The notes under the pieces: model-generated
Database searches by the model: none
What the model saw: only the letters and a program-made list of their open reading frames with translations
What the model was told of the DNA's origin: nothing
Program-made: the position numbers and the translations under genes
NCBI RefSeq assembly: GCF_000195295.1
Contig: NC_015388.1
Location: forward strand, 2,356,001-2,420,000
Source of the DNA: Desulfobacca acetoxidans DSM 11109
GTDB taxonomy: Bacteria; Desulfobacterota; Desulfobaccia; Desulfobaccales; Desulfobaccaceae
Reading direction: 5' to 3'
Length of the DNA stretch: 64,000 nt
Shown here: positions 1 through 64,000 of the stretch, piece after piece
How the letters are laid out: each line of letters begins with the position of its first letter
Position numbering within the stretch: the first letter of the stretch is position 1

Positions 1-1376
1 CTTCCCGGTTTATAGCGCATTTTAAGGTGTGCATACCGATCATATTTGGTTTTCCGGGGATTGGCGACGATCAACCGGAAATTTTCATTTTGCAGGGCCT
101 TCATGAGCTGCCAACCATAAGGCGGCATTTCCGGCGTAACATCAGCACCCAGGACCAGCACGACGTCAGCCTGAGATAATTTCTCGCAATCGCCTAACAC
201 AAAAGGAAAGCCTTTGCCTTTGGCGCCTTCCTCCAACATGAGCGGGCTGTGAAACGGCTTGCTGATTTTCTGCCGCTCCGGATTGATCCCTTCAATCTCA
301 GGCTTGCCGAAGACCTCGGCTATCCCCTCCAAGGCCCGGAGATAGTTATATCTGGCCGGGTTGTCGATCTGATTTGATCCCAAACCGACTCGGAAGAGTT
401 TCTGCAAGAGATAATTGGCTTCATTCGAGGCCCGGGGAGATCCGATGCCATAGACGGCGCCGGAACCGCTCTTGGCCATCACCTGCATCAAACCTTGTGC
501 GGCGAACTCCAACGCCTCGTCCCAGGTAGCCTCGACGAACTGTCCACCCTTCTTAATGAGAGGAGTCTTGATCCGTTCCGGCGAATTCAAGACGCCAAAA
601 CCGAAGCGACCCCGCATACAAAGGAGCGGATTCTCCGCCTCCCGGCTGACTCGCAGGACCTTGCCATCCTTGACGTTCACCTGGTAATTACAACCCCCGC
701 CGCAGAACTGGCAAATGGTCTCCGATTGCGTCATCTCCCAACTGCGGGCGCTGTACTTGAACAGCTTATTGATCAAGGCCCCGACCGGACAGACCTCAAT
801 ACAGGTGCCACAGAACTCGCAGTTCAATGGCTGCTGACCGCTGCCCAGATCCGTGAAATATCCCCGGTTCTCAAAATTAATGGCGCTGGCCCCTACCCTC
901 TCCCGACAGACGCGCACACACCGGCCGCAGGTGACGCACCGGGTGTTATAACGTTCGATGAGGGGCGATTCAACATCATTGTTTATGGGCTTACGCGCCG
1001 CTTCATAATCTACTTCGGCTATGCCAAGTTCATGCGTGAGATTCTGCAGCTCGCATTCGCCCCCTTTGTCACACCAGGGGCAATCCAGCGGGTGGTTGAC
1101 CAGCATGAATTTCACCAATTCCCGACGGATACTCTTGATCCGCTCGGAATTGGTAATAACTTCCATCCCCTCGCTCACCCTGGTGGTACAGGCGGGTTGC
1201 GGTCTGGGGGGGCCGGGCTTGACTTCCACCACGCAAATCCGGCACGAGCCGATGGCTTTGATAGCCGGATGGTAGCAGAGAAAGGGTATACGTATTCCGT
1301 TCGCCTGCGCAGCCTGGAGAATAGTTTTTCCCTCTTCCACCTGTATTGCTTTGCCATCGATCGTCAGATTGATCAT
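1..1376 (-). CDS. nuoG: NADH-quinone oxidoreductase subunit G (partial, 3' end outside window)
   Basis: Large iron-sulfur subunit of complex I; it passes electrons from NuoEF towards the membrane arm. The frame is open from the ATG at 1376 to the window edge, giving about 458 residues. It begins with a 2Fe-2S ferredoxin fold (MINLTIDGKAIQVEEGKTIL), with cysteines in FLCYHP, GSCRICVV and ACTTRV. Next come the CPWCDKGGEC segment, two 4Fe-4S motifs (CVTCGRCVRVC and CEFCGTCIEVC), and the start of a molybdopterin-oxidoreductase-like domain with ICQFCGGGCNY. It lies 46 bp after nuoD in the same operon. The C-terminal part cannot be judged. Confidence 0.95.
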   Translation of the reverse strand, partial: MINLTIDGKAIQVEEGKTILQAAQANGIRIPFLCYHPAIKAIGSCRICVVEVKPGPPRPQPACTTRVSEGMEVITNSERIKSIRRELVKFMLVNHPLDCPWCDKGGECELQNLTHELGIAEVDYEAARKPINNDVESPLIERYNTRCVTCGRCVRVCRERVGASAINFENRGYFTDLGSGQQPLNCEFCGTCIEVCPVGALINKLFKYSARSWEMTQSETICQFCGGGCNYQVNVKDGKVLRVSREAENPLLCMRGRFGFGVLNSPERIKTPLIKKGGQFVEATWDEALEFAAQGLMQVMAKSGSGAVYGIGSPRASNEANYLLQKLFRVGLGSNQIDNPARYNYLRALEGIAEVFGKPEIEGINPERQKISKPFHSPLMLEEGAKGKGFPFVLGDCEKLSQADVVLVLGADVTPEMPPYGWQLMKALQNENFRLIVANPRKTKYDRYAHLKMRYKPG

Positions 1377-1422
1377 TGTTATTTCCTAATAGTTTGACAG
1401 GTATCGGTCGTCATCGCTGTGC

Positions 1423-2613
1423 TTACCGGTCCACGTCGGCTAACACAATATCCATCGTTCCAATGAGGGCAATAATATCAGACAACAGACGCCCTTTTGC
1501 CAATATCTTGGTGGGTGACAGGTTAATAAACGACGGACCCCTGACCTTCACCCGGAATGGTTTCGGACTGCCGTCACTGATGATATAAAAGCCCAACTCG
1601 CCTTTGGGGGCCTCAATAGCATGATAAACCTCGCCCGCAGGAGGAGTCAGACCTCTTTCAATAAGCAGAAAATGATTAATTAATGCTTCAATATTGTTAT
1701 ACACCTTCTCCTTGGGAGGCAGGCTGACCGTGGGATCATCGACGTTGACCTCTCCCTCCGGCAGCTTTTCCAACACCTGCCGACAGATCCGGTTGCTCTG
1801 CACCATCTCCTCCATGCGAACCAGATAGCGGTCGTAGGTGTCGCCATTCTGTCCCAAAGGCACGACAAAGTCAAAATCCTGGTAGCTGGAATACGGCGTA
1901 TCCCGCCGAATATCCCAATCAACCCCCGAACCGCGGGCCATGGGACCGGACCAACCCCAATCGATGGCCTCTTCTCTAGTCATAATGCCCACGTCCTTGG
2001 TGCGGGCAATCCAGATGCGGTTTTTGGTTAGCAGATTGTGGTAATCCTTAATTTTTTCCGGAAAGGCCTTGACAAATTCCCAGGCCTTCTCAACAAACCC
2101 GGGCGGTAAATCTGCCGCCAAACCGCCAATCCGGAGATAGCAGGGAAAGAGCCGACCACCCCATGCCATCTCAAAGAGGTCCATGAGCTGCTCCCGTTCG
2201 CGAAAAGCAAAGAACAGAGGAGTCATGGCGCCTAAATCGTGGCCGTGGGTTCCCAGCCAGAAGAGATGGCTGGAGATCCGGGTGAACTCCGCCATGAGAA
2301 CCCGGATATACTGGGCCCGCTTAGGGACTTCGACGCCCAGCAGCTTTTCCACTGCCAGGACATAGCCCAGGTTATTGGCGGTGCCGGCCAGATAATCCAA
2401 CCTATCAGTCAGCGGCAGACACTGATGGTAGGTGCGGTTCTCGCACATCTTTTCGATACCCCGGTGCAAGTAGCCGATATCTGGGTCGGCGTTAACGATC
2501 ACTTCCCCATCCAGCTCCAACCAGACCCTGAGCACGCCGTGGGTACTGGGGTGCTGCGGACCCAGGTTCAGGAGCATGGTCTCGGTGCGAGGTGCTAATT
2601 CGGCGCTATTCAT
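1423..2613 (-). CDS. nuoD: NADH-quinone oxidoreductase subunit D
   Basis: 49-kDa-type subunit of complex I that helps form the quinone pocket and is related to the large subunit of NiFe hydrogenases. The 396-residue product carries the family signatures NLGPQHPSTHGVLR near the N-terminus, YLHRGIEKMCENRTY, and a C-terminal GELGFYIISDGSPKPFR block. The length is normal for a stand-alone NuoD, so C and D are separate here rather than fused. It follows nuoC by 12 bp and precedes nuoG by 46 bp, consistent with one transcript. Confidence 0.96.
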   Translation of the reverse strand: MNSAELAPRTETMLLNLGPQHPSTHGVLRVWLELDGEVIVNADPDIGYLHRGIEKMCENRTYHQCLPLTDRLDYLAGTANNLGYVLAVEKLLGVEVPKRAQYIRVLMAEFTRISSHLFWLGTHGHDLGAMTPLFFAFREREQLMDLFEMAWGGRLFPCYLRIGGLAADLPPGFVEKAWEFVKAFPEKIKDYHNLLTKNRIWIARTKDVGIMTREEAIDWGWSGPMARGSGVDWDIRRDTPYSSYQDFDFVVPLGQNGDTYDRYLVRMEEMVQSNRICRQVLEKLPEGEVNVDDPTVSLPPKEKVYNNIEALINHFLLIERGLTPPAGEVYHAIEAPKGELGFYIISDGSPKPFRVKVRGPSFINLSPTKILAKGRLLSDIIALIGTMDIVLADVDR

Positions 2614-2625
2614 CGTGTATACGTC

Positions 2626-3084
2626 CTAATACCCTTCTTGGGGATAATCTTTCCTTAACGGGTGATAGCCTTCACATTCCGGCGGCGTCAGAATCCGGCG
2701 CAGATCGGGATGACCGCTAAACTTGATGCCTACTAAATCGTAGGCTTCCCGCTCATGCCAGTCCGCTGTAGACCACACCGACACCACCGATGGCAGGGCC
2801 GGGGCGTCATCATTGGCACAGAATGCCTTCAACGCGATCCTATTTCGGTTCTGGTGCGAATATAAATGGTAGGTTGCCGCGAACCGGGGTGAAGCCGGGT
2901 GATAATCCACCCCCGAAACCGAGGAGAGGTATCGGAAAGACGTCTCCGGATCATCCCGCAGAAATTCACATATCTCCACCAACTTTTCCGGTTTGACCGT
3001 GACCGTAGCATCTCCCCGAAACTCATAGACGTCCACAATCTCATCGGGGAATTGAGCCTGCAATTTGTTAATGGCCATGTCCAT
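2626..3084 (-). CDS. nuoC: NADH-quinone oxidoreductase subunit C
   Basis: 30-kDa-type subunit of the peripheral arm of complex I. The 152-residue product has the conserved C-terminal block [20 protein letters not shown] followed by [17 protein letters not shown]. The first ATG (3084) overlaps the end of nuoB by 17 bp; a second in-frame ATG at 3078 (MAINKL) is equally possible. The overlap suggests translational coupling to nuoB. Confidence 0.94.
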
Positions 3085-3592
3085 GCGTCCTCCTGGCCGG
3101 AATCTGATCGCGATATTTCTTCGTCAGGAATGGGTCTTTTAAGATCTTGTCGTGGAGTTTGAGGATACCATACAACAGCCCCTCAGGCCGGGGGGGGCAA
3201 CCGGGGACATATACATCCACCGGCAGATACTGGTCAATGCCCTGGACCACCGCATAGCTTCTAAATATGCCACCCGAAGAGGCACAGGCCCCCATGGCAA
3301 TTACCCACTTCGGCTCGGTCATCTGCTCGTAAATCCGGACCACCGCCGGTACCATCTTTTTCGTCACCGTGCCGGCCACGATCATCAAATCGGCCTGGCG
3401 CGGCGACGCCCGAAAAGCCTCCATCCCAAAACGGGCAATGTCATAACGGTTCGCTGCGGTCACAATCATCTCGATAGCGCAGCAGGCCAACCCAAAGGTC
3501 GCCGGCCAGAGAGAATTCTTCCGGGCCCAATCCACCATCTTCTCTAAAGAGGTCGTTAAAATATTGTTCCCTAAATGTTCTTCAATACCCAT
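3068..3592 (-). CDS. nuoB: NADH-quinone oxidoreductase subunit B
   Basis: Subunit carrying the terminal [4Fe-4S] cluster N2 of complex I. The 174-residue product has all four expected ligands: the vicinal pair C37-C38 ([10 protein letters not shown]), C103 (MGACASSGG) and C132 ([12 protein letters not shown]). It lies 106 bp downstream of nuoA and overlaps nuoC by 17 bp. Confidence 0.97.
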
Positions 3593-3698
3593 CCCGTGTT
3601 CCTCTTTATCTTCCGCCGTCGGCAGGTCTGATTTTACACTTAACCTCCACCCTGGCAGATAGAGTGATTAAACCAGCATCATCTCTTGCCGGGATGCC

Positions 3699-4055
3699 TT
3701 ATTCCCACTGGAGGGCGCCTTTACCCCAAACATAGGCCAGGCCTACTGCCAGGACGAGAATAAAGATCCCCATTTCAATGAGGCCAAACAATCCCAGGGC
3801 CCGGTAAATCACTGCCCAGGGATAGAGAAAAATTGCTTCAATGTCGAACACCAGAAAAAACATGGCAATGACGAAAAACTTCACCGAATAACGGCTACGG
3901 GCATCTCCGGACGGAATCATGCCGCACTCGTAGGGAAGGTCCTTGACTGCCGTGTGAGTCTTCTTCCCCAAGGCCTCAGAGAGAGCCACCATCCCTACCG
4001 CCACGCCAAGGGCTATGACCAGATACACCAGAATTGGTAGATAATCGATAAGCAT
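3699..4055 (-). CDS. nuoA: NADH-quinone oxidoreductase subunit A
   Basis: Small membrane subunit of complex I with three predicted transmembrane segments: YLPILVYLVIALGVAVGMVA, then FFVIAMFFLVFDIEAIFLYP, then a C-terminal hydrophobic block. The loop between the first two carries the conserved PYECGMIPSGDARSRYSVKFF region, with the cysteine exposed in the resting enzyme of this family. At 118 residues it has normal length. It is the first membrane subunit after the nuoEF fusion, 84 bp downstream of it. Confidence 0.95.
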   Translation of the reverse strand: MLIDYLPILVYLVIALGVAVGMVALSEALGKKTHTAVKDLPYECGMIPSGDARSRYSVKFFVIAMFFLVFDIEAIFLYPWAVIYRALGLFGLIEMGIFILVLAVGLAYVWGKGALQWE

Positions 4056-4139
4056 CGCCTGTTCCTTTGTTAGCCTTTCCGGCCCTGTCTTCCTCTCGCT
4101 ACCCGGCGCTTCGCCGGCTCATCGAAGCGGCAGCCACCC

Positions 4140-5972
4140 CTATTTTTTGCACAGGGGGCAGGTCCCGTTCAAATGAGCCAGATAATCATCACGATAGCGT
4201 TCTATCGTCGTCTTGATAAAAAATATGGGACTCATGGCCAGAGCGCAGTTGGCGCTATCCGCCATTACCTGGGCTACCTTGATCATTTTATCCAGATCGG
4301 CTTCTTCTCCCCGACCATCGGCAATCTTGCAAATCAGGTCGTAGAGAATCCTGGTGCCCCGCCGACAGGGTAGACAGAAACCGCACGACTCGTGTTGGAA
4401 GAAGTAGAGGATGCACTTGACCACATCAACAATGCAGGTATCCTCATCCATGACCAGCATAGTGCCCGACCCCAGAGCACCTTCGATAGCCCCCATGGCC
4501 TTATATTCCATCGGAGTGTCGAGCTGGTCTTCGGTGATGAAGCCGAAAGAAGCACCGCCGGTCTGACAGGCCTTGAACTTCTTGCCACCCCGGATGCCGC
4601 CGCCGTATCTGTCGATCAATTCCCGCACCGTCATGCCCAGATCGGCCTCAATGACGCCGGGCTGGTTCACATGCCCAACCACCTGGAAGATCTTGGTGCC
4701 GGTAGCGTCTTCGGTGCCTTTGGCCTTATACCATTCGCCGCCTTTGCTGATAATCATCGGAATACTTGACAGCGTTTCGACATTATTGACAATACTGGGC
4801 TTGCCCCAAACACCAACCTGACCCGGAAACGGCGGTTTAACCCGCGGATTACCCCGCTTGCCCTCGATCGATTCGATCAGGGCCGTTTCTTCCCCGCATA
4901 CATAGGCGCCGCCACCGGACTGCACTTCGATGGTAAAACTGAAGTCGGAACCGAAAATATTCTTGCCCAAACAACCATTTTGCATGGCCTGATCGATGGC
5001 ATTCTGCAGACGCAGCATCGACAGATAGTATTCCCCCCGGACATAGATATACCCATGAGAGGCGCCTACCGCATAGCCGGCCAGGGCCATGCCCTCCAGC
5101 ACCCGGTGGGGATCGCCCTCCATAATATACCGGTCCTTGATTGTGCCCGGCTCACCTTCATCAGCATTGCAGACAATATACTTGGGGATAATCGGACTCG
5201 GCTGGGTAAAGGACCATTTCAACCCCGCCGGGAAACCGGCACCACCTCGACCTCGAACCCCGGCCGTCTTCACCTCATTAATGGCATCCACCTGGCTCAT
5301 CGAGGTGACGGCCTTTTTCAGCCCTTCGTAGCCGCCCTTGGCCCGATAATCATCCAAACTCATCGGATCAATCCGGTCCAGGTTGGCGAACAATACCATG
5401 TTGTCCTGATCTAACGGATACGCCAAGGGCTTAATCGTCGTGCGCGCCAGAGTGCGGTAATCTACTTCTTTCCCCGCCCGGTAGTTATCCAGGATTTCCT
5501 TGACCTTCGCACCCGTCAGATTACCAAAGACCACTTCGTTGATCTGCATGGCCGGGGCCACTTCGCATGTACCTAAACACGCCGTAAGTTCTAAGGTGAA
5601 AAGGCCATCCGAGGTTGTCCCCCCCACCTCTACTCCCAATTCTTCCTTCAGCGCCTCCAGGATATTCTCCGCCCCGTTGACATGACAGGGCGCTGATTCG
5701 CACATCCGGATAATATATCTGCCCCGGGGAGTAACAGAATACATGCTATAGAAAGTCAAAACCCCATATAGATAACCATATGGGATTTCAAGTTCTTTCG
5801 CTACCAGTTGTAAGGCCTCCAGGGGCAGCCAGTTACCACAGATATCCTGCACGGCGTGCAAGATGGGCAACACCTTCCCTTTTACCTTACCCAACTGCTG
5901 ACATACTTCTCTGATGCGCTTGACCTGTTCCGAGGTCAATTCGGCGCTTACGGGCTTTTTTAATTCCGCCAT
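4140..5972 (-). CDS. NADH-quinone oxidoreductase subunits E and F fused in one chain
   Basis: NADH-oxidising module of complex I with NuoE and NuoF in one 610-residue polypeptide. Residues ~1-165 are a thioredoxin-like NuoE domain with 2Fe-2S ligands C91, C96 (CESAPC) and C132, C136 (CLGTC). The rest is NuoF, with the NADH/FMN motif GRGGAGFPAGLKW near residue 240 and the N3 [4Fe-4S] motif ESCGFCLPCR near 530 plus a fourth cysteine near 576. I chose the ATG at 5972 (MAELKK); a TTG start 20 codons further upstream is open but has no ribosome site. The chain ends in an extra CPLC pair. It is the first complex I gene of the visible operon. Confidence 0.95.
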   Translation of the reverse strand: MAELKKPVSAELTSEQVKRIREVCQQLGKVKGKVLPILHAVQDICGNWLPLEALQLVAKELEIPYGYLYGVLTFYSMYSVTPRGRYIIRMCESAPCHVNGAENILEALKEELGVEVGGTTSDGLFTLELTACLGTCEVAPAMQINEVVFGNLTGAKVKEILDNYRAGKEVDYRTLARTTIKPLAYPLDQDNMVLFANLDRIDPMSLDDYRAKGGYEGLKKAVTSMSQVDAINEVKTAGVRGRGGAGFPAGLKWSFTQPSPIIPKYIVCNADEGEPGTIKDRYIMEGDPHRVLEGMALAGYAVGASHGYIYVRGEYYLSMLRLQNAIDQAMQNGCLGKNIFGSDFSFTIEVQSGGGAYVCGEETALIESIEGKRGNPRVKPPFPGQVGVWGKPSIVNNVETLSSIPMIISKGGEWYKAKGTEDATGTKIFQVVGHVNQPGVIEADLGMTVRELIDRYGGGIRGGKKFKACQTGGASFGFITEDQLDTPMEYKAMGAIEGALGSGTMLVMDEDTCIVDVVKCILYFFQHESCGFCLPCRRGTRILYDLICKIADGRGEEADLDKMIKVAQVMADSANCALAMSPIFFIKTTIERYRDDYLAHLNGTCPLCKK

Positions 5973-6222
5973 GGTTGCTAGCCTCAAGCTCAAGATGTCA
6001 TTTAGGAATAAATGAAAAAATCCACAAAGCAAAATCCTACTTTTCCGCTTCAGCCATAATCCATGATGTTTTTATAATGCGCCAGGGCTGTTTGTCAAGC
6101 ATAATTTGTGACAGAAATATTTTTTCCCTGACCCCTCTAAATTCATCGGTTTATGAAGCCGGGCTCGTGGCCCCTCCTGTTTGGTATATGTTCAAAATAT
6201 TCTAAGTATCGCAATCTTAAAG

Positions 6223-6336
6223 TTATTTAAGAAGATATCGGTCAATGGCCGCAGATAGTCGCGCCACTGCTTCTCCACGATCTCCAGGCTGTTCCCTGCG
6301 GACCGGGTAATAGAGGCAACCGCGATCCAACTTCAC
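6223..6336 (-). CDS. possible short ORF or gene remnant upstream of nuoEF
   Basis: A GTG at 6336 opens a 37-codon frame reading MKLDRGCLYYPVRREQ, then an acidic stretch, ending in AAIDRYLLK. The amino-acid composition looks protein-like for this genome, but there is no ribosome site and a stop lies a few codons upstream. It is transcribed towards nuoEF. It may be the C-terminal remnant of a decayed gene or a chance frame; I recognise no family. Confidence 0.25.
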   Translation of the reverse strand: MKLDRGCLYYPVRREQPGDRGEAVARLSAAIDRYLLK

Positions 6337-6375
6337 CTGGTTAGATATTTTACGGTATTATTTTGATTGAATATT

Positions 6376-6384
6376 TGCTATAAT
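6376..6384 (+). promoter_or_regulatory. predicted extended -10 promoter for the FBP aldolase/phosphatase gene
   Basis: TGCTATAAT is a perfect extended -10 element (TG-N-TATAAT). It lies about 128 bp upstream of the ATG at 6512 in an AT-rich stretch. No good -35 at 17 bp is present, which is typical for extended -10 promoters. Confidence 0.45.
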
Positions 6385-6511
6385 AGGAAACTATCTCATA
6401 CATAATCCCACTCTTGTCGCCTGCACCTCGGTCTTTTCCATCGGCATCTATAAGCCTGTATTATTGGGTGATTTTTCGTCAGCAGTAAATATTTACCAAG
6501 AGGAGAAGAAC

Positions 6512-7615
6512 ATGGCAGACAAAATTACCCTGAGCGTGATCAAAGCCGATGTCGGCGGCTACGTGGGGCATTGCGCCATGCACGGCGAGCTGATTTTGGA
6601 GGCCAGCCGTCATTTAGATGATGCCCGCAGCCAGGGAGTCCTCGTTGACTACCACGTCACCGCCTGTGGTGATGACCTGGAACTCATCATGACCCACTCT
6701 CATGGCGTTGATAATCGGGATGTCCATCATCTCGCCTGGGAGGTCTTTGAGGCCTGCACCGAAGTCGCCAAAAAATTAAAGCTCTACGGCGCCGGACAGG
6801 ACCTGCTGAGCCACGCTTTTTCCGGCAATGTCAGAGGCATGGGTCCGGGCGTGGCAGAAATGGAGTTTGTCGAGCGCGAGTCTGAGCCCATCGTTATCTT
6901 TATGGCTGATAAGACATCGGCCGGGGCCTGGAATTTGCCCCTCTACAAGATTTTCGCCGATCCATTTAATACCGCCGGTCTGGTCATCGCTCCCACTCTG
7001 CATGCAGGTTTTCGCTACGAAGTCCATGACGTTAAAGGTCATCAGAAAATATTATTCAGCACTCCGGAGGAACTCTATGATCTCCTGGTTTTTATCGGCG
7101 CCACCGGACGTTATCTAGTAAAAGCGGTCTATACCAAAGACGGGGAAATAGCCGCCGTCTCCTCTACCGAGCGACTGGCTCTAATTGCCGGAAAATACGT
7201 CGGTAAGGATGATCCGGTCTGTGTCGTCCGCTGCCAGGGAAAGTTTCCCGCCGTCGGAGAGGTTGTGGAACCCTTTTCCATGCCCCACATCGTCGAGGGC
7301 TGGATGCGCGGCTCTCATTACGGCCCCCTCATGCCGGTCCCGTTATCACAGGCCCGTCCCACCCGATTCGATGGCCCTCCCCGAGTTATATGCTTGGGTT
7401 TCCAACTGGCTAACGGCCACCTCGTTGGCCCCTGCGATATTTTTGATGATCCCAGCTTTAATGAAGCCCGCCGCCTCTGCAATGTCATTGCCGACCACCT
7501 GCGCCGCCACGGCCCCTTTGAACCGCATCGCCTGCCCATGGACGAAATGGAATATACCACGCTGCCCCAGGTGATGGCCAAGCTACAGGACCGTTGGCAA
7601 CCTCTGGAAAACTAG
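6512..7615 (+). CDS. fructose-1,6-bisphosphate aldolase/phosphatase (class V, archaeal type)
   Basis: Bifunctional gluconeogenic enzyme that condenses triose phosphates to fructose-1,6-bisphosphate and dephosphorylates it to fructose-6-phosphate. The 367-residue product has the family N-terminus with metal-binding DVGGYVGH at residues ~12-19, GDDLELIMTH near 58, and YGAGQDLL. The start at 6512 is set by AAGAGGAGAAGAAC just before the ATG; an in-frame ATG at 6464 is rejected. The family is typical of archaea and early-branching or anaerobic bacteria. The gene stands alone between divergent nuo and the TrmO-like gene. Confidence 0.93.
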   Translation: MADKITLSVIKADVGGYVGHCAMHGELILEASRHLDDARSQGVLVDYHVTACGDDLELIMTHSHGVDNRDVHHLAWEVFEACTEVAKKLKLYGAGQDLLSHAFSGNVRGMGPGVAEMEFVERESEPIVIFMADKTSAGAWNLPLYKIFADPFNTAGLVIAPTLHAGFRYEVHDVKGHQKILFSTPEELYDLLVFIGATGRYLVKAVYTKDGEIAAVSSTERLALIAGKYVGKDDPVCVVRCQGKFPAVGEVVEPFSMPHIVEGWMRGSHYGPLMPVPLSQARPTRFDGPPRVICLGFQLANGHLVGPCDIFDDPSFNEARRLCNVIADHLRRHGPFEPHRLPMDEMEYTTLPQVMAKLQDRWQPLEN

Positions 7616-7628
7616 GTTAAAACAGCAT

Positions 7629-7672
7629 CAGGTCTTGTCCTGGAACTTCCCGGAAGGCTATGACAAGACCTG
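7629..7672 (+). terminator. stem-loop after the FBPase gene
   Basis: An 11-bp inverted repeat (CAGGTCTTGTC and GACAAGACCTG) lies 13 bp after the stop codon, with an inner CTTCCCGGAAG palindrome in the loop. No T-run follows, so it may stop or protect the transcript rather than act as a classic intrinsic terminator. From 7673 to 8025 I see only AT-rich DNA and a short AACCGGAAACCG repeat near 7882. Confidence 0.4.
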
Positions 7673-8025
7673 GTTCAAAGTCCTACTGTCATTAGTTATC
7701 CATAATAAACGTGGCATATCAGTAGCTTAGTCTAATACGCTAATTGTCATTCTTAATAACTATCTTTGATTTATCGAATTTACAGAATTTCTCATCAATC
7801 CCTCTTCCCTTCACCCCCTTCTCTCTCCCCTTTTATTGATTGCGCCGGCCTCCAGCCTGTGTCGCAGTTATTTTCTGGTCAACAACCGGAAACCGAAAAC
7901 TTTACCTCGAATGACAGATATGCCATTTTACAAGCAGTGCGAGACTGAAATATGATATGATGAAGCGGGTGGCGGAAATGACCCATGCTGGTTGCCGACT
8001 CTCAGCCGACAGAGAGGTATCTGTT

Positions 8026-8628
8026 ATGGAAAGAAACTCAGAGTTTTTTAACTGTAAAGAAGCCATTGCCGGCCCCGTTCCGAGATCATTCCGGCAGACC
8101 TTGATATCTCTGGCCGCAGGGATGTTCCTTCTGCTAGCCTGTCTGGGCGGGTCGGACCGACAGCCCGCCTGGGGCCAGGAAAAATCCAATGGAGGCGCCG
8201 TGATGTCGCAGATTACGATCAATCCTGTCGGCCGGGTAGAACGGCGGGGAGAAAAGATCTTTGTAGTGGTGAAACCAGATTACGCTGAATCTTTGGATGG
8301 CCTAGAGGGCTTTTCTCACCTCTGGGTGATCTATTGGTTCCATGGCAACGATACGCCTGAGAAACGACGTACTTTGAAGGTCCATCCGCGCGGGAACCCG
8401 GCCAATCCCCTTACCGGCGTCTTTGCCACCCGTTCCCCGGCCCGCCCCAACCTGATCGGCATGGATGCCTGCCGACTGATCAAACGTGATGGCAACCGGC
8501 TTGAGGTAGAAGGTCTGGCGGCCTGGGACGAAACGCCGGTGATCGACCTGAAACCCTACCTGCCGCAGATTGACTCACCCGCCAACACCACCATCCCGAA
8601 ATGGGCCCGTTCCATTCCTCCAAGATAA
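8026..8628 (+). CDS. TrmO/TsaA-domain protein with possible lipoprotein signal
   Basis: The C-terminal ~135 residues are a TsaA/TrmO (UPF0066) domain. In the family this is a SAM-dependent methyltransferase acting on N6-threonylcarbamoyladenosine in tRNA. Signatures are INPVGRVE, LEGFSHLWVIYWFH and FATRSPARPNLIGM. The frame also encodes an N-terminal extension with basic residues and the hydrophobic run ISLAAGMFLLLACLGG, which looks like a lipoprotein signal with a Cys at 39. There are two plausible starts: 8026 (MERNSEFF, weak GAGAGG site) and 8203 (MSQITINPV, strong GGAGG 7 bp upstream), the latter giving a 141-residue cytosolic enzyme. Location is therefore uncertain. Confidence 0.78.
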   Translation: MERNSEFFNCKEAIAGPVPRSFRQTLISLAAGMFLLLACLGGSDRQPAWGQEKSNGGAVMSQITINPVGRVERRGEKIFVVVKPDYAESLDGLEGFSHLWVIYWFHGNDTPEKRRTLKVHPRGNPANPLTGVFATRSPARPNLIGMDACRLIKRDGNRLEVEGLAAWDETPVIDLKPYLPQIDSPANTTIPKWARSIPPR

Positions 8629-8678
8629 TAGAGGAATACTAAGGCTTCTTCTCGCTCTATTGTGAGGTTAGAAACTAC

Positions 8679-9524
8679 ATGTGCGAATTCTGTCTGCAGC
8701 ACGGCGAAGGCAAGAAATGGTATCTGCAGGCCAAAAACTACGCCGATGACCTGCTCAGCGACCTGCGTCGACGCCGTTTTATCAAGAAATTTCTCTCCGA
8801 CCCCGAGGCCCTGGCCCGAGACGTACGCAACCTCGAACGCCTGGAGAAGGCGCCGACTTTTATTCGAAATATCATGAGCCGGACTATAACCCGCAAAATG
8901 CAGCAGGTTCATTTCGGCCAGATAGTCCCCATCGAAGACATCGAGCAGATTTTCGGGTTTGTGAACAGCATTATCAGGGTAGCCTGTATCTGCCGCCAGG
9001 CCTCGCTCGGCCAGGAAAAGCGTTATTGCTACGGGATCAGTCTCCAGCCCGAGGGGGGGAGGTTTGCCGAAATCTTGCGGGAACTTGATGGCAGCTATTT
9101 ATTCGGCCCCGAGAATACGGGACTGGAAGTACTCACCCGAGAAGAGGCCATCGCCGCCTTTCACGCCCATGAGCAGGAAGGACTGTGTCACAGCGTCTGG
9201 ACCTTCCATACGCCTTTCATCGGCGGCATCTGCAACTGCGACCGCTCCGACTGCCTGGCGATGCGTTGTACCATAACCCATGCAGTGCCGGTGATGTTTC
9301 GCGGCGAATACATTGCCCAGGTCGACCCGGATCGGTGCGTCGGCTGCCGCGAGTGCCTGCGGTTCTGCCAGTTCGAGGCCATGACCTACAGCACCGCCGA
9401 TCAAAAAACGGTGATTGACCCGCGGCGTTGTTATGGCTGCGGCGTCTGCCGCTCCGGATGCCCCGAGGAGGCAATCCAGCTTGTCGACCGCATCAGTGTG
9501 GCCGCGGCGGCGAATCTTTGGTAG
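8679..9524 (+). CDS. cysteine-rich protein with C-terminal double [4Fe-4S] ferredoxin domain
   Basis: The 281-residue product ends with two clear 4Fe-4S motifs: CVGCRECLRFC followed later by CYGCGVCRSGCP. It starts with MCEFC and has other cysteine clusters (ACICRQ near 103, ICNCDRSDC near 187) that could bind another cluster or a metal. The N-terminal region is basic and helical with no signal peptide, so an electron-transfer role in the cytoplasm is likely. It follows the TrmO-like gene by 50 bp. I do not recognise a specific family; the partner enzyme is unknown. Confidence 0.85.
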   Translation: MCEFCLQHGEGKKWYLQAKNYADDLLSDLRRRRFIKKFLSDPEALARDVRNLERLEKAPTFIRNIMSRTITRKMQQVHFGQIVPIEDIEQIFGFVNSIIRVACICRQASLGQEKRYCYGISLQPEGGRFAEILRELDGSYLFGPENTGLEVLTREEAIAAFHAHEQEGLCHSVWTFHTPFIGGICNCDRSDCLAMRCTITHAVPVMFRGEYIAQVDPDRCVGCRECLRFCQFEAMTYSTADQKTVIDPRRCYGCGVCRSGCPEEAIQLVDRISVAAAANLW

Positions 9525-9620
9525 GAAATAACACCTTTCAGAATGACCGGGAAGTGGAAGATGTTTTTTGCCAGAGCCTTTGATAACTCCTGAAAACCAA
9601 AAGAATGGAGAGGAGCTGAA

Positions 9621-9809
9621 ATGGCAAATCCGATGTGTCGACAATGCCCCCTGCGGGCCCGCTACGACCGCAACCCCCGATCATTGTTGGGTAGACTCTG
9701 GCGATGGCATGCCAACTGGTGCCCCGGCTGGAGGGCTTATATGAATTCTCTGCCCGAGGAAGAGAGGAAAGCCCTGGCCCAGAAATATGATTTGAAAAAA
9801 TTCCTCTAA
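9621..9809 (+). CDS. small basic protein with N-terminal CxxC
   Basis: A 62-residue protein starting MANPMCRQCPLRARYDRNPR and ending in a helical EEERKALAQKYDLKKFL. GAGAGGAGCTGAA lies directly before the ATG, which supports a real gene. The CxxC and a third Cys (WCPGW) suggest possible metal binding. It lies 97 bp after the ferredoxin-like gene in the same direction and may be co-transcribed. Function unknown. Confidence 0.7.
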   Translation: MANPMCRQCPLRARYDRNPRSLLGRLWRWHANWCPGWRAYMNSLPEEERKALAQKYDLKKFL

Positions 9810-9937
9810 TGCTCCCATAACTGCGAAAAAGGCCTGTCAAGCGAGACGGTATGGATTAACTCCCGGCCATTATCCTTGTTTCCCGCCAGACAATCGACCC
9901 GGGTGTGGTGGCAGCTATTATCATACTGTGAAAAAAA

Positions 9938-9966
9938 TTATTGACAAAACCTATTATTTGTAATAA
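9938..9966 (+). promoter_or_regulatory. predicted -35 element inside an inverted-repeat operator
   Basis: TTATTGACAAA and TTTGTAATAA form an imperfect inverted repeat (one bulged base) with an 8-bp centre. The consensus -35 hexamer TTGACA (9941-9946) lies in the left arm, and a weak -10 (TAACCT, 9964) follows at 17 bp. The arrangement suggests a repressor-controlled promoter for the RNA element just downstream. Confidence 0.4.
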
Positions 9967-9969
9967 CCT

Positions 9970-10092
9970 TCACAAGAGTTGATCAAGGGACCGAATCCCC
10001 TTAACTCGATATATAAAAAAGTAAAAAACACCGGCGGCCATGAAGGCTTCTAACCCCAGAAGGGGTCGAACTTTCATGGTTTTTTTTATTTT
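9970..10092 (+). ncRNA. candidate structured RNA or attenuated leader upstream of tonB
   Basis: About 120 nt with two hairpins and no ORF. Hairpin 1 (9976-10007) pairs GAGTT with AACTC and AAGGG with CCCTT. Hairpin 2 (10038-10079) is a long stem closed by CCATGAA/TTCATGG with ACCCC/GGGGT next to an AGAA loop, followed by eight Ts. A promoter-like sequence lies just upstream. It could be a free small RNA or a transcription attenuator for tonB, which starts 278 bp further on. I could not match it to a riboswitch family. Confidence 0.45.
10038..10092 (+). terminator. intrinsic terminator of the candidate RNA
   Basis: A strong imperfect hairpin of about 42 nt is followed by TTTTTTTTATTTTT. This is the clearest intrinsic terminator in the window. 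It would separate upstream transcription from tonB unless it is regulated. Confidence 0.75.
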
Positions 10093-10176
10093 TCTAATAT
10101 GTAATTATTATGCCTGATAAATGATTTACCGGTAGCATAGGCTTTCTGGCCTGTGCAGCAATCATTTTCCAACTGC

Positions 10177-10227
10177 GGCGGGATGCGCTTCACTTTGGCG
10201 TACGCCGATCTGCGATTCCCGCCCTAC
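10177..10227 (+). repeat. dispersed palindromic repeat (long REP-like form), copy 1
   Basis: A 51-bp unit running from GGCGGGATGCGCTTC to CGATTCCCGCCCTAC. The reverse complement at 12517-12567 matches it at most positions, so two inverted copies bracket tonB, cooT and the methyltransferase gene. The ends are complementary (GGCGGGA/TCCCGCC), so each copy can fold into a hairpin. Confidence 0.7.
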
Positions 10228-10291
10228 GCAACCGGCCGCGGTATTTTCTCAGTAATACTGCTGAGCCAGCGGTTAGAGTATGGGTATCCGG

Positions 10292-10323
10292 TTGAGATAA
10301 ATTATTTTAGTGAAATTTATATT
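10292..10323 (+). promoter_or_regulatory. possible tonB promoter overlapped by a 7-bp inverted repeat
   Basis: TTGAGA (10292-10297) and TTTATA (10316-10321) are spaced 18 bp. ATAAATT (10297-10303) and AATTTAT (10314-10320) form a perfect inverted repeat with a 10-bp centre across the spacer and -10. Such a wide palindrome would suit a dimeric or tetrameric repressor; which regulator binds is unknown. It ends about 46 bp before the tonB ATG. Confidence 0.35.
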
Positions 10324-10369
10324 CGTTTTATCAACACTCAAATGACGACGGAGTAATGGAATAACGGTT

Positions 10370-11023
10370 ATGCCAGTAGCAACGCGCTTCGGGGGAATTT
10401 TCATTTCTGCCCTATGTCACTGTCTTATCCTGCTCATTCCCATATCTCTGGCTACCAAGGTTTCCAAAACGTTTCCGCCGGTTGAATTTATCATGACTAT
10501 GGCGGAAAAGCCGATGGCCAGTGAACCGCCCCCCCGGACGGTGGAGCCGCCTAAACCGGAACCGGTGCGGCCCAAGCCAAAGATAAGACCGCAGCCCCGA
10601 CCGAAGCCGGTAGTTACGGAGCCGGTGGAAACCAAAACTTTTATACCTCAACCAATAACCGCCGCTCAACCATCACCTCCCATTTCCCCCCGGCGGACGG
10701 TAACTCGGGGGACCGGGGCCCCTACCGGCCCCCTGGTTACCGATTTCGGCAGCGCCACCGGCCCGGCCTTCCTGCGCCGGGTGATGCCGGTTTATCCAGA
10801 GATGGCCCGCCGTTTGGGAAAAGAGGGACGCGTGGTACTGCGGTTGTCAATCGATGCGCGGGGCAATCTTCGGGGAGTGGAGGTAATCCAGGGGGCCGGC
10901 TTCGGTTTTGAGGAGTCGGCTATGAGAGCCGTCAAACAATCCTCCTTCCGGCCAGCTATGGTCCAGGGGGAACCGAGGGATAGCATTGCCCGGCTGCCGA
11001 TCAAGTTTATCCTCAGGAATTGA
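10370..11023 (+). CDS. tonB: TonB family energy-transducing protein
   Basis: Inner-membrane protein that couples the ExbBD proton channel to outer-membrane receptors. The 217-residue product has one N-terminal membrane anchor (about 10-30), a long proline-rich periplasmic linker with PKPEPVRPKP-type repeats, and a C-terminal TonB domain. In that domain PVYPEMARRLGKEGRVVLRL and FRPAMVQGEP are recognisable. The partner exbB and exbD genes are 8-9 kb downstream, after two receptors, so this TonB is probably dedicated to this island. The TolA protein at 21.5 kb is a different paralogue. Confidence 0.9.
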   Translation: MPVATRFGGIFISALCHCLILLIPISLATKVSKTFPPVEFIMTMAEKPMASEPPPRTVEPPKPEPVRPKPKIRPQPRPKPVVTEPVETKTFIPQPITAAQPSPPISPRRTVTRGTGAPTGPLVTDFGSATGPAFLRRVMPVYPEMARRLGKEGRVVLRLSIDARGNLRGVEVIQGAGFGFEESAMRAVKQSSFRPAMVQGEPRDSIARLPIKFILRN

Positions 11024-11193
11024 TGACCAAGATCGGGCAGATACGCCGGCAATACTACGTGTTGCTCGAAATGCCTAACAGCGGCAATTGTCTTTACGTC
11101 ATTAACGGCCTGAGTGGTAATAACGGCGTTATAATAGTCAAACAAGCCTTAGCATTAAGGCTGAAACTGGAAAACTGCAGGAGGTGCTTTAAC

Positions 11194-11385
11194 ATGTGTG
11201 AAGCCACCGCATACATTCTTAGAAACGGCCAGGAGGAACTGCTGCTGCCGGATGTAGACCTTATCGAACCGGAAGAGGACGGTCTACTACGGTTAATCAG
11301 CATCTTCGGAGAACAGAGAGTGGTAAAGGCGGACTTCCTGAGGCTGAATCTGGCAGATCATAAGGTAATCCTCAAGGAAACCTAA
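11194..11385 (+). CDS. CooT family nickel-binding protein
   Basis: A 63-residue protein starting MCEATAYILRNGQEELL, matching the CooT family. Founding members are nickel-binding accessory proteins for CO dehydrogenase maturation that bind Ni(II) through the N-terminal Cys2, present here. The start is set by GCAGGAGG just upstream of the ATG at 11194; a longer frame from 11020 is rejected. Its position between tonB and two TonB receptors is the best single clue that the island handles nickel. The metal assignment comes from family knowledge, not from this sequence alone. Confidence 0.85.
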   Translation: MCEATAYILRNGQEELLLPDVDLIEPEEDGLLRLISIFGEQRVVKADFLRLNLADHKVILKET

Positions 11386-11409
11386 AAAGGCGAAAAGATA
11401 ATAAAGATC

Positions 11410-11561
11410 AGGGCAGGGGCTGACCTTGGCGGGGAGACCCTGCCCTGATGGGGAATTGGCCTGAGGAGGGGTTGCACACCCGCGTCTGTACCAACGCCCC
11501 TATTGTTATTTTACGGATAGAAAGGGGTGAGGGCAAGAGAAAAATAGGGGGAGGAAAAAAG
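11410..11561 (+). repeat. conserved leader element, copy 1 (upstream of the methyltransferase)
   Basis: The element opens with a hairpin in which GGGCAGGG (11411) pairs with CCCTGCCC, then a GATGGGGAATTGGCC block. A second hairpin (CCCCT...AGGGG) follows, then GGGGGAGGAAAAAAG as ribosome site for a GTG start. It is identical to copy 2 across the leader, and identity continues past the GTG to about 11587, into the signal-peptide codons. It may act as a cis-regulatory RNA. No known riboswitch core was recognised. Confidence 0.6.
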
Positions 11562-12434
11562 GTGAAATTCATTCGGAGAGGCACGATTTTGCTGTTGTCG
11601 GTTCTCATTTTGCCGTCACTGCTTTATGCCCAGGAGCAGCAAAAAGAGCAGGTCATCTATGACCACGATCGGATAAAGGACGAGATGTCAAGACGCTGGG
11701 ATCCAGAAAAATATGATAAATATCCAGGACATATCGTGCAACAAGGAGAAGAAGCCGCAGCCTGGCAGGAGCTTTTTGGCAAACTAATTACCGGCAAAGG
11801 TCTAAGAATATTGGATGCCGGCTGCGGCACCGGTGAAATCAGCTTCCTGCTGGCCGGCATGGGACACGAGGTCTACGGTATCGACATTTCTCCCAGAATG
11901 GTGGATAGAGCCAAGGAGAAAGCCGAAACCAAGACCGAGAGTGACATTGGCCGCCGTGTCCATTTCCAATTGGGGGACGCCGAAAAACCGCCTTTTGAAG
12001 AAGGGTTTTTCGACGTTGTAGTTTGCAAACACGTACTGTGGGCACTCCCCTCACCCCAGACGGCCTTAGACAGTTGGACGAGGGTTATCAAAGAAAACGG
12101 CAAGGTCATTGTAATCGACGCCCTCTGGGACGACGGGAGTCTGGTGACAAGCCTGAGAAGAAAGGTGGGAAGGTGGCTGATGTACGTCTTCGAGAAAAGA
12201 GATCTTTCCAGTAGTCATTATTCTCCTGCCTTGCAAGCCTCGTTGCCGCATGCCAAAGGCGTCCCCCTGGGAAAGGCCAAAACCTATTTGGAACAGGCGG
12301 GACTGTGTGATATCCAGGACGTGGATTTGAACTATTTAAGCGATATACAGAAGAAAGACATGCCGTTCTGGTACCGGATCAGCCGCAACTGGGACTACTA
12401 CGCCGTCTGCGGCCAAAAGCCGTTAGAAAAATAG
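11562..12434 (+). CDS. SAM-dependent methyltransferase preceded by a signal peptide
   Basis: A class I methyltransferase with SAM-binding motif LDAGCGTGEISFLL, followed by HEVYGIDISPRMVDRAKEK and the acidic loop FDVVVCKHVLWALP. From the GTG at 11562 (strong ribosome site) the 290-residue product starts with the signal peptide VKFIRRGTILLLSVLILPSL ending at LYAQEQ. That signal is nearly identical to the receptor's at 12982. A cytosolic form could start at ATG 11685 (MSRRWDPEKY). Relatives of this methyltransferase are often found beside metal-chelate transporters, from general knowledge. An exported methyltransferase would lack SAM, so the signal may be a by-product of duplication. Confidence 0.85.
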   Translation: MKFIRRGTILLLSVLILPSLLYAQEQQKEQVIYDHDRIKDEMSRRWDPEKYDKYPGHIVQQGEEAAAWQELFGKLITGKGLRILDAGCGTGEISFLLAGMGHEVYGIDISPRMVDRAKEKAETKTESDIGRRVHFQLGDAEKPPFEEGFFDVVVCKHVLWALPSPQTALDSWTRVIKENGKVIVIDALWDDGSLVTSLRRKVGRWLMYVFEKRDLSSSHYSPALQASLPHAKGVPLGKAKTYLEQAGLCDIQDVDLNYLSDIQKKDMPFWYRISRNWDYYAVCGQKPLEK

Positions 12435-12482
12435 TAACACATTTAGTTAAATGAAATTAAGCCTGAATTATTCAGAAAATAC

Positions 12483-12567
12483 AGTGGTCAGTGACCAGTT
12501 GCCAGTGGCCAGTTGCGTAGGGCGCGAATCGCAGATCGGCGTAAGCCAAAGCGAAGCGCATCACGCC
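12483..12567. repeat. degenerate 7-bp repeats and inverted copy 2 of the REP-like element
   Basis: 12483-12515 has staggered CCAGTGG/CAGTTGC-type units (GTGGTCAGTGACCAGTTGCC). 12517-12567 (GTAGGGCGCGAATCGCAGAT to CATCACGCC) is the inverted partner of 10177-10227. The rest of the 12435-12829 gap holds another short hairpin repeat (GTAGGATGGGCAACGCCTAC, 12655-12674) and no convincing gene; minus-strand frames across it are not supported. Confidence 0.6.
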
Positions 12568-12829
12568 TTCTGGGATGCTCCGACACCCATTTTCATGGTT
12601 CGGGGGGGTGACCCGCGGGTAATGGCAATCATCAAAAGATTGAGGTTCCTAAATGTAGGATGGGCAACGCCTACCATTTCTTGATCTGTTCTCTCAAGTA
12701 GCTGAAGTATTACGAACAATAACTCTTGGTGCCCAGGCTTTCTAATCTGTGATGGAGCAGTACTATTAAAGAGAAGAAGGCGAAAGACCCAAGCGATAAC
12801 TTGATAATGAGTACAAATAAGATCAATGC

Positions 12830-12981
12830 AGGGCAGGGGCTGACCTTGGCGGGGAGACCCTGCCCTGATGGGGAATTGGCCTGAGGAGGGGTTGCACACC
12901 CGCGTCTGTACCAACGCCCCTATTGTTATTTTACGGATAGAAAGGGGTGAGGGCAAGAGAAAAATAGGGGGAGGAAAAAAG
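12830..12981 (+). repeat. conserved leader element, copy 2 (upstream of the first receptor)
   Basis: Same sequence as copy 1 at a constant offset of 1420 bp, with no mismatch over the leader. It ends at the ribosome site of the receptor gene. The duplication covers leader, ribosome site and signal-peptide codons (to about 13055), after which the two genes are unrelated. Confidence 0.65.
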
Positions 12982-15009
12982 GTGAAATTCATTCGGAGAG
13001 GCACGATCTTGCTATTGTCGGTTCTCATCCTGCCGGCACTGCTTTATGCCCAGGAAAAGTTTCAGGAGCAGACAATCGATGAAATAGTGGTGGAAAGTGA
13101 ACGCCTGGTGAAGGAGCAGGGCAAGGTAACCATTAGGTCCGAAGGTCTGCCAGCGGAGGTGAATATAATCACCAGGGATGATCTTGAACATACGCCCTAT
13201 ACGGGAGATTATCTCGATATGTTGCGAAACGTGCCGGGAGTAAATATCGCAAAATACACCGGCGGCAATTACGGCGATGGAATTTCTATGCGTGGGTTTA
13301 CTGGCGGCGCCCATGGGGCGAATACTGCCTTTTTCGTGGACGGTATGCCCATGAATGTCATGGCCTATGTCCATGGAATGCAAGATATTGCCTGGCTGGT
13401 GCCGGAAATGATCGAACGCATCGAGGTCATCAAAGGGCCGTTCTCGGCGCTCTATGGCGATTTTGGCTTAGGCGGGGTCATCAATATCATCACCAAAAAA
13501 TCAGAAAGTGGTCCCACTGTTGGGTTATATGGAGGGACTTGGGGAACTGGTCAGGGAATCGGAGTCTTTAGCGATCCGTCTTACAAAGTAACTCCTTTTT
13601 TGGTATGGGAGGGCTATACCCGACAGGGATATCGGGACAATAATGATTTCGAGCGGGGGCAGTTTTTTAACAAATTCACTACCCCTTTGGGGGAAGGGTA
13701 TCTATCGCTGCGAGCCCACTACGTGGCCAGAACTTGGGGTGATCCGGGTTACATCTCGATAAACAAAATAAAAACAGGTCTAATCAGCCGGACAAGCGCG
13801 GTAAGCCCATACGATCGAGGCGATAGCGAAATGGCCGATGTGGTTTTGAACTACTCCCCCAAAGATGACGAACAAGGCTTTTACGGCACACTCTACTATG
13901 CCTATTATGGCATCGACACTGGCAGGACATGGGATGGATACACGCAGAGTCGGAAGGACAGCTTCTCAAACTATTGGGGTTGGAAGCTGTTTTATAATTA
14001 CCAGCCCTTTGACAATCTGTCTGTGATTGTCGGTGATGATCTGCGCTATGATCAGATCAATGCCAAAGAATGGGATACCATTGCATATTATAATTATCTG
14101 AATACAACCCGTAACCAAGAATTTCATTATTTCAGTACTGGTATATTCAGTCAGGTACAATATAAGCCCTTTTCTTTCCTAAAACTCTTAGGTGGTCTGC
14201 GCTTCGACCAATTTCAAATCGAAGTGAACAATAAGCTTGTGCCCCAGAATTCCGGTAATTGTAGCCCCAATTTGTGGAGTCCCAAATTTGGTTTGGTACT
14301 TACACCTTATAAAGATATCAATATCTTCGCCAACAAAGGGCGGGGTTTCCGTTCACCCAGCGAAGACGAGTTGTCTCCGTCAACTCCAGCCCAAAATGCT
14401 AATTATACTATGGGCCTGCCCAAGCTTGATACGTGGGATGTGGGCTTCAACGCGCTTTTCCTGAAACGATTATATGTCGCTTTTGACTATTATAACACCC
14501 TGTATCAGGGGGAACCGTGGCAAGATCCAATAACCTTAACTTATTACAACTTAGGTACTTCCAAACGTACCGGCCTCGAGATAGAAACCAAGATTTTCCT
14601 CACCAAGGAACTGTCGCTCTACGGTAGTTACTCTCATGTGCGGGCGCGCTTGAAAAATCCTCCTACCCCTGATGCCTGTTATGTTCCTTATATCCCAGCA
14701 GATATGGGAATCATCGGATTACAATTCAGGAAGCCCTGGGATCAAAACAATCAGCAGTTAAGCCTAGATTTTTACTATCGACTCTTGGGCCGAAGCCCCG
14801 CCAATTCTACTGCTACTCTCATAGGATCAAAATTTGAACAATATTCTTCAAGGTTGGCCTATCGCTATAAAAATTGGACCGCCTCAGTGGATGTTACATT
14901 AACCCCACGCCACTATTCCTCGGAAATCTACGTGGACGTCGGTTCGTTGTATTATCCCCCATTACCTTTTTTGGAGGTCTTGGGCGGACTAAAATACCGG
15001 TTTAATTAA
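12982..15009 (+). CDS. TonB-dependent outer-membrane receptor, predicted nickel/cobalt (copy 1)
   Basis: A 675-residue protein starting at GTG 12982, set by the GGGGGAGGAAAAAAG site. It has a signal peptide to about residue 23 (LYAQ), a TonB box around IDEIVV, a plug domain (PAEVNIITRDDLEHTPYTGD, then RIEVIKGPFSALYGDFGLGG) and a 22-strand-type barrel ending in an aromatic-rich strand (LGGLKYRFN). The plug loop has Met/His-rich segments such as DGMPMNVMAYVHGMQD, which would suit soft-metal binding. It is followed 73 bp later by a DUF4198 gene, a pairing repeated downstream. Metal specificity is inferred from neighbours. Confidence 0.9.
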   Translation: MKFIRRGTILLLSVLILPALLYAQEKFQEQTIDEIVVESERLVKEQGKVTIRSEGLPAEVNIITRDDLEHTPYTGDYLDMLRNVPGVNIAKYTGGNYGDGISMRGFTGGAHGANTAFFVDGMPMNVMAYVHGMQDIAWLVPEMIERIEVIKGPFSALYGDFGLGGVINIITKKSESGPTVGLYGGTWGTGQGIGVFSDPSYKVTPFLVWEGYTRQGYRDNNDFERGQFFNKFTTPLGEGYLSLRAHYVARTWGDPGYISINKIKTGLISRTSAVSPYDRGDSEMADVVLNYSPKDDEQGFYGTLYYAYYGIDTGRTWDGYTQSRKDSFSNYWGWKLFYNYQPFDNLSVIVGDDLRYDQINAKEWDTIAYYNYLNTTRNQEFHYFSTGIFSQVQYKPFSFLKLLGGLRFDQFQIEVNNKLVPQNSGNCSPNLWSPKFGLVLTPYKDINIFANKGRGFRSPSEDELSPSTPAQNANYTMGLPKLDTWDVGFNALFLKRLYVAFDYYNTLYQGEPWQDPITLTYYNLGTSKRTGLEIETKIFLTKELSLYGSYSHVRARLKNPPTPDACYVPYIPADMGIIGLQFRKPWDQNNQQLSLDFYYRLLGRSPANSTATLIGSKFEQYSSRLAYRYKNWTASVDVTLTPRHYSSEIYVDVGSLYYPPLPFLEVLGGLKYRFN

Positions 15010-15082
15010 ACAACATTTGCTTATTGGAAGTTTATTGCAAAAAACTGTTTCTTAAAGATCACCAACTTAAGGGAGAAATCTT

Positions 15083-15781
15083 ATGAAAAAAGCAGTTATG
15101 CTGGCGTTGGCCTTAACCCTGGTTTCCGCTGCTACTCTTTACGCCCACGACACCTGGGTGGCCAGAGACGGCGGCACATACGTGGTGATGTGGGGCCACG
15201 ACGGTAAAAGCGATCCCTACAAGGCGGATTTCATCAAGGCGGCCAAGGGCATAGACGCCTCCGGAAAAGATCTGTCGGTAATGGTAAAAGACAAGGGCAC
15301 CAGCGCCACCCTGGTCATGCCCCAGGAACCGGCTCTGGTCATCGTGGTGTTTAACTCGGGCCCCTGGGTCAAGACTCCTGAAGGCTGGAAAAATGTATCC
15401 AAACGCGGCGTCAAAGATGTCCTCCAGTCCATAAAAGGGGAAACCTTCAGCAAGAATCTCTGGGAGTGGAACAACAGCTTCACCCAACCGGTGGGCGGCA
15501 AGATGGAACTGGTGCCATTAAAAAATCCCCTGGCTCTGAAAGTGGGGGACAAGCTGCCTTTTCAAGTTCTGTATGACGGCAGACCCTTGCCCGGGGCCAC
15601 AGTGGGAGCGGAAGGAGTGGAGAAGGACTCTCTGAAAACCGACAAGGACGGGAAGGCCGAAGTGGTCATCAAAAAGAACGGGCTTAACATAGTAAAAGCT
15701 ACTCGCAAGACCGATACGCCCAATGACCCCGATGCCGATATGCTTTACAAATCGGCCACTATCGCCTTTGAAGTGAAGTAA
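15083..15781 (+). CDS. DUF4198 periplasmic protein, NikK-like (copy 1)
   Basis: A 232-residue secreted protein. The signal peptide ends ...ATLYA and the mature chain would start HDTW, placing a histidine at the free N-terminus, where it can bind metal. A second conserved cluster is WGHDGKSDPY near 33-42. DUF4198 proteins are linked to nickel/cobalt uptake (NikK-type) in genome-context studies. A C-terminal Ig-like segment (LPGATVGAEG, then LKTDKDGKAEV) is visible. GGGAGAAATCTT precedes the ATG. Likely role: binds the metal delivered by the receptor upstream. Confidence 0.85.
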   Translation: MKKAVMLALALTLVSAATLYAHDTWVARDGGTYVVMWGHDGKSDPYKADFIKAAKGIDASGKDLSVMVKDKGTSATLVMPQEPALVIVVFNSGPWVKTPEGWKNVSKRGVKDVLQSIKGETFSKNLWEWNNSFTQPVGGKMELVPLKNPLALKVGDKLPFQVLYDGRPLPGATVGAEGVEKDSLKTDKDGKAEVVIKKNGLNIVKATRKTDTPNDPDADMLYKSATIAFEVK

Positions 15782-15885
15782 GCATCGGATCACCTGATGA
15801 AGATGAGGATAAAGAATATTGAAGTGCAGAGAGAGAGCTCGGACCTGGGGGATGGTTCGACTTCGGCACCAGGAGAATAAACACA

Positions 15886-16029
15886 AGGGCAGGGGCTGAC
15901 CGTGGCGGGGAGACCCTGCCCTGATGGGGAATTGGCCTAAGGAGGATCCAAAGATCGGCGTATTGACGAGCACCCCTGTTGTCATTTTATGCATCAGAGG
16001 GGGTGATACCAAGGCAAAAGGGGGAGGCT
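15886..16029 (+). repeat. conserved leader element, copy 3 (upstream of the second receptor)
   Basis: The first ~60 bp match copies 1 and 2 almost exactly (one G for T in the loop, AA for GA near 15939), so the first hairpin is intact. The second part has diverged in sequence but keeps the hairpin: CACCCCT pairs with AGAGGGGGTG where copies 1 and 2 have CCCCT and AGGGG. It ends in GGGGGAGGCT before the GTG at 16030. Retained pairing with changed bases suggests selection on RNA structure. Confidence 0.55.
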
Positions 16030-18054
16030 GTGAAATCTTTTAAGATCGTTGTAGCGGCATTTCTATTGAGTTTGATCTGTCCGGAATTGCTCTTTTCCGA
16101 AGAGGAGAAAAAAGAGCAGGTTAATGTCATGGAAGAAATTTTGGTGGAAACCGAACGCGTGGTAGAAAAGCAGGACAAGATTACCATCAGACCTGAGGGA
16201 TTGCCGGCACAGGTAGATATCATTACCAAGGACGAAATCCAGCGGACGCCTTATACCGGTGATGTTCTCGATATCCTGCGTAAAGTGCCGGGTTTGAATG
16301 TACAGAAATATCCCCGCGGAGACATGGGACATCAAATCGGTTTGCGAGGCTTTATCGGCAATAATGGCGTGGCCGTTTTTGTGGATGGGGTGCCGGTAAA
16401 CACCCTCCATTGGTGGAACGGCCAGGTGGAGATTGGCTGGCTGATCCCGGAGATGATTGAACGCGTTGAAGTCATTAAAGGACCTTTTTCAGCGCTTTAC
16501 GGCAATTTTGCCCTGGGAGGGACTATCAATTTTGTCACCCGAAAGTCTGATCCATCTTCCAGTTTGGGGGGATATGGAGGCAGCTTTGCCACAGGTCGGG
16601 GAGTGGGTGTCTTTAGCGACCCCTCCTTGCAATATACCCCTTTCTTGGTATGGGAAGGGTATATCCGGGATGGATATCGTGAAAACAGTGATTACCAACG
16701 CGGCCAGTTTTTTAATAAAGTTACGTTCCCGTTGTGGCAGGGTGACGTATCAGTGCGGGCCCATTATGCCGCCCGTACCTGGAGTGACGCCGGTTACTTG
16801 AAAATTGAGGAGATGAAAAAGGGGATAGTTAGTCGCACTAGCGCAGTAAATCTCACGGACCGGGGCGACAGTGAAATGGCTGATGTTGTAGTAAATTACT
16901 CCCCCCACGGAGGAGAAGAAGGCTTGCATGCCACTCTTTACTATACCTATTTATGGAATGCCACCGGAAGGACGTTTCCACCTTCGCCCCAGGCACGACG
17001 TGACAGTTCGGAAAATTACTGCGGTTGGAGGCTATTGTATGATTACCGCCCCTTCGACCAATTATCCCTTATCGCCGGCAACGAACTGCGCTATGACTCG
17101 GCTAAGACCAACGATATGAGTTCGCTCAATTATTATACTATTACCAAAGTAAAATCCCTCTACGATTTCAACCAGTTCAATACCGCCTTTTTTGTACAGG
17201 GCCAGTACAAACCTTTTTCCTTCTTTAAACTGGTCGGTGGGTTGCGCTACGATACGTTTAATATCGATGTTAATAACATACTGTATCCCCAGAACTCCGG
17301 AAACGCCTATCCCGATATCTGGAGTCCCAAAATCGGGTTAGTAATCACCCCTTATCAAGACATTAATATTTACGCCAATAAAGGAACGGGATTCCTTTCC
17401 CCCAGCCCCAGCCAATTGTCCCCCGCCTCGGCAACCCAAAAGGCAAATTTTGACCTGGGCCTGGCAAAATTGGATACCTGGGACGTAGGCATAAACGCCC
17501 TCTTGTTCAAACGGCTTCAGATCAACATTGACTATTATAACACTTTATACCAGCGAGAGCAGTGGTTAAACCCGGCCACCTTGGTATATGAAAACCTGGG
17601 TGCTTCCAAACGGACCGGCGTCGAAGTAGAGGCCAAAATCTTCCTCACCAATGAACTTACTTTTTACGGCAGTTGGGCCGATGTGCGGGCCAGACTGAAA
17701 AACCCGCAAACGCCCGGGGCGGTATATATTACCGGCCAACCCGAGGATATTTCCACTGTTGGTATAAATTATCAGAAAGCCTGGGCCGGAGGAGGTCAAC
17801 AGGCTGTCTTTGATTTCTGCTATGCCCGCAGCGGCCGTAAGCCGGTCGATACGTCCGGTGCCCTTATCGGATCACAATTCGATCGATACCTTATGAAAGT
17901 AAGCTACCGGTATAAAAAATGGACGGCTTCGGTGGACGCGTGCTTCACGCCCCGAAAGTATGCCGCGGATACCTACACCACCCAAAGTGGTGAGATAGCA
18001 ATTATCCCCTATCCGACGTGGGATGTGCTGGCTGGAATTAGATATCAATTCTAA
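16030..18054 (+). CDS. TonB-dependent outer-membrane receptor, predicted nickel/cobalt (copy 2)
   Basis: A 674-residue paralogue of the receptor at 12982; the two align along their whole length (same plug motif IERVEVIKGPFSALYGNFAL and same barrel strands). The GTG start follows GGGGGAGGCT. The signal peptide is different (VKSFKIVVAAFLLSLICPEL), so only the leader, not the signal, is shared with copy 1. The plug loop reads VDGVPVNTLHWWNGQVEI, replacing the Met/His-rich loop of copy 1, which hints at a different ligand such as another metal or chelate. It is paired with the DUF4198 gene at 18137. Confidence 0.9.
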   Translation: MKSFKIVVAAFLLSLICPELLFSEEEKKEQVNVMEEILVETERVVEKQDKITIRPEGLPAQVDIITKDEIQRTPYTGDVLDILRKVPGLNVQKYPRGDMGHQIGLRGFIGNNGVAVFVDGVPVNTLHWWNGQVEIGWLIPEMIERVEVIKGPFSALYGNFALGGTINFVTRKSDPSSSLGGYGGSFATGRGVGVFSDPSLQYTPFLVWEGYIRDGYRENSDYQRGQFFNKVTFPLWQGDVSVRAHYAARTWSDAGYLKIEEMKKGIVSRTSAVNLTDRGDSEMADVVVNYSPHGGEEGLHATLYYTYLWNATGRTFPPSPQARRDSSENYCGWRLLYDYRPFDQLSLIAGNELRYDSAKTNDMSSLNYYTITKVKSLYDFNQFNTAFFVQGQYKPFSFFKLVGGLRYDTFNIDVNNILYPQNSGNAYPDIWSPKIGLVITPYQDINIYANKGTGFLSPSPSQLSPASATQKANFDLGLAKLDTWDVGINALLFKRLQINIDYYNTLYQREQWLNPATLVYENLGASKRTGVEVEAKIFLTNELTFYGSWADVRARLKNPQTPGAVYITGQPEDISTVGINYQKAWAGGGQQAVFDFCYARSGRKPVDTSGALIGSQFDRYLMKVSYRYKKWTASVDACFTPRKYAADTYTTQSGEIAIIPYPTWDVLAGIRYQF

Positions 18055-18084
18055 TGCTATGTGCTTGATTATATTTTTGCATTA

Positions 18085-18115
18085 ATTGCTTAAGCAATGT
18101 TCTCAGCCGAGAACA
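18085..18115 (+). promoter_or_regulatory. two adjacent palindromes upstream of the second DUF4198 gene
   Basis: ATTGCTTAAGCAAT (18085-18098) is a perfect 14-bp palindrome. It is immediately followed by TGTTCTC-AGCC-GAGAACA (18098-18115). They occupy most of the 82-bp gap between receptor 2 and the DUF4198 gene. They could be an operator or mRNA hairpins that set relative expression of the two genes. Confidence 0.45.
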
Positions 18116-18136
18116 TATTAAAAAAGGAGAAGTACA

Positions 18137-18835
18137 ATGAAAAAATGTCTGGTGTATGTGTTGTGGTTAACCCTGTTGACTGTTTCATCCCTCTATGCCC
18201 ACGATACCTATGTGGTCAAAGAAGGAGACGCCTTTGTGATCATTCACGGTCATGACGGCAAGAGCGACCCTTACAATCCCAACTTCATCAAAACCGCTCA
18301 AGCGTTTGATGCTTCTGGCAAAGATATGGCCATTACCAAGAAACCCGAAGAATCACGCGTGCTTTTGGTTACCGAAAAAGACCCGGCATTGGTGATGTTT
18401 GTCTATAATACCGGCCCCCGGGTCAAGACCCCCGAAGGATGGAAAAACATTCCCAAGAGCCAGGCTAAAGATGTTATAGACTCGGCCATTTGGATAAAAA
18501 GCGTCAAGCAGATCAAACAATGGAATGATCGTTTCGGCAAAGCGCTGGGCGGCAAGATGGAAATTGTGCCGTTGAGCAATCCTCTAAAACTGAAGGTAGG
18601 AGATAAGCTGGCCTTTCTGGTACTTTACGACGGCAAACCCTTGGCCGGAGCCGCAGTGGGGGCCAAAGGGGTGCCAAAAGATACCCTGAAGACCGACTCC
18701 AATGGCCAGGCGGAGGTCATCATTAAAGAGAGTGGCCTGAATATTGTTACTGCCGGCAAGATAACACCGACCCCCAACAGCCCAGATGCCGACAAGCTCG
18801 GGGAAATCGCCACCTTAACATTTCTGGTAAATTAA
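18137..18835 (+). CDS. DUF4198 periplasmic protein, NikK-like (copy 2)
   Basis: A 232-residue paralogue of the protein at 15083 with the same design. The signal peptide ends at SSLYA and the mature N-terminus is HDTYVV. HGHDGKSDPY follows near 36-45, then GWKNIPKSQA and a C-terminal LKTDSNGQAEV segment. AAAAAGGAGAAGTACA precedes the ATG. Paired with receptor copy 2; presumably the periplasmic binding protein for its cargo. Family link to nickel/cobalt is known; the exact metal is inferred. Confidence 0.85.
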   Translation: MKKCLVYVLWLTLLTVSSLYAHDTYVVKEGDAFVIIHGHDGKSDPYNPNFIKTAQAFDASGKDMAITKKPEESRVLLVTEKDPALVMFVYNTGPRVKTPEGWKNIPKSQAKDVIDSAIWIKSVKQIKQWNDRFGKALGGKMEIVPLSNPLKLKVGDKLAFLVLYDGKPLAGAAVGAKGVPKDTLKTDSNGQAEVIIKESGLNIVTAGKITPTPNSPDADKLGEIATLTFLVN

Positions 18836-18854
18836 GGAGTATAATATCCCACTG

Positions 18855-18883
18855 GCGGACACAGCTATTTCAGTTGTGTCCGC
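18855..18883 (+). promoter_or_regulatory. hairpin between the second DUF4198 gene and exbB
   Basis: GCGGACACA and TGTGTCCGC form a perfect 9-bp stem with an 11-nt loop, ending 18 bp before the exbB start. There is no T-run, so it is more likely an RNA processing or stability element than a terminator. Confidence 0.45.
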
Positions 18884-18901
18884 TATCAGCGAGGTGTAAT
18901 A

Positions 18902-19441
18902 ATGCTTCAATATTTCATCAAGGGCGGCCCGCTGATGTGGCCCATTCTGCTCTGTTCCGTGATCGCCCTGGCTATTACTATCAATAAATCTATCCAGTAC
19001 TTTCGCGTGCGGCGGGATATCGGTCGATCCCTGGAGGCTATCCAGGAGCACGGGAGCACATATCTAGCGCCGGTTTTACAGGCGGTACAGCAGGGTCTGG
19101 ACGACCGGCAGATCTCCCTGGCGGGCTCCCGAGAACTCAAGACCTTGGAATCCGGCCTGGGATCTCTCAACCTGATTGCCGTTATTGCGCCGCTCTTGGG
19201 GCTGACGGGAACTGTCACCGGCATGATCAAGGCCTTTCAGGTCATCGCCACCATGGGCACGAATGTCGATCCCAGCCTGTTGGCCGCCGGCATCTGGGAG
19301 GCCTTGATAACCACGGCTGCCGGTCTGTTCGTGGGCATCCCCACCCATGTCGCCGCCCACTACCTGGATCGCAGCCTGGATGAAGTAGCCTTGCGGATGA
19401 AAGAAATCATCTTGGACCTGCGCGGGGGCAACAATGATTGA
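18902..19441 (+). CDS. exbB: ExbB proton-channel protein (MotA/TolQ/ExbB family)
   Basis: Inner-membrane channel subunit that powers TonB. The 179-residue product has an N-terminal membrane helix (PLMWPILLCSVIALAITINK) and the conserved pair of C-terminal helices: LNLIAVIAPLLGLTGTVTGMI and GIWEALITTAAGLFVGIPTH. GAGGTG lies before the ATG. It overlaps exbD by 8 bp. It is distinct from the TolQ at 23.2-24.0 kb. Confidence 0.93.
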   Translation: MLQYFIKGGPLMWPILLCSVIALAITINKSIQYFRVRRDIGRSLEAIQEHGSTYLAPVLQAVQQGLDDRQISLAGSRELKTLESGLGSLNLIAVIAPLLGLTGTVTGMIKAFQVIATMGTNVDPSLLAAGIWEALITTAAGLFVGIPTHVAAHYLDRSLDEVALRMKEIILDLRGGNND

Positions 19442-19841
19442 ATTTGTCCGGCGCCGGAAAAATCACCAACATATCAATCTCACCCCGCTCGTGGACGTGG
19501 TCTTTTTACTGCTGCTCTTTTTTATGCTCACGGCGCATTTTGTGACGGCCCCGACCATCAAGATCGCCCTGCCGGATTCCAAAACCGCAGAGCCGGAGGT
19601 TAAGGAGGAAGTCATCATTTCCGTGGCCAAAGACGGCGCCCTCTTCCTTGACAAGGATCCGATAATGCTCACCGGATTGCAGTATTCCCTCCAGGAAAAA
19701 CTGAAGAAGCTGAAAAAGCCTTCGGTACGCATCAAGTCTGACCGGGAGGCGAGATTGGGACTGATTGTCAACGTGGTAGATGAAATCAGGCTATCAGGAG
19801 CTGGGGCCTTCAGTATCGAGACGGAACGGCAGAGAGAATAA
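19434..19841 (+). CDS. exbD: ExbD biopolymer transport protein
   Basis: Partner of ExbB: one N-terminal membrane helix (LTPLVDVVFLLLLFFMLTAH) containing the essential membrane aspartate in PLVDV, then a periplasmic domain. 135 residues, normal for the family. The ATG overlaps the end of exbB, implying coupled translation. It is the last gene of the metal island. Confidence 0.92.
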   Translation: MIEFVRRRKNHQHINLTPLVDVVFLLLLFFMLTAHFVTAPTIKIALPDSKTAEPEVKEEVIISVAKDGALFLDKDPIMLTGLQYSLQEKLKKLKKPSVRIKSDREARLGLIVNVVDEIRLSGAGAFSIETERQRE

Positions 19842-19918
19842 AAAACATATGTCCGCACCTTGGAACTCGGAACTCCGAAATCTGGACCTTTTACCTGTCC
19901 CCCCTCACAAAAAACTCG

Positions 19919-20092
19919 TCACCAGTTATAATCATGCATAAACGCTTCGCCATTGAATTTTTCGGCCGGTTTGGGCATCGGCCTGCTGGTACTGAAGTAG
20001 AAGAGAAGGGCAGAAACCATCAAGGCTATAGCCAATACGAGAACTAGCTTGATTTCCTCTTTATTCCACCGGTCACGGAATAGTTTTCTCAC
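19919..20092 (-). CDS. 57-residue single-span membrane protein downstream of tolB
   Basis: A GTG at 20092 opens a short frame reading MRKLFRDRWNKEEIKLVLVL, then a hydrophobic helix (ALMVSALLFYF), then a soluble tail ending NGEAFMHDYNW. Positive N-terminus, one membrane span and a polar tail are what a real small membrane protein looks like, with the N-terminus inside. It lies 120 bp after tolB on the same strand. The ribosome site is weak (GAGTGG). No family recognised. The rest of the gap holds GGAACTC-type 7-mers (19861-19880) and CACTGA/CCCTGCT-type repeats (20160-20212). Confidence 0.5.
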   Translation of the reverse strand: MRKLFRDRWNKEEIKLVLVLAIALMVSALLFYFSTSRPMPKPAEKFNGEAFMHDYNW

Positions 20093-20212
20093 GTACAACC
20101 ACTCTTTTTTTTAAAGCTTGGGAATCAGGGGTAATGCTATGGTTCACCACCCCCTTGCCCCTGCTGGTCCCTGCTCCCTGCTCACTAACCACTGAAGACT
20201 AACCACTGACCA

Positions 20213-21535
20213 TTACTTCCCACCGGGTGCCCAGGCCGGCTGCGTCTGGGCTCCCGGCATCGTGGTCAACCGGGTGGCCGTCCCGGTCTTGACATTCACC
20301 AGGTAGATGGCAGACGTACCGCCCCGGGTGGAACTGCAGGCAATGAAACTCCCGTCCGGCGACCAGGTGGGGCTCTCATTGCTGCCCTCTCTGGTGATCT
20401 GCCGGGCGCCGCCTCCCTGCGGGGAGATGACGAAGATCTGAAACCCGCCGCCGGTACGGCTGGCGTAGGCAATCAGATCTCCTCTCGGAGACCAGGCGGG
20501 CGACACATTGTAGGTCCCCCCGAACGTCAGACGCCGGGGCTGTCCTCCCCCGGTAGAAACGATATAAATCTGAGGATTGCCGCCGCGATTCGATACAAAG
20601 GCCACCTGGGCCCCATCCGGCGAAAACGTCGGAGAGATATCGATCCCCGGACTCTGCGTCAGACGTTGCTTAATGTTTCCCTGCCGGTCCAATAGATAAA
20701 TTTCCTGATCCCCCGATTTATTCAGAGTGGCGGCCAGCAGCCCTCTGGGTCCCCCCGCCGGGGTGACGTTAAGAGTACCATGGGTAGAAAGTTTGCGGAT
20801 GCTCCCCGAACCGGGGTTAACCGCATATAAGGCCGGGAAACCGCCCCGATAGGAACAGAAGAAGACCTCCTGGCCGTCCGGCGACCAGGACGGGGTGAGG
20901 GTAAGGGTGCGGTACCGGGTCAATTGTTTAGGGGTACCGCCGATATCCATCACATACAGTTCCCTGACATCCGTGCCGCCACTGATGAAAGCAAGGCGCC
21001 CCTGGGGTACACCCCGTTCGCCGGTAAGGAAAAGCACTACTTCATTGACAAATTGCGTCATCATGCGCTGGCCGTCATTGGCGCCGCCCCGATAACGTTT
21101 GCCCACCAACATCTGACCGGATCCTGGATCGATTAACTTCAGGTCCAGGACTAATTGTCCCCCTTCCTGCCGCCAACCACCGGCAATGACCAGATTGCAG
21201 CCAAGCGCCGATAAGTTGTGCAGTTGCCCGGTGCTCGGCGATGGTCCGATAGGACTGGAATCGTAGGTGCCGGGATCGAGCACCGTAAAATGACCGGATA
21301 ACCTCAGGTCCTGATCGGCTTGGACCGCCAACGCCGCTCCCAACTCCGGACCGGAACCGCCGGGTCCCTGCAGCTTGGGAGTGGCAATAACATATTTTTT
21401 AGTTATGGGGGCGCGTACGTCAATGTATTCCCTCGATTGAGCCAGGCCATCTCCCGCCCACACCAGTAACAGAGAGATGCTTATCACAACGTTCAAAAAC
21501 GTATCCTGAAACAGTGTCAATTGTCTTCTTGACAT
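20213..21535 (-). CDS. tolB: TolB periplasmic beta-propeller protein
   Basis: Periplasmic component of the Tol-Pal system. The 440-residue product has a signal peptide, an N-terminal DPP-like domain (residues ~30-190) and a C-terminal six-bladed propeller with repeated WSPDG/FSPDG motifs (LTPSWSPDGQEVFF, ISPTFSPDGAQVAF, ESPTWSPDGSFIAC). The ATG at 21535 overlaps the tolA stop in a TAATG arrangement; a start six codons upstream is rejected. No pal gene is seen next to it in this window. Confidence 0.94.
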   Translation of the reverse strand: MSRRQLTLFQDTFLNVVISISLLLVWAGDGLAQSREYIDVRAPITKKYVIATPKLQGPGGSGPELGAALAVQADQDLRLSGHFTVLDPGTYDSSPIGPSPSTGQLHNLSALGCNLVIAGGWRQEGGQLVLDLKLIDPGSGQMLVGKRYRGGANDGQRMMTQFVNEVVLFLTGERGVPQGRLAFISGGTDVRELYVMDIGGTPKQLTRYRTLTLTPSWSPDGQEVFFCSYRGGFPALYAVNPGSGSIRKLSTHGTLNVTPAGGPRGLLAATLNKSGDQEIYLLDRQGNIKQRLTQSPGIDISPTFSPDGAQVAFVSNRGGNPQIYIVSTGGGQPRRLTFGGTYNVSPAWSPRGDLIAYASRTGGGFQIFVISPQGGGARQITREGSNESPTWSPDGSFIACSSTRGGTSAIYLVNVKTGTATRLTTMPGAQTQPAWAPGGK

Positions 21536-22806
21536 TATGAACTCGCCTTCCATTCAGGGGTAAACGTTATGCCGATTTCAAGCTGTTCCCGGCCGGGTGG
21601 CAAAGCCGGCAGCGGATTGGAGCGGGTAACGGCCGACATAGCGGACTGATCGAAGAGGCGATCCCCCGATTCTTTCTCGAACCAGGAGGCGGTGATCGTC
21701 CCATCAGATTGAATCCTGATCACGATGACGGCCTTGAGGTGGTGCATCGTGCTGCGCTGCAAACAGTTGGGCTGCCAGTGGCGCTTCACCATCTGCGAAA
21801 CTTTGGAGCCATAGGCCGCCGCCTGGGCGCTGCCCAAGGCCCCGCCGCCGGCGCTGCCCCCCTTACCGGAACCGGCGCCGGAGACTTTAGCGCTTACTTT
21901 CCCGGCACTCACCTTCGCCGCTGCCTGCCGCACCGCCTCTTGATATTCCTGCTCCCGGGATTTCGCCGCCAATCCCTTTTCAAGACCTCGGATCGAATCC
22001 TGGATTGTCTGATCACGCGACGATCTGTTAGCTTTACTTTGCACCCGGGAAATTTCCTGGGCTATCTCTCGATCGCGAGCCTTGGCGTCTGCTGCCCCCG
22101 AAGCAGAATTTGGGGAACCGCTCTTTTTTGCCGGCTCAGCAACCGGCTTGACCGACTCTGTTGTGGCCTTCGCTTCCCCCCGACCCTTCGGCGTCGGTTT
22201 CGACCTGGCCACTGGCGGCGTGGGAGGGACAATCTCTTTGGGCTTAGAGGCTAGTGTCGGCTTAGGAACTTCTTTGACCGGCTCCGCCGTTTTTATCGGC
22301 GGTTTTGGCGGCGCCAGGGGTTTGGCGACGGTTTTCGGCGGGGTTTCCACCTTTGCCACCGGTTTGGCCGGCGCTATCGGTTTAACTGCGGGCTGGGCCG
22401 GCTTGGCTGCAGCTCTGGCCGCAGGTTCGGCTTCCACCGGCCTTGCCGGTTTCAGCGGAGTCAGCGGTTTCTTCTCCACCTTGGGCGGCATCCTGTCCGG
22501 CTGAGTTTTTTTGGGCTCAGGGGCCAAGCCGATCGCCGGTCCGGGTTTCTCCCGAACCTCCCTGTTAGGTCTGACGGTTTCGCCTGCAGGTGAAGACTCC
22601 GGTTTGACGATTGTGGGAGCCGGAGCCGGCAACGGCATATTCACCAGATCCACCGTATAGGTCGGCCGCAGTGGTTTTACCTTCGGTGATTTGGCGTTAA
22701 AATACCAAAGCACGCCAAAAAGGACCAGATGAAAAGCCATGGACAGGAGCAGCATCCGACCTAAGCGATCCGAAGGGGAAGGATCAGGAAGGCCGCCGTT
22801 ATTCAT
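21535..22806 (-). CDS. tolA: TolA-like protein with TonB-type C-terminal domain
   Basis: A 423-residue inner-membrane protein with one helix near the N-terminus (LLLSMAFHLVLFGVLWYF), a very long Pro/Ala/Lys-rich periplasmic stalk, a charged coiled-coil segment (GLEKGLAAKSREQEYQEAVR) and a TolA/TonB C-terminal domain (LKAVIVIRIQSDGTITASWF). It links the TolQR motor to the outer membrane. It lies between tolR (8 bp) and tolB (overlap) with AGGAGG before the ATG. Confidence 0.9.
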   Translation of the reverse strand: MNNGGLPDPSPSDRLGRMLLLSMAFHLVLFGVLWYFNAKSPKVKPLRPTYTVDLVNMPLPAPAPTIVKPESSPAGETVRPNREVREKPGPAIGLAPEPKKTQPDRMPPKVEKKPLTPLKPARPVEAEPAARAAAKPAQPAVKPIAPAKPVAKVETPPKTVAKPLAPPKPPIKTAEPVKEVPKPTLASKPKEIVPPTPPVARSKPTPKGRGEAKATTESVKPVAEPAKKSGSPNSASGAADAKARDREIAQEISRVQSKANRSSRDQTIQDSIRGLEKGLAAKSREQEYQEAVRQAAAKVSAGKVSAKVSGAGSGKGGSAGGGALGSAQAAAYGSKVSQMVKRHWQPNCLQRSTMHHLKAVIVIRIQSDGTITASWFEKESGDRLFDQSAMSAVTRSNPLPALPPGREQLEIGITFTPEWKASS

Positions 22807-22814
22807 ACAACCTG

Positions 22815-23237
22815 TTATCCTCCTGTTGGGGCAGCCGGGGACTCGGTCACCATGCCCAACTTCTCCACCCCCACGGCTTTTAAAGCACCCATGACCTGCA
22901 CTACCAGGCCGTACGGCACCGAGCGGTCGGCCTTGAGCAGCACCTGCGGGTTGGTCTGAGCTTTTTTCTCCTGGACAATGACGCCCCCTAACTCAGCCAG
23001 GGAGGTGCGCCGGTCGTTGACTAAGATATCGCTCTGACCGCTCACCGAAACGATAATCGGCGGCCTGGTCTCATCCAGAGTGCCGCTCTGCGCCTGGGGC
23101 AGGTTGACGTCCAAACCGGTGGTCATCATCGGCGCCGTCACCATAAAGATCACCAGGAGCACCAACATTACATCCACCAGTGGTGTAACATTGATGTCTG
23201 ACATGGGGCCGTTGGAGGAACCACCGCTCATGCCCAT
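22815..23237 (-). CDS. tolR: TolR/ExbD family protein
   Basis: A 140-residue motor subunit with a single membrane helix (VTPLVDVMLVLLVIFMVTAP) including the essential aspartate in PLVDV, followed by the dimerising periplasmic domain (QVLLKADRSVPYGLVVQVMG). It starts 3 bp after tolQ with GGGGGAA upstream. Confidence 0.93.
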   Translation of the reverse strand: MGMSGGSSNGPMSDINVTPLVDVMLVLLVIFMVTAPMMTTGLDVNLPQAQSGTLDETRPPIIVSVSGQSDILVNDRRTSLAELGGVIVQEKKAQTNPQVLLKADRSVPYGLVVQVMGALKAVGVEKLGMVTESPAAPTGG

Positions 23238-23240
23238 GGC

Positions 23241-24032
23241 TTATTTTTCCCCCATCTGGGCCCGCCGCATCATGTCCCGCTCGATGATATTTAAAAAGTC
23301 GGAGATAAAACTCGCCATTTCGGTCTCCAGGACCCGTACCTTGCTGAGAAAATAATTATAGGCCACGACTGCCGGGATAGCGGCGGCCAGACCGACCGCA
23401 GTTGCCACGAGCGCTTCCGAAATGCCCGGCGCCACTACCGCCAGACTGGCACTACCTTTGAGCCCGATACCGCGGAAGGAAGTCATAATTCCCCAGACCG
23501 TGCCGAAAAGACCGATGAAAGGCGCCGTATTGCCGGTAGTGGCCAGAAAGGTGATAGCCCGGGACAGCCGCGTGGTCTCGGTATTCATAGCCCGCCTGAG
23601 TGATCGGTTGACGTTTTCCACCCCGGCGCCGCGCACGGCTATCGTCCCCAAAACATCCCGATCACCACTGTCGGTGCTCACCTGCGTCTGCATCAGTTTT
23701 CCCAATTCTATATAACCCAGGCGAAAGATGGCGGCTACCGGAGAAGCCTGCAGATGCCGGGTTTCGTGATAAGCAGTAGACAGGTTGCGCGCCCCCCAAA
23801 AAAGATCCAAAAATTCCGCCGTCTGTTTTTTGGCCCGCGAAAGCTGGAAAACTTTAGCAAAAATAATACCCCAGCAGGCCACGGAGAATACGAGTAGGAT
23901 GAACATGACACCCTTGACCACCGGTCCGGCGTTGAGAATCAGGGGCACCACGTCCAGATCGGAAACCGCGGCCGCCCCCCCGTTTGCAGCCCAGGCGACG
24001 TCCACTAACCTAAAATAATTAATTATATCCAT
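23241..24032 (-). CDS. tolQ: TolQ/MotA/ExbB proton-channel protein
   Basis: A 263-residue inner-membrane channel subunit with three membrane helices: VMFILLVFSVACWGIIFAKV near 40, FLATTGNTAPFIGLFGTVWG and ALVATAVGLAAAIPAVVAYN. First gene of tolQ-R-A-B. The 214-bp gap to the divergent thioesterase gene must hold its promoter; I could not pick hexamers with confidence. Confidence 0.93.
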   Translation of the reverse strand: MDIINYFRLVDVAWAANGGAAAVSDLDVVPLILNAGPVVKGVMFILLVFSVACWGIIFAKVFQLSRAKKQTAEFLDLFWGARNLSTAYHETRHLQASPVAAIFRLGYIELGKLMQTQVSTDSGDRDVLGTIAVRGAGVENVNRSLRRAMNTETTRLSRAITFLATTGNTAPFIGLFGTVWGIMTSFRGIGLKGSASLAVVAPGISEALVATAVGLAAAIPAVVAYNYFLSKVRVLETEMASFISDFLNIIERDMMRRAQMGEK

Positions 24033-24246
24033 ATGTTCAATAGAGTCTAATTCTATCCCGACGTAGTTTCACTGTCAAACCGGGATATTATCGGATGAAA
24101 AGCCGAAATAGGTTGAGTATATTGAAATTGCCTTCGGATCACACTATACTAATTAATCTATTATAGCAAAAGCGGCGGCAAAACAATCAAAAAGAGCCGC
24201 TTCGACCGCACCCGGCATCCAACTGAAATTACCCCAGGGATACGCT

Positions 24247-24678
24247 ATGGATATTCCCATCTTCGACGACTACTGTTTTGCCTGCGGCTCCCGCAACCCC
24301 ATAGGGCTGAAGATGCAGGTGGCCTATCTGCAAGAATCTCGAACCGCTGAATCTACTCTGGCCCTGCCCAAAGAATATCAGGGCTGGCTGGAGGTCATTC
24401 ATGGGGGGATTGTCGCTACCCTGCTGGATGAGATCATGGCACATGCGGTCTGGCATTTTGTCGGACCGGGGGTGACCCTTAGTTTAGAGGTGCAATACCG
24501 CCAACCCCTGGCTCCCGGCGAGATCATCCTGGCCCGGGGAAATCTGACCGAAATCAAGGGCCGTCGTTTGACCGCCCAGGGCGAGATCATCAGGCAGATT
24601 GATAACTCCCGCATTGCCAACGGCAAGAGCCGGTTTCTCTTATTAGAAGGGAGAAAATCGATGACTAAGGAGGGTTAG
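24247..24678 (+). CDS. PaaI-type hotdog thioesterase
   Basis: A 143-residue hotdog-fold protein. The N-terminal DDYCFACGSRNPIGLKM block and the WLEVIHGGIVATLLDEIMAH segment are typical of the PaaI/4HBT group that hydrolyses acyl-CoA thioesters; the HGG turn precedes the catalytic helix. Substrate unknown. It is divergent from tolQ and followed by a REP-like repeat and rlmH. Confidence 0.85.
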   Translation: MDIPIFDDYCFACGSRNPIGLKMQVAYLQESRTAESTLALPKEYQGWLEVIHGGIVATLLDEIMAHAVWHFVGPGVTLSLEVQYRQPLAPGEIILARGNLTEIKGRRLTAQGEIIRQIDNSRIANGKSRFLLLEGRKSMTKEG

Positions 24679-24713
24679 TGGTCAAGAGCTTAGGATTACA
24701 GATATAATAGGCT

Positions 24714-24746
24714 GTAGGGCGGGAAAGCGAAGCGCCTCCCGCCACC
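24714..24746. repeat. short REP-like palindromic repeat, copy 1
   Basis: GTAGGGCGGGAAAGCGAAGC followed by GCCTCCCGCC; the ends pair as GGCGGGA...TCCCGCC around GCG/CGC. Near-identical units occur at 36700-36729 and 47361-47390, all between genes. Confidence 0.7.
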
Positions 24747-24774
24747 TGATTCTACATACAGATGAACGGTTTTC

Positions 24775-25248
24775 ATGCTGCAGATCGTGATCCTCATGGT
24801 AGGCAAGACCCGCACCGGCTTTATCCAGGCCGGTATGGATCTCTACACTAAAAGACTGGTGCCTTACGGCAAACTTTCGCTGCTGAGCGTGCCGGAGGAA
24901 AAACCCCGGCCAGGACTAACACCGGAGCAGATCAAAGAGCGGGAAGGAATGCGGTTGCTGGCCAGATTGCCCAAACCGGCCCGAATAATTGCTCTGGAGG
25001 CAAGCGGACAGGAGTTTAACTCCCAGGAGTTTGCCCAATGGCTGAGCCAGATGGAATATGAGGCTCACAGTCCCCTCATCTTTGTCATCGGCGGGCATCT
25101 GGGCCTGTCAAACGCCCTGGTGGCGGCTGCCAACCATCGCCTAGCCCTGTCACGCTTTACCTTCACTCATGAACTCAGCCGCCTGATCCTGTTAGAGCAG
25201 CTTTATCGGGCCTGCACTATCCGAGCCGGCCATCCCTATCATTATTGA
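24775..25248 (+). CDS. rlmH: 23S rRNA pseudouridine1915 N3-methyltransferase RlmH
   Basis: SPOUT-class methyltransferase acting on pseudouridine 1915 of assembled 70S ribosomes. The 157-residue product shows the SAM-binding trefoil-knot motif LIFVIGGHLGLSNAL and the conserved C-terminus ILLEQLYRACTIRAGHPYHY. Length is standard. It starts at ATG 24775 after a REP-like repeat. Confidence 0.95.
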   Translation: MLQIVILMVGKTRTGFIQAGMDLYTKRLVPYGKLSLLSVPEEKPRPGLTPEQIKEREGMRLLARLPKPARIIALEASGQEFNSQEFAQWLSQMEYEAHSPLIFVIGGHLGLSNALVAAANHRLALSRFTFTHELSRLILLEQLYRACTIRAGHPYHY

Positions 25249-25402
25249 ACTGAGCGCTGAGTAAAAACTGGAATATAGATTCTGTTGGCGGGATAAAGAG
25301 GCGGTTGCGAATAGATTAGCCGCTCTGGGTCATGCTTCCAAAGGCTCCATAAACCATGGAAATCGCCTTTTCCCCATCTAATTTCTTTCCTCTTCCCTTC
25401 AG

Positions 25403-25435
25403 GGGGGGCTACTCGGGCGGTCCTTTTAGCCCCCC
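25403..25435 (-). terminator. stem-loop downstream of the NifU-like gene
   Basis: GGGGGGCTA (25403-25411) and TAGCCCCCC (25427-25435) form a 9-bp stem 7 bp past the stop of the gene at 25443. There is no long T-run. It lies between the convergent rlmH and NifU-like genes and could serve both. Confidence 0.5.
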
Positions 25436-25442
25436 ATGTTTG

Positions 25443-25661
25443 TTAGACGGACTCTACCGAGACGATTCCCGGCACTTCCTGTTTTAGCAGGCGCTCGATA
25501 CCATTTTTTAAGGTCATCTGGGACATCGGACATCCCTTGCACGCCCCGGTGAGCTTCACTTTGACGACGCCATGTTCAACCTCAACCAATTCCACATCCC
25601 CGCCGTCCCGCTGCAACATCGGCCTGATTTTGGCCAGCGATTTTTCCACTGCTTCCTTCAA
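25443..25661 (-). CDS. NifU C-terminal-domain (Nfu-type) iron-sulfur carrier
   Basis: A 72-residue protein consisting of only the NifU C-terminal domain. LQRDGGDVELVEVEHGVVKV is followed by the cluster-binding CxxC in GACKGCPMSQMTL. It carries and transfers [4Fe-4S] clusters to apo-proteins, fitting the many Fe-S proteins in this window. AGGAGGAAATATTTTTG precedes the ATG. Confidence 0.92.
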   Translation of the reverse strand: MKEAVEKSLAKIRPMLQRDGGDVELVEVEHGVVKVKLTGACKGCPMSQMTLKNGIERLLKQEVPGIVSVESV

Positions 25662-25798
25662 AAATATTTCCTCCTCAAGTAATTATAGCCATTTTAGATG
25701 ATGTATTTAAGAGCTTATTCCTTCGAGTTTCGAGAAGAGAAATTGATATCCGTATCTATCGCCTAACTCAATAATATACTTCCTGTCATCTTAATCTC

Positions 25799-25820
25799 AA
25801 AACCGGAAACCGGAAACCGT
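25799..25820. repeat. tandem 7-bp repeat (AACCGGA)n
   Basis: Three consecutive AACCGGA units in the gap between the NifU-like and SIMPL genes. The same unit occurs near 7882 and 43008. The remainder of 25662-25930 holds no gene that I can support. Confidence 0.6.
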
Positions 25821-25930
25821 ATACAACATGTGAATATTTGATAATGCTAAGCACGCCGGTCTTCATTGTAAAGACCTGAAAACTTATTGCTTGAATTTCC
25901 GCCGAACCAACTGCCTATTCTTCGATTCTC

Positions 25931-26659
25931 TTACTCCAGCTCAAATACGGCCTCGATCTGAACCCGAATCTCTTCCTCGCCGACCTCAATCGGGGTGGCT
26001 ACCCGCTCGTCCGGCGCCGCAGCCGCCATCGCTAGATTTTTTTCCCGAAAAACAGGGGTGGCTCGCGTCGTCGTGGAGACCTGTTGCAGGCGTTTGACCT
26101 TTAGATTGAGTGACTGAGCCAGGGCGGTGGCCATCGCCTGAGCCTTCTGCAGGGCCTGAACCGCAGCCCCCTGCGTTAAGGCCTCAATCTTCGAATGCTC
26201 CCATATAGGACCACTTACTTCATCGGCTCCTTGCTGTACCCCGAGATCAATCAGTTCGCCCAGGCGCTCGAGGTTCGCCAACCGGACCTGAAAACCATGT
26301 CGGGCCCGATAACCGGCAATAACCGGTTTTTTACCTTTAGGATAGGTATAAAAAGGAGTAACCCGGTAACCGGTACTTTTTACTGTATCGCCTGTTTGGC
26401 AGAATTTTTTTACTGCCGCCAGGAAAGCCTCTGCCTGTTTCGCATTTTCGGTTGCTACCAAGGGGGCCTTGGCCGCTTCGGTGATGATCGCAAAATTCAT
26501 GATGGCGATGTCTGGAAAGGCCCTGACCACCCCATCGCTGTTGATCTTGGCCGTAGGAATTTTACTCCCGCCTTCCTGCCCCACCGCTCCGGCAAGAGCG
26601 GGGACCAGCCCCATCAGGAGGCTGATGCCTAGAATCAGATATCTTTGGAACTTAGTCAT
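25931..26659 (-). CDS. SIMPL-domain (DUF541) periplasmic protein
   Basis: A 242-residue secreted protein with signal peptide MTKFQRYLILGISLLMGLVP ending near GAVG. The SIMPL fold follows: VVRAFPDIAIMNFAIITEAA, the central repeat with TGYRVTPFYTYP, and the C-terminal EEEIRVQIEAVFELE. Relatives are oxidative-stress-linked or mammalian SIMPL-like proteins of unclear function. The ATG at 26659 overlaps the pdxA stop (ATGA), so the two genes are translationally coupled. Confidence 0.88.
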   Translation of the reverse strand: MTKFQRYLILGISLLMGLVPALAGAVGQEGGSKIPTAKINSDGVVRAFPDIAIMNFAIITEAAKAPLVATENAKQAEAFLAAVKKFCQTGDTVKSTGYRVTPFYTYPKGKKPVIAGYRARHGFQVRLANLERLGELIDLGVQQGADEVSGPIWEHSKIEALTQGAAVQALQKAQAMATALAQSLNLKVKRLQQVSTTTRATPVFREKNLAMAAAAPDERVATPIEVGEEEIRVQIEAVFELE

Positions 26660-27702
26660 TCTGAGCCCCTTTCGTGACCTTGCCGGCATTTAGCCCGGGC
26701 GTGCGCCATCTTGGCGGCCAGCCGCAGGGCGGCCTTGAGACTGCCAGGGTCGGCTCGCCCGTTCCCGGCCAGATCGTAGGCGGTGCCATGATCCACCGAG
26801 GTCCGGATGATGGGCAGCCCCAGGGTAACGTTCACTGCATCGCCGAAATGCAGCAATTTCAGAGGAATCAATCCCTGGTCATGATACATCACCACCACGG
26901 CATCAAATTCCCCCCGCTGGTGGCGGACAAAAATAGTATCAGCCGGCAATGGCCCTATTACGTTGACACCCCGGGCCAGGGCTTGGTCCACGGCCGGTTG
27001 GATGACCCGAGCTTCTTCGTCGCCGAAGAGCCCGCCTTCACTGGCGTGCGGGTTGAGAGCCGCCACCCCGATAGAAGGCCGCTGAATACCGAAGTCCATC
27101 ATTAAACTGTGGTTAGTGAGCGCCAGCAAACGCACCAGGTCGGGGGTATTGAGACGCCCCGGAACTTCCCGCAAAGGGCAGTGGATAGTGGCCAACACCA
27201 CCCGGAAGGCGCCCCCCGCCAGCATCATGGCGAATTCCCGCGCCCCGGAGCGCTCCGCCAGCAGTTCGGTATGGCCGGGATAGTGATAACCGCCCAGGTG
27301 CATGGCTGCCTTGCTGATGGGGGCGGTCACCACGGCGGCCGCCTGCCCGGCCAGGGCCAACTCCACCGCCCGCAGGATATAGCCTACCATGGCGGCGCCG
27401 CTGTCCCGGGTCGGTTGTCCATAGCTGACTGCATCGGCAGTTAAATCGGAAAGAACCATAATATCTATCGTTCCAGGTTGATAAAACCCACTGCCAGGAT
27501 CGTCGGTTGCATGCAGCCGGGCTCGGGAACCACAGACGGCCCGTGCCTTTTCCAGGGCTGGCAGGTCGCCCAGGACCAGCGGCCGACACAAGCCATAGAG
27601 TTCGGCCTCCGATAAGGCCATGATGATGATCTCCGGCCCGATGCCGGTGATATCGCCCATAGTGACGGCCAAGAGCGGCCGGTGATCGTCTGAACCTCTC
27701 AA
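26656..27702 (-). CDS. pdxA: 4-hydroxythreonine-4-phosphate dehydrogenase PdxA
   Basis: Vitamin B6 biosynthesis enzyme: NAD-dependent oxidation of 4-phosphohydroxy-threonine. Signatures are LLAVTMGDITGIGPEIIIMA near the N-terminus, metal-binding YHYPGHTELLAERSG and VMYHDQGLIPLKLLHF, and RTSVDHGTAYDLAGNG. I prefer the TTG at 27702 because GAGGAG lies 10 bp upstream; a TTG at 27729 extends it by nine residues without a ribosome site. Note MGD-ITG where most PdxA proteins have MGDPAG. Confidence 0.93.
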   Translation of the reverse strand: MRGSDDHRPLLAVTMGDITGIGPEIIIMALSEAELYGLCRPLVLGDLPALEKARAVCGSRARLHATDDPGSGFYQPGTIDIMVLSDLTADAVSYGQPTRDSGAAMVGYILRAVELALAGQAAAVVTAPISKAAMHLGGYHYPGHTELLAERSGAREFAMMLAGGAFRVVLATIHCPLREVPGRLNTPDLVRLLALTNHSLMMDFGIQRPSIGVAALNPHASEGGLFGDEEARVIQPAVDQALARGVNVIGPLPADTIFVRHQRGEFDAVVVMYHDQGLIPLKLLHFGDAVNVTLGLPIIRTSVDHGTAYDLAGNGRADPGSLKAALRLAAKMAHARAKCRQGHERGSE

Positions 27703-27833
27703 AAAACGTCGCTCCTCAGTAACAATCAAGATTACCGGCTGTTCAAAAAGCCGGCGAACTATTAATACCAGGTAAACTATTCCTCTCCATCAATTTTTAT
27801 CTGATTACTGTAATATCTGCTATGGTTTTTTCA

Positions 27834-27856
27834 TTGGCCGGCGACTCCCCGGCCAA
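27834..27856. repeat. inverted repeat between divergent pdxA and purB
   Basis: TTGGCCGG and CCGGCCAA form a perfect 8-bp stem with a 7-nt loop, midway in the 300-bp gap between divergently transcribed genes. It is a candidate operator or hairpin; no T-run is correctly placed for a terminator on either strand. No gene is seen in the gap. Confidence 0.4.
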
Positions 27857-28008
27857 CGTGCCCTGGGTGTTATGAGAAAATAAATGAATTTGGCGAAGGC
27901 TCAGGTAATTGTAGATTACCAACCGGTAAAAAATAATTTTGCCGCCTGGATCGGTTTTTGATAAGGTGAACAGGTGTCAGTAAAGTCAGTCAAGAGGTAA
28001 TTTGCGCT

Positions 28009-29307
28009 ATGATTCCACGCTACAGTCGGCCCCGGATGGCCCGTATCTGGACGGAAGAGAACAAATTTCAGACCTGGCTTGAAGTTGAATTGGCCGCCCT
28101 GGAAGCGATGGCCCAACATGGTCTGGTCCCCAAGGAAGCGGTCGGGCAGATCCGGGAGAAAGCCCGGTTTGATGTCCAGCGCATCGAAGAGATTGAGGTC
28201 CAAACTCGACACGATGTCATCGCTTTTCTCACCAACGTCGCCGAATATGTCGGCGACGAGGGCCGCTATCTGCATTATGCCCTGACTTCCTCAGACATCC
28301 TGGATACCGCCAATGCCCTGCGCCTGCGGCAGGCCGCCGATCTCTTATTGGAAGACCTGGACCTGATGATGGCCGTCTTGAAAGATCGGGCCCTGGAATT
28401 CAAACACACGGTTTGTATCGGCCGCTCCCATGGCATCCATGCCGAACCCATGACCTTCGGTCTCAAGTTTGCCCTCTGGTATGCTGAAATGAAACGGCAT
28501 CGGGAGCGTCTGTTGAGGGCCCGGGCTGTGGTCAGCGTCGGGAAATTCTCCGGAGCAGTGGGGACCTTCGCCCATCTCCCTCCGGCAATAGAAGAAACCG
28601 CCTGCGCCCTGCTGAACCTGACACCGGCGCCACTGGCCACCCAGGTAATCCAACGGGATCGCTATGCCGAATATTTCACTACCCTGGCCCTGATCGGCGG
28701 TTCGCTTGAGAAGATTGCGGTGGAAATCCGCCATTTGCAGCGTACTGAGGTGCGGGAGGCCGAGGAGTTCTTCCGCGCCGGGCAGAAAGGCTCCTCGGCC
28801 ATGCCCCATAAGCGCAATCCGGTCTTAAGCGAAAATATCACCGGCCTGTCCCGGCTTTTAAGGGGCAACGCCCTGGCCGCCATGGAAAATATGGTTCTGT
28901 GGCACGAACGAGATATCAGTCATTCCTCCGTGGAGCGCATCATCGCTCCGGATAGTACTATCCTGCTCGATTTTATGCTCGGCCGGCTCACCGGCCTCCT
29001 GAAAAACCTGCTGGTCTATCCCGACAACATGAAGAAGAATCTGGAGCTCACCCGCGGTCTGATCTTCTCTCAACGGTTGATGCTGGAGTTGGTGCGCAAA
29101 GGAATCACCCGAGAGGATGCCTACCTCATGGTACAAGGTCCGGCCATGCGGGTCTGGCAGGCGGAAAATTTGGATTTCCCCAGTCTCATCCGCCAGGATG
29201 CAGAAATCGCCAAGCACCTCACTAAAGAAGAGATCGACGCCGTCTTTGCTCTATCAGAATATCTCAAACACGTGGATTTTCTCTTTCAACGGGTGTTTGG
29301 AGACTAG
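28009..29307 (+). CDS. purB: adenylosuccinate lyase
   Basis: Purine biosynthesis enzyme acting twice, on SAICAR and on adenylosuccinate. The 432-residue product shows TSSDILDTANALRLRQA, the catalytic-histidine region CIGRSHGIHAEPMTFGLK, and the superfamily signature GQKGSSAMPHKRNPVLSENI. Length and motifs are typical of the short bacterial PurB class. guaA, carB and purF follow within 13 kb, so purine/pyrimidine genes are loosely clustered. Confidence 0.96.
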   Translation: MIPRYSRPRMARIWTEENKFQTWLEVELAALEAMAQHGLVPKEAVGQIREKARFDVQRIEEIEVQTRHDVIAFLTNVAEYVGDEGRYLHYALTSSDILDTANALRLRQAADLLLEDLDLMMAVLKDRALEFKHTVCIGRSHGIHAEPMTFGLKFALWYAEMKRHRERLLRARAVVSVGKFSGAVGTFAHLPPAIEETACALLNLTPAPLATQVIQRDRYAEYFTTLALIGGSLEKIAVEIRHLQRTEVREAEEFFRAGQKGSSAMPHKRNPVLSENITGLSRLLRGNALAAMENMVLWHERDISHSSVERIIAPDSTILLDFMLGRLTGLLKNLLVYPDNMKKNLELTRGLIFSQRLMLELVRKGITREDAYLMVQGPAMRVWQAENLDFPSLIRQDAEIAKHLTKEEIDAVFALSEYLKHVDFLFQRVFGD

Positions 29308-29592
29308 ACCGGCGGAATGAGGGGGCGACTACAGGGTAGTCTACCGATTCGACCAAGAGTATCAAGTGCGGCAGAGTGCCTGCAGAGAACGGCGCTTGCA
29401 GATAATCAAAGAAATGGTTATCTTAAAAATATAATAGAGTTATGCGTATTCCTCAGCTTAAGGCATGAAAATCATCTGCCGGTAACACAGGCTTGCTAAG
29501 CAGCGTAGAATTTTTTTCTTATCGGCTCGGAACTCGAAACTCCAATCATCAAGGGGGCAAATCTCCCGGATTGAAAGAGATCTTCTTCCAAC

Positions 29593-30663
29593 GTGAATGA
29601 TTTTATCCAGCAGGTGCAATTTAATTGTCAGATCGCCGCCGCCGGGCAGGTGGGCTTCTACTCCCTCTGCGGCATGCTCCTTAGAATGAGGCAACTCTAC
29701 AAGTGGGAGCAAAACCTGTTACCCTGGCAGGAAGGCGACCCTAAAGCAGTGCTGGACTGGATCGAGACGCAGGAGGAATCGTGGTCCGGTCTAGAGGAGA
29801 CGGGACTCCAGGACCTGCCCTTGAACGGCATCAGGTTAGATCCTTTTTCAGTGTCAGAGCTGAATGATCTGCTATTGCCTGAAGGTTTGGCCTACGGCGC
29901 CGGCTACACCCACGGATTGGCCCCCACCTGTTTTTTGGGAGAATTATGGGAAGTACAAAAACGCCGGGACCTGACTGTATTTATCTTGGGACCGGAACTG
30001 GCCCGAGACCTGGATGGTTCCCCCGCCATGCGCCAGGGCCAGATAATTTACCTGCGGACGGAGCCGCTGGCATTTTATCTGTGGGATAACCTCTCTGACC
30101 CGACCAAACAGAATAACTTCTTCCTCAAAATCGCACTGGCCGCTCAGGGCATCGATTTAACCAGCCTGGTGAACCGACCCGAGGAGTATCAGGACCAGTT
30201 TCAGACCCTTCTCCAAGCCCAGGGAGAAGCTATGATTCACCATGAGATCGGCGAAGCCCTGGAACCGAGTCTGCAGAAAACCTTTGCCGTCATTATCGGA
30301 CGCCTGCCGCATACCAGGGTTGAACGTTATGTGCGGGCCTTAAAAGACACCCTGGCGGATCTGAATGATTGGGGACGGGTGCAGCACCTTCTGGAACAGC
30401 GAAATCTCCCTGGATTAGCGTTGCTCTTGGCCTGGCGGCCGGGATTCTATCCTTATCTGGTCCCCGAATTGGAGCCAGCCTTTTGGGCCCTGCAGAAAAG
30501 CCGGGATTGGAATGTCATGCACCAGGCCAGGCAAGAGGCACTGGAGCGATTGCGCCGCACCGCGGCCGAACTGGACGAGGTGCTGGCGGAACTGGCAGAG
30601 AAATCTGATGAAGAGCTGGCCACGGCGTTGGATAACCGATTTATCAAGCCGTTGGGATTATAA
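29593..30663 (+). CDS. conserved-looking cytoplasmic protein, function unknown
   Basis: A 356-residue protein starting at GTG 29593 with MNDFIQQVQFNCQIAAAGQV. It has no signal peptide or membrane helix. The N-terminal part is rich in conserved-looking aromatic residues (GFYSLCGMLL, RQLYKWEQNLLPW); the C-terminus is a charged coiled-coil (RRTAAELDEVLAELAEKSDE). Two histidines in EAMIHHEIGEAL could bind metal. I think it belongs to a deltaproteobacterial family without known role, but cannot name it safely. The upstream gap 29308-29592 has 7-bp repeat traces (GGAACTCGAAACTCC, 29527) and nothing else clear. Confidence 0.8.
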   Translation: MNDFIQQVQFNCQIAAAGQVGFYSLCGMLLRMRQLYKWEQNLLPWQEGDPKAVLDWIETQEESWSGLEETGLQDLPLNGIRLDPFSVSELNDLLLPEGLAYGAGYTHGLAPTCFLGELWEVQKRRDLTVFILGPELARDLDGSPAMRQGQIIYLRTEPLAFYLWDNLSDPTKQNNFFLKIALAAQGIDLTSLVNRPEEYQDQFQTLLQAQGEAMIHHEIGEALEPSLQKTFAVIIGRLPHTRVERYVRALKDTLADLNDWGRVQHLLEQRNLPGLALLLAWRPGFYPYLVPELEPAFWALQKSRDWNVMHQARQEALERLRRTAAELDEVLAELAEKSDEELATALDNRFIKPLGL

Positions 30664-30730
30664 ACTATTGAGGACGAATACTAAGGATTCGCCCTGAAAA
30701 ACATCTGCTGACCATAACAGAAATATTAAT

Positions 30731-30896
30731 ATATAAGTTCACATGTTCTGCCGAACACAACGAAGCATAAAAACAGAATCGTGGCGGCTGCTCACAATAA
30801 TGTTTTTGCTGCTCACGGCTCACGGCTCACGGCTCACCGCTCACTGTTTTTATATAAGTCCACATGTTCTCGAGAACACAACAAAACATGAAAAAA
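30731..30896. repeat. duplicated palindromic element flanking a (GCTCACG)n tandem repeat
   Basis: Two ~45-bp copies (30731-30775 and 30852-30896) share ATATAAG-YCACATGTTC, a GTTC..GAAC palindrome (TGTTCTGCCGAACA and TGTTCTCGAGAACA) and ACAAC-AARCATRAAAA. Between them 30811-30846 is a run of GCTCACG heptamers. The palindrome resembles the one at 18098-18115. All lie in the 319-bp gap before guaA. Confidence 0.55.
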
Positions 30897-30982
30897 TGAT
30901 CGGTGACATAGGCCTCCTGGCTTGTGCATCAGCGTGCCGGCTGGAAAGCCTGCACCACCTTCTTTCATTCTAAGGTTGAAAT

Positions 30983-32530
30983 ATGATAGACCCCCATCGA
31001 GACAAGGTGCTCATCCTGGATTTCGGGTCGCAATACACCCAGCTTATTGCCCGGCGGATACGGGAACTGCAGGTGTATTGCGAGATTCATCCATACCTGA
31101 TGCCGCTGGAGCAGATAGAGGCATTTGCTCCTCGCGGCATTATCCTGTCCGGAGGACCGCGCAGCGTCTACGAACCCGGGGCGCCGTTGGTCAGCCGGGA
31201 AGTGCTGGAGCTGGGCCCGCCGGTTCTGGGTATCTGTTATGGGCTGCAACTGCTCAACCATATTTTGGGCGGCAAGGTCTCTCCGGCGGCGTCGCGGGAG
31301 TATGGCCGCAAGAATTTCACTATCTCCGATCACCAGGACCTTTTTGCCGGATTGAGCCCTCATGAGTCAGTCTGGATGAGCCATGGCGACCATATCGATG
31401 AGATAGCCCCGGGATTGGAGATCATCGGTTCTTCCGATACCTGCCCGGCGGGAGCGGTGCGGGACCAGCGTCGGCGCATCTTTGGCGTCCAGTTTCATCC
31501 CGAGGTGAAACACACCCCCAACGGCGGCAAGATCTTGGCCAACTTCTTATTTGGCATCTGCGGCCTCCAGCCGCTATGGAATATGCGCTCCTTTGTGGAG
31601 GCGACCACTCAAGCCTTGCGTCAAAAAATAGGTACAGAGCGGGTTATCTGCGCCCTCTCCGGCGGCGTGGACTCCTCGGTGACCGCGGTCCTGCTGCACC
31701 GGGCTATCGGCGACCGTTTAACCTGCATTTTTGTCAACAACGGTGTCTTGCGGCAGGGAGAGGCTGAAAAGGTAGTACGGCTTTTTCGAGAGAACTATCG
31801 CCTGAATTTAGTTTATGTAGACGCCAGCAAAAGCTTCCTGAAACTTCTCGAGGGTATTGTCGATCCGGAAGAGAAGCGCCGCCGTATCGGCCGCGAATTT
31901 ATCCGGGTCTTTGCTGAAGAAGCGGGTAAACTGGGACAGGTAAAATATTTAGCCCAGGGAACGCTCTATCCGGATGTCATCGAAAGTGTCTCTTTTAAGG
32001 GGCCATCTGCCACTATCAAAACACACCACAATGTTGGGGGGCTGCCGGAAGTCATGCCCCTCGAGTTGATTGAACCCCTCAGGGAGCTGTTTAAAGACGA
32101 GGTGCGGGAGGTCGGATCTGAATTGGGGTTGCCGGAGGAGATGATCTGGCGGCATCCCTTTCCGGGACCGGGGTTGGCCATCCGTATTCTCGGTGAAGTG
32201 ACGCCCGAACGATTGGCCATCCTTCGACAAGCCGACGCCATTGTCCTGGAAGAAATGAAAGCCGCCGGTTTCTATCGACAGGTGTGGCAGGCCTTTGCAG
32301 TCCTGCTGCCCATCAAGACCGTCGGGGTTATGGGCGACGAACGGACCTATGAAAACGTCATCGCTTTAAGAGTGGTGGACTCTACCGACGCCATGACCGC
32401 AGACTGGTCCCGGCTGCCCTACGATCTGCTGGCGCGCCTGGCCAACCGGATTATCAATGAGGTCAAGCATGTAAACCGGGTGGTATATGATATTTCCTCG
32501 AAGCCGCCCAGCACCATTGAATGGGAGTAA
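30983..32530 (+). CDS. guaA: GMP synthase (glutamine-hydrolysing)
   Basis: Converts XMP to GMP. The 515-residue product has an N-terminal class I amidotransferase (catalytic Cys in [10 protein letters not shown], His/Glu in [11 protein letters not shown]), a PP-loop ATP pyrophosphatase domain ([20 protein letters not shown]) and the C-terminal dimerisation domain ending [12 protein letters not shown]. All catalytic residues are present. It starts at ATG 30983. Confidence 0.97.
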
Positions 32531-32567
32531 TTGAGGACAGCGATAAGTATGTAGTTGAGAATGTTTG

Positions 32568-33584
32568 ATGTTATTTAGAGATATCTTAGGACAGAATAGG
32601 GTCATTGGGTTTTTGCGGCAGGGGCTGGCCACCGGTGCGATGCCCCATGCCCTGCTCTTTTTGGGGGCCGAAGGAGTCGGCAAAAGCAGCACCGCCCAGG
32701 CCTTGGCTCAGGCCCTCAATTGCGAACAACGGCAAACCGATCAGGACGCCTGCGGGCATTGCCGCTCGTGTCGGATGTTTACCGCCGGCGGCCACCCCGA
32801 TTTCCTGCAGATCAAACCCAGCGGCGAGGGGGGCCAACCACAGATCAAGATCGAACAGATCCGGGAGCTGCGGCGTCAATTAGGATACCCCCCCCTGGCT
32901 GGCAACTGGCGGGTGGTGCTATTGAAACCTGCGGAAACCTTGAACGAAGCCGCAGCCAACGCCCTGCTGAAGACCCTGGAAGAGCCCCCGGCAGGAAATG
33001 TCCTTATCCTGACCGCGATAGGCGAAAGAGATCTGCTGCCTACTATTGTCTCGCGTTGCCGCCGCCTGACTTTCGGCGCCATCCCGCAATCCATTCTGAT
33101 TCAGGAGTTGAAACGCCGGAAAGGTCTAAGCCCAGAGCAGGCAGCCTTGGCGGCAGCCATGCATTACGGATCGCTGGGACTGGCGTTGCAGGAAGATTTT
33201 CAGCAGCTTCTAGATCAACGCAACCAGACAGTAAAGGAACTGGAACAACTGGAACATGGTTCCGTCGGCGAAGTACTGCAGTGGGCCACCCAGAAAAGTA
33301 AGAAAGATGCCGGTCTGGATAAATTTATCATATTGGGCCGGCTGTGGTACCGGGACCTGTTGGCCCTGAAATGTCACGCCAGACCTGAGCAATTATTGAA
33401 TTGGGATCGGTCGGCCGATCTGGCAGATCAGCAACGGTCGCTGACGACCGAGGCAATATTGACCCGGCTCGATGTCCTGAGCAGACTGCCCCAGCAGTTG
33501 CGGGCCAATTTAAATATTGAACTCTGTCTGAACACTTTTACCTTGCGCTGGCGTTCACCAGACGTCGTTGCGGTTTCAGGATAA
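32568..33584 (+). CDS. holB: DNA polymerase III delta-prime subunit
   Basis: Clamp-loader subunit. The 338-residue product begins MLFRDILGQNRVIGFLRQGL, then a Walker A LFLGAEGVGKSSTAQALAQA, a zinc module with CGHCRSCRMF, the NALLKTLEEPPAGNVLIL motif, and SRCRRLTF. The ATG at 32568 is preferred over a TTG one codon upstream. Followed 6 bp later by ricT, a common pairing (holB-yaaT). Confidence 0.92.
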   Translation: MLFRDILGQNRVIGFLRQGLATGAMPHALLFLGAEGVGKSSTAQALAQALNCEQRQTDQDACGHCRSCRMFTAGGHPDFLQIKPSGEGGQPQIKIEQIRELRRQLGYPPLAGNWRVVLLKPAETLNEAAANALLKTLEEPPAGNVLILTAIGERDLLPTIVSRCRRLTFGAIPQSILIQELKRRKGLSPEQAALAAAMHYGSLGLALQEDFQQLLDQRNQTVKELEQLEHGSVGEVLQWATQKSKKDAGLDKFIILGRLWYRDLLALKCHARPEQLLNWDRSADLADQQRSLTTEAILTRLDVLSRLPQQLRANLNIELCLNTFTLRWRSPDVVAVSG

Positions 33585-33590
33585 TAACCC

Positions 33591-34445
33591 GTGAGCAAAA
33601 TTGTTCGGGTGCGATTTCGCCCCCATGGTAAGGTATATAACTTCGACTCCGGCCATTTCGTGCTCTCTCAGGGCAATCACGTCATTGTCGAGACCGAGCA
33701 GGGTGTGGCCTTCGGCACGGTGGTCAGTCCACCACAGCCCCGCAGTCCCAAACTGATGGTCCAACCCCTTAAACCGGTATATCGGCTGGCTACCGCCGAA
33801 GACATAGAGCAACAAAAACTGGTTGAGGCCAGAGAGCAGAAGGCCTTTGAATTCTGCCAGCACTGCATCCAGACGCGGCAGTTGCCTATGCACCTCGTAC
33901 GGGTGGAAGGCCTTTTTGACACCAGTAAGATGGTCTTCTATTTTACGGCTGCCAAAAGAGTGGATTTTCGGGAACTGGTGCGCGACCTGGTGCAGCAGTT
34001 TCGCACCCGGATCGAATTGCGCCAGATCGGGGTGCGACATCAGGCCAAGATGATCGGCGGCCTGGGCAACTGCGGCCGCCCCTTTTGCTGCTCCACATTC
34101 CTACAGGATTTCGCTCCGGTATCGGTGAGAATGGCCAAGGAACAGAATCTCAGTCTGAATCCCAGCAAGATTTCCGGCTGTTGCGGCCGACTGATGTGTT
34201 GTCTGACCTACGAATACCAGACGTATATGGATCTGAAGGCCGGACTGCCCAAGATCGGTAAGAAGATTATGCTGCCAGAGGGCGAGGCCAAAATTATCCG
34301 GCAGAATATCATCAATCAAACCATCACGGTTGAATTAAGCGACGGCCGTGAAGTAGAAGTACCAATGTCGCAGGTGGATCAAGAAGACCCGGCCCTTTTG
34401 AAACGGGGAATAAAACTGCCCGAGACAGAATCAGGTAACGGCTGA
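33591..34445 (+). CDS. PSP1-domain protein RicT/YaaT
   Basis: A 284-residue PSP1 protein starting at GTG 33591. The cysteine clusters GNCGRPFCCSTF and SGCCGRLMCCLTYE are those that, in the Bacillus RicT family, help bind [4Fe-4S] clusters and affect mRNA processing and phosphorelay. Only 6 bp separate it from holB. In proteobacteria its role is not settled. Confidence 0.9.
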   Translation: MSKIVRVRFRPHGKVYNFDSGHFVLSQGNHVIVETEQGVAFGTVVSPPQPRSPKLMVQPLKPVYRLATAEDIEQQKLVEAREQKAFEFCQHCIQTRQLPMHLVRVEGLFDTSKMVFYFTAAKRVDFRELVRDLVQQFRTRIELRQIGVRHQAKMIGGLGNCGRPFCCSTFLQDFAPVSVRMAKEQNLSLNPSKISGCCGRLMCCLTYEYQTYMDLKAGLPKIGKKIMLPEGEAKIIRQNIINQTITVELSDGREVEVPMSQVDQEDPALLKRGIKLPETESGNG

Positions 34446-34551
34446 TCAGAACAGAAAGAACTTACTCGGATAACGATCCGTATGACACCGATCCAGGAAG
34501 GTATCTCACAAATCGGAGGTGAGTCCGGCGGCAGGGAGATGAGGAGCAATC

Positions 34552-35232
34552 ATGACTGACATCAAGCATACCGTCAATGCCCTCAAGATGATGATCAAAA
34601 AGGAGATCATTGACAACTACTTCGCCGAACGGACTTATCTGGAGGAAGACCTGGAGCTGTTATCGGCCAAGGAAGCAGCCTGCGAGGCGGAATTCAAACG
34701 AGTGTTGCCGATCTTTGCCGCCTTTTATCACCTCCTCGACGCGCATGCGGCCCTTCCTGAAGTGATGCATTGTTTAGGATTGGACGAACCACCTTTCTAT
34801 CAGGAATGTAAGCAGTTGCAGCCAGCCCTGCGGGAGGAGGTATTGAATAACATTAAACCCCATGGCTGGACTGCCAGAAGCCGGTTGAAAAATCAAGTTC
34901 TCGACCTGTACGATCGCCTCCAAAAAACCGCTCTGCAATTGCGGGAAAAACAGAAACAGGTCGCAACCCACACCCAATTGTATAACGAAGATGTCGAAAA
35001 ATTTAACCTCAATTATGATTTCAATCTCATTGCGGCCCAAATCGAGGCATTAGAAGGTGAGGCCAGTACTCTGGAATCGGGACTGAGCGCAGCGGATCGA
35101 GAGGCCATGTCGGCTCGCATGATATTGCATAAAAAGAAGTTGAAAGCCTGCTTTCTGGTGACATCCCCAGACCTGCCATCCGTGCAGACCATTAAAAAGA
35201 AGTTGGGCCGGGTTATTGATAAGCATCTGTAG
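34552..35232 (+). CDS. alpha-helical coiled-coil protein, function unknown
   Basis: A 226-residue protein starting MTDIKHTVNALKMMIKKEII, highly charged and almost entirely helical, with heptad-like stretches at ~20-50 and ~120-190 (LYDRLQKTALQLREKQKQVA). No signal peptide, no membrane helix, few cysteines. GGGAGATGAGGAGCAATC precedes the ATG. It lies between ricT and yihY; no family recognised. Confidence 0.7.
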   Translation: MTDIKHTVNALKMMIKKEIIDNYFAERTYLEEDLELLSAKEAACEAEFKRVLPIFAAFYHLLDAHAALPEVMHCLGLDEPPFYQECKQLQPALREEVLNNIKPHGWTARSRLKNQVLDLYDRLQKTALQLREKQKQVATHTQLYNEDVEKFNLNYDFNLIAAQIEALEGEASTLESGLSAADREAMSARMILHKKKLKACFLVTSPDLPSVQTIKKKLGRVIDKHL

Positions 35233-35368
35233 CACGTTGCTCTTATTGATAGCAGAGCTGTATTGATAACAGAGCAGATCTTCTGAGACCTTGATCTTTT
35301 GCAAGCAGCCTGAATGATTCTACAATTTGGCGGCAACCCGAGTTCTACCTATACATGGAAATGCGCTT

Positions 35369-36694
35369 ATGGTAAATCCGCTCCTCGAGTTAGGCCGATT
35401 TTTCCGCGAAACCATTTGGCTGCCCGGACCTTTAGGCCGTTTTCGCCCTTATGTTTATGCCGGTCTGCAGATTCTGTTCCTTGCCGGTAAGGATCTGTTG
35501 CGCAAGAGAGCATTGGTCCGCACCTCGGCATTGGCCTATTCTTCTATTCTGGCCCTGATCCCCTTATTGGCTTTATTATTCGCCATCTTCAAAGGAATAG
35601 GACTGCAGCGACAGTTAGCAGCGCATCTGCTACCGCAACTTGCCGGAGGCTCCCAGGACTTCGCCCGCCAGATCCTGGAATACGTAGAAGGCACTAACGT
35701 CGCTTCCCTCGGAGTTTTCGGGGTGATCTGGCTGTTGGTGGCCTTGATGTTTTTGATGGCCAACGTGGAGCAGGCCTTCAATCATATCTGGGGCATTTCC
35801 CGGTCGCGTTCCTGGTGGCGTAAACTCAGCGATTATCTGAGTATTTTCCTGTTATTCCCTATCCTCATGGCAGTAGCCATTTCGCTGACCACGACGTTCC
35901 AGAGACACCCCGAGGTCCAGCAGTTTATGAAAAACTTCCTGCCGGACGCCTTTTTTTCTGCCTATAATTTATTGTTTTCCTTCGGCGTTGTCTGGCTCGG
36001 TTTTACGTTTGTCTATCTGGTGATGCCTTATACCAGGGTGCAATTTATCTCGGCGGTGTTAGGAGGAATAACCGGCGGCGCCCTCTGGCAGGTAGCGCAA
36101 TGGATCTTTCACCTCTTTCAATCCTCTGCACCTTATTACAATGCGATCTACGGAGCCCTCTACCAGTTGTTGTTCCTGGTCATCTGGATGTTTTGGAGCT
36201 GGCTGATAGTATTGTACGGCGCTGAAGTCGCCTATGTCCATCAAAACCTGACCGCGCTGCGGCAGCGTTTGGCCCCGGGGATGAAAGACCAACAAATCCT
36301 GGGAGATGAATTCCTCGCCTTGGCCGCGCTGCTCAGTATTGTGGAACGGTTCCAAACCGGCGGACCGCCTATGAGCCTGAAGGAGTTGACCTCGCTGTTT
36401 AACGAGCAGGAATCTCTGGCTGTCAGCAGCGTTGAGGCTCTGCAGGAATGCGGTCTGATAGCGCCCTTGGCTACATCCGACCATTCCGCCCATTTTCTGC
36501 CTACCCGATCATTGGAAGAAATCCGATTAAAAGAAGTCTTGACCAGCCTGCGGCGGCGGCGGTGGACCAAATTAGGTCATCTGTTGCCCGGGGGCAGCCG
36601 GCTGGAGCATCTGGCCGCAGCGTTAGCAACTCAGCCACCCGAGCAATGGCAGGACTTGACCCTCAGGGAAATGCTGCTGCAATCAAAGAATTGA
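35369..36694 (+). CDS. YihY/BrkB family membrane protein with C-terminal helix-turn-helix-like domain
   Basis: An inner-membrane protein of 441 residues from ATG 35369 (MVNPLLELGRFF); a TTG at 35327 adds 14 residues without support. About six membrane helices in the first 290 residues carry YihY/BrkB signatures (ALAYSSILALIPLLALLFAI; GGALWQVAQWIF; YNAIYGALYQLLFLVIWMFW). The remaining ~140 residues are soluble and look like a winged-helix module (PPMSLKELTSLFNEQESLAV). Often misnamed ribonuclease BN. Function unknown; possible transporter. Confidence 0.87.
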   Translation: MVNPLLELGRFFRETIWLPGPLGRFRPYVYAGLQILFLAGKDLLRKRALVRTSALAYSSILALIPLLALLFAIFKGIGLQRQLAAHLLPQLAGGSQDFARQILEYVEGTNVASLGVFGVIWLLVALMFLMANVEQAFNHIWGISRSRSWWRKLSDYLSIFLLFPILMAVAISLTTTFQRHPEVQQFMKNFLPDAFFSAYNLLFSFGVVWLGFTFVYLVMPYTRVQFISAVLGGITGGALWQVAQWIFHLFQSSAPYYNAIYGALYQLLFLVIWMFWSWLIVLYGAEVAYVHQNLTALRQRLAPGMKDQQILGDEFLALAALLSIVERFQTGGPPMSLKELTSLFNEQESLAVSSVEALQECGLIAPLATSDHSAHFLPTRSLEEIRLKEVLTSLRRRRWTKLGHLLPGGSRLEHLAAALATQPPEQWQDLTLREMLLQSKN

Positions 36695-36699
36695 TATCA

Positions 36700-36729
36700 T
36701 AGGACGGGAAAGCGCAGCGCCTCCCGCCT
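36700..36729. repeat. short REP-like palindromic repeat, copy 2
   Basis: TAGGACGGGAAAGCGCAGCG followed by CCTCCCGCCT, close to the units at 24714 and 47361. It lies between yihY and the carB promoter and could also stop readthrough. Confidence 0.65.
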
Positions 36730-36763
36730 GTTAAGCGTTATGGGGTTTGGACAAGCAAAATCC

Positions 36764-36792
36764 TTGACACCTCCCTACTGCTCTTCTATATT
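36764..36792 (+). promoter_or_regulatory. sigma70-type promoter of carB
   Basis: TTGACA (36764-36769) and TATATT (36787-36792) with a 17-bp spacer, ending 67 bp upstream of the carB ATG. The best-matching housekeeping promoter in the window. Confidence 0.7.
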
Positions 36793-36859
36793 CCCTGCAG
36801 CAAGAAATCTGTCTCGCTCATCCCTGTCCGTTCCGGCACGAGCGAAAAAGGAGTAATAC

Positions 36860-39800
36860 ATGCCTCGGCGTCCCGATATTAAAAAGGTAATGATCATCGG
36901 TTCCGGTCCCATTGTCATCGGCCAGGCCTGTGAATTCGACTATTCCGGCACTCAGGCCTGCAAGGCCTTGCGCCAGTTGGGCTATGAAATTGTTTTGGTC
37001 AACTCCAATCCGGCTACCATTATGACCGATCCCGGCATGGCGGATTTCACTTATATCGAACCTTTAAATCTGGCCTCCATGACCGAGATCATCAAGAAAG
37101 AGCAACCCGACGCCCTGCTGCCAAATTTAGGAGGACAATCCGGCCTCAACCTTTCCTCGGAATTAGCCCGCTCTGGTGTCTTGGAGAAATACGGAGTGAG
37201 GATTATCGGGGTAGAAGTAGACGCGATTCAGCGGGGTGAAGATCGCCTGGCCTTCAAAGAGACTATGAACCGCCTGGGCATCGATATGCCCGAGAGCGCC
37301 ATCGCCACCAGCCCCGAGGAGGCCGAACGGATCGCTGATAAATTAGGTTATCCGGTGGTAGTCCGCCCGGCCTACACTATGGGAGGCTGGGGCGGCGGCC
37401 TGGTATACAACCTCGAGGAACTGCGCACCATCGCCTCCCGAGGCATCTCGGCGTCTCTAGTGGGTCAGATATTGGTAGAAGAATCGGTATTGGGCTGGGA
37501 AGAGTTGGAACTGGAGGTGGTCCGGGACGCCAAAAACCAAATGATCACCGTCTGTTTTATTGAGAATGTGGACGCTATGGGGGTGCACACCGGCGATTCC
37601 TTCTGTACCGCCCCCATGCTTACCATTGCACCGGAATTGCAGCAGCTCCTCCAAAAATACTCTTACGACATTGTAGAGGCCATTCAAGTCATCGGCGGCA
37701 CCAATATCCAGTTTGCTCACAACCCCAGGACTGGCAGAGTGGTAGTCATCGAAATCAATCCCCGCACTTCCCGTTCCTCGGCCCTGGCCTCCAAGGCTAC
37801 CGGTTTCCCCATTGCCTTCGTATCGTCGCTATTGGCCGGTGGGCTGACCTTGGACGAGATTCCCTACTGGCGTGAAGGCACTCTGGATAAATACACTCCT
37901 TCGGGAGACTATGTCGTAGTAAAGTTCGCCCGCTGGGCCTTCGAAAAATTCCCCGGGGCAGTAGACCGATTAGGCACCCAGATGCGGGCCGTGGGTGAAG
38001 TCATGAGCATCGGCAAGACCTACAAGGAGGCTTTGCAGAAGGCCATCCGCTCCCTCGAGATCGGCCGCCATGGCCTGGGCTTTGCCAAAGACTTCCACTC
38101 CCTGCCTTTAGAACAGATTATGGAAAAACTTGATGAACCCTCCAGTGAGCGTCAGTTCCTCATGTACGAAGCTTTACGAAAAGGGGCCGATATCGACGCC
38201 CTCTACCGCAAGACCTTTATTAAGCCCTGGTTTATCCAGCAGATGCGCCAGTTGGTCGATCTGGAAGAGGAAATCCTGCAATACCGAGGACGGGAGCTGC
38301 CCCCGGCTCTCTTGGAGCAGGCCAAAAAAGACGGGTTTGCCGACCTCTATCTGGCAAAGCTCCTTGAGATGCCGGAAGAAAAGCTCCGGGAGCAACGCCT
38401 GTCTCTCGGACTGCATCAGGCCTGGGCGCCGGTGCCGGTGAGTGGGGTGGAAAACGCCGCCTATTACTACTCCACCTACAACGCCCCGGATCAGGTAGCC
38501 ACCAGCTCCCGCCGCAAGGTCATGGTGCTGGGTGGGGGTCCCAACCGCATCGGCCAGGGAATTGAATTTGATTACTGTTGCGTCCACGCCGCTTTCGCCC
38601 TGCGGGATGAAGGCTTTGAATCTATTATGGTGAACTGCAACCCCGAAACCGTTTCCACCGACTACGATACCTCGGATAAACTATACTTCGAACCGCTTAC
38701 GGTAGAAGATGTTCTGAGCATCTACCACAAGGAGAAGCCGGAAGGTATGATCGTGCAATTCGGTGGCCAGACGCCGTTGAACATTGCTGGTGAACTTGCT
38801 GCTGCCGGGGTAACAATCTTAGGCACCTCACCGGATGTCATCGATCTGGCAGAGGACCGGGACCGTTTTCGGCAGACGATGGCCCGATTGGGCATCCCGC
38901 AGCCGGAATCGGATATGGCCGCAAGCCTGGAAGAAGCCCTGGAGGCGGCCAGGCGCATCGGCTATCCGCTTATGGTCCGCCCTTCCTATGTCTTGGGCGG
39001 CAGGGCCATGGAAGTGGTCCACGATGAGGAGATGCTGCGGCATTATGTCGCCGCGGCAGTCGGCGTCAGCCGGAAGCGTCCCATCCTCATAGACCGGTTC
39101 CTGGAAAACGCCATTGAAGCCGAGGCCGACGCGGTTGCCGATGGCACCGATGCCTTTGTCCCGGCAGTTATGGAACATATCGAACTGGCCGGCATCCACT
39201 CCGGCGATTCCGCCTGCGTCATCCCGCCGATCAGCATTCCTCCCAAACACCTGGAGACAATTTGTGAGTATACTCGCCGGATAGCCATGGAGTTGAAAGT
39301 TATCGGATTGATGAACATCCAGTATGCCATTGCTCATGATACGGTCTATGTGTTGGAGGCCAATCCCCGGGCCTCCCGCACCGTGCCCCTGGTATCCAAG
39401 GTCTGCAACATTCCCATGGCACGCCTGGCCACCCAATTGATGTTAGGCAAGAAGTTGGCCGATCTCAACCTCAAGACCAAAAATTTCAATCACTTCGGCG
39501 TGAAAGAGGCAGTCTTCCCTTTTAATATGTTTCCCGAAGTCGACCCGGTATTGGGACCGGAGATGCGCTCCACCGGCGAAGTCCTCGGCATGGCTGCTTC
39601 CTTCGGCCTGGCCTTTTACAAAGCCCAGGAGGCGGCCCAGCAGACGCTGCCCGAGGAGGGGACCGTACTCCTCACCGTCTCGGAAAAAGACCGGCCGGCT
39701 GTCCTTGAAGTGGCCCGGCTCTTTGCCCACCTCGGCTTCAAAATCAAAGCAACTGTAGGAACTCACAAGTTTTTGAGCGATAACGGCATCCCGGCGGAGT

Positions 39801-40060
39801 TGATCCTCAAGATGCATGAGGGCCGGCCGCATATCGTGGACAGCATCAAGAGCAGAGAAATTCAGTTGGTGGTTAATACTCCCAGCGGCAAGCTCAGCCA
39901 ACACGATGACTCCTATATTCGCAAGGCGGCCATTAAATATAAGATCCCCTACATCACTACCCTGGCCGGCGCCCTGGCCGCAGCCCGGGGCATCGCCGCC
40001 AGTCGCCAGGGCCACGGCAGAATCTGGTCTTTGCAGGAATACCACGAGGGGATACAATAG
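36860..40060 (+). CDS. carB: carbamoyl-phosphate synthase large subunit
   Basis: Makes carbamoyl phosphate for pyrimidine and arginine synthesis. The 1066-residue product contains both ATP-grasp halves (MIIGSGPIVIGQACEFDYSG in the first, VLGGGPNRIGQGIEFDYCCV in the second), an oligomerisation region, and a C-terminal MGS-like allosteric domain (TVGTHKFLSDNGIPAELILK). Length is normal and no interruption is seen. GGAGTAATAC precedes the ATG. carA is not in the window; purF follows at 42 bp. Confidence 0.97.
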   Translation: MPRRPDIKKVMIIGSGPIVIGQACEFDYSGTQACKALRQLGYEIVLVNSNPATIMTDPGMADFTYIEPLNLASMTEIIKKEQPDALLPNLGGQSGLNLSSELARSGVLEKYGVRIIGVEVDAIQRGEDRLAFKETMNRLGIDMPESAIATSPEEAERIADKLGYPVVVRPAYTMGGWGGGLVYNLEELRTIASRGISASLVGQILVEESVLGWEELELEVVRDAKNQMITVCFIENVDAMGVHTGDSFCTAPMLTIAPELQQLLQKYSYDIVEAIQVIGGTNIQFAHNPRTGRVVVIEINPRTSRSSALASKATGFPIAFVSSLLAGGLTLDEIPYWREGTLDKYTPSGDYVVVKFARWAFEKFPGAVDRLGTQMRAVGEVMSIGKTYKEALQKAIRSLEIGRHGLGFAKDFHSLPLEQIMEKLDEPSSERQFLMYEALRKGADIDALYRKTFIKPWFIQQMRQLVDLEEEILQYRGRELPPALLEQAKKDGFADLYLAKLLEMPEEKLREQRLSLGLHQAWAPVPVSGVENAAYYYSTYNAPDQVATSSRRKVMVLGGGPNRIGQGIEFDYCCVHAAFALRDEGFESIMVNCNPETVSTDYDTSDKLYFEPLTVEDVLSIYHKEKPEGMIVQFGGQTPLNIAGELAAAGVTILGTSPDVIDLAEDRDRFRQTMARLGIPQPESDMAASLEEALEAARRIGYPLMVRPSYVLGGRAMEVVHDEEMLRHYVAAAVGVSRKRPILIDRFLENAIEAEADAVADGTDAFVPAVMEHIELAGIHSGDSACVIPPISIPPKHLETICEYTRRIAMELKVIGLMNIQYAIAHDTVYVLEANPRASRTVPLVSKVCNIPMARLATQLMLGKKLADLNLKTKNFNHFGVKEAVFPFNMFPEVDPVLGPEMRSTGEVLGMAASFGLAFYKAQEAAQQTLPEEGTVLLTVSEKDRPAVLEVARLFAHLGFKIKATVGTHKFLSDNGIPAELILKMHEGRPHIVDSIKSREIQLVVNTPSGKLSQHDDSYIRKAAIKYKIPYITTLAGALAAARGIAASRQGHGRIWSLQEYHEGIQ

Positions 40061-40102
40061 AAAGAATTCTGCCGGGCAACCTTTCTTGAGGAGCAACCCT
40101 GA

Positions 40103-41479
40103 ATGAAATCAGTCTATGACAACTGTGGGGTCTTTGCCATCTATGGATCTGATTCCTGCGCTTTTGAGATATTTCAGGGGATTGATTTCCTCCAACATCG
40201 CGGCCAACAGTATTGTGGCATCGCCACCTACGACGACGGCGTTCACCAAGTCACCCATCACGGCAAGGTCTTAAGCAGCTTTACTGATCAGGATCTGGAC
40301 AGCCTGCCGGGCCGCTGGGGCATCGGGCATGTCAGCCTGAAAGAACGGCAACCGGTAAAATGGCAGTCCAGCCTGGGAGAGATCGCCCTTGCCTTTAGCG
40401 GCAATATTATGAATGCCGCCAGCTTGAAGAGCGACATGATGAGCCGGGGCAAAGCCTTCTGGCGAGGCTACGATGTAGAGATCATTACCAAAATAATCCT
40501 GGAAGAGCAGGACCCGGTGGCTGGAATCGCTGCTCTGGCCGGTACCATCAAAGGAGCCTACTCCCTGGTGGTCCTTACTCGGGAGGGTGTTTATGCGGCC
40601 CGAGACATTTACGGGCTCCGGCCGCTCATTCTCGGACAGGGACCGGGAAAATATATCGTCTGTTCGGAATCACGAGCTTTAATTAATCTTGATCTGGCAG
40701 TAGTGCGGGACGTGCGCCCTGGGGAAATCGTGCGGCTCGACCATCACGGTTTTACTACCGTCCGGCAACTGCCTTCCCCCCGGCGGGCGCACTGCGCCTT
40801 CGAATGGGCCTATACAGCCAGCATCGATTCTGTCATCGACGGCCTGGCGGTACTCGAAGCCCGCTATAATTTAGGAGCTCGGCTGGCCCAACGGGATCAG
40901 GAAGAAGGCGGTCCGAGAGCCGATCTGGTGGCTCCGGTTCCCATGTCCGGCATCGGCCACGCCATCGGCTACCACATGCAGTCTCGACTGAACTACCAGG
41001 AAGTCTTCCTCTATAACCGCTATGCCGACCGCAGCTACACCCAATCGACCCAGATTGCCCGTGAAAAAATGGCCAAACGTAAACTGTCGGTCCTGCACTA
41101 TGCCGTGAGAGACAAAAGGATCGTCCTGTGCGACGATTCTATCGTTCGGGGTACCCAGATTTTTAACAAGGTTCATGACTTAAAACAGGCCGGAGCCAAG
41201 GCGGTGCACGTCCGGGTGGCCTGTCCACCCCTCATGTACCCCTGTGATTTCGGCATCTCCACCCGCACTTATGAAGAACTCATGGCCAGGCGCTATCTCT
41301 ACCGCGGCGACATCACCTCGATGGCTGAGTTGCGGGAACTGGAACGCTGGGTGGCGGACCAGATCGGGGCCGATTCGGTGAAATACAACAGCTTAGATGA
41401 TTTCGTGGCTGCGCTCCGCCTTCCCCGAACCGACCTCTGTCTAAAATGTTGGGATGGCAGACGGCCGATGGATGACTGA
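40103..41479 (+). CDS. purF: amidophosphoribosyltransferase-like protein with altered glutaminase site
   Basis: First enzyme of purine synthesis in the family. The 458-residue product has a seven-residue propeptide before Cys8 (CGVFAIYG), FLQHRGQQYCGIA, and the PRPP motif LCDDSIVRGTQ. The four cysteines that bind [4Fe-4S] in the Bacillus enzyme are all recognisable (HCAFEW, YPCDFGI, CLKC). Oddly, the glutamine-binding GHVRYxTxG motif reads GHVSLKERQ (Arg to Ser, residue 78), and the oxyanion NGN reads SGN (residue 99). PRPP transfer looks intact; glutamine use may be changed. Confidence 0.88.
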   Translation: MKSVYDNCGVFAIYGSDSCAFEIFQGIDFLQHRGQQYCGIATYDDGVHQVTHHGKVLSSFTDQDLDSLPGRWGIGHVSLKERQPVKWQSSLGEIALAFSGNIMNAASLKSDMMSRGKAFWRGYDVEIITKIILEEQDPVAGIAALAGTIKGAYSLVVLTREGVYAARDIYGLRPLILGQGPGKYIVCSESRALINLDLAVVRDVRPGEIVRLDHHGFTTVRQLPSPRRAHCAFEWAYTASIDSVIDGLAVLEARYNLGARLAQRDQEEGGPRADLVAPVPMSGIGHAIGYHMQSRLNYQEVFLYNRYADRSYTQSTQIAREKMAKRKLSVLHYAVRDKRIVLCDDSIVRGTQIFNKVHDLKQAGAKAVHVRVACPPLMYPCDFGISTRTYEELMARRYLYRGDITSMAELRELERWVADQIGADSVKYNSLDDFVAALRLPRTDLCLKCWDGRRPMDD

Positions 41480-41575
41480 AAACGTGGTTGATCTCTGGTC
41501 TCCGATTAAAGGCTTTGAGATCTGAGGTAGGGTTTTCCCCTGAGTTTTGGAGCTTAAATCTTCCCCATCAAAGGC

Positions 41576-42823
41576 ATGGAAAAGAAGCCAAAGCTACACT
41601 TCGGCCACCTGATGCGCCAATCCCGGGAGGCTGCCGGAATCAGCCAAAGGGCGCTGGCCCAGCAGGCGGGTCTGGATGTCAGTTATATCAACCGCCTGGA
41701 GAGCGGAGAACGCCGACCGCGGCGGGGAACGCTCCTCAAACTGGCCTCAGCTCTCAGGATCACCGGACAGGAACTCGAAGCCTGGCTGATGGCCGGCGAC
41801 CTGGCCCCTACGCCTCTATTAGCCAGTCTTAGGAACCAACTTGGCCGGACAGCGGTTGCCGCGGGTCCCGATGTTAGTGGCCAGACACCTGAGGCAGAAA
41901 CGCTCTCTCTCTGGGAAAGACTCGAGGCCAGCGGCTTGGATGAGGTCAGCCTGCGCCGCCTGCTCCATAACCTGGCCGCCTCAGATGAATCACTCCAGAA
42001 ACAGTCCGCCGCCATGGTCGCCGCAGCGGTAAACCTGGCCGCCGATTATCTGGCAGCACCGGTACATCGGGCCATTATACCGGCTGCGGGCGGCCAGCAT
42101 CGGCTCCTAGCCATGCACGTCATGCAGCATCTGTTGTTACAGATGATGGGGGAAGCGGCTTCGGCGGGGGTCTGCCAGTTTATGCTGATTCTGGCGCCAG
42201 GAACAGCGGAAACGCTCTATCAACCTCTACAAACCGCCCTGAACCTGGCAGTAGTGCCACGCTTTTCCCTGAATTTCTGCGTCCAGGAGGCACCGCGCGG
42301 ATTGGGCGACGCCGTATTGCAGGCCGCCTCCTGGGTGGGACAAGAACCTTTTCTGGTCCTGCTGCCGGATGAAATGCTCGACCGGCGCCGCCCGCACGAC
42401 ATGCCCCGGGAATTGCAGCATATGAGCACCGCCTTCAGACAGCTCAACCAAGCGCCTTTGATTGCCGTAGAGCCGTCTTCAAAAGCAAGACTGCCGCAAG
42501 GTGGGGTAGTGCGCTTAGGCAGACTGGCGATCCCTCCCCGCATCTTCCAGGTGGAAGAGCTGGTGGAAAAACCGGCGACATCCAACCCAATCATCGACTC
42601 CCCCACCTCCCGCTCTATCGTCGGCCGGTATTTCCTGCCGCCACAGATATTTCAAACCTTAGAACACCTAAAGGGCCAGGGGACCCCTACCCTGGAGTTA
42701 ACCGATGCCCTGGAGTACATGCGCCATCAACAGACAGCGGTTTATGCCTACGAGTTGAAAACCTCCCGCCGCGACCTGGGCGGGGTAATCGAACGGGCGG
42801 AAGAGTTGATCGGCGAAATCTAG
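41576..42823 (+). CDS. XRE-type helix-turn-helix fused to a degenerate GalU-like nucleotidyltransferase domain
   Basis: A 415-residue two-domain protein. Residues ~8-70 are a clear XRE/Cro HTH (QSREAAGISQRALAQQAGLD, then YINRLESGERRPRRGTLLKL). Residues ~165-410 align with UTP-glucose-1-phosphate uridylyltransferase: RAIIPAAGG, VEKPATSNP, SIVGRYFLPPQIFQTLEHLK, ELTDALE. The GxGTRxLPxTK loop is replaced by GGQHRLLAMHVMQ, without the catalytic Lys. It is therefore probably a transcription factor with a nucleotide-sugar sensing domain, not an enzyme. It lies 96 bp after purF; targets unknown. Confidence 0.82.
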   Translation: MEKKPKLHFGHLMRQSREAAGISQRALAQQAGLDVSYINRLESGERRPRRGTLLKLASALRITGQELEAWLMAGDLAPTPLLASLRNQLGRTAVAAGPDVSGQTPEAETLSLWERLEASGLDEVSLRRLLHNLAASDESLQKQSAAMVAAAVNLAADYLAAPVHRAIIPAAGGQHRLLAMHVMQHLLLQMMGEAASAGVCQFMLILAPGTAETLYQPLQTALNLAVVPRFSLNFCVQEAPRGLGDAVLQAASWVGQEPFLVLLPDEMLDRRRPHDMPRELQHMSTAFRQLNQAPLIAVEPSSKARLPQGGVVRLGRLAIPPRIFQVEELVEKPATSNPIIDSPTSRSIVGRYFLPPQIFQTLEHLKGQGTPTLELTDALEYMRHQQTAVYAYELKTSRRDLGGVIERAEELIGEI

Positions 42824-43007
42824 ACCGATAATCGTTTCATACCAATTCTCCATCAGGCGTGGAGTCTTATCGATAGGGCCGTATCTTTTATTCGCCCTAA
42901 AGCGCGGGCGGACACAAGGTTCGCCCCGACGCGGCAATCTTTCCTTACATGAAAATGGTTTCCTGATGGCGTCGGCATCCAGCCTGTGTATAATTTAATT
43001 TCTGGCC

Positions 43008-43037
43008 AACAACCGGAAACCGGAAACTAGAAACCGG
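43008..43037. repeat. 7-bp tandem repeat (AACCGGA)n overlapping the end of the tauE gene
   Basis: ACAACCGGAAACCGGAAACTAGAAACCGG contains degenerate AACCGGA heptamers. The stop codon of the TauE gene (43027-43029) lies inside it. Upstream, 42824-43007 holds two more palindromic repeats (GGGCGGACACAAGGTTCGCC at 42906 and GCATCCAGCCTGTG at 42975) but no gene. Confidence 0.55.
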
Positions 43038-43764
43038 ATCCTGCCAGTGACTTGCCCACAGTAATCAACCCTAAAAGGGTGACCAACCCCACGACTACCT
43101 GCCGGTAGCGTATGGTCTCCATCCGGTTGTAGCACCAAGTTCCCGATATGACTCCAAGAACCACAAAAGGAATGGATATCAGGCTCGTTTTCAGTACTTG
43201 GGGAGTAATCAAACCGGCGACAATCTGGGCAAAAATGATGGTTAAACCGGAAAGAAAAAAGAAACCGGTCAGAGTGGATTTGATCTCGTCCTTAGGCCAG
43301 GGTTGCAAGGCGGTATAGATGATTACCGGCGGGCCGCTCGCGGCCAGGCTGCCACCCAGACAACCCGAACTGAAACCGGCGGCGTAAGCCCACCCCCGGG
43401 AAAGCCGCCGTGTCTTTCCTCCCGACCAGACAAAGTATATCGAAAAAACTACCAGCAATACCCCCAAAACCATTTCCAGGAGCCAGAGAGGAACATTTTT
43501 AAGGAAGTAGACCCCCAAGGGAACGCCCGGCAAAGCCGCCACCACGAGAGGTACAATTCTTGTGAGATCGAGATGTCGCCGCAGGGTCAACAGCAGGATG
43601 ATGTTGATGGTCATACCCCAGAGGCCCGCCAGAGGAACGGCGGTCTTGAGGTCCAGGAGGAGGACCATAAGCGGCAGGGCTACCAGGACCGAGCCGAAAC
43701 CCGAAAGCCCTTGAGTAAAACCGGCGGAGAAGGCGATGAGGCAGAGCAAAAGGTCTGTCGGCAT
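43027..43764 (-). CDS. TauE/SafE family membrane transporter
   Basis: A 245-residue inner-membrane protein with about seven hydrophobic helices and the family features: GFTQGLSGFGSVLVALPLMV near the N-terminus, and the repeated half GFSSGCLGGSLAASGPPVII. Family members are predicted sulfite/sulfonate or other anion exporters; the substrate here is not known. The C-terminus runs into a 7-bp repeat. Confidence 0.88.
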   Translation of the reverse strand: MPTDLLLCLIAFSAGFTQGLSGFGSVLVALPLMVLLLDLKTAVPLAGLWGMTINIILLLTLRRHLDLTRIVPLVVAALPGVPLGVYFLKNVPLWLLEMVLGVLLVVFSIYFVWSGGKTRRLSRGWAYAAGFSSGCLGGSLAASGPPVIIYTALQPWPKDEIKSTLTGFFFLSGLTIIFAQIVAGLITPQVLKTSLISIPFVVLGVISGTWCYNRMETIRYRQVVVGLVTLLGLITVGKSLAGSGF

Positions 43765-43842
43765 AAATGCTAAAGAGGATCATCTTTACGATGGACGGGT
43801 GACCGCCAGGATAGTCTTTTCATATCGCCCCCATTCTCATAT

Positions 43843-44292
43843 TTAGGCGTGGAGGATTGGTTGGGCGTGGTTCTCCAACGCCGGTTTTTTGCAGAGCGGA
43901 CCCAACTGCCTGATCCTCTCAGTGAAATCGATGCAACAGCGGGCAAATTGCGGCCCCATACCGGCAGAATTGAAATACATTTCCACCCGCGCCGGTTCCA
44001 GGCCGATACCCTGAAGAATCTCTTTAACCCGACCCACACGTTTTACCGCCCAATAATTGCCCTCCAGATAGTGGCACTCGCCCAGCACACATCCAGAGAG
44101 GAATACGCCATCGGCACCACATTCAAAGGCCTTCAAGATGTGGAGTATGTCTACCCTGCCGGTGCAGGGAACCTTGATAATGCGGATATTGGGAGGATAC
44201 TGCAGGCGCATCGACCCAGCCAGATCCGCGGCGGCATAGGAACACCATTGGCAGCAAAAAACAATGATCTTAGGTTCGAATGGCTCCTCCAT
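43843..44292 (-). CDS. MvhD/FlpD-like hydrogenase iron-sulfur subunit
   Basis: A 149-residue protein of the methyl-viologen-reducing hydrogenase delta family. Motifs are FCCQWCSYAAADLAG, VPCTGRVDILHILKAFECGA, GVFLSGCVLGECHYLEGN and ARCCIDFTERI. In known systems it binds a 2Fe-2S cluster and links a hydrogenase or formate dehydrogenase to heterodisulfide reductase HdrA for electron bifurcation. No hdr or hydrogenase gene is next to it, so it is an orphan copy or serves a partner elsewhere. It begins with ATG at 44292. Confidence 0.9.
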   Translation of the reverse strand: MEEPFEPKIIVFCCQWCSYAAADLAGSMRLQYPPNIRIIKVPCTGRVDILHILKAFECGADGVFLSGCVLGECHYLEGNYWAVKRVGRVKEILQGIGLEPARVEMYFNSAGMGPQFARCCIDFTERIRQLGPLCKKPALENHAQPILHA

Positions 44293-44396
44293 TAAATCTC
44301 CCCTCTTTGCAAAGCACCTGCCTCTTCTATAGCATATTCCGCCTATCCGTCAAATCGGAAGTTTCTATTTATTCATAAGCTGACTCCGATGAAAAC

Positions 44397-45080
44397 CTAA
44401 AGATTTTCTTCATCATAGAGGATGGGATCTTTAATTCCGACTTCCGCAAAACCTTTCAGTCGTATACGGCAGGAAGGACAACATCCGCAGGCCCGATCTT
44501 CATTGCGGTAGCATGACCAGGTGAGTTCCAGGGGGACCTGCAACTTAAGACCGAGACGGATGATATCGGCTTTATCGAGATGAATCAAGGGGGTATGAAT
44601 GCGTATGTGGGTTCCTGGCCTGGTGCCTAATTCGATCAGCCGGTTATAGGCGTTGAAATAATCCGGGCGGCAATCAGGATAGTCGGGACCGTCAATAATA
44701 TTCGCCCCGATGAAAACGGCGCTGGCACCGATCACCTCAGCCCAGGCTACGACCGCAGCAATGAGGATAGTGTTGCGGAAAGGGACATAGGTGGAGGGGA
44801 GTTCTTCAGATTCAGTATCTGTTTGCGGTATTGCCAGGCTCGCATCAGTCAGGCTCGATCCGCCGATGGCACCTAAATAGTCTAAATTAGCCTCCAAAAG
44901 ATGGCGGCAGCGGAAAAAAACCGCCAGTTCTCGGAAGGCCTGCAACTCCCGCCGGACCGTGCGTTGACCATAGTTACCGTGAAAAAGGGCCAGATCATAA
45001 TCCTGACCGGCTACTGCCGCCGTGACGCAGCTATCTAAACCGCCGCTTAGCAGAACTACCGCTAATTTGCGGTCGCTCAT
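44397..45080 (-). CDS. queC: 7-cyano-7-deazaguanine synthase QueC
   Basis: Queuosine precursor pathway: converts CDG to preQ0 with ATP and ammonia. From ATG 45080 (AAAGGAGA upstream) the product is 227 residues; an in-frame start 36 bp upstream is rejected. The PP-loop is VVLLSGGLDSCVTAAVA, and the zinc site is at the C-terminus in SCYRNEDRACGCCPSCRIRL. It follows queE by 19 bp. Confidence 0.95.
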   Translation of the reverse strand: MSDRKLAVVLLSGGLDSCVTAAVAGQDYDLALFHGNYGQRTVRRELQAFRELAVFFRCRHLLEANLDYLGAIGGSSLTDASLAIPQTDTESEELPSTYVPFRNTILIAAVVAWAEVIGASAVFIGANIIDGPDYPDCRPDYFNAYNRLIELGTRPGTHIRIHTPLIHLDKADIIRLGLKLQVPLELTWSCYRNEDRACGCCPSCRIRLKGFAEVGIKDPILYDEENL

Positions 45081-45099
45081 GGTAATCGTCTCCTTTGAG

Positions 45100-45741
45100 T
45101 TACATTCCCTTGACATCCGGCCCCCAGATATATTTGTGGAGCTGCAGGTTTAGCCGCAGAGGCAGACGCGTGGCAAGAATCCAGGCGGCCAACTCACTGG
45201 GCGGCAAGAGGCCAAACACCGGGGAAAACAAGACCGTGCAACGCTCCCAGATGCGTGATGCAGCCATTACCTGCATGGCCCAGTCAAAGTCACGCCGGTT
45301 GGAGACTACAAACTTGAGTTCGTCTTTTTCGGTCAGGTAGTCAAGATTTTTCAAATAATTATGCTGCGCCATGCCGCTTCCGGGACATTTGAGGTCGATG
45401 ATGCGATGCACCCGCGGGTCGACGGCTTCCAGAGGCCGGGAGCCGTTTGTCTCCAACAACACGGTAAACCCTCTCTCTACCAAGGCGCTGAGGAGTACCA
45501 GGCATTCTTCCTGAAGCAATGGTTCCCCACCGGTAACCAGGACTAACCTGTAACCCGAGGCCCCGGCTTCACCCAATAGGCTTGCCAGGCTCCGTTCAAC
45601 CCCTTCGGCGTAGGCATAGGTCGTATCACAATAGCGACAGCGAAGATTACAGCCGCTCAAACGGATGAAAAAACCCGGCAACCCGGCAAAGCTCGCCTCG
45701 CCCATGATACTAATAAAAGTTTCACACACCCGCAGGGCCAT
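45100..45741 (-). CDS. queE: 7-carboxy-7-deazaguanine synthase QueE
   Basis: Radical SAM enzyme forming CDG in queuosine synthesis. The 213-residue product begins ALRVCETFISIMGEASFAG and has the cluster motif CNLRCRYCDT (C-x3-C-x2-C). VTGGEPLLQEE and ETNGSRPLEAV follow, as in the family. Paired with queC; queD and queF are not in the window. Confidence 0.95.
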   Translation of the reverse strand: MALRVCETFISIMGEASFAGLPGFFIRLSGCNLRCRYCDTTYAYAEGVERSLASLLGEAGASGYRLVLVTGGEPLLQEECLVLLSALVERGFTVLLETNGSRPLEAVDPRVHRIIDLKCPGSGMAQHNYLKNLDYLTEKDELKFVVSNRRDFDWAMQVMAASRIWERCTVLFSPVFGLLPPSELAAWILATRLPLRLNLQLHKYIWGPDVKGM

Positions 45742-45760
45742 ATCGGTTTTCCTCTGTGCC

Positions 45761-46174
45761 TCAACCCATCAAGGCCTTTATTTCTCTCAGGGTATGTCCG
45801 ATAATCTGTAACGAGTAGTGGAGAATTTCGGGGCTGGGCCAAGTCCAGGGTTTCTGATCGTGCATCGGCGTTCTGACGGGCAGACCCGGAGCGCGCAACA
45901 TCTCCCGGATAGCTTCCAACTCCTGGAGAAGCGTCAGATAAGCATAGGTGGTGTCCAACTGCCGCTGGTCGGGAATTTTTTGATCGCTGGACGAAGGCAG
46001 ATTAAAATCGAGTTGCTCATCCCGCCAGTTCTGCACCGCCTTGGCCAACGTCAACGTTGCCGCCGTTTCCGAGACCGGTGGAGGTTCGACGGACTGTTCC
46101 TGGATCAAAACCTTGGTTAGGGCCAGTTTAGCAAGCTTCGTCTTTTTTCCGGCAAATTTTTTCTTTTTTGACAT
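45761..46174 (-). CDS. hypothetical protein overlapping the ParA-like gene
   Basis: A 137-residue protein starting MSKKKKFAGKKTKLAKLALT, with a strongly basic N-terminus and an amphipathic helical rest (YLTLLQELEAIREMLRAPGL). Its start overlaps the end of the ParA-like gene by 58 bp in another frame, implying co-translation. It may be the DNA- or partner-binding companion of this ParA, in place of a ParB. Unrecognised family. Confidence 0.6.
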   Translation of the reverse strand: MSKKKKFAGKKTKLAKLALTKVLIQEQSVEPPPVSETAATLTLAKAVQNWRDEQLDFNLPSSSDQKIPDQRQLDTTYAYLTLLQELEAIREMLRAPGLPVRTPMHDQKPWTWPSPEILHYSLQIIGHTLREIKALMG

Positions 46175-46935
46175 AGGTTGAGGAATTCCTGGGTCAAAAG
46201 ATAGTAATCCCTCGCCCCGGTGCTGCTGTGGTCATAATCAAAAATGGCCTTTTGGGCGATCTGGGCCTGATTGAGGGCTTCATTCTTCATGATGATTACC
46301 CCAAAGGTCTTCTCTAAATAGGGCTTAAGCTGCTCCATGATAAATTCGTTCGTCACCCGATTGCGCCGGTCGTACATAGTCAGCAGAATGCGGAAGAAAT
46401 CACCCCGGAAAAGGTCCTCGGTGAAGATATTCTTTACCTCTTCGATAGTAGTCATGAGATCGGCCAACCCATCGAGGGAATAACGCGACATCTGGCAGGG
46501 GATAATAATAAACTCGGCAACATAAAGGGAATTGGTGGTCAGCACGCCTAAGGCCGGGGGGCAATCGATCAGGACATAGTCGTAATCCGTATCTTTGAGA
46601 GCCTGGTATAAAATCGTCTCGCGATACATCCTTGAATACAACTGCTCTGCCGCCCTGGCCAGCTTAATATGACTGGGGGCGACAAACAGGCCCTTGATAT
46701 ACGTAGCCAGAACCACATCTTCAATATCTTTGCGAGGAACGGTCATAACCTCGCCCATGGACTCGGTGAAGTTATCCGGGTCGATGCCGATGCCGATGCT
46801 GGTATGGCCCTGTGGGTCCATATCCACCAGCAACGTCCGATACCCCTGATAGGCCAAACCAGCTCCCAAATTTATAGTAGTGGTGGTCTTGCCGGTACCG
46901 CCTTTTTGATTAATAATGGCTACAACGAAGGGCAT
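46117..46935 (-). CDS. ParA/Soj family ATPase
   Basis: Deviant-Walker ATPase. From ATG 46935 the product is 272 residues: MPFVVAIINQKGGTGKTTTT, then TLLVDMDPQGHTSIGIGID, VLIDCPPALGVLTTNSL. A GTG 48 bp upstream is also open; neither has a good ribosome site. No parB or parS is seen beside it, so it is probably not the main chromosome partition ATPase; positioning of another cargo is possible. It is followed by the overlapping 137-residue gene and queE-queC. Confidence 0.88.
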   Translation of the reverse strand: MPFVVAIINQKGGTGKTTTTINLGAGLAYQGYRTLLVDMDPQGHTSIGIGIDPDNFTESMGEVMTVPRKDIEDVVLATYIKGLFVAPSHIKLARAAEQLYSRMYRETILYQALKDTDYDYVLIDCPPALGVLTTNSLYVAEFIIIPCQMSRYSLDGLADLMTTIEEVKNIFTEDLFRGDFFRILLTMYDRRNRVTNEFIMEQLKPYLEKTFGVIIMKNEALNQAQIAQKAIFDYDHSSTGARDYYLLTQEFLNLCQKRKNLPEKRRSLLNWP

Positions 46936-47073
46936 AGGAGAAAATCCAGTCCGTCTAAGGGTGGGAAAACTCGAAGAATACACCCGCTTTATTCATGATA
47001 TTTTGAAAAAGATAGTTAACTCATTTTAATGCCATGGATTAACAGGCTTACCTGAAATACAGACTGTTTTTTT

Positions 47074-47440
47074 GCACAGGCTGGAAAGCCTGTGCCACCG
47101 GGTATATGGGATTTTGGTGAATTATCCGGGTACATCAACCCATAGGAAATAATTGCCTCATTAGGATGTCATCTTAATAGAAAAGCCTGCAGGCCGTCAA
47201 GTGTATTATCCACCTCGGAGCAGTCCTGCCAACAAACCCAAGGATTTCTCTTCTGAGAATATTTTATACTGATATCGGTTTATTAAAAACTTTGTCTTGC
47301 CAGCCCGAGGCGACAGCCCTACAATAACCCTCGGCTTTAGTATCTGACTCAACCACAGCTTGTAGGGCGGAAAAGCGCAGCGCCTCCCGTCTTCCCTATC
47401 AGTGGTAATGATGACAACTCCTGCACAGGCTGGAAGACCT
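47074..47440. repeat. cluster of dispersed palindromic repeats between parA and proC
   Basis: 47074-47099 (GCACAGGCTGGAAAGCCTGT, then GCCACC) is a perfect hairpin. 47361-47390 is REP-like copy 3 (TGTAGGGCGGAAAAGCGCAG, then CGCCTCCCGT). 47423-47440 (GCACAGGCTGGAAGACCT) is a decayed copy of the first. Related units occur near 30931, 42975 and 57440. I see no gene in 46984-47529. Confidence 0.6.
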
Positions 47441-47529
47441 GAACTATCGATAGGTAATTTTCATGCTTTATGGGTGCTGTTTAAAGAATAACCATGAGTA
47501 CGAGACTCACACTCAGGGAGACCGAAATA

Positions 47530-48351
47530 ATGTCTATAGAAAAGAAACTAGCAGTTATCGGCGTCGGCAATATGGGAAGCGCCTTGACCCGTGCCTGGCT
47601 GCAGGCCGGTCTGATCGAACCGGCCTCGATCTGTCTGGCTGACGCCGATACCGAGCGACTGCGCGCCCTGGCCGCAGAATTAGGGGTGCAAACCGCAGAT
47701 AACCGGCAGGCGGTAGCCGCCGACATTGTCATACTGGCGGTCAAGCCCCAGATCATACCGGAGGTCTTGACCGACATCCGTAACCGGATAGGGGCTTCCC
47801 ATCTGATTATCTCCATTGCCGCCGGTCTGCCCTTAAGCTATCTGGAAGAGATGCTGCCCCGGGCCCGGTTGCTGCGTGTGATGCCCAACACCCCTCTGCT
47901 GATTCGGGCCGGAGTGGCGGCCATTGCCCAGGGAACCAGGGCTACTGCTCAGGACCTGGATTTAGCCCGAAAACTCTTTGACAGCGTCGGCCGATCCGTT
48001 ATAGTGGAGGAAAAGTTCATGGATGCAGTCACCGGTCTTAGCGGCAGCGGTCCGGCCTACGTCTTCCTCTTCCTAGAGGCCCTGGCTGACGGCGGCGTCA
48101 AAATGGGCCTGCCCCGCCAAACCGCCCTGCTGCTGGCCGCCCAAACCATCCTGGGCAGCGCCGCCCTCTTTTTGGAAAGCGGTCATCACCCCGGCATTTT
48201 AAAGGATCAGGTTGCCTCTCCGGGAGGAACCACCATAACCGGCTTGCATGTATTGGAAGCAGGAGGATTCCGGGGGCTGATTATGAGCGCCGTGGAAGCG
48301 GCTACAAGCCGCTCTCAGGAGTTGGCGACGGTTCGACCAACCCGGCCCTGA
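47530..48351 (+). CDS. proC: pyrroline-5-carboxylate reductase
   Basis: Last step of proline synthesis. From ATG 47530 (CAGGGAGACC upstream) the product is 273 residues; a start 36 bp upstream is rejected. The Rossmann motif is LAVIGVGNMGSALTRAWLQA; conserved C-terminal blocks are VTGLSGSGPAYVFLFLEALA and VASPGGTTITGLHVLEAGGF. Its 3' end overlaps convergent nadC by 50 bp. Confidence 0.95.
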   Translation: MSIEKKLAVIGVGNMGSALTRAWLQAGLIEPASICLADADTERLRALAAELGVQTADNRQAVAADIVILAVKPQIIPEVLTDIRNRIGASHLIISIAAGLPLSYLEEMLPRARLLRVMPNTPLLIRAGVAAIAQGTRATAQDLDLARKLFDSVGRSVIVEEKFMDAVTGLSGSGPAYVFLFLEALADGGVKMGLPRQTALLLAAQTILGSAALFLESGHHPGILKDQVASPGGTTITGLHVLEAGGFRGLIMSAVEAATSRSQELATVRPTRP

Positions 48352-49183
48352 CTATCTTCATATGCATATCCACCGCCGGGGCGCTATGGGTCAGGGCGCC
48401 CACCGAGATGAAGTCCACCCCAGCGGCGGCGACCTCGGATACCCGCTCTAGGGTCATACCGCCGGAGGCCTCCAAAATCACTTGGCCTCCAGCTACCCGC
48501 ACCGCCTCGGCCAATGAGTCATTCTCCATGTTATCTAATAAGATAACGTCTGCCCCCGCAGCAAGGGCCTCCTCCAGTCCGGGCAGATCGGAAACCTCGA
48601 CTTCTATCCTCAAGGTGTGCGGCACCGCCTGTCGAGCTGCAGCTATCGCCGTGGCCACACCTCCTGCAGCTCTGATGTGATTATCTTTGATGAGCACCCC
48701 ATCAAAAAGGCCAAAACGGTGGTTGGCCCCACCCCCCACCCGAACCGCGTATTTTTCCAGCACCCGCCAGCCTGGGGTGGTCTTGCGGGTATCCACGATC
48801 TGGGCGGCGGAAAGCTGCACCGCTTCTACAAACTGTCTCGTCCAGGTGGCGATGCCCGACAGACGCATAAGAAAGTTGAGAGCCACCCGCTCGCCCATCA
48901 GGAGCAGAACAGCCGGTCCCACCACCGAGGCTAGAACCGTCTTCGGACGCACAACCTCCCCCTCGGCCACCCGCGGGTTAAAGATGATCTCCGAACCTAA
49001 ATGGGCAAAAACAGCCTCCGCTACCGGCAGCCCGGCCACTACCAGACGCTCCTTGGCCCGAATATGGGCCTCGGCCATAATCTCCGGACTAATGACCGCC
49101 TCTGTAGTGATATCACCAGGGCCGAGGTCTTCTTCCAGCGCCAGGTCAATCAACCGATGAACGGTTTGGTTTAACAACAGCAT
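48302..49183 (-). CDS. nadC: nicotinate-nucleotide pyrophosphorylase (carboxylating)
   Basis: NAD synthesis: converts quinolinate and PRPP to nicotinate mononucleotide. From ATG 49183 (AAGGGAG upstream) the product is 293 residues; the longer frame to 49249 lacks support. Motifs: EDLGPGDITTEAV, RLSGIATWTRQFVEAV, VDTRKTTPGWRVLEKYAVRV-GGG, and IEVEVSDLPGLEEALAAGAD. The last ~17 codons overlap proC on the other strand. Confidence 0.95.
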   Translation of the reverse strand: MLLLNQTVHRLIDLALEEDLGPGDITTEAVISPEIMAEAHIRAKERLVVAGLPVAEAVFAHLGSEIIFNPRVAEGEVVRPKTVLASVVGPAVLLLMGERVALNFLMRLSGIATWTRQFVEAVQLSAAQIVDTRKTTPGWRVLEKYAVRVGGGANHRFGLFDGVLIKDNHIRAAGGVATAIAAARQAVPHTLRIEVEVSDLPGLEEALAAGADVILLDNMENDSLAEAVRVAGGQVILEASGGMTLERVSEVAAAGVDFISVGALTHSAPAVDMHMKIVRAGLVEPSPTPESGL

Positions 49184-49522
49184 CTTGGCTCCCTTGAACG
49201 ATCGTGACTTTGGCGCAACTACTCTATTCCCCCCTTCCCTCAAGGGCAATTAGGGAATTTGCCCATTGCCAGCCACAATCGATTTATATTCACGACCGCT
49301 CCTTATGTTACCACAAGGCCGAACTGGTTGAAATGAAAAAGTACCTTTATCTTTCTCCGATTAGAATAACTTCCTAATCCAGGCTACAGAACCCCTTCAA
49401 AAAAATCGTTTCAGCCTTAATCAAATCTGAGCGCCTTTTTCAGTTGCGTTGCTGCCATGGGGGTGCGAAACTTATTACTGTAAATTATCTCATCTCACCG
49501 CATCGTACAGGGGGATGTGCTT

Positions 49523-49972
49523 ATGAAAAAAGGTAAAACCGTCACTATAGGTCTATTGCTTCTCATCGCAGTGATGCTCTTGTCGGCCTGGCAGGATATC
49601 ACCGGCAATACAATCAATCCACGCTACGTGGAGCGTATCAAAAACGGACAGACAACTAAAAATGAGATCATGATTCTGTTCGGTGAGCCCCAACAGGTGA
49701 ATAGGACCACAGACGGAGTGGTTTTTGTGTATCGAAGCTATCGCGATGCTCCTGTCCTCAGGAAACGCGATCCTAATGACCGCGACATTAACCCTCAATC
49801 TACCGTCCCATTCGTATTGGACGAAAATAAACAGATAAAGAAGGCGCCGAGTAAAACCGAAGGCAAGATTTTACGCAGCACGCTCGTAATTACCTTTAAG
49901 CCGGACAGTCAGGTTGTATCCACTCATGAATATACCGAACATAACTCTGCTCCCCTTAAAGTAAACCGATAA
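49523..49972 (+). CDS. BamE/SmpA-like envelope protein with lost lipobox cysteine
   Basis: A 149-residue exported protein. The signal is MKKGKTVTIGLLLLIAVMLL ending SAW-QD, where a lipoprotein would read SAC; Trp23 is encoded by TGG, one base from TGC. The small domain with VERIKNGQTTKNEIMILFGE and PQQVNRTTDGVVFVYRSY resembles the BamE/SmpA fold. GGGGG lies 8 bp before the ATG at 49523. Function in envelope assembly is only inferred. No clear element is seen in the preceding gap (49184-49522). Confidence 0.72.
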   Translation: MKKGKTVTIGLLLLIAVMLLSAWQDITGNTINPRYVERIKNGQTTKNEIMILFGEPQQVNRTTDGVVFVYRSYRDAPVLRKRDPNDRDINPQSTVPFVLDENKQIKKAPSKTEGKILRSTLVITFKPDSQVVSTHEYTEHNSAPLKVNR

Positions 49973-50018
49973 TACCGGGTTTTTTATCAGCCTGCCCCAA
50001 CCCAACCATCCGGCCTGT

Positions 50019-51137
50019 ATGTTCCGGATAAAGCGGCTGCTGATTGAAGCAGCGGCTCAAGACGACCCATTGGCTGTGCAGGTGCGTCAGCGATTGGCGC
50101 ACCTGCCGACAGAGATCATTCCAGACCGGGAAACTCTCCGGATTGCTGCACCATTGACCCCCACGGCAATCGCTCAGGGGAAAGAAACGCTGTTGCTAGC
50201 CCGACAGAAAGGCCCTTTCTGGCGCCCCTGTCCCGGTACCAGAGGATATATCTGTTGCGGCTATCAGATTCTGCAGGTTATGACCAACTGTCCCATGGAC
50301 TGCAGTTACTGCGTCCTACAGGGTTACTTTAATCTGCCAGCTATCACCGTGTTCACCAATTGGCAGGACCTGTGGTCGGAGTTGGAAGAGCGGTTGGATG
50401 CCAATCCTAAAACGGTCTATCGCTTGGGCACAGGCGAATTTGGCGACAGCCTGGCCATGGATGAGCTCTTGGGACTGAATCGGGAGCTGATCTGCCGCAT
50501 CAATCGATGGCCCCAAATCATTCTGGAAATCAAAACCAAGTGGGCTCGGGTCGAACCCCTCCTCCCCTTGGGCCCCAACCCGCAGGTGATCTTTGCCTGG
50601 TCGTTGAACCCGCCGCGTTTGATCCGTCAGGAAGAACACCTGGCCGCAACCCTGGCCGGGCGACTGAGCGCGGCACAGAAGTGTGCCGCAGCCGGGTTCC
50701 GCCTGGCTTTTCACTTCGACCCGCTGATCTACTACCCCGGCTGGGAACCGGAATATCAGGACGTGGTGGCACAACTCTTTACGGCGGTCCCGGCAGATCG
50801 TATCGCCTGGATCAGCCTGGGAGCGCTACGTTTTATGCCATCGTTAAAATCAATCATCCGGGGACGCTTTCCAGGCAGCCGTATCGCCGAAGAAGAATTC
50901 GTCACCGCCCTGGACGGCAAGAAACGCTATTTCAAGACCCTGCGGCTGGAAATGTTTTCCCGTCTGCGCCAGTTCATAACTGCTCAGTCCCCCAACACCT
51001 TCATCTACCTCTGCATGGAAAGCCCCTGGGTCTGGCAGCAGGTCTTCGGCTTCTCTCCCACCAGCCGGGAGTTAGCTGCAATGCTGGATGCCCAGGCAAT
51101 GTTATATCGCCAAACTGATCGCTCAACTCCAAACTAG
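50019..51137 (+). CDS. SPL-family radical SAM protein
   Basis: A 372-residue protein related to spore photoproduct lyase. The cluster motif is NCPMDCSYCVLQGYF (C-x3-C-x2-C), after FWRPCPGTRGYICCGYQIL. FHFDPLIYYPGWEPEYQDVV and the conserved MFSRLRQFI segment follow. Since this is not a spore-former by any sign in the window, a DNA-repair role on photoproducts is only a possibility. Nearest downstream gene is the Fur/PerR regulator. Confidence 0.85.
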   Translation: MFRIKRLLIEAAAQDDPLAVQVRQRLAHLPTEIIPDRETLRIAAPLTPTAIAQGKETLLLARQKGPFWRPCPGTRGYICCGYQILQVMTNCPMDCSYCVLQGYFNLPAITVFTNWQDLWSELEERLDANPKTVYRLGTGEFGDSLAMDELLGLNRELICRINRWPQIILEIKTKWARVEPLLPLGPNPQVIFAWSLNPPRLIRQEEHLAATLAGRLSAAQKCAAAGFRLAFHFDPLIYYPGWEPEYQDVVAQLFTAVPADRIAWISLGALRFMPSLKSIIRGRFPGSRIAEEEFVTALDGKKRYFKTLRLEMFSRLRQFITAQSPNTFIYLCMESPWVWQQVFGFSPTSRELAAMLDAQAMLYRQTDRSTPN

Positions 51138-51250
51138 TCACCACTGCCGGATATCCGACGATCTCCCTAGCCAGCAGCCTGAACCCCTGCCACTCTACTA
51201 TTTGAAAATACTGAAATATTCACAAAATAAAAACTTCTGAAATTAAAACC

Positions 51251-51314
51251 TTGACAATATCCAGGCCAATCATTAGCTTATTCCTACCCGATAAAAATAA
51301 CAATTATCATTATT
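51251..51314 (+). promoter_or_regulatory. promoter and Fur/PerR-type box upstream of the regulator gene
   Basis: TTGACA at 51251-51256 is a consensus -35; TAGCTT at 17 bp is a weak -10. AATAACAATTATCATTATT (51296-51314) matches the 19-bp Fur consensus at 14 positions and is palindromic. It lies 8 bp before the start codon, so bound protein would block elongation or initiation: autoregulation. Confidence 0.6.
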
Positions 51315-51322
51315 AAATTTGT

Positions 51323-51718
51323 ATGCGAAGACCTAGCCTCCAACGCCGGATTATTCTCGAAGAACTGCAGAAGCAGAAAAACCATCCGTCCGTCCAGGAG
51401 ATTTTTACAAAAGTGAAACTGAGACTTCCCAAAATCAGCCTGGCAACGGTTTACCGAAATCTGGAGCAGTTGGCGGCCAGTGGACTCATTCACAAGTTGG
51501 AGCCGGCAACTGGTGAACGGCGGTTTGACTCCGAGCTGCACGAACATTATCACATACGCTGCGTACAGTGCGGTAAGATTGCAGATGCCCCATTGCCTGC
51601 ACTCCCCGATTTGGACCGGTCCTGCAGCGAATTGAGTAACTTCACTATCTTGGGACACCGACTGGAATTTTTAGGAATCTGCCCGCAGTGTCGGGAGCAG
51701 CAAGAAAAAAGAAATTAA
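51323..51718 (+). CDS. Fur/PerR family transcriptional regulator
   Basis: A 131-residue metalloregulator: winged helix with SVQEIFTKVKLRLPKISLAT-VYRNL, then the metal region SELHEHYHIRCVQCGKIADA and a second CPQC near the end (structural zinc CxxC pair). No good ribosome site precedes the ATG (TTAAATTTGTATG), so translation may be weak or the start different. Beside rubrerythrin and desulfoferrodoxin it is more likely peroxide-sensing (PerR-like) than iron-sensing, but this is inference. Confidence 0.88.
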   Translation: MRRPSLQRRIILEELQKQKNHPSVQEIFTKVKLRLPKISLATVYRNLEQLAASGLIHKLEPATGERRFDSELHEHYHIRCVQCGKIADAPLPALPDLDRSCSELSNFTILGHRLEFLGICPQCREQQEKRN

Positions 51719-51734
51719 GACGGGTTTCAAAAAT

Positions 51735-52547
51735 ATGCCGATATCCGCACTGCAGCTTTTTAAACATCTTCCGCAAACAAATTGCGGCGACTGCGGTTAC
51801 CCTACCTGCCTGGCTTTCGCCACCCAGGTGGTGGTAGAGGGCGCTGACCTGACAAATTGCCCCCATCTCTCAGATGAAGCCAAGCAGTTGTCAGGAACCA
51901 TTCGCGAGCAGCAGCAGCAGGGAGTCGGCCGCAGGCGCGATAAGTTAGCCATCGCCCTGAAATTTCTCCAGGAAAAAGTTGCACCGCTCGATTTTGCTAC
52001 CTTGGCAACGGGATTAGGGGCAATTTGCAGAGAGGAAGAACAGCGGCCTTACCTGGAACTCACTTATTTCGGCCAAACGGTACGGATCTTCAAGGATGAG
52101 GTGCGGTATCCGGCAGGAACCGCGGAAAACCCCTGGGACGCCATTTTACTCTACAATTACATCGCCTCTCAAGCCAAGCGGCCCCCTTGCGGCCAGTGGA
52201 TTAAATTTGAGGGGCTGCCTCATTCAGTCTCCAAGAGCAAGACGCTGCACCGTTTACAGCGGCAATTGGCTGCCGCCCTGAGCGGCAAAAAAGAGCTACT
52301 GGCTCAAAGAGCCCTAACCTTGGGCGCTCAACCTGCATCCGTATCGGAGGATGCCGATCTCCAGTTCATCTTTCGGCCCCTGCCCCATCTGCCGTTGCTG
52401 CTGATTTTTCATGATGCCGAGGCAGAAGAAAACTTCGCCGCCGAGGCCCATTTCCTTTTCGATGCCCAGGTGATGGATTATCTGGACTTGGAGTCATTGC
52501 TCTTTCTCGTAGAGCGTCTGATGGATTACCTGTTAGAAAAATATTAG
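51735..52547 (+). CDS. Fe-S domain plus DUF3786 protein
   Basis: A 270-residue protein. The N-terminus holds a 4Fe-4S domain like that of the corrinoid protein large subunit: LPQTNCGDCGYPTCLAFATQ with ligands C17, C20, C25 and C42. The remainder matches DUF3786 (PYLELTYFGQTVRIFKDEVR, ILLYNYI, WIKFEGLPHSVSKSKTL, PHLPLLLIFHDAEAEENF). Common in anaerobes; function unknown. It starts 16 bp after the regulator gene, suggesting co-transcription. Confidence 0.85.
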   Translation: MPISALQLFKHLPQTNCGDCGYPTCLAFATQVVVEGADLTNCPHLSDEAKQLSGTIREQQQQGVGRRRDKLAIALKFLQEKVAPLDFATLATGLGAICREEEQRPYLELTYFGQTVRIFKDEVRYPAGTAENPWDAILLYNYIASQAKRPPCGQWIKFEGLPHSVSKSKTLHRLQRQLAAALSGKKELLAQRALTLGAQPASVSEDADLQFIFRPLPHLPLLLIFHDAEAEENFAAEAHFLFDAQVMDYLDLESLLFLVERLMDYLLEKY

Positions 52548-52583
52548 CAGCACTACTTCAATCACCTGAAGGAGATGCAAGGT

Positions 52584-52772
52584 ATGAAATGCCCGTTATG
52601 TGGTTCCTTAAATTTTTATATCAAAGATGCAGAGGATGAATACGACGTCTGCGAGTTCCAGATCAAAGATGGCAAAGTAGTATTTGCGGAAGAGCCTCGG
52701 CCGTTACCCCCGGATATGGAAGCTTTCTGTAACCGTTGTGCCTGGCATGGCAAATTTGCCACCTTGAGATAA
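52584..52772 (+). CDS. small zinc-ribbon-like protein
   Basis: A 62-residue protein, MKCPLCGSLNFYIKDAEDEY, with a second pair CNRCAWHG near the end, a four-cysteine metal site. The ATG at 52584 lies 9 bp after AAGGAG; the ATG at 52575 abuts that site and is rejected. Located between the DUF3786 gene and another small gene. Function unknown. Confidence 0.75.
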   Translation: MKCPLCGSLNFYIKDAEDEYDVCEFQIKDGKVVFAEEPRPLPPDMEAFCNRCAWHGKFATLR

Positions 52773-52863
52773 AGCTTCTCACCGAGAACTGATTCTGCTT
52801 CTTGAGGGGAAAAATCCTGTTCGATTCTGTTCTTAGAGAGAAAAAAACGCGTCGGAGGTTCTC

Positions 52864-53079
52864 ATGGCCAAAGTAACAATTTTCCGCCCCTACCCTTTTC
52901 AGATCGGTCAAAAAATCCACATTCAAGGCGGACCCCGCCGAGGCGATTGGGAGGTCATCGGCGTTGATGAAAAAAAAATCAAACTGCGCTGTCCGGTGTC
53001 CTCGAGGGAATTCGCCTGGGACCATTTCTGTTATGCTGTTACAGAGCAGGAACTAGCTGAGTGGCCGCAAAAACATTGA
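52864..53079 (+). CDS. small hypothetical protein of the redox cluster
   Basis: A 71-residue protein, MAKVTIFRPYPFQIGQKIHI, then GGPRRGDWEVIGVDEKKIKL and a short helical end. GGAGGTTCTC precedes the ATG. It resembles a small beta-barrel with no cysteine pair (one Cys). It is 42 bp before rubrerythrin in the same direction. Not recognised. Confidence 0.7.
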   Translation: MAKVTIFRPYPFQIGQKIHIQGGPRRGDWEVIGVDEKKIKLRCPVSSREFAWDHFCYAVTEQELAEWPQKH

Positions 53080-53120
53080 GCTGCCCAGCTATAAAAACAT
53101 CATCCAGAAGGAGGAAAATC

Positions 53121-53615
53121 ATGTCGAAAACCGAAGAATATCTCAAAGAAGCGTTTGCCGGAGAATCTCAGGCCAACCGAAAATACCTGGCCTTTGCCAA
53201 AAAAGCCGACCAGGAAGGCTATCCGATGGCTGCCCGGCTATTCCGTGCCGCCGCCGCTGCCGAGACCGTTCATGCTCACGCCCATCTGAAGGTGTTAGGC
53301 GGCATTAAGTCCACCCGGGAAAACCTGATGGAGGCGATCAGTGGCGAAACTCACGAATTTGAGCACATGTATCCCGAGATGATCGCCGCGGCAACTGCGG
53401 AAGGCAATACCCAGGCCAAAAGATCATTCGAATATGCCAACGAAGTGGAAAAGGTACATGCCGCCCTCTATCAAAAAATGTTAAACAACCTGGAAAATCA
53501 AGCCATGGTAGAGGTATACATCTGCCCCATCTGCGGTTGGACAGTGGAAGGTGAAGTGCCGGAAAAATGCCCGGTCTGTAAAACCCTCAAGAAATTTTTC
53601 GAACGTATTGATTAA
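53121..53615 (+). CDS. rubrerythrin
   Basis: Non-haem di-iron peroxidase that reduces hydrogen peroxide in anaerobes. From ATG 53121 (AGAAGGAGGAAAATC upstream) the product is 164 residues. The four-helix domain has paired EAFAGESQANRKY and AAAETVHAHAH di-iron motifs, and the C-terminal rubredoxin-like domain CPICGWTVEG...CPVCKTLKKF. It lies between the regulator group and desulfoferrodoxin. Confidence 0.94.
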   Translation: MSKTEEYLKEAFAGESQANRKYLAFAKKADQEGYPMAARLFRAAAAAETVHAHAHLKVLGGIKSTRENLMEAISGETHEFEHMYPEMIAAATAEGNTQAKRSFEYANEVEKVHAALYQKMLNNLENQAMVEVYICPICGWTVEGEVPEKCPVCKTLKKFFERID

Positions 53616-53755
53616 CCCTGCAAGAGACTTATTTTAGTAGTACCCCGAAGTTGCAGCCGCGCTTCTGATTTTATACACCTCTTCAGCAGTCGGCCAGGGA
53701 TCGGCCGAATACTAAAAACCTTGAAAGCACATCAGCCTCAAAGGAGGAAAGACCC

Positions 53756-54130
53756 ATGACCGCAAAACTGGAAATCTATAAATGTGATATCTGCGGCAAC
53801 ATCGTAGAAATGGTCCATGCCGGCCCCGGACAACTGGTCTGTTGCGGCCAACCCATGAAAAACTTCAAAGAGAACACCGTAGACGCGGCCAAAGAAAAAC
53901 ACGTGCCAGTCATAGAGAAGGTTCCTGGCGGCTTCAAGGTGAAAGTCGGCAGCGTCGCCCATCCTATGGAGGAAAAACATTATATCGAATGGATCGAAGT
54001 AATTGCCGGCAACAAGGCTTATCGCCAGTTCCTCAATCCCGGCGAGGCCCCGGAGGCCGTCTTCATTATCGAGGCCGAAGAGATTACGGCGCGGGAATAC
54101 TGCAATCTACACGGACTATGGAAGGCCTAG
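53756..54130 (+). CDS. desulfoferrodoxin (superoxide reductase)
   Basis: Reduces superoxide to hydrogen peroxide, feeding rubrerythrin. The 124-residue product is the two-iron form: desulforedoxin centre C10, C13, C29, C30 and the catalytic site H49, H69, H75, C116, H119, all present. AAAGGAGGAAAGACCC precedes the ATG. Electrons would come from the rubredoxins encoded 3 kb downstream. Confidence 0.95.
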
Positions 54131-54312
54131 CCCGGCAAAAAATGGAGCTTGCCCTCAACAAACAGGTCAATGTCGAACTGCACTCTCTGCCAGTAATCCC
54201 AACGCGTTATTTCTGTCAGACCGGGAACTGGGCGCCCGTGGGTTCACTCCTCTCGCCTCAAGGTCTGGCGGCAGGGTGTGGGGAATGGCGGACCGAGACG
54301 GTTTGAAAGCCG

Positions 54313-54341
54313 GGGGGCGTCAAAACCGCCCCCTTTCTTCC
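54313..54341 (+). terminator. intrinsic-type terminator after desulfoferrodoxin
   Basis: GGGGGCG (54313-54319) and CGCCCCC (54327-54333) with a 7-nt loop, followed by TTTCTTCCTT. It lies 180 bp past the desulfoferrodoxin stop. The gap 54131-54493 shows a 54-codon frame (54142-54306) with no support and otherwise nothing I can name. Confidence 0.6.
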
Positions 54342-54493
54342 TTATCTATCCGGCGTTCTGCTTCCGGACGGAGTAAGCATTATACCCAGGTCGAAAAGCT
54401 TGGAACTTAACTCAAAACTTCTTAGGTAAGCAAATATGACCAAAGGTTGGGTGTATACGGGCCAAAATACCTGACCCTAAAAGAAGGCTTCTT

Positions 54494-56185
54494 ATGGGAC
54501 GGCAAGAATTGCATGTGTTAATCGGCGGCGAGGCCGGGCAAGGTCTGGTGACCATTGCCATGATCCTGACCAAGGCCCTGGTGCGTTCGGGCTACTATCT
54601 CGTCGTGAACCAGAGCTATCAATCCCGCATCCGAGGCGGACACAATACCTTTGCCATCCGTGTCAGCACCGAGGAGATCATCGCTCCCCGCCAACGCCTC
54701 GACTTCCTCGTTGCTTTAAACCAAGAAACGGTAGACTGGCATCGCACGGAAATCGCTCCTGACGGCCTCATCTTGCTGGATGAACGTTTTGCCGATGCCG
54801 ACCAGCGATGTGTAAAAGCGCCGTTCAAGCAGTTTGCCGAGGAAAAATTCGCCAATGTGGCATACCTGGCAGTACTGAACAAACTTTTAGGCCTGGATGA
54901 ACAGGTTGTCTTTCAGACCCTGGAAGATTATTTCGGCGCCAAAAAACCCGAAGTCACTGAAAAAAACCGTCAGATTTTTTCGGCGGCCTATGAGTGGGCT
55001 TCAGGGCGAAACTTACCGGAAACCGTCAGGCTGGCGCCGGTAGCACCGCAGGAACACTTGATGCTTAATGGCAATGAGGCAATTGCACTGGGAGCCATCT
55101 CTGCCGGCCTGAAATTCTGCGCCTTCTACCCCATGACCCCGGCAACATCCATCTCTTTGACGCTGCAGGCAGCCGCTGATGACCTGGGATTGGTAGTGGA
55201 GCAGGCCGAAGATGAAATTGCCGCCATCAACATGGCGATTGGAGCTTCCTATGCCGGGGTTCCGGCCATGGTGGCCACTTCTGGCGGCGGCTTTGCCCTG
55301 ATGGTGGAGGGTGTCAGCCTGGCTGGCATGACCGAGACCCCCATATTGATCGTGGTGGCCCAACGTCCCGGCCCGGCTACCGGACTGCCGACCAGGACCG
55401 AACAGGGGGACCTTGAATTTATCCTGCACGCCGGCCACGGCGAGTTTCCCCGGGCTATCTTTGCCCCGACCACGATCGAAGAATGTTTTCATCTTACTCG
55501 CAAGGCACTGATCCTGGCGGAAAAGTATCAATCTCCGATCTTCCTCCTCACCGATCAGTTCCTGGCTGACTCCTATCGCGCCGTAGCACCGTTTGAAATC
55601 GATGCATTAGACGCGACATCGGTGGGCAGTTCACCGGAGGAGGTTTCCCTCCCCTATCAACGATATGCCCTCACCGATAGCGGCGTCTCCCCCCGTCTGC
55701 TGCCGGGCCAAAGCACCCATCTGGTCGTCTGCGACAGCGATGAACACACCAGTGACGGCCATATTACCGAGGATCTGACTGTGCGGATTCTGATGGTAGA
55801 AAAACGGTTGCGTAAATCTGCCGGTCTGCGGGCGGAAGTAACTCTCCCGGAATATCAGGGTGACAATAGACCCGAGGTCCTCTTCGTTACCTGGGGCTCC
55901 AGTTGCGGGGCGGTAGTGGAAGCAGCAGCAGAACTGCGTCTGCGGGGACACCGGACTGCGGCCCTGTGTTTTGCTCAGGTGTGGCCGTTGATACCGGACC
56001 AGTTTCTGTCCTATCTGCAAGGAGCGGACAACGTCGTTATGGTGGAAGGAAACGCCACTGCTCAATTTACCAGAATGATCTGCCGGGAGACGGGTTTAGA
56101 TCTCCCCCACCGGATCCTCCGCTACGATGGCCTGCCGATGACACCGGAATACATTCTCGGTCAATTCCAATCGGGCGGTTTCTAA
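54494..56185 (+). CDS. 2-oxoacid:acceptor oxidoreductase, fused gamma-alpha subunit
   Basis: A 563-residue subunit of a CoA- and thiamine-diphosphate-dependent 2-oxoacid oxidoreductase. Residues 1-180 are the gamma domain (HVLIGGEAGQGLVTIAMILT, then SYQSRIRGGHNTFAIRV). About 195-563 is alpha (GAISAGLKFCAFYPMTPATS, VEQAEDEIAAINMAIGASYA, TSGGGFALMVEG). The beta subunit follows 15 bp later. No ferredoxin-like delta subunit is present. The substrate (2-oxoglutarate, pyruvate or another) cannot be told from motifs. Confidence 0.92.
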   Translation: MGRQELHVLIGGEAGQGLVTIAMILTKALVRSGYYLVVNQSYQSRIRGGHNTFAIRVSTEEIIAPRQRLDFLVALNQETVDWHRTEIAPDGLILLDERFADADQRCVKAPFKQFAEEKFANVAYLAVLNKLLGLDEQVVFQTLEDYFGAKKPEVTEKNRQIFSAAYEWASGRNLPETVRLAPVAPQEHLMLNGNEAIALGAISAGLKFCAFYPMTPATSISLTLQAAADDLGLVVEQAEDEIAAINMAIGASYAGVPAMVATSGGGFALMVEGVSLAGMTETPILIVVAQRPGPATGLPTRTEQGDLEFILHAGHGEFPRAIFAPTTIEECFHLTRKALILAEKYQSPIFLLTDQFLADSYRAVAPFEIDALDATSVGSSPEEVSLPYQRYALTDSGVSPRLLPGQSTHLVVCDSDEHTSDGHITEDLTVRILMVEKRLRKSAGLRAEVTLPEYQGDNRPEVLFVTWGSSCGAVVEAAAELRLRGHRTAALCFAQVWPLIPDQFLSYLQGADNVVMVEGNATAQFTRMICRETGLDLPHRILRYDGLPMTPEYILGQFQSGGF

Positions 56186-56200
56186 CCAGGGGGTGTGATG

Positions 56201-57052
56201 ATGTTATCTGAATCGATTTACGGCAATTACGAAACCGCCTGGTGCCCCGGCTGTGGCAACTTCCGCATCCTCGCAGCCCTGAAAAAAGCATTGGTGGAAA
56301 GCAACCTGACCCCTCACGAGGTGATCTTTGTTTCCGGCATCGGTCAGGCCGCCAAAACGCCACATTATCTTAACGCCAATCTATTTAACGGGCTGCACGG
56401 CCGCTCCCTCCCGGTGGCCACCGGCTGCCGTTTGGCCAACCATCAGATGCCGGTCATCGTCGAAACCGGCGACGGCTGCACCTATGGCGAAGGCGGCAAC
56501 CACTTTCTGGCGGCCATCCGCCGCAATATCAATATCACCCTGCTGGTGCACAATAACCAGGTATACGGTTTAACCAAAGGGCAGGCCAGCCCTACGTCGG
56601 ATGAAGGCTTTATCACCAAGGCCCAGCCGCATGGCGTCTATGCCGCTGCTTTTAACCCTATCGCCGTCGCCGTGGCGCTGCACGCCGGATTTGTCGCCCG
56701 CAGTTTTGCCGGCTTCGAGGACCACCTGACCGAGATGATCAAACAGGCCATTTCCCATCCCGGCTTTGCCCTGGTGGATATCTTGCAGCCCTGCGTCTCT
56801 TTCAATAAGGTAAATACCTTTGCCTGGTACAAGAATCGTTGCTACCGGCTGCCGGAAACCTACGACCCCACCGACTGGTCGGCGGCCATACTGAAAGCAA
56901 ACGAATGGGGGGACCAAATCCCCCTCGGCGTCATCTCGAAAAACTCTCGGCCGCCTTTCGAGGCCCATTTCGACTGCTTAGGCCATACTCCTCTGGCACG
57001 ACAACAGGTTGACAAAGCCAAGCTCAAGGCTTTTATAACCCACTACAGATAA
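56201..57052 (+). CDS. 2-oxoacid:acceptor oxidoreductase beta subunit (TPP-binding)
   Basis: Catalytic subunit binding thiamine diphosphate and one [4Fe-4S] cluster. Motifs are ETAWCPGCGNFRILAAL near the N-terminus and VIVETGDGCTYGEGGNHFLA for TPP and magnesium, with a third Cys in the C-terminal half. From the last of three tandem start codons (ATG 56201, seven bases after AGGGGG) it has 283 residues. Together with the fused gamma-alpha gene it forms the two-gene type of enzyme. Confidence 0.93.
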   Translation: MLSESIYGNYETAWCPGCGNFRILAALKKALVESNLTPHEVIFVSGIGQAAKTPHYLNANLFNGLHGRSLPVATGCRLANHQMPVIVETGDGCTYGEGGNHFLAAIRRNINITLLVHNNQVYGLTKGQASPTSDEGFITKAQPHGVYAAAFNPIAVAVALHAGFVARSFAGFEDHLTEMIKQAISHPGFALVDILQPCVSFNKVNTFAWYKNRCYRLPETYDPTDWSAAILKANEWGDQIPLGVISKNSRPPFEAHFDCLGHTPLARQQVDKAKLKAFITHYR

Positions 57053-57202
57053 TTATGATTCCGAGTTTCGAGTTCCGAGATCGATATGGGAAAGGTTTTT
57101 TGGAGTTATCCAATAAACACGGATACCAATATCTCTTCAAAACTCAAAACATGGAACAGAAAACTTTGAAAACTACGCAAATAATGAGGACAGGTAACTA
57201 TC

Positions 57203-57394
57203 ATGGGAAAATTTGAAAACATGTGGCAGTGTCAGACAGCTAATTGCGGTTACATCTATGATCCGGAACGGGGCGATAAAAAAGGCAAAATCCCCAAAGG
57301 CACCCGTTTTGAAGACCTGCCCGAGGACTGGAAATGCCCCCTGTGCGGCGTCGGCAAAGCGTTTTTTAAGCCCCTGGTCGGAGCCGCGGCCTAA
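57203..57394 (+). CDS. rubredoxin with C-x4-C first metal loop
   Basis: A 63-residue rubredoxin-like electron carrier. The second metal loop is the usual [10 protein letters not shown], but the first is [18 protein letters not shown], with four residues between cysteines 10 and 15 instead of two. A comparable insertion is known in rubredoxin-2 of Desulfovibrio desulfuricans. The redox potential probably differs from the normal rubredoxin 140 bp downstream. Confidence 0.9.
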
Positions 57395-57535
57395 CAATAG
57401 GGTTTTAAAAGCCAACCTTGACTATGAGGATACAATTCCTGCACAGGTTAGCAAATCTGTGCAACCCGATAAATAGGTTCATGGTTTATGGATGACTTAT
57501 CAATAATGGCAATCAGCCAGAAAGGAGAATTGAAT

Positions 57536-57694
57536 ATGAAAAAGTATGTCTGCGGCGTTTGCGGTTTTGTCTACGACCCCGCCAAGGGGGATCCGGAAAA
57601 CAATATTCCTCCCGGCACCCCGTTTGAAAGTCTGCCCGAGACTTGGGTGTGCCCGGTCTGTGGCGCTGCTAAAGACCAGTTTGAGCCCGAATAA
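57536..57694 (+). CDS. rubredoxin (standard type)
   Basis: A 52-residue classical rubredoxin, [20 protein letters not shown] with [15 protein letters not shown], giving the Fe(Cys)4 site. AGAAAGGAGAATTGAAT sets the ATG at 57536; a longer frame from 57488 is rejected. It is the likely electron donor to the flavodiiron protein downstream and to superoxide reductase or rubrerythrin. Confidence 0.94.
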
Positions 57695-57781
57695 AGAATC
57701 GGTTGCTTGTAGAACCATACTTCCGATCAAGTCCGGAGCATTAACCCCAACTTTTAACCTACTGACAACCATCCTCTAATC

Positions 57782-57806
57782 CCCTCTCCCCCTTGGGGGG
57801 AGAGGG
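57782..57806. repeat. strong palindromic repeat before the flavodiiron gene
   Basis: CCCTCTCCCCC and GGGGGAGAGGG pair perfectly over 11 bp with a 3-nt loop, followed by GCTAGGGTGAG. This resembles a widespread bacterial intergenic repeat unit. It may also terminate rubredoxin transcription. Confidence 0.6.
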
Positions 57807-57925
57807 CTAGGGTGAGACGGTTGCTACCAGTTATAAATACAATATCTCCCCCGGCATCTCAACGTGTGCGTAACGTTAAGCGAAAGCAGAAGGATAATGG
57901 CCACCATAAGGCTAAGGAGTTATAG

Positions 57926-59122
57926 ATGATTCCAGTAGAAATCAAACCTGATGTCTATTGGGTCGGGGCGGTCGATTGGGATATCCGCGACTTCCACGGC
58001 TACTCCACCTACAAAGGCACAACCTACAACGCCTATTTAATCCTGGATGACAAAATCACCCTGGTAGATACGGTAAAAAAGGAACATAAAGATCAGTTGG
58101 TGAAAAACGTCAGCCTGATCATCGACCCGGCAAAGATAGACTACCTGATTGTCAATCATGTCGAGCTGGACCATTCCGGGGCCATGATGCAGGTAGTAGA
58201 CCTCATAAGACCGGAGAAGATCTTCTGTTCCCCGATGGGTCAGAAAAATATGCTGGCCTATAACTTTCCAGCCGGTTATCCCTACGAAACGGTGAAAACC
58301 GGCCAAAGTGTGAGCCTGGGGAAGAAGACGGTGCAGTTTATTGAGACCCGGATGCTACACTGGCCGGATAGCATGTTTTCCTACCTGCCGGATGACCGTC
58401 TGCTTATCTCTAGCGATGCCTTCGGCCAGCATTGGGCCACGAGTGAGCGTTTCGACGATCAGGTAGACGCAGCCGAACTCATGGCCCACGCTGCTAAATA
58501 CTATGCTAACATCCTGCTGCTTTACTCGCCGCTAGTTCAGAAATTATTGGGCGACGTGCAGAAAATGGGGCTGCAGATCGACATGATCGCCCCGGACCAC
58601 GGCCTCATCTGGCGCACCAGGCCTCAAGCCATCCTGGAGGCCTACGATCGTTGGAGCAGGCAGGTCACAGCTCAGAAGGCCATCATTGTCTATGACACCA
58701 TGTGGCACAGCACTGAAAAGATGGCCGTGGCCATCGCGGAGGGCCTCGTCCAGGAAAATATCTCCACCAAAATCTTCAACTTACATCACAACCACCGAAG
58801 TGAGGTCATGACCGAATTGTTAGACGCCAAGGCTGTCATCTGCGGCAGCTCCACCCTGAACAATAACCTGCTGCCCCGTATGGCCGATATCCTGACCTAC
58901 ATGAAAGGTCTCAAGCCCCTGAACCGGATCGGCGCCGCCTTTGGCTCCTATGGCTGGAGCGGCGAGGCAGTCGGCCAGATCAACCATTATCTGGAAGAGA
59001 TGAAGTTTACCATTGCCGACCCCGGCATAAAGGTGAACTATGGGCCGAACGCCGACGATCTACAGGCCTGTCAGGCCTTGGGCCAAAAAATCGGCCGGAT
59101 GATCCAGGAGCAGGTGAAATAA
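57926..59122 (+). CDS. flavodiiron protein (FprA / rubredoxin:oxygen oxidoreductase)
   Basis: Reduces oxygen to water (or NO to N2O) with electrons from rubredoxin. The 398-residue product has the metallo-beta-lactamase di-iron domain with NHVELDHSGAM (H78, E80, D82, H83), further ligands in FSSDAFGQHW-like and APDHGLIWR segments, and a C-terminal flavodoxin domain (IVYDTMWHSTEKMAVAIAEG). It closes the redox cluster. Confidence 0.93.
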   Translation: MIPVEIKPDVYWVGAVDWDIRDFHGYSTYKGTTYNAYLILDDKITLVDTVKKEHKDQLVKNVSLIIDPAKIDYLIVNHVELDHSGAMMQVVDLIRPEKIFCSPMGQKNMLAYNFPAGYPYETVKTGQSVSLGKKTVQFIETRMLHWPDSMFSYLPDDRLLISSDAFGQHWATSERFDDQVDAAELMAHAAKYYANILLLYSPLVQKLLGDVQKMGLQIDMIAPDHGLIWRTRPQAILEAYDRWSRQVTAQKAIIVYDTMWHSTEKMAVAIAEGLVQENISTKIFNLHHNHRSEVMTELLDAKAVICGSSTLNNNLLPRMADILTYMKGLKPLNRIGAAFGSYGWSGEAVGQINHYLEEMKFTIADPGIKVNYGPNADDLQACQALGQKIGRMIQEQVK

Positions 59123-59259
59123 CCAGCTAGGGGAATGGGTTAAGAAGCTGACAACGTATGGCTCATTGAGGACTATTCTGGACACCAGAACATTCGCATA
59201 GCATGATGTGAACGGCGGCGAACCCGGCGAGATTTGAGAGGTTGGAGCGGATTGCAAAA

Positions 59260-61560
59260 TTAAGCGCACATTTTGAAGCGGCTTCGACTGCCCACTGCCC
59301 ACGGCCAGAGCACCTCATCCACCGCCTTGGCCAGCAGTTCCAGGTAATACTCCGTGTCATAGCGGTCCAGGGCATCGAAAAACGGCGCCGCCAGCACCCG
59401 GGTCTCCGGCGGGCCTTGCCGGTCCCGAACGATATAGCGCAGCTTCTCACCGGGAACCAACCGGATGCCCGCCGCCTGAAGCTGCCGGGCAGCCAAGGCG
59501 GTGTGGGTCTGAACCCGAAACCGGTCCGGCGACCGGGAAAGGATCTTGGTAATCACTAACTCCTCCGGTCGCACTATCCCCTGCTCCAGGCGCAACCGGA
59601 AGTCCGCTGCAGCATCGTCTAGCTCTTCCCGGAGTGCCCTACCCTCCTCCCAATCCCGGACCTGAGCCAGAAACGCCAACAACACCTCCTGGGCCTGTCG
59701 TACCAACGGCGGCGTATCCCGCCGCCGACACATCAACCCCCGATATTTCAGCCGGCCATCCTCAAAAACGCCAAAATACCGGTTGGGCACCGACCGCTCC
59801 TCCTGCTGCTGCGACGGCAGGAAGACAATCCAACGATAAACGCCCTCTAGGGCCATGGTGATGCCTGTAGCCGCAGTGATGCATTGGCAGAGGCCAGCGA
59901 GTTCGACCCGGTGCAGATGTCGAGTGTGCTTAGGAAGGAGGCCAGGGTTCACAGACCGCTGTCCTCCCCCACATAACCCGAGTAGAACCTCATTTTCTAC
60001 TCCACCCTCATCCGACCTCCTGATCCACAGGCAATCCGTCAGGCCGTGCAGGACTTCGTAGCCCGTCGCTTCGCAGATCTCCTTAGCGGCAAGGAGCTTA
60101 TCCCGGCCGAAGGCCGTGACCGCCTCGTGGGCCTCGATGCGGCCGAAACGGGCGTTTTTATAGCCCAGGTAGCCGAAGCAGGTGACCAAGATCCATTTCA
60201 GGGCGATCTGGCGTGCCTGGTAACCGGCAGCATCTTCCGGGTCAGTTGTTTCCCGAACCCGGCATTTCAGTCGGGCCCGCAGATCCAGGATAGGCTTTAA
60301 GGTACGGGGAACCAGTCCTTCCCGCCGTTGGCAGAGGACGTACTCGGCCTCCGGTGTCCGGGGTTCGCAGCAACAACCGCAATTGACAGTCTCCGGCGAG
60401 ATGTTATGCACAGCCATGATGGTAGGGTACATAGAAGCAAAATCGATTTCGGCCACCTGGGTGTAGAAACCCACCGGCGGCTGGAAGACCAGACCGCCTT
60501 TATCGACCGTCAGGAGTTCGGCCGCGGTCTTAAAATGCTCCGGTTCGGTCTTGCGCCAGGGAATGAGGATATTGTCGGCTGTAGCCCGGGCCAACTGCAT
60601 GGAGGTGATGAGGGTTCCCGGACTGGTGCGGGCCACCTGCTGCAAGGGGGTCTGACCTAACCGGGAGAGCTGCACCAGACCGGGCAGGCCCGCCTCCCGG
60701 TAAAAGAAGGAGTTGCGCCGGTCGATGTGCCAGCGGCCGTAAAAGGGGACGGACGGCCCCTGGTAAACGATGCGGCCATAGGAGAAGTAGGAGCGGCCTT
60801 GGGGATTCAACCGCCGGGGCACCGGCGGTGGCTCCCGGTCCAACGGCAGCGGTCGGCGGTATTGCCGGCCCCAATTCCAGAGCACCGGCAGGATGTGTTC
60901 ATCACCCCAGTCACTGATGAGGAGGTCGGGGTCCAAACGCTGGAAGTAGTGGGCCAGTTCCGCCAGCAAAGTCGGCACCTCCGCAACCTCCAACTCCACC
61001 GTACGCCCTTCCCAGGTAAGGGCCAGACCGTTGCCGCCCCCCAGCGGGATCAGGTGGTCGCGGGTCAGGGCCAGTTCCAGGGTGGCAAGCGGCGGCATGA
61101 CCAGCTCCTCCTGAAATTGCCCCTCCTGTGCGGCAAAACTAGCCAGTCTGTCGCCCGCCAGCTCCAGATCATACCAACAACAGGGAAAAAGCTTCTTAGA
61201 ATAGAGGTAATAAGCGGAAATATCCAGGTCGCAGTTATAGAAGGCCAGGTCCTCCTCCAGGGCGCCCAGATAGGCCAATAGACGGGGCCGCCGGTCGTAG
61301 GCGGATACCTCCAGGCAGAGGGCTGGACTGGTCCGGCCGGTAGCAAAGTCAATCTTGTCTTCGAAATAGGCGTGCCGGACCCAACCTCGGGAGCGCGTAT
61401 AGCGGGCCAATTGCCGAAGTTTCGCCCCTGCTCCCTGGGCATAGAGGCGGTAGGTGAAGGCATCGACGATCCGCAGCCTCCGGCCATCGGTGGTGAGAAA
61501 CCAGAGGACCATCTGCGACCGCCAGGGATAGAGGTCAAAGAGCCAGGCCTGGATCGCCAT
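59260..61560 (-). CDS. family-B DNA polymerase with degenerate exonuclease domain
   Basis: A 766-residue archaeal-like PolB. The polymerase core is recognisable: motif A IDFASMYPTIMAVH (D373), motif B ALKWILVTCFGYLGYKNARF (455-471), motif C HGLTDCLWI (D509). In motif C the usual first Asp of DTD is Leu, but the second Asp, essential in relatives, is kept. The exonuclease domain is decayed: Exo I DxE is not visible, and Exo II (DPDLLISDWGDEHILP, 210-225) has lost the catalytic Asp. The start overlaps the gene at 61535-61819. Likely a translesion or accessory polymerase. Confidence 0.82.
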   Translation of the reverse strand: MAIQAWLFDLYPWRSQMVLWFLTTDGRRLRIVDAFTYRLYAQGAGAKLRQLARYTRSRGWVRHAYFEDKIDFATGRTSPALCLEVSAYDRRPRLLAYLGALEEDLAFYNCDLDISAYYLYSKKLFPCCWYDLELAGDRLASFAAQEGQFQEELVMPPLATLELALTRDHLIPLGGGNGLALTWEGRTVELEVAEVPTLLAELAHYFQRLDPDLLISDWGDEHILPVLWNWGRQYRRPLPLDREPPPVPRRLNPQGRSYFSYGRIVYQGPSVPFYGRWHIDRRNSFFYREAGLPGLVQLSRLGQTPLQQVARTSPGTLITSMQLARATADNILIPWRKTEPEHFKTAAELLTVDKGGLVFQPPVGFYTQVAEIDFASMYPTIMAVHNISPETVNCGCCCEPRTPEAEYVLCQRREGLVPRTLKPILDLRARLKCRVRETTDPEDAAGYQARQIALKWILVTCFGYLGYKNARFGRIEAHEAVTAFGRDKLLAAKEICEATGYEVLHGLTDCLWIRRSDEGGVENEVLLGLCGGGQRSVNPGLLPKHTRHLHRVELAGLCQCITAATGITMALEGVYRWIVFLPSQQQEERSVPNRYFGVFEDGRLKYRGLMCRRRDTPPLVRQAQEVLLAFLAQVRDWEEGRALREELDDAAADFRLRLEQGIVRPEELVITKILSRSPDRFRVQTHTALAARQLQAAGIRLVPGEKLRYIVRDRQGPPETRVLAAPFFDALDRYDTEYYLELLAKAVDEVLWPWAVGSRSRFKMCA

Positions 61561-61819
61561 TGCCGCCCTCTTCCAGACGCCGCAGCCTTTCCGCCAGCAC
61601 CGCCAGAGCCTTCTGGTGCTCCAGGAGCATGGACATCAGAATGACCTCCATGGGCCAGGGTTGGGAGGCATAGACCCCGGCTTGGGTATGCCGCCGGGCC
61701 AGCTCGAAGAGCCGGTCGAAGTGCGCCTGGTCTTCCCGCCGCAGGGCTCGCCGGAATTTCTGCCAGCGGCTCCGCTCCTGGTCGACAATCTGGGTATAAG
61801 GTATGACGGTGCGGCCCAT
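61535..61819 (-). CDS. small protein overlapping the PolB gene
   Basis: A 94-residue helical, basic protein starting MGRTVIPYTQIVDQERSRWQ and containing FDRLFELARRHTQAGVYASQ and LLEHQKALAVLAERLRRLEE. It overlaps the polymerase start by 26 bp, implying translational coupling and a shared function, for example a loading factor or processivity subunit. I do not know a named family. No signal or membrane segment. Confidence 0.65.
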   Translation of the reverse strand: MGRTVIPYTQIVDQERSRWQKFRRALRREDQAHFDRLFELARRHTQAGVYASQPWPMEVILMSMLLEHQKALAVLAERLRRLEEGGNGDPGLAL

Positions 61820-61833
61820 GCTGACGTTACCGA

Positions 61834-61859
61834 TAGGTGCGGGGTAACCCCGCCCCTAC
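61834..61859. repeat. REP hairpin overlapping the transposase stop codon
   Basis: TAGGTGCGGGGTAACCCCGC followed by CCCTA; the palindrome GCGGGGTAACCCCGC folds perfectly. The stop codon of the transposase (complement of 61856-61858) is part of the unit. Near-identical to 62166-62190. Confidence 0.75.
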
Positions 61860-62452
61860 AACTTCCTCGTCTGTTTCACCGGTCCGGTGGTAAAAGAAGC
61901 CAGCCAACAGTCAAAGTCGTCTTGACCGCGGGCCTGAAGATTTTCCCGGTCGAGTTCCCAACGCAGAGGATTATTAACGATATATTCCCGGATACGGCTT
62001 AAGGATGCGTCGTCTCGGACGACGTGTTCGTAATAACCGCGTTGCCAAAACTTGGTTCCCGGCGCCTGCCGCATTACGTTGATTACTTTGGTCGATTGAT
62101 ATTTGTAGTAGGCTATAATTTGCCCCAACGTAGGCTGTCCTGGTGGAAATGCTTTTTGGTTGTTGTAGGGGCGGGGTAACCCCGCCCCTACGAGGACTAC
62201 CACTCCATGTATATGATTCGGCATAACTACAAAGGCGTCCAATTCGATATTAGGATAATGGCGCGGTAGGTCATGCCAACAATCACTGACTATTTTACCG
62301 TAATCGTTCAACTGTATTGCGCCATCCATAATCTCGCCCAGCAGACATTTTCTCTGATTGACCCAGATGGTGACAAAATACGCCCCCGCCTGAGAGTAGT
62401 CATATTCCGGCAGGCGGAGAGATCGGCGTTTATTTGCTTTCGGGTCCGCCAA
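61856..62452 (-). CDS. REP-associated tyrosine transposase (Y1/IS200-like)
   Basis: A 198-residue single-strand transposase of the RAYT type. The HUH metal motif is VVMPNHIHGVVVL, and the catalytic tyrosine is probably in QRGYYEHVVRDD, with the N-terminal RSLRLPEYDYSQAGAYFVTI typical of these proteins. The start is a TTG at 62452. These enzymes mobilise or maintain REP sequences; two REP hairpins lie within and at the end of the gene. It is one of few mobile-element genes in the window. Confidence 0.88.
   Translation of the reverse strand: MADPKANKRRSLRLPEYDYSQAGAYFVTIWVNQRKCLLGEIMDGAIQLNDYGKIVSDCWHDLPRHYPNIELDAFVVMPNHIHGVVVLVGAGLPRPYNNQKAFPPGQPTLGQIIAYYKYQSTKVINVMRQAPGTKFWQRGYYEHVVRDDASLSRIREYIVNNPLRWELDRENLQARGQDDFDCWLASFTTGPVKQTRKL
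62166..62190. repeat. REP hairpin inside the transposase coding region
   Basis: TAGGGGCGGGGTAACCCCGC followed by CCCTA, a perfect palindrome with a 2-nt centre. It is read in frame as part of the protein (VGAGLPRPYN), so the gene has either absorbed a REP insertion without frameshift or evolved it in place. Confidence 0.8.
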
Positions 62453-62507
62453 TTTTTCTGTAATTTCCTTTGAAGTATCGTACTGCGCTAACGCTATCCT
62501 CTTGTAC

Positions 62508-62744
62508 CTACCTGGACCGATCTTCCCGAATCAATGGTACACTATCGGGCATGTCGCCATACTTAGCATGAAAGCGGTCACGCAGATCGTCAATGCCGTG
62601 AACGACTTCCTGACGACGCCGGCGTTCGACTGCATACGCCTGCCAAAGTTCGAGCAATTGTTCAATACTTTGCAGGCCTTGCTCTTGCATCGCCAGGGTC
62701 AATTTTTCATAAAGCTCCTCAGATATTGTAACTGTGCGACCCAT
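62508..62744 (-). CDS. antitoxin-like small protein without an intact partner
   Basis: A 78-residue protein, MGRTVTISEELYEKLTLAMQ, with a ribbon-helix-helix-like start, a charged middle (YAVERRRRQEVVHGIDDLRD) and an acidic/basic tail as in toxin-antidote proteins. The ATG at 62744 is preceded by GGAGCTAGACC. A toxin gene is normally next; instead there are about 55 bp reading VQEDSVSAVRYFKGN and then the transposase. The toxin may have been lost. Confidence 0.6.
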   Translation of the reverse strand: MGRTVTISEELYEKLTLAMQEQGLQSIEQLLELWQAYAVERRRRQEVVHGIDDLRDRFHAKYGDMPDSVPLIREDRSR

Positions 62745-62800
62745 GGTCTAGCTCCTTGTTTGGTGATGATTGCTCCTGTCTCCTTATGCTTAAGTATAAT

Positions 62801-64000
62801 TCATTTCCCCAATAGATGTGGAAAATCCGGTGGCAATATCTGAAGCAATGTCTTGAGCTGTGACCTTTCCGTTGCATCCATATCCAACAACTTCAGGAGA
62901 AGATCGCGCTTCGGGAATTCGATATTACCTTGACTTTGTGAAATTCCGTCCTGAATCTTCAGTAAGAACTCCAAAAACCAAACGATAGTCTGCCGGGCAA
63001 AATCCCTAGCCTCTCTGAGATGGCTTATATAAACCCGATTCTTTTGTTTATCCTTACTTTCCTTACTGTCAATCTTTCCGTGTACGAGAGCAGATCTAAA
63101 ATTGTATAACTTCTCAAAACGGCTTTGTAATTCCTTTTGTTTCTGTTCTGTTTCACCTAAAATAAATGCTATTCTTCGGGAAAGCTTTTTAGTAAGCCCA
63201 CCTCCTCTTTCTCCTAACAAAGCATCAATGGCAGTTATATGCCATAAAAGCTGTTCCAAACCCCCTGTAAAAAAAGCTTTTACCAACATATCAAAAGCAT
63301 TATTAAAGAAATGCCAACCAGATTTTTCCAAATCAAGTTTTTGTAGATTTTCGTGGGTTCGTTTGACAACTGTAATGAACGATTCTGTTTCTTGCTTATC
63401 TAGAGAAATATGGAACTCCGGACCCCATATTTCTTCTCCATTCTCTGTCACACGTTCTATTGTTTTATCTAATTTTTCGGGTGAAGGCGCTGGAAACGAT
63501 GGTTCATAAAGGATATCAGTAACTTTTAAGACAAAAGGAATATTAAATCCCATCCACCCTGTTGCCTTTTCTTCTTTTTCATCTGCAGGTCCCCCTCGCC
63601 AATAGTCTGTTTGCCAATCAAAAAGAACCAGTGGCTTGATGACAGACTCAAGTGGTTCCGGGAATGGTCGCGGAGTATATGTCATTTCTACACGAGAGTA
63701 GCTATCATCGGAGAAAATTTTCGTGTAGTCAACTTTGGTTGAGGGGATAATCTTTTTAACCTGAATAGATTGCTGGAGATAAATAAACCAATAATCCTCA
63801 ATCTGGTTTAAATCCACCGCCGCCCAGGGATAGAAAATTTCGTTGATACTGTTGCCCAATATAGAATCAAGATCATCCCTGGAAAAGCGTTTGATTTGGA
63901 AATTCCCGAAGTCGATATCATCTTGTTCGAAAGACACATATTCAAGCAGACCCAGATATGAAATTTTCTTTTTCGGGCTCTTGAATACATGAACATACTT
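62801..64000 (-). CDS. HEPN (Apea-like) domain protein, 5' end outside window
   Basis: The frame is open past a GTG at 63937 up to the window edge (KYVHVFKSPKKKISYLGLLE precedes it), so at least 399 residues are present and the start is unseen. The C-terminal third has a HEPN-type motif: LYNFRSALVHGKIDS (R-x4-H), after ALLGERGGGLTKKLSRRIAF. HEPN proteins include RNases in defence and toxin systems, but this family also has members of unknown role. AT content is higher and codon use differs from the housekeeping genes, as expected of acquired DNA. Confidence 0.75.
   Translation of the reverse strand, partial: KYVHVFKSPKKKISYLGLLEYVSFEQDDIDFGNFQIKRFSRDDLDSILGNSINEIFYPWAAVDLNQIEDYWFIYLQQSIQVKKIIPSTKVDYTKIFSDDSYSRVEMTYTPRPFPEPLESVIKPLVLFDWQTDYWRGGPADEKEEKATGWMGFNIPFVLKVTDILYEPSFPAPSPEKLDKTIERVTENGEEIWGPEFHISLDKQETESFITVVKRTHENLQKLDLEKSGWHFFNNAFDMLVKAFFTGGLEQLLWHITAIDALLGERGGGLTKKLSRRIAFILGETEQKQKELQSRFEKLYNFRSALVHGKIDSKESKDKQKNRVYISHLREARDFARQTIVWFLEFLLKIQDGISQSQGNIEFPKRDLLLKLLDMDATERSQLKTLLQILPPDFPHLLGK

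Follow-up and report, generated by a model that had tools for sequence, protein, structure and literature searches.

A candidate cis-acting RNA leader with alternative hairpins upstream of TonB-dependent receptor genes in Desulfobacca acetoxidans and in bacteria of at least two phyla

Why does one structured leader stand three times in a single gene cluster of Desulfobacca acetoxidans DSM 11109, and does it act as RNA? A preliminary description of the DNA analysed here (the window: 64,000 nucleotides of NC_015388.1, positions 2,356,001 to 2,420,000; coordinates below are those of the window unless stated otherwise) had placed copies at 11410, 12830 and 15886 and had proposed an undescribed cis-acting RNA, perhaps responsive to a metal or ligand, in front of a methyltransferase gene and both receptor genes. 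The three copies are indeed present and start within a base or two of those positions, at 11409, 12829 and 15885/15886. They precede, in order, a class I SAM methyltransferase whose N-terminus resembles a signal peptide (11562-12434; Pfam Methyltransf_11, E 6.4e-26) and two TonB-dependent receptors (12982-15009, Pfam Plug and barrel; 16030-18054). According to Pfam, the cluster also holds a TrmO-domain protein, TonB (10370-11023), the nickel-binding CODH accessory protein CooT just 5' of copy 1 (11194-11385; E 4.9e-22), two DUF4198 proteins, one of them in a NikK-like context at 15083-15781, and ExbB and ExbD (18902-19441 and 19434-19841). All the features to which we give window coordinates in the cluster lie on the forward strand.

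The leader can be divided into three predicted hairpins, P1, PA and P3. In copy 1, P1 occupies 11409-11447 (arms 11409-11418 and 11438-11447; inner stem 11424-11426 and 11431-11433). PA would span 11450-11500 by pairing GGGG-AA-UUGG (11450-11459) with CCAA-CG-CCCC (11491-11500), and its alternative P3 would span 11495-11529 (CGCCCCU, 11495-11501; AGGGGUG, 11523-11529). The presumed Shine-Dalgarno sequence GGGGGAGG and the GTG start of the methyltransferase (11562) follow at 11547-11564. Copy 2 (12829-12959) has P1 at 12829-12867, PA at 12870-12920 and P3 at 12915-12949, and copy 3 (15885-16015) has P1 at 15886-15894/15914-15922 and P3 at 15971-15977/15999-16005. Copies 1 and 2, previously called identical across the leader, share 179 nt without a difference (11409-11587 = 12829-13007), and the identity therefore extends 26 nt inside the coding sequence; over the initial 100 coding bases as a whole the identity is 84%, and a repeat search aligned the two copies at 94% identity across 254 nt. 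Copy 3, as also described before, has diverged in its second half and retains the second hairpin with other bases: P1 and the joint that follows match at 52 of 54 positions, the remainder at 61 of 99 only, and P3 reads CACCCCU/GGGGGUG vs CGCCCCU/AGGGGUG in copy 1. Since single copies gained only modestly in folding energy over shuffled sequences (z -2.2 and -1.2), the case for a structure rests on comparison and not on energy.

We therefore turn to the copies outside the cluster. Exactly four sites in the complete 3.28-Mb genome (3,282,536 bp) carry the palindrome GGCAGGG-N15-25-CCCTGCC, and each lies at a leader. The fourth copy, found with blastn at genome positions 1431728-1431860 on the reverse strand, lies 0.94 Mb from the window cluster and 5' of a third TonB-dependent receptor gene; the genome encodes 15 TonB-dependent receptor plugs, and the leader stands at 3 only. 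In the order, blastn detected copies in three other genomes, and 4 of 29 genomes together encode seven members of the receptor subfamily, with the leader at 7/7. A first covariance model built from seven sequences picked up leaders in other parts of the phylum. When 84,980 species genomes were scanned with a pattern, 23 hits came back, ten of which were genuine by sequence and gene context while 13 were dismissed on one or the other, and rebuilt covariance models added members in Nitrospirota, Syntrophales and other families of the phylum. The search of related genomes suggested in the preliminary description thus reached homologues well outside the locus. In all, the covariance models and the one pattern scan yielded about 40 leaders at distinct loci in Desulfobacterota, in Nitrospirota and in one MAG labelled Nitrospinota. 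The carriers bear the labels Smithella, Syntrophaceae, Thermodesulfovibrionales, Nitrospira and Nitrospinota MAGs; a locus labelled 'Bacteroidales' (L055) matches the Syntrophaceae locus L059 across the leader, and its label is probably misassigned. Across the phylum the leader is rare, with matches in 12 of the 395 genomes sampled.

Some matches were set aside. Eleven genomes of other groups, which the pattern had hit by chance only, served as controls, and the last model gave no match there at E<=0.01. Weak matches (L013, L015-L022, L025, L026, L029, L040, L082, L095-L097) were dismissed on sequence or context; the weakest, L018-L022 and L026, scored below 23 bits, had nothing similar to the receptor or to the cluster proteins by tblastn and were dismissed partly without detailed reading. 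In the window itself, a 22-bit hit at 62167-62276 is the palindrome GTAGGGGCGGGG (62160-62195) and not a leader. Similar palindromes near REP-type transposase-like genes gave rise to the false matches in L025 and L096.

Across at least two phyla, some 35 TonB-dependent receptor genes have the leader on their 5' side, mostly near nickel or cobalt genes and often within a tonB-exbBD operon. Every leader with a readable downstream gene precedes such a receptor, except two that precede methyltransferases, in the window and at L028 of genome G019. A position 5' of related genes is therefore conserved in diverse genomes. The earlier assignment of the leader to the methyltransferase and both receptors holds for all three genes and was drawn too narrowly: the leader belongs to TonB-dependent receptors, and the methyltransferase is the exception. 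Both of these class I SAM methyltransferases (11562-12434 in the window; 556-1479 in L028) have a signal-peptide-like start, the two genomes being of different families, and the start of the window protein is common to the receptor gene, within the 179-nt identity. An exported SAM-dependent enzyme would be odd. Judged from sequence, the leader and signal peptide seem to have been acquired from a receptor gene; at copy 1, a duplication from that gene would have carried leader control and export signal to the methyltransferase. Small class I methyltransferases that lack a signal peptide recur near tonB and leader-bearing receptor genes (L100, L102, L103, L104, L105, L115). Tetrapyrrole-methylase-like proteins with apparent signal peptides also adjoin such receptor genes (L111, 7213-8145 and 10515-11468; L113, 7639-8670; Pfam was run on L111 7213-8145 only).

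P1 is a hairpin of 7-12 bp that contains an internal loop as well as a short inner stem. Its core arms, GGCAGGG/CCCTGCC, are almost invariant in most members, and the spacing of the arms differs by several nt among members. In L121 the stem is wholly different (GGACGGGGCGUG/CACGCCCCGUCC), yet 12 bp long, and single core pairs change from A-U to G-C in L094 and from G-C to C-G in L083. In an alignment of 31 covariance-model matches that was fitted to the structure, and is thereby biased in its favour, 93% of the P1 and P3 cells were paired vs 86.0 (sd 0.7) in shuffled alignments, and 44 cells showed double changes vs 14.6, a count that none of 500 shuffles attained; L121, L094 and L083 are evidence independent of the fit. 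Sliding the partner by 1-3 columns removed most of the covariation signal. The covariation that had been named as a check on the RNA proposal is thus significant, and compensatory base changes are found, more weakly for PA. Four loci (L014, L061, L085, L086) have P1 in reverse orientation with respect to P3 and the downstream receptor, with the inner loop reverse-complemented. A simple model in which P1 is an aptamer does not explain this, since an aptamer in the P1 loop would not tolerate inversion. In our reading, a structural hairpin was flipped in these inverted copies and kept its stem, because in L121 the stem sequence was replaced wholesale; this is the least comfortable part of the RNA interpretation.

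On the 3' side of P1 stand GG(R)-AA-GCG-A, a small hairpin and then A-CGC-CCCUU, which would together fold as PA. The C-rich 3' strand of PA doubles as the 5' strand of P3, a hairpin of about 5-10 bp just 5' of the ribosome site, so that PA and P3 would be mutually exclusive. When strands were swapped between lineages, P3 was more stable with its own partner (-12.39 vs -11.16 kcal/mol, p 0.0008), and so was PA in a test with one sequence per lineage and split points chosen by hand (-9.66 vs -7.94, z -4.1, p 0.0001; basal part, p 0.0003). A control pairing, a pseudoknot between the P1 loop and the P3 5' strand, showed no coevolution (p 0.97). The swap tests support both hairpins and thereby point to a two-state switch. 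At fixed alignment columns, 69.3% of PA was paired vs 66.2 in shuffles (5/500), the covariation score was marginal (74/500), and P3 at fixed MAFFT columns showed no excess over shuffles. We attribute the weakness of these fixed-column signals to register shifts between lineages, and because of it we hold PA as moderately supported. Comparison thus favours an architecture in which a 5' P1, with its internal loop and inner stem, is followed by a C-rich strand that would pair either upstream (PA) or downstream (P3).

The 3' strand of P3 is AAGGGGGUGA, or AAGGAGGUGA in the Smithella types, and resembles an extended Shine-Dalgarno sequence; both forms resemble the complement of the 16S rRNA end. 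The apparent Shine-Dalgarno sequence sits 3' of P3. A pairing of the P3 5' strand with this downstream sequence is striking in copy 1 (CCCCUAUU/AAUAGGGG), yet it did no better than with swapped partners (p 0.24) and was abandoned. No U run follows P3 in the sequence, and an intrinsic terminator is therefore unlikely. The string TTTTA-N-CAGAAAGG, which covers the P3 loop and 3' strand (A8 columns 53-67), is conserved beyond the needs of pairing. In L038, L041, L045 and L055 an AUG-UAA start-stop lies right after the Shine-Dalgarno-like P3 strand and 5' of the receptor ribosome site. Upstream open reading frames as a common feature were discarded: beside this Smithella-type AUG-UAA, other members have GUG in or out of phase, and no shared pattern was apparent by eye.

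The genes around the leader suggest what it may respond to. CooT adjoins leader loci in the window and at L116, and other neighbours are NikR, LarE, LarC and AIRC-domain LarB (L098), HypF (L110), CbiM (L112) and CobN (L105). A solute-binding protein of family 5 (L102) also occurs, as do DUF4198 proteins, which we take to be NikK. CooT, NikR, LarB, LarC, LarE, HypF, CbiM, CobN and DUF4198 together indicate nickel or cobalt. Auxiliary proteins of the NikK/NikL type belong to nickel transporters (PMC2667541, PMC11247825). Some leader loci have ZnuA-type (L107, zinc-type) or Fe/B12-type (L106) binding proteins, and nickel is therefore not the sole possible substrate. Uptake of nickel or cobalt is most likely the common function of the leader-bearing receptors, and this gene context makes it plausible that the leader is metal- or ligand-responsive, as first suggested.

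Searches of Rfam 15 returned nothing for the leader, either in the window (E<=5) or in ten relatives (E<=1-2), and we found no description of such a leader in open-licence papers; the leader is a cis-regulatory family unlisted in Rfam. Together with the homologues in other genera, families and phyla and the significant covariation, this bears out the proposal of an undescribed cis-acting RNA. The NiCo (czcD) riboswitch is also an RNA leader linked to nickel and cobalt homeostasis genes. However, its Rfam covariance model matches none of the leaders, and NiCo RNA is a four-way junction before efflux genes, whereas the present leader is a row of hairpins before uptake receptors. Cobalamin riboswitches, like the present leader, often precede outer-membrane TonB receptors, but the model RF00174 matches no leader; the one genuine cobalamin riboswitch near a leader, with 115 bits, is at L039, some 800 bp distant and on the opposite strand. 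Translational attenuators likewise have one strand common to two competing hairpins near a ribosome site; here the hairpin would capture a Shine-Dalgarno-like strand 5' of the apparent ribosome site, and the action would be translational. According to work cited in PMC11247825, NikR regulates the nickel TonB-dependent receptors FecA3/FrpB4 of Helicobacter. That system has the same type of target gene and probably the same substrate, but NikR works on promoter DNA and is missing in most carriers tested.

On balance, we consider it probable that the leader is a family of cis-acting RNAs whose two-state PA/P3 fold controls TonB-dependent receptors for scarce transition metals, mostly nickel or cobalt. 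From these comparisons we infer the ligand, the direction of control and the translational action as follows. P3 would sequester the Shine-Dalgarno-like G-rich strand AAGGGGGUGA just 5' of the receptor ribosome site and lower expression, and PA would release it and raise expression. Sufficient metal would tip the balance to P3, by direct ligand binding or through an RNA-binding protein. A leader a few nt after tonB or exbD would set the level of the receptor apart from that of the TonB machinery in the same operon. A stronger version is possible, and we advance it only tentatively: the leaders, present in at least two phyla, would form a new riboswitch class. Nickel or cobalt (or a nickel cofactor) would then be sensed by the RNA itself, which would shut off outer-membrane metal receptors in anaerobes mostly without NikR.

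The sensor might instead lie elsewhere. A protein such as a metal-sensing regulator or a ribonuclease could bind a leader RNA that is itself no sensor, and the strong conservation of the P1 stem and loop in most lineages and of the TTTTA string in P3, as well as the location of leaders within operons between tonB or exbD and the receptor, fits this; yet no shared candidate regulator was found beside the loci, and we regard the idea as doubtful, if worth keeping in view. A hairpin for intercistronic processing or mRNA stability, which would raise receptor output above that of TonB/ExbBD without any sensing, suits the same location and would tolerate the inversion of P1. We find it unlikely, since it leaves unexplained both the coevolution of PA and P3 on one common strand and the limitation of the leader to 3 of the 15 TonB-dependent receptors of the genome.

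Alternatively, NikR or some other metal-dependent repressor could bind P1 as a DNA operator, and the downstream hairpins would be incidental. The nearly invariant core arms, the four inverted copies, possible for a symmetric operator, and the NikR gene that adjoins a Smithella locus speak for it. However, the distance between the arms varies, L121 exchanges the entire stem and keeps the pairing, and in five loci (L038, L076, L083, L086, L089) P1 starts 3-6 nt past the stop codon of tonB or exbD, which leaves no room for an intergenic promoter. Moreover, of 10 carrier genomes tested, 7 lacked NikR_C, among them the complete genome of the window; E. coli, the positive control, gave a match. A NikR operator was rejected on this distribution, and the distribution and the closeness to the stop codon together make a DNA operator quite improbable. 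In a 2009 survey, less than half of the organisms that had a NikABCDE transporter also had NikR (PMC2667541). Finally, a recent local duplication devoid of function, to which the 179-nt identity of copies 1 and 2 including the signal-peptide start might point and which had been named as the outcome that would overturn the RNA proposal, is refuted by the fourth copy elsewhere in the genome and by the diverged, covarying leaders in other genera and phyla, before receptors or, twice, a methyltransferase.

Under the preferred reading of a switching RNA leader, the family offers a concrete, testable element on how nickel uptake across the outer membrane is controlled without NikR. The carriers are sulfate reducers, syntrophs and Nitrospirota, whose metabolism of carbon monoxide and hydrogen is driven by nickel enzymes. 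The leader would be a second kind of RNA linked to nickel or cobalt, on uptake instead of efflux, and its presence singles out the members of that regulon among the many TonB-dependent receptors that a genome encodes.
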